Position numbers and translations under genes: made by a program
Notes under the pieces: model-generated
Databases searched by the model: none
What the model was told of the DNA's origin: nothing
The model's input: the letters and a program-made list of their open reading frames with translations, nothing else
Assembly: GCA_026982565.1 (NCBI GenBank)
Contig: JALSGV010000176.1
Span: forward strand, 1 to 43,058
Reading direction: 5' to 3'
Length of the DNA: 43,058 bases
Source: Gammaproteobacteria bacterium
GTDB lineage: Bacteria; Pseudomonadota; Gammaproteobacteria; SZUA-140
Part shown: positions 1 through 43,058 of the stretch, piece after piece
Layout: the number at the start of each line of letters is the position of its first letter
Position numbering within the stretch: the stretch's first letter is position 1

Positions 1-50
1 TTAACCCGGCAACAATATATATCGTATTCAGCCATTGCGTGCCGGGTTAA
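1..50. repeat. Palindromic repeat family, copy 1 (left-end/right-end form)
   Basis: A 50-bp unit whose ends are 11-bp inverted repeats (TTAACCCGGCA at 1-11, TGCCGGGTTAA at 40-50). The 25 nt at 21-45, starting ATCGTATTC, are identical to 20833-20857, and the left end is shared with the palindrome at 3021-3058. The window starts exactly on the repeat, so it may continue upstream. It lies just past the polA 3' end. No coding potential. The family is unknown to me; it behaves like a small REP- or MITE-type element. Confidence 0.7.
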
Positions 51-93
51 TATTAAGAATCAAGTAGTTGCAGCAGAGATCTTGGTGCTCTCA

Positions 94-127
94 AGTTAAA
101 CCTGAACCCACGGATTCAGGTTTAACT
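94..127 (-). terminator. Hairpin at the polA 3' end
   Basis: A perfect 13-bp inverted repeat (AGTTAAACCTGAA at 94-106, TTCAGGTTTAACT at 115-127) with an 8-nt loop. The polA stop codon (126-128) lies in the base of the stem. There is no T tract downstream on the minus strand, so it would be a weak intrinsic terminator or an mRNA-protecting 3' hairpin rather than a classical terminator. Confidence 0.5.
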
Positions 128-2870
128 AATGGGCTTCATCCCAGTTTCTGCCCGCGCCGATTTCCACGCGGAGGGGGACCCTGAGCCGGGCTGCTTCCGT
201 CATGCAGGACGAAATCTCCCGTACATGGCTTGCCTGATCCGCTGCCGGCGCCTCAAAGACCAGTTCATCATGCACTTGCATGATCATTCTGAGGGGGGGG
301 GCATTGTCCGTTTCCCTTTTTCTGCGTTCACATTCCAGCATGGCGATCTTGATGATGTCGGCCGCCGTGCCCTGCATGGGGCCATTGATGGCCGCCCGCT
401 CGGCGTACTGGCGACGCTGATGATTGCGGCTGTTGATCTCGGGCAGGTAGAGGCGGCGCCCGAACAGGGTTTCCACGTAACCTTGTTCATGGGCGCGCTC
501 GCGCGTTTCGTCCATGAAGTCCTTTACACCCGGATAGCGCGCGAAATAGAGGTCGATATATTCCTGCGCCGCGCCGCGCTCGATACCCAGTTGGCGGCTC
601 AGCCCGAAAGCGGACATGCCGTAGATGAGTCCGAAATTGACCGCCTTGGCATGGCGCCGCTGATCCGCGGTCACCTGCTCCGGGGGCACGGCAAAGATCT
701 CGGCGGCCGTGGCCTGGTGAATGTCCTGTTCCTGCTGGAAGGCGGCCAGCAGCCGCGGGTCTTGTGAGAAGTGGGCCAGGATGCGCAATTCGATCTGGGA
801 ATAGTCCGCGGCGATGATAACGCAGCCGGGTGGCGCAATGAAGGCCTGGCGGATGCGGCGTCCATTTGCGGTTCTGACGGGAATGTTCTGCAGATTGGGA
901 TTGCTGGAGGACAGGCGCCCCGTGGCGGTGACGGCCTGATGGTAAGAGGTGTGGATGCGCCCTGTCCGCGGGTGGACCTGTTGCGGCAGCTTGTCAGTGT
1001 AGGTGGATTTCAGCTTGCTGAGGCTGCGGTAATCGAGGATCAGCTGCGGCAGGGGATAGTCCAGGGCGAGTTCCTGTAACACGGATTCCGCCGTGGAGGG
1101 TTGCCCGCCAGGGGTTTTGCGAATGACGGGCAAGTGCAGTTTGTCATAGAGAATGGCCTGGATCTGCTTGGGCGAGGAAAGGTTGAAAGGCTCGCCCGCC
1201 AGGGCGTAGGCTTGCCGGGCGAGATCTTCCATTCCTGCCGCCAGCTCTTTGCTCAGCGCCTCGAGGAGTCCTGCATCGATCAATACCCCATACTGTTCCA
1301 TCTCGGCAAGAATGGGCATCAGGGGCATTTCGATGTCTTCGAAGACCTTTTTCAGGCCCTTTTCCTTCTCGACTCTTGGCCACAGGGTTTGGTGCAACTG
1401 CAGGGTGATGTCGGCATCCTCGGCCGCGTAGGGCGCTGCCCGGTCTATTGGTATTTCATTGAAGACAAGCTGATTTTTTCCCTTTCCGGCAATATCCTCG
1501 TAGTGCACCGTGGCCCGGCCCAGGTATTGCAGGGCGAGGGAATCCATATCGTGGCGCGTGGCGTTGCTGTTGAGGACGTAGGACTCCAGCATGGTATCGA
1601 ACAGCCGCCCTTCCAGTTTTATGCCGTGGTTGCCCAGCACGGCGATGTCGTATTTGAGATTCTGCCCAACGATACAGCCCTGCTTGTTTTCCAGCAGGGG
1701 GCGCAGTTTTTCCAGTACGGTGTCCCGGGAGAGTTGGCCGGGTGCGCCGGGATAGTCGTGTCCCAGGGGGACATAGGCCGCCTCTCCCGGCGAGACAGCG
1801 AAAGAGACGCCAACGATTGCCGCATCCAGGGGAGTCAGGCTGGTGGTCTCCGTGTCGAAGGCGAACAGGCCGGACGCTGCCAGCTTTTCCAGCCAGCGCT
1901 GCAAGGCCTCTTCTGTAAGGATGGTGGCATAGTCTGCCCTGGAAGCCGCCTGAGCGGGCTTGTTTTGTTGCGCTGTATCCGTGACTGCGTCCGCGGCAGG
2001 TTTGCACAGTTCCTCCAGCCAGCGTCTGAACTCCAGTTGCTGGAAAAGGTTGCGCAGTGCTTCCAGATCTGGCTCATGGCGTTGCAGCGTCTCGGGTTCG
2101 ACATCCAGGGGGACGTCACATTTGATGGTGGCCAACTGCCGGGAGAGGGGTATCCGGTCCAGGTTGGCGCGCAGCTTTTCTCCTATTTTCCCTTTTATCT
2201 CATGGGCATGGCGAATGATTTCATCCACGGAGCCATATTCCTCGAGCCACTTGGCGGCCGTTTTGGGGCCGACGCCGGGAATGCCGGGAATATTGTCGGA
2301 GGTATCGCCGATGAGCGCCAGATAGTCGATGATCTGTTCGGGGCGCACGCCGAACTTGTCCACCACGCCCTGGGTGTCCAGAGACTTGTTGGTCATGGTG
2401 TTGATGAGGGTGATATGCCTGTCGACCAGCTGGGCCATGTCCTTGTCGCCCGTGGAAATGAGGGTGTCCATTCCGGCGGCGGTGGCCTGCCTGGCCAGGG
2501 TGCCGATGACATCGTCGGCCTCCACGCCCTCGATCACCAGGCAGGGGATGCCCATGGCCACAATGATCCGGTGCAGGGGCTCGATCTGCTCCCGCAGGTC
2601 TTCCGGCATGGGCGGGCGATGGGCCTTGTACTGGGTGAAGAGCTCGTCACGGAAGGTCTTGCCCTTGGCGTCAAAGACCACCGCCAGGCGGGCCGGCTGG
2701 TATTCCTTCAGGAGAGTGCGCAGCATATTGGTGACGCCATAGACGGCCCCCGTGGCCTGCCCTTGCGAATTGGTCAGCGGCGGCAGGGCGTGATAGGCGC
2801 GGTAGAGATAGGATGAGCCATCCACCAGCAGCAGGTCGGGATCGTTTTGTGGTTTCGTCTTCGCGTTCAT
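126..2870 (-). CDS. polA: DNA polymerase I
   Basis: Repair and Okazaki-fragment polymerase that removes RNA primers and fills gaps. From the chosen start it has 914 residues, close to the 928 of E. coli. The N-terminal 5'-3' exonuclease/FEN domain (about 12-270) begins LLLVDGSSYLYRAYHALPP. A 3'-5' exonuclease domain follows with its acidic residues present (FDTETTSL and YAAEDAD), so proofreading is probably active. The polymerase domain carries motif A (DYSQIELR, about 688), the O-helix (RRHAKAVNFGLIYG, about 737) and motif C (QVHDELVFE, about 865). The frame is open upstream to 2978, but that ATG overlaps a TATAAT promoter box. Translation therefore starts at 2939 or, better matching family N-termini, at 2870 (MNAKTKPQNDP). 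The Shine-Dalgarno signal at 2870 is poor. Transcribed divergently from the DUF2782 gene. Confidence 0.97.
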   Translation of the reverse strand: MNAKTKPQNDPDLLLVDGSSYLYRAYHALPPLTNSQGQATGAVYGVTNMLRTLLKEYQPARLAVVFDAKGKTFRDELFTQYKAHRPPMPEDLREQIEPLHRIIVAMGIPCLVIEGVEADDVIGTLARQATAAGMDTLISTGDKDMAQLVDRHITLINTMTNKSLDTQGVVDKFGVRPEQIIDYLALIGDTSDNIPGIPGVGPKTAAKWLEEYGSVDEIIRHAHEIKGKIGEKLRANLDRIPLSRQLATIKCDVPLDVEPETLQRHEPDLEALRNLFQQLEFRRWLEELCKPAADAVTDTAQQNKPAQAASRADYATILTEEALQRWLEKLAASGLFAFDTETTSLTPLDAAIVGVSFAVSPGEAAYVPLGHDYPGAPGQLSRDTVLEKLRPLLENKQGCIVGQNLKYDIAVLGNHGIKLEGRLFDTMLESYVLNSNATRHDMDSLALQYLGRATVHYEDIAGKGKNQLVFNEIPIDRAAPYAAEDADITLQLHQTLWPRVEKEKGLKKVFEDIEMPLMPILAEMEQYGVLIDAGLLEALSKELAAGMEDLARQAYALAGEPFNLSSPKQIQAILYDKLHLPVIRKTPGGQPSTAESVLQELALDYPLPQLILDYRSLSKLKSTYTDKLPQQVHPRTGRIHTSYHQAVTATGRLSSSNPNLQNIPVRTANGRRIRQAFIAPPGCVIIAADYSQIELRILAHFSQDPRLLAAFQQEQDIHQATAAEIFAVPPEQVTADQRRHAKAVNFGLIYGMSAFGLSRQLGIERGAAQEYIDLYFARYPGVKDFMDETRERAHEQGYVETLFGRRLYLPEINSRNHQRRQYAERAAINGPMQGTAADIIKIAMLECERRKRETDNAPPLRMIMQVHDELVFEAPAADQASHVREISSCMTEAARLRVPLRVEIGAGRNWDEAH

Positions 2871-2976
2871 GAGCGGGCTGTTGGGCGCGACTGTTTTGAT
2901 ATGCTGTGTCTCATGGGTCGTTTCCTGTCCTTCGGACATGCCCCTTAGAAAGGGCGGGCTAACTGCAAAGGCATCC

Positions 2977-3006
2977 ATTATACTATCGGGAAATGAACTG
3001 TCTGAA
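2977..3006 (-). promoter_or_regulatory. Predicted sigma-70 promoter of polA
   Basis: Read on the minus strand, TTCAGA (3001-3006) is followed after 18 nt by a perfect TATAAT (2977-2982). Transcription would begin near 2970, inside the longest polA frame and downstream of its first ATG, which rules that ATG out. The palindromic repeat copy at 3021-3058 ends 15 bp upstream of the -35 box. Confidence 0.6.
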
Positions 3007-3020
3007 ACTTTAACCGGTCT

Positions 3021-3058
3021 TATTAACCCGGCAACAATATATTGTTGCCGGGTTAATA
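3021..3058. repeat. Palindromic repeat family, copy 2 (perfect palindrome)
   Basis: A 38-bp perfect palindrome with 19-nt arms and no spacer (left arm begins TATTAACCCGGCAACAAT). It equals two left ends of the copy at 1-50 placed head to head. It lies between the divergent polA and DUF2782 genes, just upstream of the polA -35 box. It could be a transposition or recombination product, or be used as an operator or cruciform. No gene in the window explains it. Confidence 0.8.
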
Positions 3059-3091
3059 TGTTGCTGGCCAGGGGATTGCGGGGGCTGTCTG

Positions 3092-3460
3092 ATGATGCAC
3101 GAAAAATTTTATAGGGGATCGCCGGCGGTCAGGGTATCCGCCAGGAGACGATTCCTCATATGTGTGCTGCTGGCAGCGGCTCTGTCGTCTCCTTCTCTAT
3201 CGGTTCTCGCGCAAGCCGCACCCTCGTCGCCAGGCGGTGTGGATCAATCACTGGAGCCCGAGGTCACCATCATTCATCGCGGTGAAGACCTTGTGGAGGA
3301 GTACCGAATCAATGGCCAGCTCTACATGATCAAGGTGATACCCAAGAAGGGAGTTCCCTATTTCCTGGTGGACAGTGATGGCGATGGCAGCTTCGATGTG
3401 CGTCAGAATGAACTCGACGAGGAGTTGCTCATACCCCAGTGGATCTTATTCCGCTGGTGA
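3092..3460 (+). CDS. DUF2782 family secreted protein
   Basis: A small exported protein of unknown function, 122 aa, of the DUF2782 family found next to polA in many gammaproteobacteria. A basic N-terminus is followed by a hydrophobic stretch (about 22-40, FLICVLLAAALSS) and a probable signal-peptidase site after AQA. The stretch SARRRFLI resembles a twin-arginine motif, although an ordinary Sec signal with a long basic region is equally possible. The mature domain has the family core RGEDLVEEYRINGQLYMIKV and PYFLVDSDGDGSF, and ends in ..WILFRW. The DGDGS turn could bind calcium, but this is untested. The start is the first of two adjacent ATGs; a G-run at 3080-3084 gives only a weak Shine-Dalgarno match. 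Divergent from polA. Confidence 0.85.
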   Translation: MMHEKFYRGSPAVRVSARRRFLICVLLAAALSSPSLSVLAQAAPSSPGGVDQSLEPEVTIIHRGEDLVEEYRINGQLYMIKVIPKKGVPYFLVDSDGDGSFDVRQNELDEELLIPQWILFRW

Positions 3461-3811
3461 CGGCCGTCGATCCCTGGTGCTAAGGTCCTGTTTGTTCATG
3501 GAGAAAACATATTATCCACAATTTCTGGGGATAACTTTGTGGATAAACCGTCGAAAAGGAATCCATGAAGCGGGTTTTATAGCGCCGCTTTTAGATTGTC
3601 CGTTTTTTAATCACATAAAAAATTTATATAAAACAGTTGCTTGTTGTGTTCAGCAGGGTTTTATTGGCAGGGGCTGGAAATAGAGGGCCGTTGCGGACAT
3701 AACAGGATATTATGTGCATAACATCGACAGCATGATGGGAAAATGGAAGTGTTTCATGTGAGTGAGTCCCCCGTCACGGATTTGGCCACCTTATAATACG
3801 ACGATTGAGAC
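3461..3811. other. Gene-free stretch with a DnaA-box cluster and AT-rich tract (candidate replication origin or DnaA-binding locus)
   Basis: No convincing gene in 351 bp. It contains two perfect TTATCCACA DnaA boxes in opposite orientation (plus 3512-3520, minus 3538-3546), a one-mismatch box between them (minus, TTATCCCCA, 3526-3534), and a further match to TTATNCACA (minus, TTATGCACA, 3713-3721). Between the trio and the last box is a tract that is almost only A and T (3602-3638), resembling a DNA-unwinding element. Local content and the strand change from polA to rightward genes fit an origin. It could instead be a DnaA-titrating or DnaA-regulated promoter region. dnaA, dnaN, rpmH, mnmG and mioC, usual origin neighbours, are not in the window. 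Confidence 0.5.
3792..3797 (+). promoter_or_regulatory. Predicted -10 box of the acyltransferase gene
   Basis: A perfect TATAAT lies 14 nt before the GTG start at 3812. No good -35 box is seen 16-18 nt upstream. Initiation at the usual distance would leave a leader of only about 8 nt, so this gene may be nearly leaderless; no Shine-Dalgarno motif is visible either. Confidence 0.45.
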
Positions 3812-4525
3812 GTGAGCAGGAACCGTTATGTCGCCGTGGACGGCTTGCGGGGTATCGCCGTCCTCTTGATGGTGATCTATCACTTTACCTTCGACCTGAA
3901 TTACTTCGGGCAGGTGCAGATCGATTTTTATAACGATCCCCTGTGGCTGGGTTTCCGGGCGCTCATTGTCACGATGTTTCTGGGGTTGGTGGGGATCAGC
4001 CTGCACCTGGCCACGCGCCATGGCGTCAAGCGCACACCCTTTGCGCGCCGGTTGCTGTTGTTGATATTCAATGCCGCCCTGGTCAGCGCGGGCAGCTATC
4101 TGGTGTTTCCAGAAAGCATGATCTATTTCGGGATTTTGCACTTCATCGCCGTGGCCAGCGTGGTGGGCCTGTTGATGGTGCGCTTTTACTGGCTCAATCT
4201 GCTGCTGGGCGTGGTCCTGGTGATGATGGGGTTGTTCATGCAACACCCCTTGTTCGATCATCCCATGCTGCACTGGGTCGGCCTCATGACCCATAAGCCG
4301 GTGACCGAGGATTATGTGCCCATGATTCCATGGTTTGGCGTCGTCCTGTTGGGCCTGTTTCTGGGCAGGCGCTTTTTCAGCGTTGAGCCTCTGCCGCGCC
4401 TGCTGCGCTGGCCGGGGGAACCGCGCGCCATGCAGGCCCTGACTCTGGCGGGCAGGCACAGCCTGTTGATCTATATGGTGCACCAGCCGGTTTTGATCGG
4501 CGCCATGTTTGTTCTCTGGGGCTGA
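3812..4525 (+). CDS. DUF1624/HGSNAT-type membrane acyltransferase
   Basis: Integral inner-membrane protein of 237 aa in the heparan-alpha-glucosaminide N-acetyltransferase catalytic-domain family (formerly DUF1624). Bacterial members are thought to transfer acyl groups to envelope glycans, but substrates are mostly unknown. The N-terminus has the family signature YVAVDGLRGIAVLLMVIYHF, with the conserved Asp and Arg-Gly before the first membrane segment and a His at its end. About six to seven hydrophobic segments follow, ending RHSLLIYMVHQPVLIG, another family hallmark. The start is GTG at 3812; it fits the family and follows a TATAAT box with almost no leader. The downstream gspC starts 56 bp later. 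Nothing local shows which glycan it modifies. Confidence 0.85.
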   Translation: MSRNRYVAVDGLRGIAVLLMVIYHFTFDLNYFGQVQIDFYNDPLWLGFRALIVTMFLGLVGISLHLATRHGVKRTPFARRLLLLIFNAALVSAGSYLVFPESMIYFGILHFIAVASVVGLLMVRFYWLNLLLGVVLVMMGLFMQHPLFDHPMLHWVGLMTHKPVTEDYVPMIPWFGVVLLGLFLGRRFFSVEPLPRLLRWPGEPRAMQALTLAGRHSLLIYMVHQPVLIGAMFVLWG

Positions 4526-4543
4526 AAGCAGGCCGTTATTTTC

Positions 4544-4572
4544 TTGACAGTCCGTCTGTTTGACTCTTCAAT
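4544..4572 (+). promoter_or_regulatory. Possible promoter upstream of gspC
   Basis: A perfect -35 TTGACA (4544-4549), 17 nt, then TTCAAT (4567-4572, four of six matches). The predicted transcription start would be almost at the gspC start codon, cutting into its Shine-Dalgarno sequence, so the -10 may be elsewhere or gspC may be read from upstream. Confidence 0.3.
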
Positions 4573-4581
4573 GGAGAGGTG

Positions 4582-5511
4582 ATGGAAAATCGATTCGATC
4601 TGGATTGGAAGAAACTGCAGGACCTGATGCTCCAAGAGCGGATCATCAGCCGCGCAGTGGTGGTAACCAACTTGATATTACTGGGGTTTCTGGCCTATAC
4701 CCTGGCGGGCCTCACATGGCGCCTGTTTCCAGAGCCGGAACGGGCCGCGCCGCCCATGCAGGTGGAGGCCGCTGCACGGCCCGCTGCGCAGGCGCAGGGC
4801 GCGGCGGGCCGCTGGAACATCGCCCAGTGGCACCTGTTTGGCGCCAAGCCCCGTGGTCAACCGGCAGCGCCGGTCGCCGTGGCGCCCACCCGGCTTCCTG
4901 AAACCAAGCTGAATCTGGTGCTGCGCGGTGTCTATGCCTCGGAGAACCCTCAGGCCGCCGGTGCAATCATATCCGAACCCAATGGAAAACAGGGGTTTTT
5001 CCGTGTCGGTGCGCGCCTGCCCGGGGGGGCCGTACTCAAGGAGGTTCATACCGACCGCATCATTCTGGAACGCCGCGGACGCCTGGAAACCCTGCGCCTG
5101 CCCGAGGAAAAAATCAATGGCGCTCAACGCGCTGGCCGTCAGCCGCCCGCTTCTTTCTCCAGGACCACGCGCGCGCCGGTTGCCCCGGCAAGCCGGGAGC
5201 CAACCCCCAGGGAATTCAGGGATCTGGTGGTCAAGGATCCCCAGCGCCTGACAGATATCGTGCAGATGACGCCCTACAGCAAACAAGGGCGGTTCATTGG
5301 CTACCGTATCCAGCCTGGGAGGAACAGGGCCCTCTTCACCCAGTTTGGTTTGCAGTCCGGCGACATCGTGACGTCCATCAACGGGATCTCCATCGATTCC
5401 CCCACCAACGGCCTCAGCGTGTTGCGCAGTCTGGCCACGGCCAGGCAGGTGCGCATCGAGGTGGAGCGCAATGGCGTGAAGCAGACGCTGCAGCTCGATC
5501 TGGATCAGTGA
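4582..5511 (+). CDS. gspC: Type II secretion system inner-membrane protein GspC
   Basis: A 309-aa bitopic protein that links the inner-membrane platform of the type II secretion system to the outer-membrane secretin GspD. A short cytoplasmic segment is followed by one membrane anchor (about 24-45, AVVVTNLILLGFLAYTLAGL) and a Pro/Ala-rich linker. The homology region follows, starting WNIAQWHLFGAKP and including LNLVLRGVYASENP. The C-terminal PDZ domain (about 205-305) contains GYRIQPGRNRALFTQFGLQSGD and DIVTSINGI. Start ATG at 4582 with GGAG at 4573-4576; an in-frame GTG at 4579 is too close to it. Unusually, no gspD or other gsp gene follows: rpmE is next. The type II genes must therefore be split in this genome, or this protein serves another secretin. 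Confidence 0.9.
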   Translation: MENRFDLDWKKLQDLMLQERIISRAVVVTNLILLGFLAYTLAGLTWRLFPEPERAAPPMQVEAAARPAAQAQGAAGRWNIAQWHLFGAKPRGQPAAPVAVAPTRLPETKLNLVLRGVYASENPQAAGAIISEPNGKQGFFRVGARLPGGAVLKEVHTDRIILERRGRLETLRLPEEKINGAQRAGRQPPASFSRTTRAPVAPASREPTPREFRDLVVKDPQRLTDIVQMTPYSKQGRFIGYRIQPGRNRALFTQFGLQSGDIVTSINGISIDSPTNGLSVLRSLATARQVRIEVERNGVKQTLQLDLDQ

Positions 5512-5539
5512 GGCCGCGGGCCTGGGTTCAGAATAGGCC

Positions 5540-5568
5540 TTGCCGTCATGGGATAAATTGCATAGAAT
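5540..5568 (+). promoter_or_regulatory. Predicted sigma-70 promoter of rpmE
   Basis: TTGCCG (5540-5545), a 17-nt spacer and TAGAAT (5563-5568). It lies in the gap after gspC and would give a leader of roughly 120 nt before the rpmE start at 5694. It indicates that rpmE is transcribed separately from gspC. Confidence 0.6.
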
Positions 5569-5693
5569 ACGCGGTCCTTCGGCTGCATTACGAGGCAACG
5601 CGCGCGCGGTTTCGCTGATGGCGCTGGGGGCGAGAAGCATCGGCCAGCCTGGGCGGTGACGTCATTGAAGAAGTGCAGATAGAGGTGGAGAAC

Positions 5694-5900
5694 ATGAAGC
5701 CGGATATACATCCTGCCTATGAAGAGGTAACAGTGACCTGCGGTTGCGGAAACAGTTTCAAGACGCGTTCGACAGCGGGCCGTGACTTGCATCTGGATGT
5801 CTGCTCGGCCTGTCATCCCTTTTACACGGGCAAGCAGAAACTGGTGGACACGGCAGGGCGTGTGGACAAATTCAAGCAGAAGTATGGCATGAAAAAATAG
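5694..5900 (+). CDS. rpmE: 50S ribosomal protein L31, zinc-binding type
   Basis: A small protein of the large ribosomal subunit near the central protuberance that contacts the 30S head. 68 aa from ATG 5694, preceded by GGTGGAG at 5684-5690; the reading frame is open seven codons further, but the family begins MKPDIHP as here. The four zinc ligands Cys16, Cys18, Cys37 and Cys40 (CGCG and [10 protein letters not shown]) are present, which identifies the zinc-containing type A form. This is the form usually replaced by a Cys-less paralogue under zinc starvation; no paralogue is in the window. The gene has its own promoter (5540-5568) and a strong terminator (5931-5960), so it is a single-gene unit. 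Confidence 0.98.
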
Positions 5901-5930
5901 TCCAGGCGGCCCACCGCCATGGTCATTATC

Positions 5931-5960
5931 AAAAAGGCGCTTCCGTGATGCGCCTTTTTT
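5931..5960 (+). terminator. Rho-independent terminator after rpmE
   Basis: AAAAAGGCGC (5931-5940) pairs perfectly with GCGCCTTTTT (5950-5959), with a 9-nt loop and a run of six T. The stem is symmetric enough to act on both strands. It separates rpmE from the nuclease gene. Confidence 0.92.
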
Positions 5961-5994
5961 GTTGCCCTGGGTGCGGGGGGTGTTCGTCAATCAT

Positions 5995-6759
5995 ATGAAA
6001 TACTTTTATTTTCTTGTGTTTCTCCTGGTGTGGCAGGATGCCTGGCCCGCGCCGGATGACATATGTGCGCCAGGCAACACCCATGACAGGGGCCAGGTCA
6101 GGCATGTCTATGATGGAGATACGGTGTTGCTGGAGGACGGAAGGCGTCTGCGCCTCATTGGTATCAATGCGCCCGAGATAGGACGCGACGGCAAGCCTTC
6201 GCAACCCGGGGCGGAACATGCGCGTGGCGCCCTGGTGAGGATCCTGGGGCGGAATCGTCAGGTCAGCTTGCGGTTCGGCAAAGAGCGCAATGATCGCTAT
6301 GGGCGTATCCTGGCCCACCTCTATCTGGAAAACGGCAGGAATATCAACGCCCTGCTTGTTGAGCAGGGTTTCGCCGCGGCGATTGCCGTGCCACCCAACC
6401 TGGATCTTTTGCCTTGCTACGCCCGCGCCGAGGCGATGGCGCGGAAAAAAGGGCGCGGCATCTGGTCCACGGACTATTTCAAGCCCGTTCCTGCGCGGCG
6501 CCTGAACAAGGGCGTCAAAGGCTTTCGTTTGTTGAAGGGCACGGTCCGCAAGATCTCTCCCAGCCGGCGCTCCATCTGGCTCGAACTGGAGGGAAAGGCC
6601 GCGTTGCGCATCGCGCGAAAGGATCTGTCCTATTTTGAGTCCGATGAAATAGCGCGATATACCGGCAGAACCATCCTGGCCAGGGGATGGATATATCACG
6701 GGCGTGAAGGGCCGGTGATGCAGATCCGCCATCCATTTTCTCTGCAGTTGGCGGAGTGA
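5995..6759 (+). CDS. Secreted thermonuclease-family (SNase-like) protein
   Basis: A probable calcium-dependent nuclease of the staphylococcal nuclease family, 254 aa, exported to the periplasm or outside. A signal peptide (MKYFYFLVFLLVWQDAWPA) is followed by the SNase fold. Visible active-site elements are VYDGDTVLLEDG (metal-binding Asp), RLRLIGINAPEIG (Arg and Glu region) and ERNDRYGRILAHLYL (second Arg). After the nuclease core there is an extra C-terminal region of about 85 aa (from about 170, KGFRLLKGTVRKISPSRRS) resembling an OB-like add-on. ATG 5995 directly precedes the signal peptide; an in-frame GTG at 5980 after a G-run is an alternative. The frame further upstream runs into the rpmE terminator and is not used. 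Confidence 0.88.
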   Translation: MKYFYFLVFLLVWQDAWPAPDDICAPGNTHDRGQVRHVYDGDTVLLEDGRRLRLIGINAPEIGRDGKPSQPGAEHARGALVRILGRNRQVSLRFGKERNDRYGRILAHLYLENGRNINALLVEQGFAAAIAVPPNLDLLPCYARAEAMARKKGRGIWSTDYFKPVPARRLNKGVKGFRLLKGTVRKISPSRRSIWLELEGKAALRIARKDLSYFESDEIARYTGRTILARGWIYHGREGPVMQIRHPFSLQLAE

Positions 6760-7061
6760 AGGGCGGGCGTGCTTCCGTATCCCGTATTTTATCAAAATAA
6801 TATTGATAATCATGTGGATAGTGATGGGGCGCCGGTGCTGGCGGCGACGCTCCCGGCCGTGCGCTCCCCTTTGCACCCAAAAGACAAATCGTTTTACAGA
6901 ACAAATAGTTGCAGTGTCTTCGCCAATCGCGGATAATGCTACGCTCTTTTGTTGTTAATCCGGGTCTGCTCACCATCCTGCTGCCCGACGCCGGAGCGGC
7001 TTTGCCCGTATCTGGCCAGACCTGACCTGTTTCCACTAAATATGATAGATACTGTGAATCC
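6760..7061. other. Intergenic region upstream of maeB (weak Fur-like box, no gene)
   Basis: No gene is visible in these 302 bp. At 6799-6817 the AT-rich sequence matches the 19-bp Fur consensus at 13 positions by my count (core TTGATAATCAT), with an overlapping inverted repeat TATCAA/TTGATA. The match is too weak to call a Fur site. A good promoter for maeB lies at 6909-6937; the rest is unremarkable. Confidence 0.5.
6909..6937 (+). promoter_or_regulatory. Predicted sigma-70 promoter of maeB
   Basis: TTGCAG (6909-6914), a 17-nt spacer and GATAAT (6932-6937). The expected start near 6944 gives a leader of about 118 nt before the maeB ATG at 7062. No clear Shine-Dalgarno motif precedes that ATG. 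Confidence 0.65.
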
Positions 7062-8336
7062 ATGACTGAAGACCGCAAGCAAGCCGCCCTCGACTATCAT
7101 GCCCGGCCCGCGCCGGGCAAAATCTCCGTCTCCATTTCCAAGCCCTGTCGGACCCAGGACGACCTGGGCCTTGCCTATACGCCGGGTGTCGCCGAGCCGG
7201 TGCGGGCCATCGCCGAGCATGGCGAGGACGCCTATCGCTACACGGCCAAGGGCAACCTGGTGGGGGTGATCACCGACGGCAGCGCGGTGCTGGGCCTGGG
7301 CAATGTGGGACCCCTGGCGAGCAAACCCGTCATGGAAGGCAAGGGGGTGTTGTTCAAGAAATTCGCCAATATCGATGTGTTCGATATCGAAGTGGACGCG
7401 GAATCCCCGCAGGCCTTTATCGATACGGTGGCGCGCCTCGCGCCTACCTTCGGTGGCATCAATCTCGAGGACATCGCGGCGCCCCAGTGTTTCGAGATCG
7501 AGGCGGCCCTCAAGGAACGGCTCGATATCCCCGTCTTTCACGACGATCAGCATGGCACCGCGGTCATCATCGCCGCCGCCCTGCTCAACGCCCTGGAATT
7601 GCAGGGCAAGACCCTCCAGCAGGCCAAGATAGTCTGCCTGGGCGCCGGGGCGGCGGCCATTGCCTCCATGCGTCTCCTGGAGGCGATGGGCGCAAGCAGG
7701 GAGAACATGCGTCTCCTGGACCGCGGCGGCGTCATCCACAGCAGGCGCGTGGATCTCAACAGTTACAAGTGTGAGTATGCCGTCGATACGGACGAGCGCA
7801 CCCTGGCCGATGCCATGGCGGGCGCCGATGTCTTCATCGGGGTATCAGGCGCCAATCTGCTCAGCCCGGAGGTCGTGAAGACCATGGCGCCGCGGCCCAT
7901 CGTCTTCGCCCTGTCCAATCCCGACCCGGAGATCGACCCGCACGTCGCCCTCGCCGTGAGCAAGGACTTGATCATGGCCACCGGGCGCAGCGACTATCCC
8001 AATCAGGTCAACAATGTTCTCGGTTTTCCCTTCATTTTCAGGGGGGCGCTGGATGTGCGCGCCACCACCATCAATATGGAGATGCTCATCGCGGCCGTCT
8101 ATGCCCTGGCCGAGCTGGCCCGTGAAGCGGTGCCCCAGGAGGTCCTGAAGGCCTACTGCCTGGATCACCTGGAATATGGCCATCACTACATCATTCCCAA
8201 GCCCCTGGATCCCCGCCTCATCGAGCGCATCCCCGCCGCCGTGGCCCATGCCGCCATCGCTTCCGGCGTGGCTCAGAAGGCCTATCCCGATCACTATCCC
8301 CGGCTTGAAGCCGCCCTGGTGGAGGAATGCGCCTGA
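7062..8336 (+). CDS. maeB: Malic enzyme (short form, NADP-type)
   Basis: Oxidatively decarboxylates malate to pyruvate, linking the TCA cycle to pyruvate and NADPH. At 424 aa it holds only the malic N-terminal and NAD-binding domains. The phosphotransacetylase-like C-terminal domain of E. coli-type MaeB (about 760 aa) is absent, so the acetyl-CoA control exerted through that domain is not expected. Recognisable blocks are [33 protein letters not shown], the metal-binding [12 protein letters not shown] and [12 protein letters not shown], and the dinucleotide loop [21 protein letters not shown] follows. Cofactor preference (NADP or NAD) cannot be read with certainty. It has its own promoter and is followed after 151 bp by mdh. 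Confidence 0.95.
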
Positions 8337-8487
8337 GAGGCGGCCGTCGGGGATTCAGTGAATCCCTTCATCAGCCGATGTCATTTCAGGGTAGAATGTG
8401 CCCACGGCACAGTGAGTGATACAGGACATGGGAGCCGGCCCGGGCGCAAGCGGCAGGCCGGCCCCTCAATAGTGACAAGGAGCTGCC

Positions 8488-9411
8488 ATGAAAAAGATTA
8501 CCATCATAGGTGCGGGTCGTGTCGGTGAATCGACGGCACAAATTCTTGCCAACGAAGAACATGCCCATGAAGTCGTGCTGCTCGATATCCGGGAAGGTGT
8601 GGCGCGCGGGACGGCCCTGGATATCCAGGAGTCGGCCACCCTGTTCGGCTTCGACAGCCGGGTGACGGGAGACGAGGACAACAGCGCCATGGAAGGTTCG
8701 GACATCGTCATCATCACGGCCGGGCTGCCGCGCAAGCCTGGCATGTCGCGCTCCGATGTGCTGGACGCCAACCTCGGAATCATACGCGGTCTCACCGAGG
8801 ACATCATGCGTTATGCCCCCCAGGCCAAGGTGATCATGGTGACCAATCCCGTGGATATCCTGACCTACTCTGTCTGGAAGCAGACGGGCTGGGACCGCAG
8901 CCGGGTCTTCGGCCTTTCCGGCGTGTTGGACGCGGCGCGCATGGCCAGCTTCATCGCTCTGGAAACCGGTTTCTCCATCAAGGACATCACGACCATGGTG
9001 TTGGGCGGGCATGGTGATTCCATGGTGCCCATGAGCCGTTTCACCACCATCAATGGCATTCCCCTCGATACCTTTCTGTCGGAGGAGAAGATCCACGAGA
9101 TCGTCGACCGCACCCGTAACGGCGGCGCCGAGATTCTCGCGCTGAAGAAGACCAGCAGCGCCAACGACTCCCCCGCGGCAGCCGTTGCCACCATGGTCGA
9201 TGCCGTGTGCAACAATCGCAAGCGCATCCTGCCCTGTGTCGCCATTCTGGATGGCGAGTATCAGCACCATGACCTGGCCATCGGTGTGCCGGTCATTCTG
9301 GGTAACCAGGGCATGGAGGAAGTGATCGAATTGCAATTGAATGAGACAGAGAACCGCCAGTTCCAGGAATCCGTGGAACAGGTGAAAAAAGATTTGACGG
9401 CTATATCCTGA
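8488..9411 (+). CDS. mdh: Malate dehydrogenase (LDH-like type)
   Basis: NAD-dependent malate/oxaloacetate interconversion in the TCA cycle. 307 aa, of the lactate-dehydrogenase-like MDH group rather than the E. coli type. The nucleotide loop is [12 protein letters not shown] at the N-terminus. Substrate-binding arginines lie in [12 protein letters not shown], consistent with malate rather than lactate use; [10 protein letters not shown] follows. The catalytic His is in GGHGDSMVP (about 175). Start ATG 8488 with a good AAGGAG about 8 nt upstream. Only 23 bp separate its stop from gltA, so mdh-gltA are probably co-transcribed. Confidence 0.97.
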
Positions 9412-9434
9412 CTATCTGCCGGAGAGGGAAGATC

Positions 9435-10730
9435 ATGGCGCGCAAAACTGTAACAATCACTGACAATACAACCGGGAAAAGCATCGATCTCGAGGTTCGT
9501 GAAGGGACCCTCGGTCCGCCTGCGCTGGATATCAGCAATCTCTACCGCGACTTCGGTTATCTGACCTACGATCCGGGCTTTCAGTCCACGGCGAGTTGCA
9601 GCAGCGGCATCACCTACATCGATGGCGACGAGGGTATTCTGCTCTATCACGGTTATCCTATTGAGCAGTTGGCCGAGAAGAGCAGCTTTCTCGAAGTGGC
9701 CTATCTGTTGCTCTACAACCGCCTGCCCAGGCAGCAGGAATTGGAGGAATTCTCCGGGAAGATCTCCAAGCACACCATGATCAAGGAGAGTCTGCGCGGG
9801 TTCTACAAGGGTTTCTATCATGACGCCCACCCCATGGCGAGCATGGTGGGCGTGGTGGGTTCACTGTCGGCCTTCTATCACGATTCCACGGACATCCATG
9901 ACCCGGCCCATCGTGAACTGGCGGCCCTGCGCATGATCGCCAAGATGCCGACCATTGCCGCCGGCTGTTACAAATATTCCCTGGGTGAACCCTTCATCTA
10001 TCCCCGCAACGACCTGAGCTATTGCGGCAACCTGTTGCACATGATGTTCTCGCTGCCCAGCGCCGAGTACGAGGTGGACCCCGTCGCGGAAAAGGCCCTG
10101 GACATGATATTCATACTCCATGCCGATCATGAGCAGAACGCCAGCACCGCCACGGTGCGCCTGGCGGGCAGTTCAGGCGCCAACCCTTTCGCCTGCATAT
10201 CTTCGGGCATCACTGCCCTGTGGGGGCCTGCCCATGGCGGCGCCAACGAGGCCGTGCTGCTGATGCTGGACGAGATCGGCGACGTCAAGAACATCCCGCG
10301 CTATATCGACAAGGCCAAGGACAGGAGCGACCCCTTCCGTCTCATGGGCTTCGGTCATCGCGTCTACAAAAACTACGATCCGCGCGCCACCATCATCCGC
10401 GACATGTGCTACCAGGTGCTGGAGCGATTCGGCGATGCCAAGGACCCCCTCTTCGACCTGGCCATGCGTCTGGAGGAGATTGCCCTCAAGGATGAATATT
10501 TCATCGAGCGCAAGCTCTATCCCAATGTGGATTTCTATTCCGGCATCATCTACAGGGCGCTGGGCATCCCCGTCAACATGTTCACGGTGATGTTCGCCAT
10601 TGCCCGCACCGTGGGCTGGGTTGCCCAGTGGATGGAAATGATCGCCGAGCCCAACCAGCGTATCGGGCGTCCACGTCAGGTCTATATCGGTGAGGGCAAG
10701 CGGGACTACGTTCCATTGGAAAAACGCTAG
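9435..10730 (+). CDS. gltA: Citrate synthase (type II-like)
   Basis: Condenses oxaloacetate and acetyl-CoA to citrate, the first TCA step. 431 aa, matching the length of the NADH-sensitive hexameric gammaproteobacterial form. The catalytic triad is visible: His in [10 protein letters not shown] (about 267), His in [13 protein letters not shown] (about 308) and Asp in NVDFYSG (about 365). The N-terminal beta domain ([18 protein letters not shown]) is typical of the hexameric type. A GGAGAGGGA Shine-Dalgarno-like run precedes ATG 9435. Second gene of mdh-gltA. Its stop codon is only 3 nt from the left arm of the inverted-repeat element at 10734-10920. Confidence 0.97.
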
Positions 10731-10733
10731 ACT

Positions 10734-10920
10734 GCCCGCATTTCTCACCAGGCTGACGAGCCCTCGCTTGATCTTTGAATCCACAAGGCATTTTACTCAG
10801 TTGGAAATACACGCAGTTTTCCTCTCCTTCGTAAAATGCCTTGTGCGCCCCAAGGAAGTGCCCTTGGGGTAAATCCAAATCTTTGCGCGATCATCCCGCC
10901 ACCTGGTGAGAAATGCGGGC
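10734..10920. repeat. Nested inverted-repeat element between gltA and mrcA (MITE-like)
   Basis: A 187-bp segment bounded by perfect 19-bp inverted repeats (10734-10752, starting GCCCGCATTTCTCACC, and 10902-10920). Inside is a perfect 15-bp inverted repeat (CACAAGGCATTTTAC at 10782-10796, GTAAAATGCCTTGTG at 10831-10845), and next to it a short hairpin (CCCCAAGG 10848-10855, CCTTGGGG 10862-10869). No open frame of note and no transposase. No obvious target-site duplication at the edges. It sits between convergent genes and may double as a transcription terminator. A non-autonomous IS-derived element is my best guess. Confidence 0.7.
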
Positions 10921-10953
10921 TGAATTGAGAATTTGCGGTCGGTCCTTACGGGT

Positions 10954-13440
10954 TCAGAACAATTGCTCTGGAACCTGATTTTCAATGCTGATGTCCTTTC
11001 CCTTTTGTTGCGTTGCAGTGGTGGTGGGCGCCTCGAACTCCGCGTACTGTGTCGGCGCGTAGCGGGTGCGAAAGGTTTCAAAGATGGTTTTTTCCTGACG
11101 TGAGTTGGCCAGCAGGCCGCTGGCCGGGTCGATGCGTACCGTCACCAGCCCCGGAGGCCGCTCCAGAGGGAGTTCCGGGGCGCCGTCCAAGGCAACCTTC
11201 ATGAATTCCATCCACATGGGCAGGGCCGCCCGGCCGCCTGTCTCCTTGTTTCCCAATGAGCGGGTCTTGTCGAATCCCACCCAGGCCACCGTCACCAGGC
11301 TCTGGTTGAAGCCCGCAAACCAGGCATCGCGCTGGTCGTTGGTGGTGCCCGTCTTGCCTGCCAGGTCGCTGCGCCCCAGGGCGCGGGCGCGCCGGCCGGT
11401 TCCCCGGCGGATCACGTCGCGCATCATGGAGGTCATGAGGTAGGCGTTTTCCGCCGGGATCACACGTTTCGCAATCGTTGCGGGGATCTCAGGCAAAAGT
11501 TTTTCCTCCGGCGGTGAAGGCGATTCAGGGGCTTTGTTTGATCCTGCATTTTCTTTCAGGGCTGCATGCAGCGCTTCATCACTTTCACATATCCTGCATA
11601 CCGTGGCGGGGCGCGCCTCCATGAGGACGGTCTTGTCGGGCCCCAGAATACGTTCAATGAAATAGGGTGGCACACGGTATCCGCCATTGGCGAAGACGGC
11701 ATGGCCGCCAGCGAGCTGCAAGGGTGTGACCGCACCGCTGCCCAATGCCAGGGAAAGATCCCTGGGCAGGTCTGTGCGTGAGAAACCAAAGCGCGTCAGA
11801 TAATCCAGGGTGTAGTTGATGCCAATGGATCTCAGTAGGCGGATGGACACCAGATTGCGGGACTTGATCAGGGCCTCACGCAGGCGGGTAGGGCCGAAAA
11901 ACCGGCCGCTGTAGTTTTCGGGACGCCAGGCGCTTTCAAGCCCCGGGTCGTCGAAGACCACGGGAGCGTCGTTGATGATGCTGGCGGCGGTGAAGCCCTT
12001 TTCCAGCGCTGCAGAATAGATGAAGGGTTTGAAGCTGGAGCCGGGCTGGCGTGTCGCCTGGGTAACACGGTTGAACTTGTTGCGTTTGAAGTCGAAGCCG
12101 CCGACCAGGGCAAGTATGCCGCCATTATCAGGATTCAGCGATACCAGGGCACCTTCGACAGCGGGCAATTGCGCCAGGCGCCAGCTGTCATTGGTCATAG
12201 GCAGTACGCGGATAAGGTCGCCTTCCTGTAGGATATCGCCGGCTGTCTCGGGCACCCTGCCCAGGTGGTTGTCGTCGATGTAGGGGCGCGCCCATTTGAG
12301 GCCGTCCCAGGGGATTTGAATCAACTGGCCATCGGCGAGCAGCACTGTAGCCTCTTTGTCCCCCAGTCTGATCACCAGCCCCGGCAGCAGTCCCCCTATG
12401 ACGGGCTTGCCGGTGAATACATGGAGCAGGTCTTCGGCCTCGCTCAGGTTGCCCAGGGCGATGTTGTCCTCGGGGCCGCGGAAGCCATGGCGGGTGTCAT
12501 AGTCGATCAGGGCCTTGCGCAGCGCCTCGTTGGCTGCCCGCTGCAGCCGTGAATCCACGGTAGTGATGACCGTGAATCCTGCGGTATAGGCCAGTTCACC
12601 GTATTGTTCTAGCATGGCGCTGCGCACCATTTCCGCAAGGAAGTTGGTTTCTACTTCGATTGACAGCCCGTGCAGCCTGGCCTCGTCAGGCTCCTCCAGA
12701 GCAGTCCGGTATTGTTCCTCGGTAATGTTGCCCAGTTGGCGCATACGCCCCAGGACATAGTTGCGGCGCAGCAGGGCGCGCTCGGGATCGGCCAGGGGAT
12801 TGTAGCGGGAAGGGGCCTTGGGCAGTCCGGCGATCATGGCCATTTGGGCAAGCGTAAGTTCATGCGGGGTTACGCCGTAATAGGTTTGGGCCGCGGAGGT
12901 GATGCCGTAGGCGCGGTTGCCCAGGTAAATCTTATTGATGTACAGCTCCAGGATGTCCTCTTTGCTCAGTTCGCGTTCGATTTTCAGGGCCAGGAAGATC
13001 TCGCTCAATTTGCGCAGATAGGTTTTCTCGCTGCTGAGAAAGAAATTGCGCGCCACCTGCATGGTGATGGTGCTGCCACCCTGGGTTTTTTCTCCGGTCC
13101 TGATGAGGTTGTAGACGGCGCGCAGGATGCCGTGGTAGTCAACCCCGGGATGCTGGAAGAAACGGTCGTCCTCGGCGGCAAGGATGGCCTGGATCATGAG
13201 GTCCGGCGTCTCGTAGAAGCGGATGGGCGTACGCTTCTTCTCACCGAATTCGGCGATGAGCTTGAGATCGCGGCTATATACCTTGAGGGGTACCTGCAGG
13301 CGGATATCCTTCAGGGTTTCAGTAGATGGGAGATTGGGCGATATATAAAGGTAGGCCCCCAGGGCGGTCAGCAGGCCCAACAGGGAAACCCCGGCAGCGG
13401 TAATGAGGCCGGCCTTGAGAATTTTACGGAAGCGTTTCAT
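10954..13440 (-). CDS. mrcA: Penicillin-binding protein 1A, bifunctional
   Basis: Class A penicillin-binding protein of 828 aa that polymerises glycan strands and cross-links peptides in the periplasm, anchored by one N-terminal membrane segment (about 12-33). The GT51 transglycosylase domain carries the catalytic Glu90 in AAEDDRFFQHPGVD, plus GGSTITMQVARN and ELYINKIYLGNRAYGI. The transpeptidase domain has the SxxK box in RQPGSSFKPF (about 468), SRN in IKSRNLVS and the KTGTTND triad (about 694). The intervening domain (about 310-420) is as in PBP1A. ATG 13440 opens directly on the basic MKRFRKILK cytoplasmic tail. It is divergent from pilM with 189 bp between, the order common in gammaproteobacteria. 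Confidence 0.97.
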   Translation of the reverse strand: MKRFRKILKAGLITAAGVSLLGLLTALGAYLYISPNLPSTETLKDIRLQVPLKVYSRDLKLIAEFGEKKRTPIRFYETPDLMIQAILAAEDDRFFQHPGVDYHGILRAVYNLIRTGEKTQGGSTITMQVARNFFLSSEKTYLRKLSEIFLALKIERELSKEDILELYINKIYLGNRAYGITSAAQTYYGVTPHELTLAQMAMIAGLPKAPSRYNPLADPERALLRRNYVLGRMRQLGNITEEQYRTALEEPDEARLHGLSIEVETNFLAEMVRSAMLEQYGELAYTAGFTVITTVDSRLQRAANEALRKALIDYDTRHGFRGPEDNIALGNLSEAEDLLHVFTGKPVIGGLLPGLVIRLGDKEATVLLADGQLIQIPWDGLKWARPYIDDNHLGRVPETAGDILQEGDLIRVLPMTNDSWRLAQLPAVEGALVSLNPDNGGILALVGGFDFKRNKFNRVTQATRQPGSSFKPFIYSAALEKGFTAASIINDAPVVFDDPGLESAWRPENYSGRFFGPTRLREALIKSRNLVSIRLLRSIGINYTLDYLTRFGFSRTDLPRDLSLALGSGAVTPLQLAGGHAVFANGGYRVPPYFIERILGPDKTVLMEARPATVCRICESDEALHAALKENAGSNKAPESPSPPEEKLLPEIPATIAKRVIPAENAYLMTSMMRDVIRRGTGRRARALGRSDLAGKTGTTNDQRDAWFAGFNQSLVTVAWVGFDKTRSLGNKETGGRAALPMWMEFMKVALDGAPELPLERPPGLVTVRIDPASGLLANSRQEKTIFETFRTRYAPTQYAEFEAPTTTATQQKGKDISIENQVPEQLF

Positions 13441-13538
13441 AAAGCGTGGGGAAATGTGACCTTGGTCAAGAATATTGTTTGATTCAGTATAAAACTTTTA
13501 CCCTGAGTGGACGATATACATTAGGTGCATAAATATGA

Positions 13539-13567
13539 TTGTCATCAAAACAGTTAATACCTATAGT
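13539..13567 (+). promoter_or_regulatory. Predicted sigma-70 promoter of pilMNOPQ
   Basis: TTGTCA (13539-13544), a 17-nt spacer and TATAGT (13562-13567). The leader to pilM would be about 56 nt and contains two purine-rich runs; AAAAGGACG directly before the ATG serves as ribosome-binding site. No sigma-54 element is seen. Confidence 0.65.
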
Positions 13568-13620
13568 TGACGTCGGGACGAGTATAGCAAAAAGGAGCTA
13601 GTTTCCTCCCGCAGGAATAA

Positions 13621-15268
<1,648 letters not shown>

Positions 15269-15272
<4 letters not shown>

Positions 15273-15901
15273 ATATTGACCTGGAACAGATCAAGAACAT
15301 CGATCTCAACGATGTTTCGAGATGGCCCAAGCCGTTCAAGGTGGGCGTTGTCATCTTGATCTGTGTCGCTGTGTTGGGTGCCGGTCTGTGGTTCGACACC
15401 AAGAGCCAATTGGCGGCGCTGGAAACCAGCCGCGATAAGGAACAGGAGCTGAAAGACACTTACACGCGGAAGGCGCATCAGGCGGCCAACCTGGCCGCCT
15501 ACAAAGACCAGATGGAGGAGATGAAACGTTCTTTCGGCGCCATGCTGCGGCAGCTTCCCAGCAAGACTGAAGTTGCCGAGCTGCTTGTGGACATTTCCCA
15601 GGCGGGCCTGGAGAACGGCCTGGAGTTCGAGTTGTTCAAGCCGCAGTCGGAGAAACCCGTCGAATTCTATTCCGAACTGCCCATCAAGATAAGCGTAACG
15701 GGAAAATACCATGAATTTGGAAAATTTATCAGTGACGTCGCTGCCTTGCCCCGTATCGTGACATTGCAGGATTTCTCCATTACGCCCGTCAAGGACCAAC
15801 CGGATATCCTGCTCATGGAAGTCACGGCCAAGACCTATCGTTATCTGGATGAGGATGAGATAGACGCCTTGGCAAAAAGCGAGAAGGAGAAGAAGAAATG
15901 A
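15269..15901 (+). CDS. pilO: Type IV pilus assembly protein PilO
   Basis: Bitopic inner-membrane protein, 210 aa, that forms heterodimers with PilN and connects to PilP. A short cytoplasmic N-terminus is followed by a membrane segment (about 25-44, VGVVILICVAVLGAGLWF), a coiled coil (about 50-95), and the periplasmic core with QLPSKTEVAELLVDISQAG and ELPIKISVTGKYHEFGKF, both typical of PilO. The C-terminus is very lysine/glutamate rich. ATGA overlaps with pilN and pilP. Confidence 0.96.
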
Positions 15902-16452
15902 GTGCGGGTGAAAATGCACTGCTGCTAGGAAGACGCCTGGGCATCGTCGTCTCGCTGGTATTGCTGCTTGCCGCCTGTAGTGACAGTGGTTTGAATGATC
16001 TGGAGTCCTTCGTTGCCGAAGCCAAGCTGAAAAAAGGAAAGGTCGAGCCTTTACCTGAATTCAAAACAGCCGAAACCTATAGGTATAGTGCTGCAAGTCT
16101 CAGGGATCCCTTTTCGACATGGAAATCCGAAGTCAAGACCACGGTGACCACTCAGAAGGTGATCGAGGGCGTGCGGCCCAATGTCAACCGCAGTAAAGAG
16201 GTGCTGGAAAATTTTCCTCTTGATACCTTGAAAATGATAGGCACCCTGGAATTCAACCAGCAGCTCTGGGGTTTGGTGAAGGCACCCGATGGCATCATCT
16301 ACCGCGTCAAAACCAATAACCATCTGGGGCAGAATTATGGAAAGATCGATCTGATACAGGAAGACAAATTGCTGTTGACGGAAATCGTGCCCAATGGGTT
16401 GGGGGGCTGGGAAGAACGCCAGGCCACATTATCGGTGAATGATGTTGAATAA
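15898..16452 (+). CDS. pilP: Type IV pilus assembly lipoprotein PilP
   Basis: Inner-membrane lipoprotein of 184 aa that bridges PilN/PilO to the secretin PilQ. The signal ends in a lipobox LLAAC with Cys27 as the lipidated residue. An unstructured linker with LRDPFSTWK precedes the C-terminal beta-sandwich (about 110-184), with LDTLKMIGTLEFNQQLWGLV and VKTNNHLGQNYGKI, as in the family. It overlaps pilO by 4 bp. An ATG frame of pilQ overlaps its end at 16439, but the better pilQ start lies 73 bp after its stop. Confidence 0.96.
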   Translation: MSAGENALLLGRRLGIVVSLVLLLAACSDSGLNDLESFVAEAKLKKGKVEPLPEFKTAETYRYSAASLRDPFSTWKSEVKTTVTTQKVIEGVRPNVNRSKEVLENFPLDTLKMIGTLEFNQQLWGLVKAPDGIIYRVKTNNHLGQNYGKIDLIQEDKLLLTEIVPNGLGGWEERQATLSVNDVE

Positions 16453-16525
16453 TCCCGTAACGGGGGTCTCGAGAATGGATCGGATATTGCTAGACAGGAT
16501 ACAGCCAAAATACAGGAGCACGGAG

Positions 16526-18664
16526 ATGGGCGTGAAAGAACCAGGCAGCAGAGTGAAACTGCTGATTATTGCCGGGATGATCTTCGCGTTGTCGATGTGG
16601 TTACCGGGTCTGTCCATGGCGGATGTCATCTTGCAGCCGGATGTTGCCCGCACAGTAGAGAAGGTCGATATCACCCCACTACCTGACAACAAGACGCAGG
16701 TCAGGCTTTCTTTCAATGGCGCTGTCATGGAATCCCCCCCGCTGAGTTTCACGATAGACAACCCCGCCAGGATCGCGCTTGATTTTCCTGCGACATCGAG
16801 TAATGTTCCCCGGCGCCACATGACGAAGGTGGGTGTTGTTAGAGGGATCAATGTGGTTGAGTCAAACGGCCGTACCCGCGTCGTTCTCAACCTGAGCCGT
16901 ATGGTGCCTTATAAAACCCGCGTGGATGAAAACAATGTTTATATCACCTTGGAGGGCACCGCCCCAGATACGGCAAGCAAGCCGGCAGCTCCCGCGTTTT
17001 CCATGACCGGAGTGGCTGCAGATATTTCAGAAGGTTCTGCTTTCAATATCAAGAATATTGATTTTCAGCGGGGCCACAATGGCGAGGGGCGCATCATCGT
17101 TACCTTGTCTGATCCCGCTACCCCCGTGAATGTCAACGAATCTGCCCAACGTATCGTGGTTGACTTTGTCGACGCCAAGCTGCCGTCCGAGTTGGAGAGG
17201 CGCATGGATGTGGTGGACTTTGCAACGCCGGTCACGATGATCGACAGTTTCACGAATGACGGTAACGTACGCCTGATCGTAGAGACCGTGGGTGAGTTTG
17301 ACCACATGGCTTACCAGTCAGGCAATATCTTCACGCTTGAGGTCAAGCCAGTGAGTGAGGAAGAGATCGAGCTGGCGCGCCTCAAGCAGCCTGAGTATAC
17401 GGGTGACCGCCTCTCCCTCAGTTTCCAGGATATCGAGGTGCGCGCCGTACTGCAGCTCATCGCGGACTTTACCGGAATGAATCTGGTGACCAGTGATTCC
17501 GTTGAGGGGAATGTGACTCTCAGGCTGAAGAACGTTCCCTGGGATCAGGCCCTGGACATCATTCTCAAGACCAAGGGCCTGGCCATGCGCAAGGCTGGAA
17601 ACGTCATGCTCGTCGCGCCCAGCGAGGAAATCGCGGCGCGCGAGAAGCAGGAATTGGAGTCCCAGCAACAAGTGAAAGAACTGGCGCCACTGTACACGGA
17701 TATGATCCAGGTCAACTATGCCAAGGCCGAGGATATCGCCGCCCTGCTCAAGGCCGAGGAAAACACACTCTTATCCGAGCGTGGCACGGTCACCGTCGAC
17801 GAACGCACCAACTCCCTGCTTGTGCGGGATACGGCAGAAAAGCTGGATGAGATCAGAAGATTGGTCGGCAAGTTGGATATCCCTGTCCGCCAGGTCCTGA
17901 TCGAATCCCGTATCGTCATTGCCAGTGATAATTTCGGGCGCGATCTCGGTGTGCGGTTCGGCGCATCCGGGGTGGGTGAAATCAATAATGACACCTTTGG
18001 CTTCAGCTCGGGTACACTTTCCGGCACCGACGCCATGGTAGGGACTTCTCCGCCTCCTGTCAGCCTGCCGGGCTTGTCCGACCGCCTCAATGTCAACCTT
18101 CCCGTGGCCAATCCGGCCGGCCAGATCGCTTTCGCCGTGCTGGGCTCGGACTTTCTGGTGGACCTGGAACTCTCCGCCATGCAGGCAGAAGGGCAGGGTG
18201 AAATCGTCTCCAGCCCGCGTGTCATCACGGCCAATCAGTCGGAAGCCGTAATCGAACAGGGGACGGAGATTCCCTACCAGCAGGCGGCGTCCAGTGGCGC
18301 CACCACGGTGACCTTCAAGAAGGCCGTATTGAGCCTGCAGGTGACACCACAGATTACACCCGATGACCGTATCATCATGGATCTCGAGGTCAGCAAGGAC
18401 AATGTCGGTGAGGTCTTTCTCGGTGTTCCCAGTATCGAGACCCGCTCGGTGCAGACTCAGGTGTTGGTGGACAATGGTGAGACCGTGGTGCTAGGCGGTA
18501 TTTATGAACAGACCCGGCTCGATGAAATCAACAGTGTGCCGCTGTTGGGCGACGTTCCGCTTCTGGGCGCTTTGTTCCGCCAGACGCGCAAACAGGATGA
18601 CAAGCGTGAACTACTGATTTTCGTGACACCGAAGATTCTCAAGGAAGAGTTGACATTACGTTGA
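16526..18664 (+). CDS. pilQ: Type IV pilus secretin PilQ
   Basis: Outer-membrane secretin through which the pilus fibre passes. 712 aa from the chosen start. Order: signal peptide (KLLIIAGMIFALSMWLPGLSMA), two AMIN domains that bind peptidoglycan (VEKVDITPLPDNKTQVRLSF and FNIKNIDFQRGHNGEGRI), an STN domain (DRLSLSFQDIEVRAVLQLIA), an N1 domain (IQVNYAKAEDIAALLK), and the secretin barrel with VSSPRVITANQSEAVIEQG and GETVVLGGIY, ending PLLGDVPLLGALFRQ. The frame is open from 16439, overlapping pilP. However, ATG 16526 has AGGAG seven bases upstream and puts the signal peptide at the N-terminus, so it is preferred. Last gene of the pil operon; aroK, its usual neighbour, is displaced by a lipoprotein gene. 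Confidence 0.96.
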   Translation: MGVKEPGSRVKLLIIAGMIFALSMWLPGLSMADVILQPDVARTVEKVDITPLPDNKTQVRLSFNGAVMESPPLSFTIDNPARIALDFPATSSNVPRRHMTKVGVVRGINVVESNGRTRVVLNLSRMVPYKTRVDENNVYITLEGTAPDTASKPAAPAFSMTGVAADISEGSAFNIKNIDFQRGHNGEGRIIVTLSDPATPVNVNESAQRIVVDFVDAKLPSELERRMDVVDFATPVTMIDSFTNDGNVRLIVETVGEFDHMAYQSGNIFTLEVKPVSEEEIELARLKQPEYTGDRLSLSFQDIEVRAVLQLIADFTGMNLVTSDSVEGNVTLRLKNVPWDQALDIILKTKGLAMRKAGNVMLVAPSEEIAAREKQELESQQQVKELAPLYTDMIQVNYAKAEDIAALLKAEENTLLSERGTVTVDERTNSLLVRDTAEKLDEIRRLVGKLDIPVRQVLIESRIVIASDNFGRDLGVRFGASGVGEINNDTFGFSSGTLSGTDAMVGTSPPPVSLPGLSDRLNVNLPVANPAGQIAFAVLGSDFLVDLELSAMQAEGQGEIVSSPRVITANQSEAVIEQGTEIPYQQAASSGATTVTFKKAVLSLQVTPQITPDDRIIMDLEVSKDNVGEVFLGVPSIETRSVQTQVLVDNGETVVLGGIYEQTRLDEINSVPLLGDVPLLGALFRQTRKQDDKRELLIFVTPKILKEELTLR

Positions 18665-18889
18665 AGTATTTGCTGCTGGGGATGCGGCTGCACGGAGGGA
18701 TTCCGCTTGCGGATGAGACGATGCCGATGATGAGCTGCTCAGCTTTTATCCCGTCATATGCCGGTTGTGTCCTCGGGTCCTAAAGTAAATATTTTTTCAA
18801 GACGACATTACCTTAAGCAGGCTCTACGCAGGCCCGATTACCAGACGCGGACAATAAACATGCAGAGAGAAAGTTCAGGAGTATTGCCA

Positions 18890-20797
18890 ATGATCAAGAC
18901 CATAAAGATTGCCATGCTGCTGATTATTGCGGGCATACTGTCGGCCTGTCTGAATAGTACGGATGCTTTCGTCTCTGACAATCCCGCCACTGGTGCTGAC
19001 CCCGGTGTAAGTTCTGTTCTGTTGCTACTCAGTTCCCCCCAACTGGGCTCCAGTGGGGCGGATGTTGTGACGGTGACCGCCATCGTTAAAGACTCCAGCA
19101 ATCTGGTGATGTCCGACATCCCCGTGGTATTTACTGCCAGCAGCGGTTCTCTGGCGGTGGTTAATAAGGATACTGATGGATCTGGCCAGGCGACAGCAAC
19201 GCTTGCTCCAGGCAATGACTATAACAACCGGACAATTACACTGACCGCCACTGCGGGATCTGTGACAGAAACGGCCACGGTAGAGGTGACAGGAACGAGC
19301 ATAACGATCAATGGAGAGAGCTCTCTTACTGCGGGGGACAGTACGGTTCTGACCATCGTATTGACAGACTCGGATGGTAATCCCATCAGCAGTGAATTGA
19401 TGACGGTGGCATCAAGTTTGGGAAGCACATTGAGCGCTTCCTCGCTGACGACAGATTCGTCAGGTCAAATCCAGGTCAACGTGACGCCAGTCGCTTCCGG
19501 CACGGATACGATTACAGTTTCATCTCTTGGTGCTTCTGCCAGCCATGTCCTGACCATATCCGGAGATGAATTTCAGATTACAACGCCCTCGGCCAATGCG
19601 GATATCACTTTGGGTACCTGTTCGGAGATTAACCTGAAATGGTTGGTAAGCGGCAGTCCGAATGCCGGTCAGACTATCAGTTTTTCCGCCACACGCGGTA
19701 GTATCTATTCTGATAGCGCCTGTACGGCCTCTGCAACCACGGCGAGCACGGATTCCAGCGGTAACGCCAAGGTCTATGTTAAGTCCACATTTTCCGGGCC
19801 GTCCACCTTGACGGCTTTTGTAACCGGTGGGCCTTCGACCAGCATCAGCATCAGTTTCGTTGCCACGACTGCTGCTTTTATCGATTTGCAGGTGGACAAA
19901 TCCACAATCGGCCCAAATGATGGTTCTCAGACTGTGCAGCAGCAGGCCACCATTTCAGCCACGGTCCGTGACCCCAACAACAACCTGGTCAAAGGGAAGC
20001 TGGTTCGTTTCGAGATAACCCAGGACCTGAGTGGGGGCACACTGACCACGGCGACAGCCACAACAGATACTTTGGGCCGCGCCAGTACCACTTACGTGTC
20101 ATCGGCCGCCACGACATCCAAAGATGGAGTCCAGATCAGCGCCTTCATCGATGACACACCGTCTGTTACCGGCACAGTCAATCTGACAGTGGCGCAGAAC
20201 GGCCTGTTCGTCAGGCTGGGAACAGGCAACAACGTGGCCAAAGTGGGCGCCACGCAATATAATAAACAGTATACGGTGATGGTGACGGACGCAAGTGGTA
20301 ACGCAGTGGCCAACGAGGATGTAACCATATCCATCAATCCCGAGCAGTATGGAAAGGGCTATTGGGTTGTGAACGGTGACTCATGGAGTAAAATTGACCC
20401 TGATAGCAATCAGTCAACCTTTCTGCAGACCTGTCCCAATGAAGACACGAATGAGAACGGGATACTGGATCCGGGTGAAGATATCAACAACAGCGGGGTG
20501 ATAGAGCCGGGTAATATAGCATCGGCCCCAGCCCAGGTGGCCACGGGGGCCGATGGTACCTTTGAGTTTGATATCCTTTATCCGCGGGAGTTTGCCTCGT
20601 GGGTTGAGGTCAGATTGACTGCCAGCACCCAGGTCGCCGGTACGGAGTCCACTGACAGTGTGACATTCTGGCTGCCGATAGCATCAGAGGACACCAATGA
20701 TACCAACGTCTTGCCGCCGGGTGTAAACAGCCCCTTTGGTGTGACGGGCGATGGCGCCTTGAGTGGCGTTGGCGCCGGATGTTTCAATACCGACTAA
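18890..20797 (+). CDS. Ig-like (Big_1-type) repeat lipoprotein, possible adhesin or pilus-associated protein
   Basis: A 635-aa predicted lipoprotein of unknown function. ATG 18890 has CAGGAG eight bases upstream and starts a signal with lipobox LSAC (Cys20); the frame is open further upstream but carries no signal there. The body is Ser/Thr/Gly-rich and beta-strand-like, with about five immunoglobulin-like modules of roughly 90-100 aa. Each repeats the Big_1 pattern V-x-D-x-x-x-N-x-x-x-x-x-x-V-x-F (for example VTAIVKDSSNLVMSDIPVVF and DPNNNLVKGKLVRFEI) and S-G-Q/R/N-A strand ends. Near 530-560 is an Asp/Asn/Gly insert (DTNENGILDPGEDINNSG) resembling EF-hand or dockerin-type calcium loops. It lies between pilQ and aroK, usually adjacent, and is apparently more AT-rich than its neighbours. 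Adhesion or pilus docking is inference from fold and position. Confidence 0.8.
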   Translation: MIKTIKIAMLLIIAGILSACLNSTDAFVSDNPATGADPGVSSVLLLLSSPQLGSSGADVVTVTAIVKDSSNLVMSDIPVVFTASSGSLAVVNKDTDGSGQATATLAPGNDYNNRTITLTATAGSVTETATVEVTGTSITINGESSLTAGDSTVLTIVLTDSDGNPISSELMTVASSLGSTLSASSLTTDSSGQIQVNVTPVASGTDTITVSSLGASASHVLTISGDEFQITTPSANADITLGTCSEINLKWLVSGSPNAGQTISFSATRGSIYSDSACTASATTASTDSSGNAKVYVKSTFSGPSTLTAFVTGGPSTSISISFVATTAAFIDLQVDKSTIGPNDGSQTVQQQATISATVRDPNNNLVKGKLVRFEITQDLSGGTLTTATATTDTLGRASTTYVSSAATTSKDGVQISAFIDDTPSVTGTVNLTVAQNGLFVRLGTGNNVAKVGATQYNKQYTVMVTDASGNAVANEDVTISINPEQYGKGYWVVNGDSWSKIDPDSNQSTFLQTCPNEDTNENGILDPGEDINNSGVIEPGNIASAPAQVATGADGTFEFDILYPREFASWVEVRLTASTQVAGTESTDSVTFWLPIASEDTNDTNVLPPGVNSPFGVTGDGALSGVGAGCFNTD

Positions 20798-20813
20798 TGA
20801 GTCCCATCAATTA

Positions 20814-20859
20814 TTAACCCGTACAATATATAATCGTATTCAGCCATTGCGTGCCGGTT
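20814..20859. repeat. Palindromic repeat family, copy 3 (degenerate)
   Basis: The 25 nt at 20833-20857 are identical to 21-45 of copy 1. The left end reads TTAACCCG and then differs by small deletions; the right end has lost part of its arm (GTGCCGGTT). It lies 16 bp after the Ig-like lipoprotein gene. Immediately downstream are an imperfect stem-loop (20871-20910) and a 14-bp palindrome GCGGGCCGGCCCGC (20921-20934), so the whole pilQ-aroK gap is rich in secondary structure. Confidence 0.75.
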
Positions 20860-20992
20860 CGCTGCAAGGTGGCGAAATTCTGCTGTAGTCATTCTGCAGC
20901 AAGTTCCGCCAACGCAGTCAGCGGGCCGGCCCGCGGGGTCGCCTCCTATTCTTTAGTTGATTTCTCATCCTGACTCTGGCATATGTCCTGGC

Positions 20993-21562
20993 ATGGACGA
21001 ATCCGCCAATATATTCCTGGTAGGCCCCATGGGCTCAGGCAAGACCACTATCGGGCGCCTGCTGGCAAAATCCTTGAAAAAGGAATTCTATGACAGCGAC
21101 CACGAGATCGAGGCGCGCACGGGGGCCAATATTCCCTGGATTTTCGATATCGAAGGTGAAGCGGGGTTCCGCGAGCGTGAGCATCAGGCCATCGATGAAT
21201 TGACGAGACGCCAGGGAATCGTGCTGGCGACGGGTGGCGGCGCCGTGCTGAGGGAGGACAACCGCCGCAGCCTCGCCGACAGGGGTATGGTAGTGTATCT
21301 GCACGCCTCCATCGATCAGCAGCTGAAGCGTACGAGGCAGGATCGCAACCGCCCCTTGCTGCAGACGGAGAATCCTCGCCAACGCCTGAAAGAGCTGATG
21401 ATCCAGCGCGACCCATTGTATCGCGAAATTGCAAATATCATCGTGGATACGGATAATCGAAGTATTCGCACCACGGTCAACACTATCATCAGTCAATTGA
21501 AGACGCGGGTGGCGCCAAGGAAAAAGACCAGTGGGCGGCGGCGCGCCCGTGATAAGTCATGA
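20993..21562 (+). CDS. aroK: Shikimate kinase
   Basis: Phosphorylates shikimate at the 3-hydroxyl with ATP, in the aromatic amino acid pathway. 189 aa from ATG 20993. The Walker A is [11 protein letters not shown] (about 11-21), the shikimate-binding Asp is in [13 protein letters not shown], and the substrate-binding GGG lies in [12 protein letters not shown]. The lid has RNRPLL. A basic C-terminal tail ([14 protein letters not shown]) is longer than in most homologues. The frame opens at a TTG at 20957, but family N-termini begin near the chosen ATG. No Shine-Dalgarno is visible, and a weak promoter-like pair (TTGATT 20957-20962, CATATG 20980-20985) would place the transcript start at the ATG itself. 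Leaderless translation is possible. Confidence 0.96.
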
Positions 21563-21587
21563 TGCTGTGGCTGGACTATCATAAAAA

Positions 21588-22676
21588 ATGATGAAGACAC
21601 TTCAGGTCCCATTGGGCGAGCGCAGCTATCCCATCTATATTGGCGCTGCCTTGTTGGAAAGGTCAGAATTGTTACAACCTTTCATATCAGGGCGGCAGGT
21701 CATGGTGGTCAGCAACGAAACCATCGCCCCCCTCTATATGGAGCAAATGCTGAGGGGTCTGAAAGATTTTCAATGCGAAACGGTCGTGCTCCCCGATGGC
21801 GAGGAATACAAGAACCTGGAAGTGCTGCAGCGCATCTTCGATGCCCTGCTGGAAGCGCGCTTTGCACGCGACGCCATGCTGGTCGCCCTCGGGGGGGGCG
21901 TCATCGGGGACATGACGGGCTTTGCCGCGGCCTGCTACCAGCGTGGTATCGACTTCATCCAGGTTCCCACCACGCTGTTGGCCCAGGTCGATTCCTCCGT
22001 GGGCGGCAAGACCGGCGTCAATCATCCTCTGGGCAAGAACATGATCGGCGCCTTCCATCAGCCCCGTTGCGTCATCATCGACACGGCGACGCTCAGGACA
22101 CTGGAAGACCGGCAGCTCCATGCCGGCATCGCCGAGGTCATCAAGTACGGCCTCATTCGCGATGCCGAATTCTTCGCCTGGCTGGAAGACAACATGGATG
22201 CGCTGCTGGCCAGGGATGAAGGCGCCGTGGCCTATGCCATCGAGCAGTCGTGCCGCAACAAGGCGGAAATCGTCGCGGCCGATGAAAGAGAACGGGGGCA
22301 ACGCGCCCTGCTGAATCTGGGGCACACCTTCGGCCATGCCATCGAGACCGGCATGGGTTACGGGAACTGGCTGCATGGCGAGGCCGTTGCGGCAGGCATG
22401 TGCATGGCGGCCGAAATGTCACACCGCCTGGGTTGGATCGGCCATCAGGATCGGCAGCGTGTCCTCAAACTGATAGAACGCGCCCGACTGCCCGTGCGAG
22501 CGCCTGCGGAGATCGCCAGCGAGCGTTTTCAGGCCCTCATGGCGGTGGACAAGAAGGTGCAGGCCGGAAGGTTGCGGCTGGTGTTGCTCAAATCCATAGG
22601 CCACGCCGTCGTGAGCGATGACTTTGATGCGGCAATCCTGGAGGAAACCCTTGCAAGCTGCCGCCAGGGCGCGTGA
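21588..22676 (+). CDS. aroB: 3-dehydroquinate synthase
   Basis: Converts DAHP to 3-dehydroquinate, the second step of the shikimate pathway, using NAD and a divalent metal. 362 aa. Family blocks are [15 protein letters not shown], the NAD-binding [20 protein letters not shown], and [20 protein letters not shown]. Metal ligands are in [22 protein letters not shown] and [11 protein letters not shown]. It starts 25 bp after the aroK stop at the first of two adjacent ATGs. Its end overlaps the longest possible dgt frame, but the preferred dgt start is 37 bp downstream. Operon with aroK is likely. Confidence 0.97.
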
Positions 22677-22713
22677 GGCAACGGGCTTTTCATTTGTCAC
22701 GGATGTGTACGAC

Positions 22714-23862
22714 ATGAAATTGGCCCCTTATGCAGTCTGTGATGAAAATTCCCGCGGCCGGCGCTTCGCGGAGTCTCCACCCCGTTATCGCAGTGAATTT
22801 CAACGCGACCGTGACCGCATCGTCCACAGCGCCGCTTTCCGCCGCCTGGAGTACAAGACCCAGGTGTTCGTCAATCATGAAGGTGATATGTACCGCACCC
22901 GTCTCACCCACTCCCTGGAGGTGGCCCAGATCGGCCGCGCCATCGCCCGCATCCTTCACCTCAACGAGGACCTGACGGAGTCCATCGCCCTGGCCCATGA
23001 CCTGGGGCATACCCCCTTTGGCCATGCCGGCCAGGAGGCCCTCAATCGTTGCATGGCTGATTATGGTGGTTTCGAACACAACCTGCAGTCCCTGCGGGTA
23101 GTGGATGAGCTGGAAGAGAAATATGCCGATTTCAACGGCCTGAACCTGAATTTTGAAACCCGCGAGGGTATTCTCAAGCATTGCGCCGTAATGGATGCCC
23201 GCGATCTGGGAGACGTGGGTGAGCGCTTCATCAATAAACAACAGCCGAGTCTTGAGGCCCAGCTCGCCAATGTGGCCGACGAGATCGCCTATAACAGCCA
23301 TGACGTGGACGATGGCCTGCGGGCAGGGCTGATCAGCGTGGAGCAATTGTGTGAAGTCAACCTGTTCCGTGAACAATACGAGCATGTCATAAACAGCTAT
23401 CCGGGCCTGCCCCGGCGGCGCGTCATACATGAAGTGGTCAGACGCATCATCGATCGTCAGGTCAGCGACCTCGTCGACAGTAGCCGGGCGCGCATCATGG
23501 AAGCTGCGCCAGGCGCCATCGACGACATACGCAGTGCGCCGCATGCGCTCATCGGTTTCGGGGACGGGATGAAACAATTGAATCTGGAACTGAAGCGCTT
23601 CCTGCGCAAGGCCCTGTATCGTCACTACCGCGTCATGCGCATGAGCGCCAAGGCCGACAGGGTCATCACCAGCCTGTTCGAGGTGTTCATGAATGACGCC
23701 AGGCTGCTGCCGCCCGAGTATGAGGGCAAAATGAAAACGCAATCGGAGGCCAATGGTGTTGCGGGACGGGCCCGAGTAGTGGCAGACTACATCGCGGGCA
23801 TGACGGATCGTTATGCCATCGGCGAGTATGAACGACTGTTCGATCCCATGAAGGCGACCTGA
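22714..23862 (+). CDS. dgt: Deoxyguanosinetriphosphate triphosphohydrolase-like protein (HD domain)
   Basis: HD-domain hydrolase that removes triphosphate from dGTP or other dNTPs and so tunes nucleotide pools. 382 aa from ATG 22714 ([18 protein letters not shown]), of the shorter dGTPase-like subgroup rather than the 505-aa E. coli Dgt. The metal site is complete: His in [11 protein letters not shown], His-Asp in [15 protein letters not shown], and Asp in [15 protein letters not shown]. The N-terminal block [20 protein letters not shown] is characteristic. A longer frame starting at 22618 inside aroB is possible but lacks family support. Close spacing suggests an aroK-aroB-dgt-WGR-SPOR transcript. 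Substrate preference cannot be read from sequence. Confidence 0.94.
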
Positions 23863-23897
23863 TTCATTATCCCGGCCAGCCCCAGGGAAAGTGATTG

Positions 23898-24152
23898 ATG
23901 CAAATCTATATGCAGATTACACCGCAAGATGACAAGCCGCCGCGGTTTTACAACCTGTTCATACAGCAGGACCTGTTGGGAGGATGGACCCTGGTGCGGG
24001 AATGGGGTTACCAGGGCTATGCCGGCAAAGTGAAGCGCGAACATCATGAATCCCTGGAGGACGCAATAGATTCCATGGCGCATTGCCGCGATTCCCAGTT
24101 GCAGCGCGGATACCGCGTGGTCTTCGCGCGCGGCGAGGGGCCTCCCGCGTGA
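23898..24152 (+). CDS. Standalone WGR-domain protein
   Basis: An 84-aa protein consisting almost only of a WGR domain, the small beta-rich module named for its Trp-Gly-Arg motif and found in PARPs, MolR-type regulators and some ligases, where it contacts nucleic acid ends. The core here is FYNLFIQQDLLGGWTLVREW followed by GYQGYAGKVKREHHESLEDA. The motif is WGY rather than WGR at the key position, a variation seen in bacterial members. ATG 23898 has AGGGA nine bases upstream. Its stop overlaps the GTG start of the next gene (GTGA), so the two are probably translated together. Function unknown; nucleic-acid binding is inferred from the family. Confidence 0.85.
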   Translation: MQIYMQITPQDDKPPRFYNLFIQQDLLGGWTLVREWGYQGYAGKVKREHHESLEDAIDSMAHCRDSQLQRGYRVVFARGEGPPA

Positions 24153-26143
24153 CCACGTCAGGACAACCGGGAGGAGAGGACAGTGGCGTGGCTTCAGTCC
24201 CACGCCTGACGTTGCGGCGCGAGCCCTTCTCCCCCGTGCATGACGAAGACTTCTTCTATCCCGAGGCGCAACGCGCCAAATGTCTGAAGTTTCTTCTCCA
24301 TCTGGCGCCCTACAGTGATGCCTTGCTGCTCACCGGCCCTCCCGGCAGCGGCAAGAGTTGCCTGATACAACAGATCATCGCCCACTGCAGCCCCTCCTGG
24401 CGCATTTGCCAGATCGAGGCGGATATTGCCACCGATGCCAATTCGGTGCTGCAGAAACTGGCCGATGTATTCCTCTTTGATGCCTCGCCCGAGCGGAGCC
24501 TGGAGCAGCGCATTGCCGACATGCACAAGATGCTGAAGGCACAGCGTAACAGTGCCCTCTCCCCCGTCGTGATCATCGATGATGCCCACTTGGTGGGACT
24601 TCCCATCCTGCATTTTCTCGCTTCGCTGCTGGACTATGATGACAAGGAGGACCGCCTCATGTGTCTCATCCTCGCGGGCAGGGACGAACTGAAGGAGCGT
24701 ATGTCTGCTCCTTCCCTGGAACTGCTGCGCAGCAAGGTTGGCCATGCCTTCGAGCTCACTTCTTTCAGCGAAGAGGACACCCGCGCCTATATCGAGCATC
24801 GTCTCGCCGTGGCGGGAGGTGGTGATGAGGCGGTTTTCACCTCGGCGGAATTCAAGGCCATCCATGAGGAGTCCGGCGGTATCCCGGGAAAAATCAATGT
24901 CTGCGCCATGCGCGCCCTCAATACGCTCCATGAGAACGCGCCGCCTCCGCGCGAGCGGCGCTCGCAGTCGCTGGGATCGATGATGGGCAGGCTCAGTCTG
25001 TCATGGCGCAATGTGGGTATTGTCGCGGCCGTGCTGATATTCGCCGTCATTCTCATCATGCAGGACGAGATCAATCAGACCATAGAGCCGGAGAATGTGG
25101 CGCAAGACCAGGGCGTTGCGACTGATAATACAGAGACGAAGCCTGCACTCCAGGTGACGCGCTTTCCCTGGGAGGATGCGCCGCCGGGCGAAGACGAAGA
25201 ACAGCCTGTCGTGGAGGAGGCGCCTCCCGCCATTGCAAGTGAAGAATTGATAAAACATGAAGATGAGGCGCCCATTCAGACGACCGGGAAGCTGGAAGAG
25301 GGCGGGGCGGCTCAGCCATCGGCCGATGATGCGACAATGCCTGATGCCGATACCCCTGTTCTGGAAACCGTGGAGGAAGCTCCTGTGATCGAGGGCAAGC
25401 CTGAACTGGTTGCCGGGGCCTCCTTGGTGGAAGCAGGCGAGGAAATCGAAATCGTGAATGAGAGGGAGCCTGGGATATCCGAATCCACCCCTCAGATAGC
25501 GGCCAGGCCTGCCGAGCGACGCGAGAATTGGATCTTGTCGCGGAACCCGCAGCATTTCACCCTCCAACTGATGGCAATGGATGAACCCAAGGTAAAGCGC
25601 CTGGTGGAAGAGTGGGGTATCGGGGGTGATGTCGCCTACTACACCACCGACCGTGGCCTGCTTGCCGTGCTGTATGGCGATTTTCCCAGCCGCCAGGCTG
25701 GCGAGGCCGCTGCCGATGAACTGCTGAAGGGTGGGGTGCGAGGCATCAAGCCGTGGGTGCGCAGCTTTGGTTCTATTCAGGGGAAAGTCCGCTCCGCCGG
25801 GCCGGCTCCAGCCACTGCCGGGACGTCCCGTCTCCTTGCCGACGAGGACAGCCTGCTGAAACGCGACCCCCGCCACTATACCCTGCAGCTCATGGCCATG
25901 GATCTCGATGCCGTCACCAAGCGGGTGAAGCAATGGGGGATGGAGTCCCAGGTGATCTATTTCCGCACCCTGAAACGCGACCAGGAGTTGATTGCCGTAA
26001 CCTATGGTGATTATGCCACCCGCCAGGAGGCCGTGGAGGGCAGCAGGGCCCTGACGGCGCGCATCCGCGGCATCAAGCCCTGGATCCGTCAGTTCGGCTC
26101 CGTTCACGATGCCATCACGGATTTCAGGGCGGTGAGCCGCTGA
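24149..26143 (+). CDS. Membrane AAA ATPase with tandem SPOR domains (DamX/ExeA-like)
   Basis: A 664-aa inner-membrane protein. The cytoplasmic N-terminus is an ExeA/GspA-type AAA domain with Walker A GPPGSGKS (about 63-71) and Walker B VVIIDDAH (about 139). One membrane segment (about 286-304, VGIVAAVLIFAVILIM) leads into an acidic, Pro/Glu-rich periplasmic linker. Two SPOR domains follow (about 466-540 and 572-655), with near-identical openings HFTLQLMAMD and HYTLQLMAMD. SPOR domains bind septal, denuded glycan, so a role in division or in placing envelope machines is likely. It holds the aroB-gltB position of PA5037/DamX-type genes. The start is GTG 24149, overlapping the WGR stop, with GAGGGG eight bases upstream; ATGs further upstream lie inside the WGR gene. 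Confidence 0.9.
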   Translation: MTTSGQPGGEDSGVASVPRLTLRREPFSPVHDEDFFYPEAQRAKCLKFLLHLAPYSDALLLTGPPGSGKSCLIQQIIAHCSPSWRICQIEADIATDANSVLQKLADVFLFDASPERSLEQRIADMHKMLKAQRNSALSPVVIIDDAHLVGLPILHFLASLLDYDDKEDRLMCLILAGRDELKERMSAPSLELLRSKVGHAFELTSFSEEDTRAYIEHRLAVAGGGDEAVFTSAEFKAIHEESGGIPGKINVCAMRALNTLHENAPPPRERRSQSLGSMMGRLSLSWRNVGIVAAVLIFAVILIMQDEINQTIEPENVAQDQGVATDNTETKPALQVTRFPWEDAPPGEDEEQPVVEEAPPAIASEELIKHEDEAPIQTTGKLEEGGAAQPSADDATMPDADTPVLETVEEAPVIEGKPELVAGASLVEAGEEIEIVNEREPGISESTPQIAARPAERRENWILSRNPQHFTLQLMAMDEPKVKRLVEEWGIGGDVAYYTTDRGLLAVLYGDFPSRQAGEAAADELLKGGVRGIKPWVRSFGSIQGKVRSAGPAPATAGTSRLLADEDSLLKRDPRHYTLQLMAMDLDAVTKRVKQWGMESQVIYFRTLKRDQELIAVTYGDYATRQEAVEGSRALTARIRGIKPWIRQFGSVHDAITDFRAVSR

Positions 26144-26229
26144 CGCCGCGTTTTGTCTCAACCTCACAATATTTTCGTATTATTCAGTAAGTTAATTCCC
26201 GGCCCTGGGAAAATTCCTGTGCGGTTTTA

Positions 26230-26258
26230 TTGAATGAACGGCCGCCGGCAAGTATAAT
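26230..26258 (+). promoter_or_regulatory. Predicted sigma-70 promoter of gltBD-hemE
   Basis: TTGAAT (26230-26235), a 17-nt spacer and a perfect TATAAT (26253-26258). Transcription from about 26265 gives a leader of roughly 120 nt. No sigma-54 or obvious Lrp/ArgR palindrome was recognised. Confidence 0.75.
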
Positions 26259-26386
26259 CCCCTCCCTTGCGCTCGCGTTCTCCTGCGGGTCCAGCAAAAT
26301 TATCATCCGTGCCTGGCGTTTCGAGTTGGAAACTGGTCACACATGTTGGCCGGGTATGTCAGGCACTGAATTCAGGATTTGTAATA

Positions 26387-31043
<4,657 letters not shown>

Positions 31044-31051
<8 letters not shown>

Positions 31052-32486
31052 GCCAACAGGATTCCTGGAATTCCCCCGCAAGACGCCGGGCTACGCCCCC
31101 GTCGAGGAGCGGATCAAGCATTTTCACGAGTTCGTCATCCCCCTCACGGAGGAGGAAGTCGCCATCCAGGGCGCCCGTTGCATGGACTGCGGCATCCCCT
31201 TCTGCCACCAGGGCTGTCCGGTCAACAACATCATCCCCGACTGGAACGACCTGGCCTACAAGGGGGACTGGCGCGCGGCGCTGGAGGTGCTGCATTCCAC
31301 CAACAACTTTCCCGAGTTCACCGGGCGCATCTGCCCGGCGCCCTGCGAGGCGGCATGCACCCTGAATATCGATGACAACCCGGTCAGCATCAAGGCCATC
31401 GAGTGCGCCCTGGTGGACAAGGGTTGGGCCGAGGAGTGGATCAAACCCCTCGTGGCCAGCGAAAAGACCGGCAAGGCGGTGGCCGTGGTCGGCTCCGGTC
31501 CCGCGGGCCTGGCCTGCGCCCAGCAACTGGCGCGCGTCGGCCACGAGGTGACGGTATTCGAAAAAAGCGACCGTGTGGGCGGTCTGCTGCGCTACGGCAT
31601 TCCCGATTTCAAGATGGAGAAGCACATCATCGACCGCCGCTGCGAACAGATGACGGCCGAGGGCGTCACTTTCCGCTGCAATACTCACATTGGCGTGGAC
31701 CTGCCGGCGCGCGAACTGGTGGACGACTACGATGCCGTGGTCCTGTGCGGCGGCAGCGAGCAGCCCCGTGACCTGCCGGTGCCGGGCCGCGAGCTGGATG
31801 GCGTGCACTTCGCCATGGAATTCCTGCCCCAGCAGAACCGGCGCGTGGCCGGCGACGCCATTCCCCCCGAAGAGGAGATCACCGCCAAGGGCAAGCACGT
31901 GGTGGTGATCGGCGGCGGCGATACGGGTTCCGACTGTATCGGCACTTCCATACGCCAGGGCGCCCTGTCCGTGACCCAACTGGAGATCCTGCCCCGTCCG
32001 CCGGAGAAGGAAGACAAGCTGCTGACCTGGCCCGACTGGCCCAACAAGCTGCGCACCTCCACTTCCCAGGAGGAAGGCGCGGTGCGCGAATGGAGTGTCG
32101 CCACCAAGCGCTTCCATGGCGAGGACGGCCGCGTGACCGGCTTGCAGGTGGTGCGCGTGGACTGGAAGAAGGATGCCCAGGGCAACTGGAAGATGGAGGA
32201 GATCGCCGGCAGCGAATTCGACCTCAAGGCCGACCTGGTGCTGCTGGCCATGGGTTTCGTCAACCCCATCCACGAGGGCATGCTGCAGGAACTGGGCGTG
32301 ACACTCGACGGGCGTGGCAACGTGCGGGCCGCTACCGATGACTACCAGACTTCCCTGGAGAAGGTCTTCAGCGCCGGAGACATGCGCCGCGGCCAGTCCC
32401 TGGTGGTGTGGGCCATACGCGAGGGGCGCCAGGCCGCGCGCGCCGTCGACCTGTTCCTGACCGGCCGGAGTGATTTACCACGATGA
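31044..32486 (+). CDS. gltD: Glutamate synthase, small subunit
   Basis: FAD and iron-sulfur subunit that passes electrons from NADPH to GltB. 480 aa. The N-terminal cysteine clusters [17 protein letters not shown] and CPAPCEAAC bind two 4Fe-4S centres. The FAD site is [13 protein letters not shown] (about 150) and the NADPH site [13 protein letters not shown] (about 290). The C-terminal FAD block [14 protein letters not shown] is intact. It starts within the last codons of gltB, and its stop overlaps the hemE start by 4 bp (ATGA). Confidence 0.98.
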
Positions 32487-33547
32487 CGAAACTTGTTAAT
32501 GACCGATTCCTGCGCGCCCTGCTGAAAGAGCCCGTGGACGCGACCCCCGTATGGATGATGCGCCAGGCGGGCCGCTATCTGCCCGAATACCGCGCCACCC
32601 GTGCCAAGGCGGGGGATTTCATGAGCCTGTGCCGCTCCCCGGAGCTGGCCTGCGAAGTGACCCTGCAGCCCCTGGAGCGCTATGAACTGGATGCCGCCAT
32701 CCTGTTCTCCGACATCCTGACCATTCCCGACGCCATGGGCCTGGGCCTCTATTTCAGCGCGGGAGAAGGCCCGCGTTTCGAGCGCAGGATCAGCAATCAA
32801 CAGGACGTGGCGCGCCTCGGCGTCCCTGATCCCGAAGGGGAACTGCGTTATGTCATGGAGGCGGTGCGCACCATACGCCGCGAGCTGAACGGCCGCGTGC
32901 CCCTGATCGGTTTTTCCGGCAGTCCCTGGACCCTGGCGACCTATATGGTGGAAGGCGGTTCGAGCAAGGATTTCGGCGCCGTCAAGGGCATGATGTTCGA
33001 TCAACCCCGGCTCATGCACGGCCTGCTGGACATTCTGGCGCGTTCGGTGACGGCCTATCTCAACGCCCAGATCGCGGCCGGCGCCCAGGCGGTGATGATC
33101 TTCGATACCTGGGGCGGGGCCCTCACGCCGCGCGACTACCGCGAGTTTTCCCTGCGCTACATGGAGCAGATCGTCGCCGGCCTGAACCGTGAGCACGAGG
33201 GCCGCCGCGTGCCGGTGATTCTGTTCACCAAGGGGGGCAGCGGCTGGCTGGAGGACATGGCCGCTACCGGCTGCGACGCCCTGGGCATCGACTGGACCAT
33301 CGACCTGGCGGAGGCGCGCCGGCGCGTCGGCGACCGCGTCGCCCTGCAGGGCAACATGGACCCCTGCACCCTCTATGCTTCGCCCGGGCGCATCCGCGCC
33401 GAGGTGGAGACCATCCTCGCCAGCTTCGGCCACGGCGAGGGCCATGTCTTCAACCTGGGGCACGGCATCCACCAGCACATCGATCCCGAGCACGTGCGGG
33501 TCTTCATCGATGCGGTGCACGAACTGAGCGCCCCCTACCATCAATAA
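32483..33547 (+). CDS. hemE: Uroporphyrinogen decarboxylase
   Basis: Removes four carboxyl groups from uroporphyrinogen III to give coproporphyrinogen III in haem synthesis. 354 aa, full length. Signature 1 is [14 protein letters not shown] (about 24-37), the catalytic Asp lies in [12 protein letters not shown], and signature 2 is [17 protein letters not shown]. The C-terminal [16 protein letters not shown] is intact. It overlaps gltD by 4 bp and probably ends the gltBD-hemE operon at the GC-rich hairpin just downstream (33553-33576). Confidence 0.98.
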
Positions 33548-33552
33548 CTCCT

Positions 33553-33576
33553 CCCTCTCCCCATCGGGGGAGAGGG
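33553..33576. repeat. GC-rich REP-like hairpin after hemE
   Basis: CCCTCTCCCC (33553-33562) pairs perfectly with GGGGAGAGGG (33567-33576) around a 4-nt loop, followed by GGGTGAGGGG. This type of CTCCCTCTCCCC hairpin is a widespread intergenic repeat in proteobacteria. There is no T run, so it is a 3'-end stabiliser or REP element rather than a strict terminator. Confidence 0.65.
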
Positions 33577-33624
33577 CCGGGGTGAGGGGTGAACAACCCC
33601 GCAGCCAAGAGCGGAGACAGCACC

Positions 33625-34515
33625 ATGAACGACTCACAAAACATTCGCGACATTCCCCCCCATTTCGAAAAACTGCGCGCCATGGAGGCCTTTTCGGACG
33701 AGATGTTCAACCGCATCGTGGCTTTCCAGGAACATGAACATCCCGCCTGGGACAGTACGCAGCCCTTTGAAAAAAGGATAGAGAAGCTGCCCCTGCACGC
33801 GCTGGTGTTCAGCAACCCCGACCGCGATCCGCAGGTCAACGCCCACACCGTCGCGCCCTTCTATCCCCTGCGCGAGGAAATGGCGCAACTGGCCCACTGC
33901 GCCCGGCAGGTGGCCGACGCCCCCGTGGTGTGCGACTTTCACAGCCGCAACGGTTTCCTGGGCAGCCTGCTGGGCCGTGAAGGCGTCAAGGTCATCGGCT
34001 TGCGCGATCCCGCGGACAAGCCCAACCAGATTGCCGACTTCTTCGACAGCGCCGTTTTCGAGCGCAGCGAACTCGATTTTCAACAGGTGGATTTCCCTTT
34101 CGACGTGGCCCTGTCCATATGGATGCCGGCGGGCGTCAACCGCACCCCGGACATCGTGCGCCAGCGCCCCAAACTCATCGTCTTTATCCATACCGACCAT
34201 GTCGATGAGTCCAGCGGCCAGCCGCAAACGGGCACGCCGGAGGCCTTTCGGGAACTGCCGTCCCACTATCACCTCATCGCCCAGTGGTCCATCACCCGCC
34301 CCCAGGACCTGTTCCACGAGGTCTGGCCTGAACTCACCCCCAGCCTGGAGGAAACCCGGCACGTGCGCATCTACGCCGACGAACCTTACCGTCATATCGA
34401 TGTGGGCGCCAACCTGGACAAGGCCGATCCCTACGTGTGGGAAAACGAACTGGACATGGCGCTGACCGCCATCGAGGCCAAGCGCCACCTGCGGGAAAGG
34501 GGTTTTCCGGTTTAA
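33625..34515 (+). CDS. Unknown protein with a Rossmann-like N-half
   Basis: 296 aa, soluble, without signal or membrane segments; I do not recognise the family. ATG 33625 ([20 protein letters not shown]) has GGAG about 10 nt upstream; the longer frame would start inside the repeat region after hemE. The block [20 protein letters not shown] followed by VKVIGLRDP looks like the first strand-loop-helix-strand of a methyltransferase-like fold, but a GxGxG loop is missing. Later strands are [13 protein letters not shown] and [18 protein letters not shown]. Histidines are frequent ([20 protein letters not shown]). It has 78 bp to hemE and is followed by a long palindrome, so it is probably a single gene. 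Function not assigned. Confidence 0.75.
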
Positions 34516-34533
34516 GGAGCCGGCATCCTGGAA

Positions 34534-34588
34534 AGATCAAGGGGTCAGAACACTTGAAATCATTTCAAGTGTTCTGACCCCTTGATCT
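34534..34588. repeat. 55-bp near-perfect palindrome between convergent genes
   Basis: Two 27-nt arms (34534-34560 and 34562-34588) pair without a mismatch around a single C. Each arm contains GGGGTCAGAACACTTG or its complement. It lies exactly between the stop codons of the unknown protein and the PAQR protein. It can act as a two-way terminator, but its GGGGTCAG core recalls REP palindromes mobilised by RAYT transposases; no such transposase is in the window. Confidence 0.8.
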
Positions 34589-34589
34589 C

Positions 34590-35207
34590 TTACAGCACGT
34601 AAAGCAATATCGCCAGGTAATGGGAAACGCTACCCGCCAATACGAACAGGTGCCATATGCCGTGGGCGTGTTTCATGCGCGCATCGAGGGCGTAGAAGAC
34701 AATGCCACCGGTATAAAACATGCCGCCCAGCACCAATAGTGCGATGGCCGCGCCGGGCAGGGCCTGGACCAGGGGATACATGGCCACCAGGATCAGCCAG
34801 CCCATCAGCAGGTAGATGGCCATCTGAATGGCGCGCGCGCCCTTTTTATGCAAGACGTCGACGATGATGCCGGTAATGGCCAGTCCCCAGATGACGCCGA
34901 ACAGCGACCAGCCCCAGGCGCCGTTGAGGGTGACCAGGGTGAAGGGGGTGTAGGTGCCGGCGATGAGCAGGTAGATGGCGACGTGGTCCAGTTTCCTGAA
35001 TAGGTCCTTGGCGCGTCCGCGCAGGGAGTGATAAAGGGTGGACAGGGTATACAGCAGAAACAGGGAGGCGCCGTAGACGCTGAAACTGACGATTTTCCAC
35101 GGGTCGCCTTGCAGCGAGGCGAAGACCACCAGCACGATCAGGCCGGCGAGGGCCAGGGCGGCCCCGACCAGGTGGGTGATACTGTTGAACCGTTCTCCGT
35201 GGTACAT
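34590..35207 (-). CDS. Hemolysin III / PAQR family membrane protein
   Basis: A 205-aa seven-helix inner-membrane protein of the PAQR family (YqfA/TrhA type). Despite the family name it is not an established toxin in such bacteria; TrhA has been linked to membrane energetics and homeostasis. The zinc-site residues of the family are visible: His in STLYHSLRG, Asp in RKLDHVAIYLLIAGTYTPF, and two His in the C-terminal HAHGIWHLFVLAGSVSHY. ATG 35207 (MYHGERFNSITH) is preceded by GGGA; a TTG two codons upstream would sit on that motif. It follows the DUF188 gene by 18 bp on the same strand, suggesting a two-gene operon, and its stop abuts the palindrome at 34534-34588. Confidence 0.9.
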   Translation of the reverse strand: MYHGERFNSITHLVGAALALAGLIVLVVFASLQGDPWKIVSFSVYGASLFLLYTLSTLYHSLRGRAKDLFRKLDHVAIYLLIAGTYTPFTLVTLNGAWGWSLFGVIWGLAITGIIVDVLHKKGARAIQMAIYLLMGWLILVAMYPLVQALPGAAIALLVLGGMFYTGGIVFYALDARMKHAHGIWHLFVLAGSVSHYLAILLYVL

Positions 35208-35225
35208 CGGCAATCCCGGTAAAGA

Positions 35226-35699
35226 TTACCTCTCCCGCCTGGCGGTACGCAAGCAGGCCAGAAGCCGGTCCAGCTGGTTGGCGAAGGCCTGGCGGTCGGC
35301 ATGGTTGAATGCGGGCGGCCCGCCGGTATCCACGCCACTGCCGCGCAGGGTGTCCATGAAGTCCCGCATGTTGAGGCGCTGGCGTATGTTGTCCTCGGTA
35401 TAGAGTTCTCCGCGCGGGTTCAGTGCCAGGCAGCCTTTGGCGACGACCTCTGCGGCCAGGGGGATGTCCGCCGTGATCACCAGGTCGCCAGCCTGCGCCT
35501 GCCGCGCGATATGGTTGTCCGCCACATCGAAACCGGCGCCTACCCGGATGGCGCGGATGTGTGGGGAGCGGGGGACCTGGAGAGACTGGTTGGCAACCAG
35601 GATGAGTGGTATGCCAACGCGGTCCGCGGCGCGGAAGAGAATTTCCTTGATGGCCTTGGGGCAGGCGTCCGCGTCCACCCAGATGCTGATCGTGTCCAT
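35226..35699 (-). CDS. DUF188 / UPF0178 family protein (YaiI-like)
   Basis: 157 aa of the YaiI/YqxD family, a PIN-like fold of unknown biochemical role. The N-terminal [20 protein letters not shown] is the family signature with its Asp pair. [22 protein letters not shown] and [20 protein letters not shown] follow, and the conserved [20 protein letters not shown] closes it. ATG 35699 gives the family N-terminus; the frame is open for 12 more codons to 35735. Located upstream of the PAQR gene on the same strand. Confidence 0.9.
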
Positions 35700-36027
35700 G
35701 GTTCCACTGGAGGGTTGGCTTGTCGGATTGTGCATTATACCCCGCCTGGGAATGATCCATGACCGCTGTCACGGAAAAATATAAATCACACAGCATGGCG
35801 GCTTTCTGTTACACTGGCGCCATTCCGCGTGCCTGACCGGTGGCGCCTTTGCGATCTTACACAGAAAAACAACTGAAAAGGTCGCCGGAAAGACCAAGCT
35901 GTTTGCATCACCTTGTCCCACGGATAGCGGGGGCGAGCCTCACGCATACGCAAGATCCCTTAACCAGCCCGGACCGGCTCCCGCCAGCATATGCTGCCCG
36001 GGAGGGCAAGACTGGAGTATTTACCAC
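35700..36027. other. Divergent intergenic region upstream of rhlE
   Basis: 328 bp with no gene. It must hold the promoters of the DUF188 gene and of rhlE, but I find no convincing -35/-10 pair. One stem-loop is visible: GGCGCCA (35816-35822) with TGGCGCC (35841-35847). The rhlE leader may be long, as for many DEAD-box helicase genes controlled by cold or by their own product, but nothing specific was recognised. Confidence 0.45.
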
Positions 36028-37302
36028 ATGTCATTCGATACCCTCGGCCTGTCGGCCGAACTCCTGCGCGCCATTGGCGAGCAGGGCTATACCGAACCCA
36101 CCCCCATTCAACGCAAGGCGATCCCTCTCATCCTGGATGGCAGGGATGTCCTGGCCGGCGCCCAGACCGGCACCGGCAAGACGGCCGGCTTTACGCTGCC
36201 CTTGTTGCAGCGGCTGCATGCCAGCACCAGCCCGCGGCGGCGCGCCATCCGCGCCCTGGTGCTGACCCCGACCCGGGAGCTGGCCGCCCAGGTGGGTGAC
36301 AGCATCTCGGCCTACGGCCGCCACCTGCCGTTGCGCTCCGCCGTGATCTTCGGCGGCGTGAAGATCAACCCCCAGATCGAAAAGCTGCGCCGCGGCGTCG
36401 ATATCCTGGTGGCCACGCCGGGGCGTCTGCTGGACCACGCCGGCCAGAGGACGGTGGATCTGTCCCAGGTGGAGATCCTGGTGCTGGACGAGGCCGACCG
36501 CATGCTGGACATGGGCTTCATCCACGATATCCGCAAGGTGCTGGCCCTCCTGCCCGCTTCGGCCGCACGCCAGACCCTGCTGTTTTCCGCCACCTTTTCC
36601 AAGGAAATCAAACAGCTCGCCGACCGTCTCCTCGACGGCCCCGAACTCATCGAAGTGGCGCGCCGCAATACCACCGCCGAGCGCATCGCCCAGGTGGTGC
36701 ATCCCGTGGACAAGCGCCGCAAGCGTGAGCTGCTCAGCCATATGATCGGTTCCAACAACTGGCGCCAGGTGCTGGTCTTCACCCGCACCAAGCACGGCGC
36801 CAACCGCCTCGCCCAGCAACTGGAGAAGGACGGCCTGCGCGCCGCGGCCATCCACGGCAACAAGAGTCAGGGCGCCCGCACCCGCGCCCTGGCCGAGTTC
36901 AAGCAAGGCAAGGTGCGGGTGCTTGTCGCCACCGACATCGCCGCCCGCGGCCTGGACATCGACCAGTTGCCCCATGTGGTGAATTTTGAACTGCCCAATG
37001 TGCCGGAAGATTACGTGCACCGCATCGGCCGCACCGGGCGAGCCGGCAACGAGGGCGAGGCGGTTTCCCTGGTGTGCGTGGACGAGCACAAACTGCTGCG
37101 GGATATCGAAAGGCTGTTGAAGCGTGAGATACCCAAGGTGGTGCTGGAAGGCTACGAGCCGGATCCCGCGATCCGGGCCGAGCCCGTTCAGGAAAAGCGC
37201 CATGGGGGAGTCCGCGGCCGCGGCAGGCAGGGCGGCGACCAGGCCAGGCCGCGCCAGCAGCGCCGTTCACGATCCGCGCGCGGGCAGAGACGCGCGGCGT
37301 AG
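36028..37302 (+). CDS. rhlE: DEAD-box RNA helicase, RhlE type
   Basis: ATP-dependent RNA unwinding in ribosome assembly or mRNA turnover. 424 aa. All helicase motifs are present in order: Q motif ([16 protein letters not shown]), I ([11 protein letters not shown]), Ia (PTRELAAQ), Ib (TPGRLLD), II (DEAD), III (SAT), IV ([12 protein letters not shown]), V ([12 protein letters not shown]) and VI ([10 protein letters not shown]). The C-terminal tail after about 385 is short, basic and Arg/Gly/Gln-rich ([19 protein letters not shown]), as in RhlE. GGAG lies about 11 nt before ATG 36028. Its stop is one base from the convergent DUF3579 gene. Confidence 0.95.
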
Positions 37303-37303
37303 C

Positions 37304-37675
37304 TCAGCGCATGGTGGCCTGCGCGGGCGTCATGGCCCCGTCCTGAGGCCACTGGCGCGCGCGCCTCTCCCTGGCCACTGGCCGATCGGTTTTTCGCCGG
37401 TCCTCCTGGATGCGCAGTTCATTCCGTCTGGCGAAATCGAGGATGAAGTCATACAGCTCGGGATGGGTCTGATTCAGCTTGCGGGCCACCACCAGGCATT
37501 TCTGCCCCTGGATGACGCAGGGCTGCACCAGGGATGAGTAACGCAGCCGGTTGTCTGGCCCGAAGCTGGCGAGGGAGGCCGAGATGCGCTCCACCCAGTC
37601 CGAGGGCCTGAACTTGCTGCCGTTTTCCCGGTTACCATCGATGATCAGGCGGTCGCGGAATGGCGTGTCTTTCAT
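37304..37675 (-). CDS. DUF3579 family protein
   Basis: A 123-aa cytoplasmic protein of the DUF3579 family, known from beta- and gammaproteobacteria, function unknown. The family core is SKFRPSDWVERISASLASFG, LRYSSLVQPCVIQGQKCLVV, and the closing HPELYDFILDFARRNELRI. The last roughly 28 residues are basic and Arg/Gln-rich and extend beyond the usual family end. Convergent with rhlE with essentially no gap, and divergent from the AmpG-like gene. Confidence 0.85.
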   Translation of the reverse strand: MKDTPFRDRLIIDGNRENGSKFRPSDWVERISASLASFGPDNRLRYSSLVQPCVIQGQKCLVVARKLNQTHPELYDFILDFARRNELRIQEDRRKTDRPVARERRARQWPQDGAMTPAQATMR

Positions 37676-37774
37676 CTTGAATTTGTTTATTGTGTTTTTA
37701 GAGTGGTTTCAGCAGAGTCTAAGCCTGTATCGTTCAGCGGGGGAAAATATTGAGAAACTTCGAAGGAAAGCGCA

Positions 37775-39046
37775 ATGGGCAGGCCTTTCCCCGCTAGGGA
37801 TGTCGTTCGCCAGGTCGCCAACAAGCGCATCGGTATTATTCTCCTGCTGGGTTTTTCCTCCGGCCTGCCCCTGGCGCTTACCTCCGGCACCCTGCAGGCC
37901 TGGATGACGGTGGAGGGCATCGACCTCACCACCATCGGCATTTTCACCCTCGCCACTCTGCCCTATACCTGGAAGTTCCTGTGGGCGCCCTTCATGGACC
38001 GCTATGTTCCACCCCTGTTCGGGCGCCGCCGCGGCTGGATGCTGCTGACCCAGGTGGGCCTGGTGTTCGCCATCGGGGCCATGGCCATGACCTCGCCCAG
38101 CGACGCCACCTGGCGCATGGCCTTTCTGGCCCTGCTGGTGGTGTTCCTGTCGGCCTCCCAGGACGTGGCCGTGGATGCCTTCCGCACCGACGCCCTCCAT
38201 GCCCGCGAGCGCGGCATGGGGGCCGCCGTGTTCGTCGGCGGCTACCGCGCCGCCATGCTGGTGTCGGGCGCCCTGGCCCTGGTGCTGGCGCAGCACCTGG
38301 GCTGGCAGTTCACCTATTTCCTCATGGCGGGACTGATGGGCGTCGGCGTCGTCGCCACCCTGCTTGCCGACAACCCGGCTCTCGACGCGCCGCCGCCGGC
38401 GAGCACCTGGGCGGCCATACGCGATCCCTTCCGGGAATTCTTCACGCGCCGCGGCGCCCTCGCCTTGTTGCTGCTGATCGTGCTGTACAAATTCGGCGAT
38501 GCCTTCGCCGGCACCCTGACCACCGCCTTTTTGCTGCGCGACGTGGGTTTCGAGTTGCAGGAGATCGGTATCATCACCAAGGGCGCGGGGCTGGTGGCCA
38601 GCCTGCTGGGCGTGCTGTTCGGCGGCGTGCTGCTGGCGCAGATGGGACTGTACCGCTCCCTGATGGTTTTCGGCGTCCTCCAGGCCCTCACCAACCTCGG
38701 CTTCTGGCTGCTGGCGGTGAGCGGCAAGAGCTTCGCCCTCATGGCGGCGGTGATCGGCATGGAGAACATCGCCGGCGGCATGGGCACGGCGGCCTTCGTG
38801 GCCCTGCTCATGGCCCTGTGCAATCACCGCTACAGCGCCACCCAGTTCGCCCTCCTGTCCGCGCTCGCCGCCGTGGGGCGTGTCTACCTGGGACCCCTGG
38901 CCGGTTACATCATCGACCACCAATACGTCGACTGGGCGGGATTCTTTCTCCTGACCACCGCCGCCGCCTTGCCGGGGCTGTGGCTGTTGTGGAAGATGAA
39001 GGCCGTGGTGGCAGCGGCCGATGTGGATCGGTTTGAATCCCAGTAA
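37775..39046 (+). CDS. AmpG-like MFS transporter
   Basis: A 423-aa major facilitator with about 12 membrane helices. The N-terminal IGIILLLGFSSGLPLALT, LQAWMTVEGIDLTTIGIF and YTWKFLWAPFMDRYVPP match AmpG permeases, which import anhydro-muropeptides from the periplasm for cell-wall recycling. The ASQDVAVDAFRTDAL block in helix 4-5 is also typical. Some relatives transport other compounds such as siderophores, so the substrate is likely but not certain. AAGGA lies nine bases before ATG 37775. No ampD or ampC is nearby. Convergent with cca (21 bp between the stops). Confidence 0.88.
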   Translation: MGRPFPARDVVRQVANKRIGIILLLGFSSGLPLALTSGTLQAWMTVEGIDLTTIGIFTLATLPYTWKFLWAPFMDRYVPPLFGRRRGWMLLTQVGLVFAIGAMAMTSPSDATWRMAFLALLVVFLSASQDVAVDAFRTDALHARERGMGAAVFVGGYRAAMLVSGALALVLAQHLGWQFTYFLMAGLMGVGVVATLLADNPALDAPPPASTWAAIRDPFREFFTRRGALALLLLIVLYKFGDAFAGTLTTAFLLRDVGFELQEIGIITKGAGLVASLLGVLFGGVLLAQMGLYRSLMVFGVLQALTNLGFWLLAVSGKSFALMAAVIGMENIAGGMGTAAFVALLMALCNHRYSATQFALLSALAAVGRVYLGPLAGYIIDHQYVDWAGFFLLTTAAALPGLWLLWKMKAVVAAADVDRFESQ

Positions 39047-39067
39047 AGAAGAACGGCGTGAGACAAG

Positions 39068-40285
39068 TCAGCCCGCTCCCTGCGCAATGGCCTGGATGCG
39101 CAGGCGGCGCAGTTCATCCGCCAGCGCTTCGCCCTTGAGGCCCGCTTCGGCCAGCCTGCGCGGTTCGACGGATTGGGCCTGCCGGAAGGCGCGGCGGAAG
39201 ATATCCGCCTGGGGGTAAGGTTGTGCCTCCAGGCCCAGGCGGCCGCGGGCATCCGCCTCGCAGGCGAGGAGGAAGTCCTCCAGGCGCGCAGGGCGGCGGA
39301 AGGCGTCCAGGGCCTCCAGGGTCTTGAGCAGGGTGCCGGGGCGCAGTTCCGCCGCGCGGTGGCAGTGGGTGTGATAGCGCGCCACGGCCACGGCCAGGTC
39401 GCGGTAACGGTTGGGAATGCGCAGCCGTTGACAGAGGGCCTCGATGAGCGCCGCGCTGCGCTGCTCATGGCCTTTGTGGCTTGGCCATTGCTCGCGTGGC
39501 GTGGTGCCCTTGCCCAGGTCGTGCACCAGGGCCGCGAAGCGGACGCAGGTATCTTTCGCGAGGCGCGTGGCCTGTTCCAGCACCATCATGGTGTGCAGGC
39601 CCGTGTCGATCTCCGGGTGATACTGCGGGCGTTGCGGCACGCCATAGAGGCGGTCGATTTCCGGAAACAGGACTTCCAGGGCATGACAGTCGCGCAACAC
39701 CTTGAAGAACTCCGGCGGCTCGGCCTCGCCCAGGGCGCGCTCCACCTCGGCCCACACCCGTTCGGGCACCAGCGCCGCGACTTCGTCCGCCTCCACCATG
39801 GCATACATCAGCGCCCGCGTCTCGGGCGCGACGCTGAAGCCCAGGGGCTTGAAACGGGCGGCAAAGCGCGCCACGCGCAGGATGCGCACGGGGTCCTCGC
39901 TGAAGGCCGGTGAGACATGGCGCAGGATGCGCCGTTCCAGATCCCTGCGGCCGCCGTAGGGGTCGATGATCCGGCCGTCTTCCGTTGCGGCCATGGCATT
40001 GATGGTCAGGTCGCGGCGCCGCAGATCCTCCTCCAGGGTGACTTGCGGATCGGCGTGAACCTGGAAGCCGCGGTAGCCGGGAGCCACCTTGCGTTCCGTG
40101 CGCGCCAGGGCATATTCCTCATGGGTCTCGGGATGGAGGAAGACGGGGAAGTCCCGTCCCACCTGGCGGAAGCCTTTTGCCAGCATCTCTTCCGGCGTGG
40201 CGCCGACCACCACCCAGTCCCGGTCATCCACTGGCAGGTTCAGCAGCTTGTCGCGAACCGCCCCACCTACTTGAAAGACTTTCAA
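39068..40285 (-). CDS. cca: CCA-adding enzyme (tRNA nucleotidyltransferase), multifunctional type
   Basis: Adds or repairs the CCA 3' end of tRNA. 405 aa, similar to E. coli Cca (412), a class II enzyme with a fused HD domain. Visible parts: GGAVRD at the N-terminus, the catalytic DRDWVVVG acidic pair, the [10 protein letters not shown] helix and the nucleotide-recognition block [15 protein letters not shown]. The HD phosphohydrolase domain follows ([29 protein letters not shown]); in E. coli it has 2',3'-cyclic phosphodiesterase and phosphatase activity. It starts 15 bp after the stop of the NDUFA9-like gene on the same strand, so the two probably form an operon. Confidence 0.96.
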
Positions 40286-40300
40286 TGGCCCGCTTTGGAG

Positions 40301-41278
40301 CTAATATTCGTGCCGCGCGACGTGGCGGTATTGATCCAGGCGCCCGGTGTGGGTCTGGTTGAGCAGGTAGCCGGGCACGATCTCCTCGATGGCGTGCAGT
40401 TCGACGTCGAAGAGGCCGGGCAATTCGCCGCGGCATACGCTGTCCACCTGCAGGCTGAGATAGTTGTCCGTGGTGAAGAGCTTGCCGGGCAGCTTCTCCA
40501 TGATTTTCGCCTGCAGGCGCGACAGGCCGTCGCTCAGTTCGATGATCTGGCGGTTGGTCTTGATCACCTGATTGGTGAATTCCAGCAGTTGCAGCAGGGT
40601 ATAGCTGCGTGGTCCGCACAAGTCGTAGCGTTGTCCCATGGTCTCGCGTTCCTCCAGGGCCGTCACCATGATGTCCACCAGATCGCCTACATAGATGGGG
40701 GCGAAGCGGCTGTTGGGGCAGGCCAGGGGGATGAATACCGGGGCCATCCTCAACAGCTTGGCGAAGTGGGTGAAGAAGTGGTCGCCGGGCCCGAAAATGA
40801 TGGAAGGGCGGAAGCTGGTGGCCTCCAGGCCTTCGGCGGCATGTATGCGGTCTTCGCCGGCGCCCTTGGAGCGCAGGTACTGGCTGGGCGCCTTCTCCGC
40901 GTCGGCGTTGAGGGCGCTCATGTGGAGCAGGCGGGTGACGCCGCTCTCCCGGCAGGCGTGGATGATCTTGACGGGCAGTTCTTCATGGACGCGGCGGAAG
41001 TCGCCGCGCCGTTCTTCGTTGAGAATCGCCACCAGGTTGATCACCGCGCTGCAGCCGGCGGTCAGTCCGCGCAGGTCCGTGGTGTCATGGACATTGGCCT
41101 GGATGAGATCCACACCGGGCAGCACCATCATTTCCCGGTGGCGTTCGCGCCGCCGCGAGGGCACGCGCACTTGATAACCCGCCTCCACCAGCCTGCTGGC
41201 CAGGTGCTGGCCCACGAATCCGGTCCCTCCCAGGACGCACACCAGGGGCTTGTCAGCGTGCGCAAACTTGAGTTCCAT
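40301..41278 (-). CDS. NDUFA9-like NAD(P)-binding epimerase/reductase
   Basis: A 325-aa atypical short-chain dehydrogenase of the complex I NDUFA9 subunit family. In mitochondria NDUFA9 is a complex I accessory protein that binds NADPH; the bacterial role is not settled (quinone or lipid-related reduction has been suggested). The nucleotide-binding loop is VCVLGGTGFVGQHLASRL, followed by a GCSAVINLVAIL block, SALNADAEKAPSQYLRSK with the YxxxK-like pair reduced to YLRSK, and RPSIIFGPGDHFF. An SD of GGGAGG stands upstream of two adjacent ATGs; spacing favours the second, 41278. It has a strong predicted promoter (41332-41360) and reads into cca. Confidence 0.9.
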   Translation of the reverse strand: MELKFAHADKPLVCVLGGTGFVGQHLASRLVEAGYQVRVPSRRRERHREMMVLPGVDLIQANVHDTTDLRGLTAGCSAVINLVAILNEERRGDFRRVHEELPVKIIHACRESGVTRLLHMSALNADAEKAPSQYLRSKGAGEDRIHAAEGLEATSFRPSIIFGPGDHFFTHFAKLLRMAPVFIPLACPNSRFAPIYVGDLVDIMVTALEERETMGQRYDLCGPRSYTLLQLLEFTNQVIKTNRQIIELSDGLSRLQAKIMEKLPGKLFTTDNYLSLQVDSVCRGELPGLFDVELHAIEEIVPGYLLNQTHTGRLDQYRHVARHEY

Positions 41279-41331
41279 CATACCCTCCCATAAAGTATCT
41301 TTGAAATCTATATATAATTGTATTTATTGGT

Positions 41332-41360
41332 ATTATAGTCGCATGCGGCAATATGGCCAA
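41332..41360 (-). promoter_or_regulatory. Predicted sigma-70 promoter of the NDUFA9-like gene and cca
   Basis: On the minus strand: TTGGCC (41355-41360), a 17-nt spacer and a perfect TATAAT (41332-41337). The leader is about 46 nt. The flanking 41299-41338 is strikingly AT-rich within otherwise GC-rich DNA, marking the divergent control region shared with the dehydrogenase gene. Confidence 0.65.
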
Positions 41361-41446
41361 GGACTCTTTCCAAGGCAGTATATCCTGACCTGGATCCGTC
41401 TTGTGACGCAAACGAGCCGCCCTTGAACAAAGGAGATGAAGCAGAC

Positions 41447-42814
41447 ATGGCAATCGAATCCATCAACCCCGCCAACGGGGAAAAGCTCAAGACCATCACC
41501 CCCTGGGATGAGGAGCGGATCAGTAGTTGTCTGGCGCGGTCCGCCGCCGCGGCGCCGCAATGGGCCGCAACGCCCCTGGAGGCGCGCTGCAAAATCATGA
41601 CGCGGGTGGCGCGCCTGCTGCGGGAGCGCCGCGACACCCTGGCCCGCCTCATTACCCTGGAGATGGGCAAACTCATCACGGAGGCGCGGGCCGAAGTGGA
41701 GAAGTGCGCCCTGGTGTGCGACTACTATGTGGAGAATGGCGCCGGCTTCCTCGCCGACGAGGAAATCCCCTCCGACGCGGGGCGCAGCTATGTCTGCTTT
41801 CAGCCCCTGGGCGCGGTGCTCGCCATCATGCCCTGGAATTTCCCTTTATGGCAGGTTTTCCGCTTCGCCGCCCCGGCCCTGGTGGCCGGCAACGCGGGCC
41901 TGCTCAAGCACGCCTCCAACGTGCCCCAATGCGCCCTTGCCATCGAGACCGTGTTGCGCGACGCGGGCCTGCCTGAGGGCGTCTTCAGCACCCTGATGAT
42001 CACCGCTTCCCAGGTTGAGGGCGTCATCGCCGACCCCCGCGTCCACGCCGTCACCCTCACCGGCAGCGAGTCCGCCGGGCGGCAGGTGGCGGCCTGCGCC
42101 GGCCGTCATCTCAAGAAGACCGTGCTGGAACTGGGCGGCTCGGACCCCTTCATCGTGCTGGCGGACGCCGACCTGGAAGAGACCGTGCGCTGGGCGGTGG
42201 CCTCGCGCTTTCTCAATGCCGGCCAGAGCTGCATCGCCGCCAAGCGCTTCATCGTCGTTGAGGCCATCGCCGATGCCTTCGTGGATGCCTTCAAAACGGC
42301 GGTGGAGGCATTGAAACCCGGCGACCCCTTGCTGGAAACCACTACCCTGGCGCCCATGGCGCGCCTCGACCTGCGCGAAGAACTGCACCGCCAGGCGCAG
42401 GCCACCCTGGCCGCCGGCGCGCGCCTGGTGACGGGGGGGGAGCCCCTGCCGGGCGCGGGCGCCTTCTATTACCCCACCATCATCGACCATGTCCGGGAGG
42501 GGATGGTGGCCTGGGATGAGGAACTGTTCGGCCCCGTGGCCACGGTGATCCGCGTGGCCGATGCGGCGCAGGCCGTGGCCGTGGCCAACGGCTCGCGCTT
42601 CGGCCTCGGTGGCAGCGTGTGGACGGGGGATGCCGCGCACGGGGAAGGCATCGCCCGCCAATTGCAGTGCGGCGCCGCCTTCGTCAACGGCATGGTCAAG
42701 AGCGATCCGCGCCTGCCCTTCGGCGGCGTCAAGGCCTCGGGCTACGGGCGGGAACTGTCACGTCTCGGCATGCATGAATTCCTCAATGCCAAGACGGTGT
42801 GGATAAATCATTGA
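41447..42814 (+). CDS. NAD(P)-dependent succinate-semialdehyde dehydrogenase
   Basis: Oxidises succinate semialdehyde to succinate, the last step of GABA breakdown; related aldehydes are possible substrates. 455 aa from ATG 41447 (MAIESINPANGEKL). Aldehyde dehydrogenase landmarks: PWNFPLWQVFRFAAPALVAG, cofactor loop LTGSESAGRQVA, general base Glu in LELGGSDPF, and catalytic Cys in LNAGQSCIAAKRF; LPFGGVKASGYGREL closes the family pattern. AGGAG at 41431-41435 is 11 nt upstream; a TTG frame start at 41423 is less likely. No gabT is nearby. Its 3' end overlaps the convergent small gene by 7 bp. Confidence 0.9.
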   Translation: MAIESINPANGEKLKTITPWDEERISSCLARSAAAAPQWAATPLEARCKIMTRVARLLRERRDTLARLITLEMGKLITEARAEVEKCALVCDYYVENGAGFLADEEIPSDAGRSYVCFQPLGAVLAIMPWNFPLWQVFRFAAPALVAGNAGLLKHASNVPQCALAIETVLRDAGLPEGVFSTLMITASQVEGVIADPRVHAVTLTGSESAGRQVAACAGRHLKKTVLELGGSDPFIVLADADLEETVRWAVASRFLNAGQSCIAAKRFIVVEAIADAFVDAFKTAVEALKPGDPLLETTTLAPMARLDLREELHRQAQATLAAGARLVTGGEPLPGAGAFYYPTIIDHVREGMVAWDEELFGPVATVIRVADAAQAVAVANGSRFGLGGSVWTGDAAHGEGIARQLQCGAAFVNGMVKSDPRLPFGGVKASGYGRELSRLGMHEFLNAKTVWINH

Positions 42815-43056
42815 CCCGGTTTGAAATGCGCCATGAATTTCAGTTCCTCTATGGCCTCCATGTAAGGCAGAAACCGTTCATCCCCGCTTTCAAAGGCTTT
42901 TGCCGCCGCCAAGGCGTTTTCCAGTGTGTCCCATTTGCAAATGTCTGCAAATATCCGGCCGTCATCAAGGGGCGAATAGGTTTCCAGTTCCAACATGCCG
43001 GGGAAGTTTTTCAGCGCCTCCCTGAGGCCGTTTCTCAGGGCCGGCATTTCCGGCAT
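42808..43056 (-). CDS. Partial small protein, ABM-like dimeric alpha/beta barrel
   Basis: 82 residues from an ATG at 43056, with the window ending two bases later, so the true start may lie beyond the edge. The pattern FPGMLELETYSPLDDGRIFADICKWDTLENALAAAKAFESGD resembles the antibiotic-biosynthesis-monooxygenase/stress-responsive A/B barrel fold (strand, conserved Trp, helix). Function unknown. Its stop overlaps the stop of the aldehyde dehydrogenase gene on the other strand. Confidence 0.6.
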   Translation of the reverse strand: MPEMPALRNGLREALKNFPGMLELETYSPLDDGRIFADICKWDTLENALAAAKAFESGDERFLPYMEAIEELKFMAHFKPGQ

Positions 43057-43058
43057 GA

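What the first reader, a model, noticed from the sequence alone, without database searches (positions are those of the whole stretch)
3461..3811. DnaA-box cluster with AT-rich tract: candidate chromosomal origin away from dnaA
Two perfect TTATCCACA boxes in inverted orientation (3512-3520, 3538-3546) enclose a one-mismatch box (3526-3534). A fourth match to TTATNCACA is at 3713-3721, and an almost pure A/T tract lies at 3602-3638. A given 9-mer is expected about once per 131 kb on two strands by chance, so two within 35 bp is not random. Genes diverge here: polA and everything to its left run leftward, and 25 of 32 genes to the right run rightward. None of the usual origin neighbours (dnaA, dnaN, rpmH, mnmG, mioC) is in the window. 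Either an origin has an unusual neighbourhood, or this is a DnaA-titrating or DnaA-regulated site. A few lines of GC counts by eye gave no consistent skew sign.
Basis: partly seen in the sequence, partly recalled or inferred. Interest (0 to 1): 0.72.

Follow-up and report, generated by a model that had tools for sequence, protein, structure and literature searches.

The report
DnaA-recharging site (DARS-like) beside polA
The cluster is not a replication origin but a conserved non-coding switch, built like the E. coli sites that recharge the replication starter protein DnaA, and near-identical layouts turn up across most sampled Gammaproteobacteria, often beside the DNA-replication genes priA and polA.

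Summary
The boxes are real and far beyond chance, but this is not the chromosomal origin. The genome has an ordinary dnaA-oriC-dnaN on another contig. Window 3511-3724 is a conserved ~210-bp element. [quoted passage not shown] coli DARS1 and DARS2 cores (DnaA-reactivating sequences). They are followed by an IHF-type site at about +119 (the "AT-rich tract") and an inverted TTATGCACA at +201. The same genome holds one other full-length copy, upstream of priA. A profile of the element hits 350 of 369 sampled genomes of the class. In 112 examples anchored on the core alone, the IHF site falls at +119-122 in 89, and an inverted TTATNCACA box at +193-215 in 100. IHF-to-box spacings fall into groups about one helical turn apart. 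Best reading: an IHF-bent DARS that swaps ADP for ATP on DnaA. That activity is inferred from anatomy; no biochemistry was possible. Known DARS loci lie at uvrB and mutH. The polA/priA location and the phased distal box, without a conserved Fis site, were not found in the papers I could search. It is a new variant of a known kind.

The parts
3511..3724 (+). Whole DARS-like element
   Evidence: Full-length match to profile R1 (positions 2-217), 85.3 bits, E 5.8e-24 genome-wide. The window copy is one of the 37 training sequences, so this score is partly by construction; the priA copy in the same genome (87.7 bits) was not in training.
3512..3520 (+). DnaA box I, TTATCCACA
   Evidence: Exact match; same place as DARS1 box I (L035:2108) and DARS2 box I (L036:1636)
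3526..3534 (-). DnaA box II, TTATCCCCA, 14 bp from box I and opposed to it
   Evidence: 1 mismatch; spacing and orientation identical to E. coli DARS1/DARS2
3538..3546 (-). DnaA box III, TTATCCACA, 26 bp from box I
   Evidence: Exact match; spacing identical to E. coli DARS1/DARS2
3602..3643 (+). A/T tract ending in an IHF-type site (TATAAAACAGTTG at 3627-3639, 1 mismatch to WATCAANNNNTTR; AAACAGTTGCTTG at 3631-3643, 2 mismatches, in the register of the relatives)
   Evidence: consensus-type sites at +119-122 in 89 of 112 core-anchored elements
3713..3721 (-). Distal DnaA box TTATGCACA at +201
   Evidence: Exact inverted TTATNCACA at +193-215 in 100 of 112 core-anchored elements, against 8 exact boxes in all other flanking positions of the same set
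126..2978 (-). polA (DNA polymerase I), neighbour
   Evidence: PF00476 E 3e-163; TIGR00593 above cut-off
3092..3460 (+). DUF2782 protein, neighbour immediately upstream of the element
   Evidence: PF11191 E 3e-32
3812..4525 (+). HGSNAT_cat membrane acyltransferase, neighbour downstream; not conserved at this place in all relatives
   Evidence: PF07786 E 9e-71; other downstream genes in relatives

Best explanation
The element is a DARS-type DnaA-reactivating sequence. ADP-DnaA binds boxes I-III, with the box I and box II protomers facing head to head. IHF binds at about +120 and bends the DNA, bringing a DnaA bound to the distal TTATGCACA box (+201) back against the core. The strained ADP-DnaA assembly loses ADP, apo-DnaA leaves and picks up ATP, and the ATP-DnaA level rises for initiation at the dnaA-dnaN oriC. 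Shown here: box geometry, IHF-site and distal-box conservation, spacing groups about one helical turn apart, presence in most of the class, a second copy at priA, and presence of dnaA, hda, ihfA and fis. Inferred: DnaA and IHF binding, ADP-release activity, and the looping.
For: Core spacing 0/14/26 with orientation + - - is identical in the window, DARS1 and DARS2. A review states that the spacing is the same in both DARS and that box I is opposed to II and III (PMC5742627). Published deletion primers flank the DARS2 core I used (PMC4585315). An IHF-type site lies at +119-122 in most elements, against +109 in DARS2. Profile R1 gives DARS1 34.1 bits and DARS2 16.6 bits through the IHF position. 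There are two full-length copies in the genome, next best 18.5 bits, and 350 of 369 genomes of the class match. IHF-to-distal-box spacings are 72-74, 81-87 and 93-95 bp, with none between. Hda and IHF-alpha are above their curated cut-offs, Fis above its cut-off.
Against: No biochemistry. Box I is degenerate in some relatives that keep the rest (L007, L016, L019, L024, L029), although box I is needed in E. coli. No Fis-site enrichment near the distal box, whereas DARS2 needs Fis. ihfB was not found in the roughly 91%-complete draft. polA-linked copies lie 76-79 kb from dnaA in the two closed genomes examined, whereas E. coli DARS lie 1.0-1.5 Mb away. The window's own IHF site is a weak match (1-2 mismatches). 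The DARS2 score of 16.6 bits is close to that of the oriC (15.0) and datA (12.2) fragments, so DARS2 kinship rests on geometry, not on the profile score.
Confidence: 0.75

Rival explanations
1. datA-like site: IHF-bent DNA that gathers ATP-DnaA and promotes ATP hydrolysis, turning DnaA off.
For: IHF between two groups of DnaA boxes, as in datA. polA- and several priA-linked copies lie near the origin, as datA does more than DARS.
Against: E. coli datA (L037) has box 2 in + orientation, its IHF site in - orientation at +65, and no opposed I/II pair with a third box at +26. It scores only 12 bits with R1, on the wrong part.
Confidence: 0.12
2. Passive DnaA titration site with no catalytic role.
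For: Several good boxes in non-coding DNA, present in two or more copies per genome.
Against: Titration needs no fixed box spacing, no IHF site at a fixed offset and no phased distal box.
Confidence: 0.06
3. DnaA-controlled promoter of a neighbouring gene (priA, or the downstream acyltransferase).
For: Many copies lie just upstream of priA with the core nearest the gene.
Against: At polA the element lies downstream of DUF2782, and the following gene differs between relatives (HGSNAT, gspC, a phosphotransferase). No sigma-70-like promoter was found in the element. Forty-five of 113 copies had neither locus as neighbour.
Confidence: 0.05
4. A chromosomal origin.
For: DnaA boxes plus an A/T-rich tract.
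Against: Ordinary dnaA-oriC-dnaN elsewhere in the genome; two copies per genome; in closed genomes the copies lie 76 kb to 1.6 Mb from dnaA.
Confidence: 0.02

Closest known systems
E. coli DARS2 (rppH-mutH region, L036:1636)
   Same: Three DnaA boxes with the same spacing and orientation; IHF sites near +93 to +121; a further DnaA-box region near +211
   Different: Lies beside polA (and priA), not mutH. The distal box is in the opposite orientation and reads TTATRCACA. No conserved Fis consensus, whereas Fis sites FBS2-3 are required in DARS2.
E. coli DARS1 (bioD-uvrB, L035:2108)
   Same: Same core; the better profile match of the two (34 bits, positions 2-152)
   Different: DARS1 works without IHF or Fis and lacks the distal inverted TTATRCACA at +193-215
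E. coli datA (downstream of glyVXY, L037)
   Same: DnaA boxes plus one IHF site, non-coding
   Different: Different box orientation, IHF orientation and spacing; opposite biochemical role
oriC of dnaA-dnaN type (this genome, C172)
   Same: Perfect DnaA boxes in A/T-rich non-coding DNA
   Different: Boxes spaced 17/18 bp, no such IHF/distal-box layout, lies between dnaA and dnaN

Membership tests
DARS (DARS1/DARS2 type) | Core of three DnaA boxes at fixed spacing, box I opposed to II and III | tested here: met
   0/14/26, + - -, identical to both E. coli DARS (PMC5742627)
DARS (DARS1/DARS2 type) | Catalyses ADP release from ADP-DnaA and raises ATP-DnaA | not testable with these tools
   Needs biochemistry
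DARS2 | IHF-binding site(s) roughly 100-120 bp into the element | tested here: met
   Site type at +119-122 in 89 of 112 elements; weak in the window itself (+115, 1 mismatch; +119, 2 mismatches). Binding not tested.
DARS2 | Fis sites FBS2-3 required for activity | tested here: inconclusive
   No enrichment of the Fis consensus at any position around the distal box beyond what the box letters themselves give; the motif is degenerate. A fis gene is present.
DARS2 | Located at mutH; DARS1 at bioD-uvrB | tested here: not met
   Neighbours are polA/DUF2782; the second copy is upstream of priA. Position is a feature of E. coli and V. cholerae, not of the mechanism.
datA | DnaA boxes 2, 3, 7 around one IHF site in the E. 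coli layout | tested here: not met
   Layout differs; 12 bits, partial
Chromosomal origin | Single main site per chromosome, with dnaA/dnaN-type neighbourhood or skew minimum | tested here: not met
   Origin-type locus at C172; two copies of the element; no skew minimum at 3.5 kb (skew is weak in this genome)

The most novel reading that the evidence does not exclude
The common form of DARS in Gammaproteobacteria is not E. coli's but this three-part one: core, IHF site at +120, and an inverted TTATRCACA DnaA box held in helical phase by an IHF bend. It usually sits at priA or polA, often near the origin, with DnaA at the distal box doing what Fis does in DARS2. E. coli DARS1 and DARS2 would be derived forms.
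Probability: 0.45. Interest if true: 0.65.

Novelty: new variant of a known kind. Interest (0 to 1): 0.52.

Why it matters
DARS is known in detail only from E. coli and close relatives. A near class-wide element with a sharper layout offers a sequence rule for finding DnaA-reactivating sites across Gammaproteobacteria. It gives a direct test of how IHF bending couples to ADP release, by shifting the distal box by half or whole turns. It also raises the question of why some copies sit close to the origin, when E. coli studies suggest that DARS1 close to oriC may be a fitness disadvantage (PMC5010248).

Tried and rejected
Origin: rejected (dnaA-dnaN locus elsewhere, two or more copies, no skew minimum). 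GC skew around dnaA on C172 is weak and only mildly supports oriC there. Plasmid records: no match. RNA gene: no Rfam or tRNA hit in the window. datA: wrong layout. Fis site near the distal box: no enrichment. Rayleigh test of the IHF-to-distal spacing: resultant broad (about 0.82 at 10.5-11.5 bp) because one group dominates, so helical phasing rests on the three separated groups, not on that test. E. coli MG1655 as a whole-genome control for the profile: not held, so only L035-L037 were scored. The second E. coli candidate core at L036:1952 was set aside because the published DARS2 primers flank 1636.

Full report
Observation. Twelve sites with up to one mismatch occur in the window against 4.8 expected. 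The trio at 3512-3546 has one mismatch in 27 positions; the best fixed-spacing trio in 300 Markov simulations had seven. One correction: the cluster is not at the point where genes diverge. polA (126-2978, -) and DUF2782 (3092-3460, +) diverge at about 3.0 kb, and the cluster follows DUF2782 and precedes a rightward HGSNAT-type gene at 3812.

Not an origin. The genome is a 2.64-Mb draft in 214 contigs. dnaA is on contig C172 with rnpA upstream. Three perfect boxes and one 1-mismatch box lie in an A/T-rich gap downstream of dnaA, before the dnaN start. Skew in the window is positive on both sides of the cluster. The element has two full-length copies in the genome.

What it is. In E. coli K-12 I located DARS1 between bioD and uvrB (L035) and DARS2 between rppH and mutH (L036). 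The DARS1 core starts at L035:2108 (TTATCCACT / TTATCCACA / TAATACACA). The DARS2 core starts at L036:1636, and published deletion primers flank exactly that stretch (PMC4585315). Both have boxes at 0 (+), 14 (-) and 26 (-), as the window does. A review gives identical spacing and opposed box I as the shared structural feature of DARS1 and DARS2 (PMC5742627). datA has a different layout.

Conservation. In 15 of 18 same-family DUF2782 loci, including the window, the boxes recur downstream of DUF2782, with an IHF-type site near +119 and an inverted TTATGCACA or TTATACACA at +191-207. Named relatives from 80 genome contigs (order Thiohalobacterales and other sulfur-oxidising and environmental Gammaproteobacteria) show it too. 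A sequence-only profile of 37 elements (R1) matched 350 of 369 genomes of the class at E <= 0.01; by my reading of that table about 290 reach E <= 1e-8. In a phylum-wide sample 115 of 200 matched at E <= 1e-6, some with many copies. In the window's genome the two full-length hits score 87.7 (C179:6925-7142, upstream of priA, not a training sequence) and 85.3 bits (window, a training sequence); the next is 18.5 bits and partial. DARS1 scores 34.1 bits and DARS2 16.6 bits, both aligning through the IHF position. oriC scores 15.0 and datA 12.2, on fragments, so the profile alone does not separate DARS2 from these; geometry does.

Anatomy in 113 fetched elements. I re-anchored each on the core alone. 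All 113 had the trio at fixed spacing with up to 4 mismatches. Of 112 with flanks, 89 carry an IHF consensus (up to 1 mismatch), always in the same orientation, at +119-122. One hundred carry an exact inverted TTATNCACA at +193-215. Only 8 exact boxes occurred in all other flanking positions. The distal box is TTATGCACA (67), TTATACACA (30) or TTATTCACA (4), never TTATCCACA. IHF-to-box distances are 72-74 (7 elements), 81-87 (70) or 93-95 (4), with nothing between; the first, partly overlapping set showed 71-75 and 82-86. The steps are close to one turn of DNA. Caveats: the loci were collected with the full profile, and related genomes are not independent. No Fis consensus is enriched around the distal box beyond what the box letters give.

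Position. Of the 113, 52 lie beside priA (3 more beside hemJ only), 13 beside polA/DUF2782/HGSNAT, and 45 elsewhere. In two closed or nearly closed genomes with both, the polA and priA copies lie on opposite sides of dnaA, 76-137 kb away. Other copies lie about 1 Mb away, as the E. coli DARS do. Literature held here places DARS-like sites at uvrB and mutH in E. coli and V. cholerae (PMC6090056) and says DARS-like sequences occur in many proteobacteria (PMC10380432). I found no report of the polA/priA sites or of the phased distal box; the original 2009 DARS paper and most subscription papers could not be searched.

Mechanism. Inferred by analogy: ADP-DnaA assembles head to head on boxes I and II, IHF bends the DNA, and DnaA at the distal box contacts the core complex and helps expel ADP. 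The toolkit is present: DnaA, Hda and IHF-alpha above curated cut-offs, Fis above cut-off. ihfB was not found in the roughly 91%-complete draft. The position of the distal box matches the box V/Fis region of DARS2 (+211), suggesting DnaA there stands in for Fis; this is a proposal, not a result. In some relatives box I is degenerate while the rest is kept, which the E. coli model does not explain.

Verdict. A real, conserved DARS-type element, not an origin; a new variant of a known kind.

Noticed in passing
L160:6926-7142 (contig C179 of the window's genome): Second full-length copy of the element between hemJ and priA, scoring slightly better than the window copy.
   Followed up: yes
   Followed up: no
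L181 (G537:C1:5094449 and 5094913) and L220 (G322:C167:7515 and 7884): Two elements in tandem about 0.4 kb apart, in the first case upstream of priA.
   Followed up: no
113 fetched elements: The distal box has G or A at position 5 in 97 of 101 cases and never C, although the core boxes favour C. The letters GTGYA in it match a Fis half-site, but no second half-site is conserved.
   Followed up: partly
L007, L016, L019, L024, L029: Box I is degenerate while boxes II and III, the IHF site and the distal box are kept.
   Followed up: partly
42798-42806: A third perfect TTATCCACA in the window (besides boxes I and III), isolated, near its right end.
   Followed up: no
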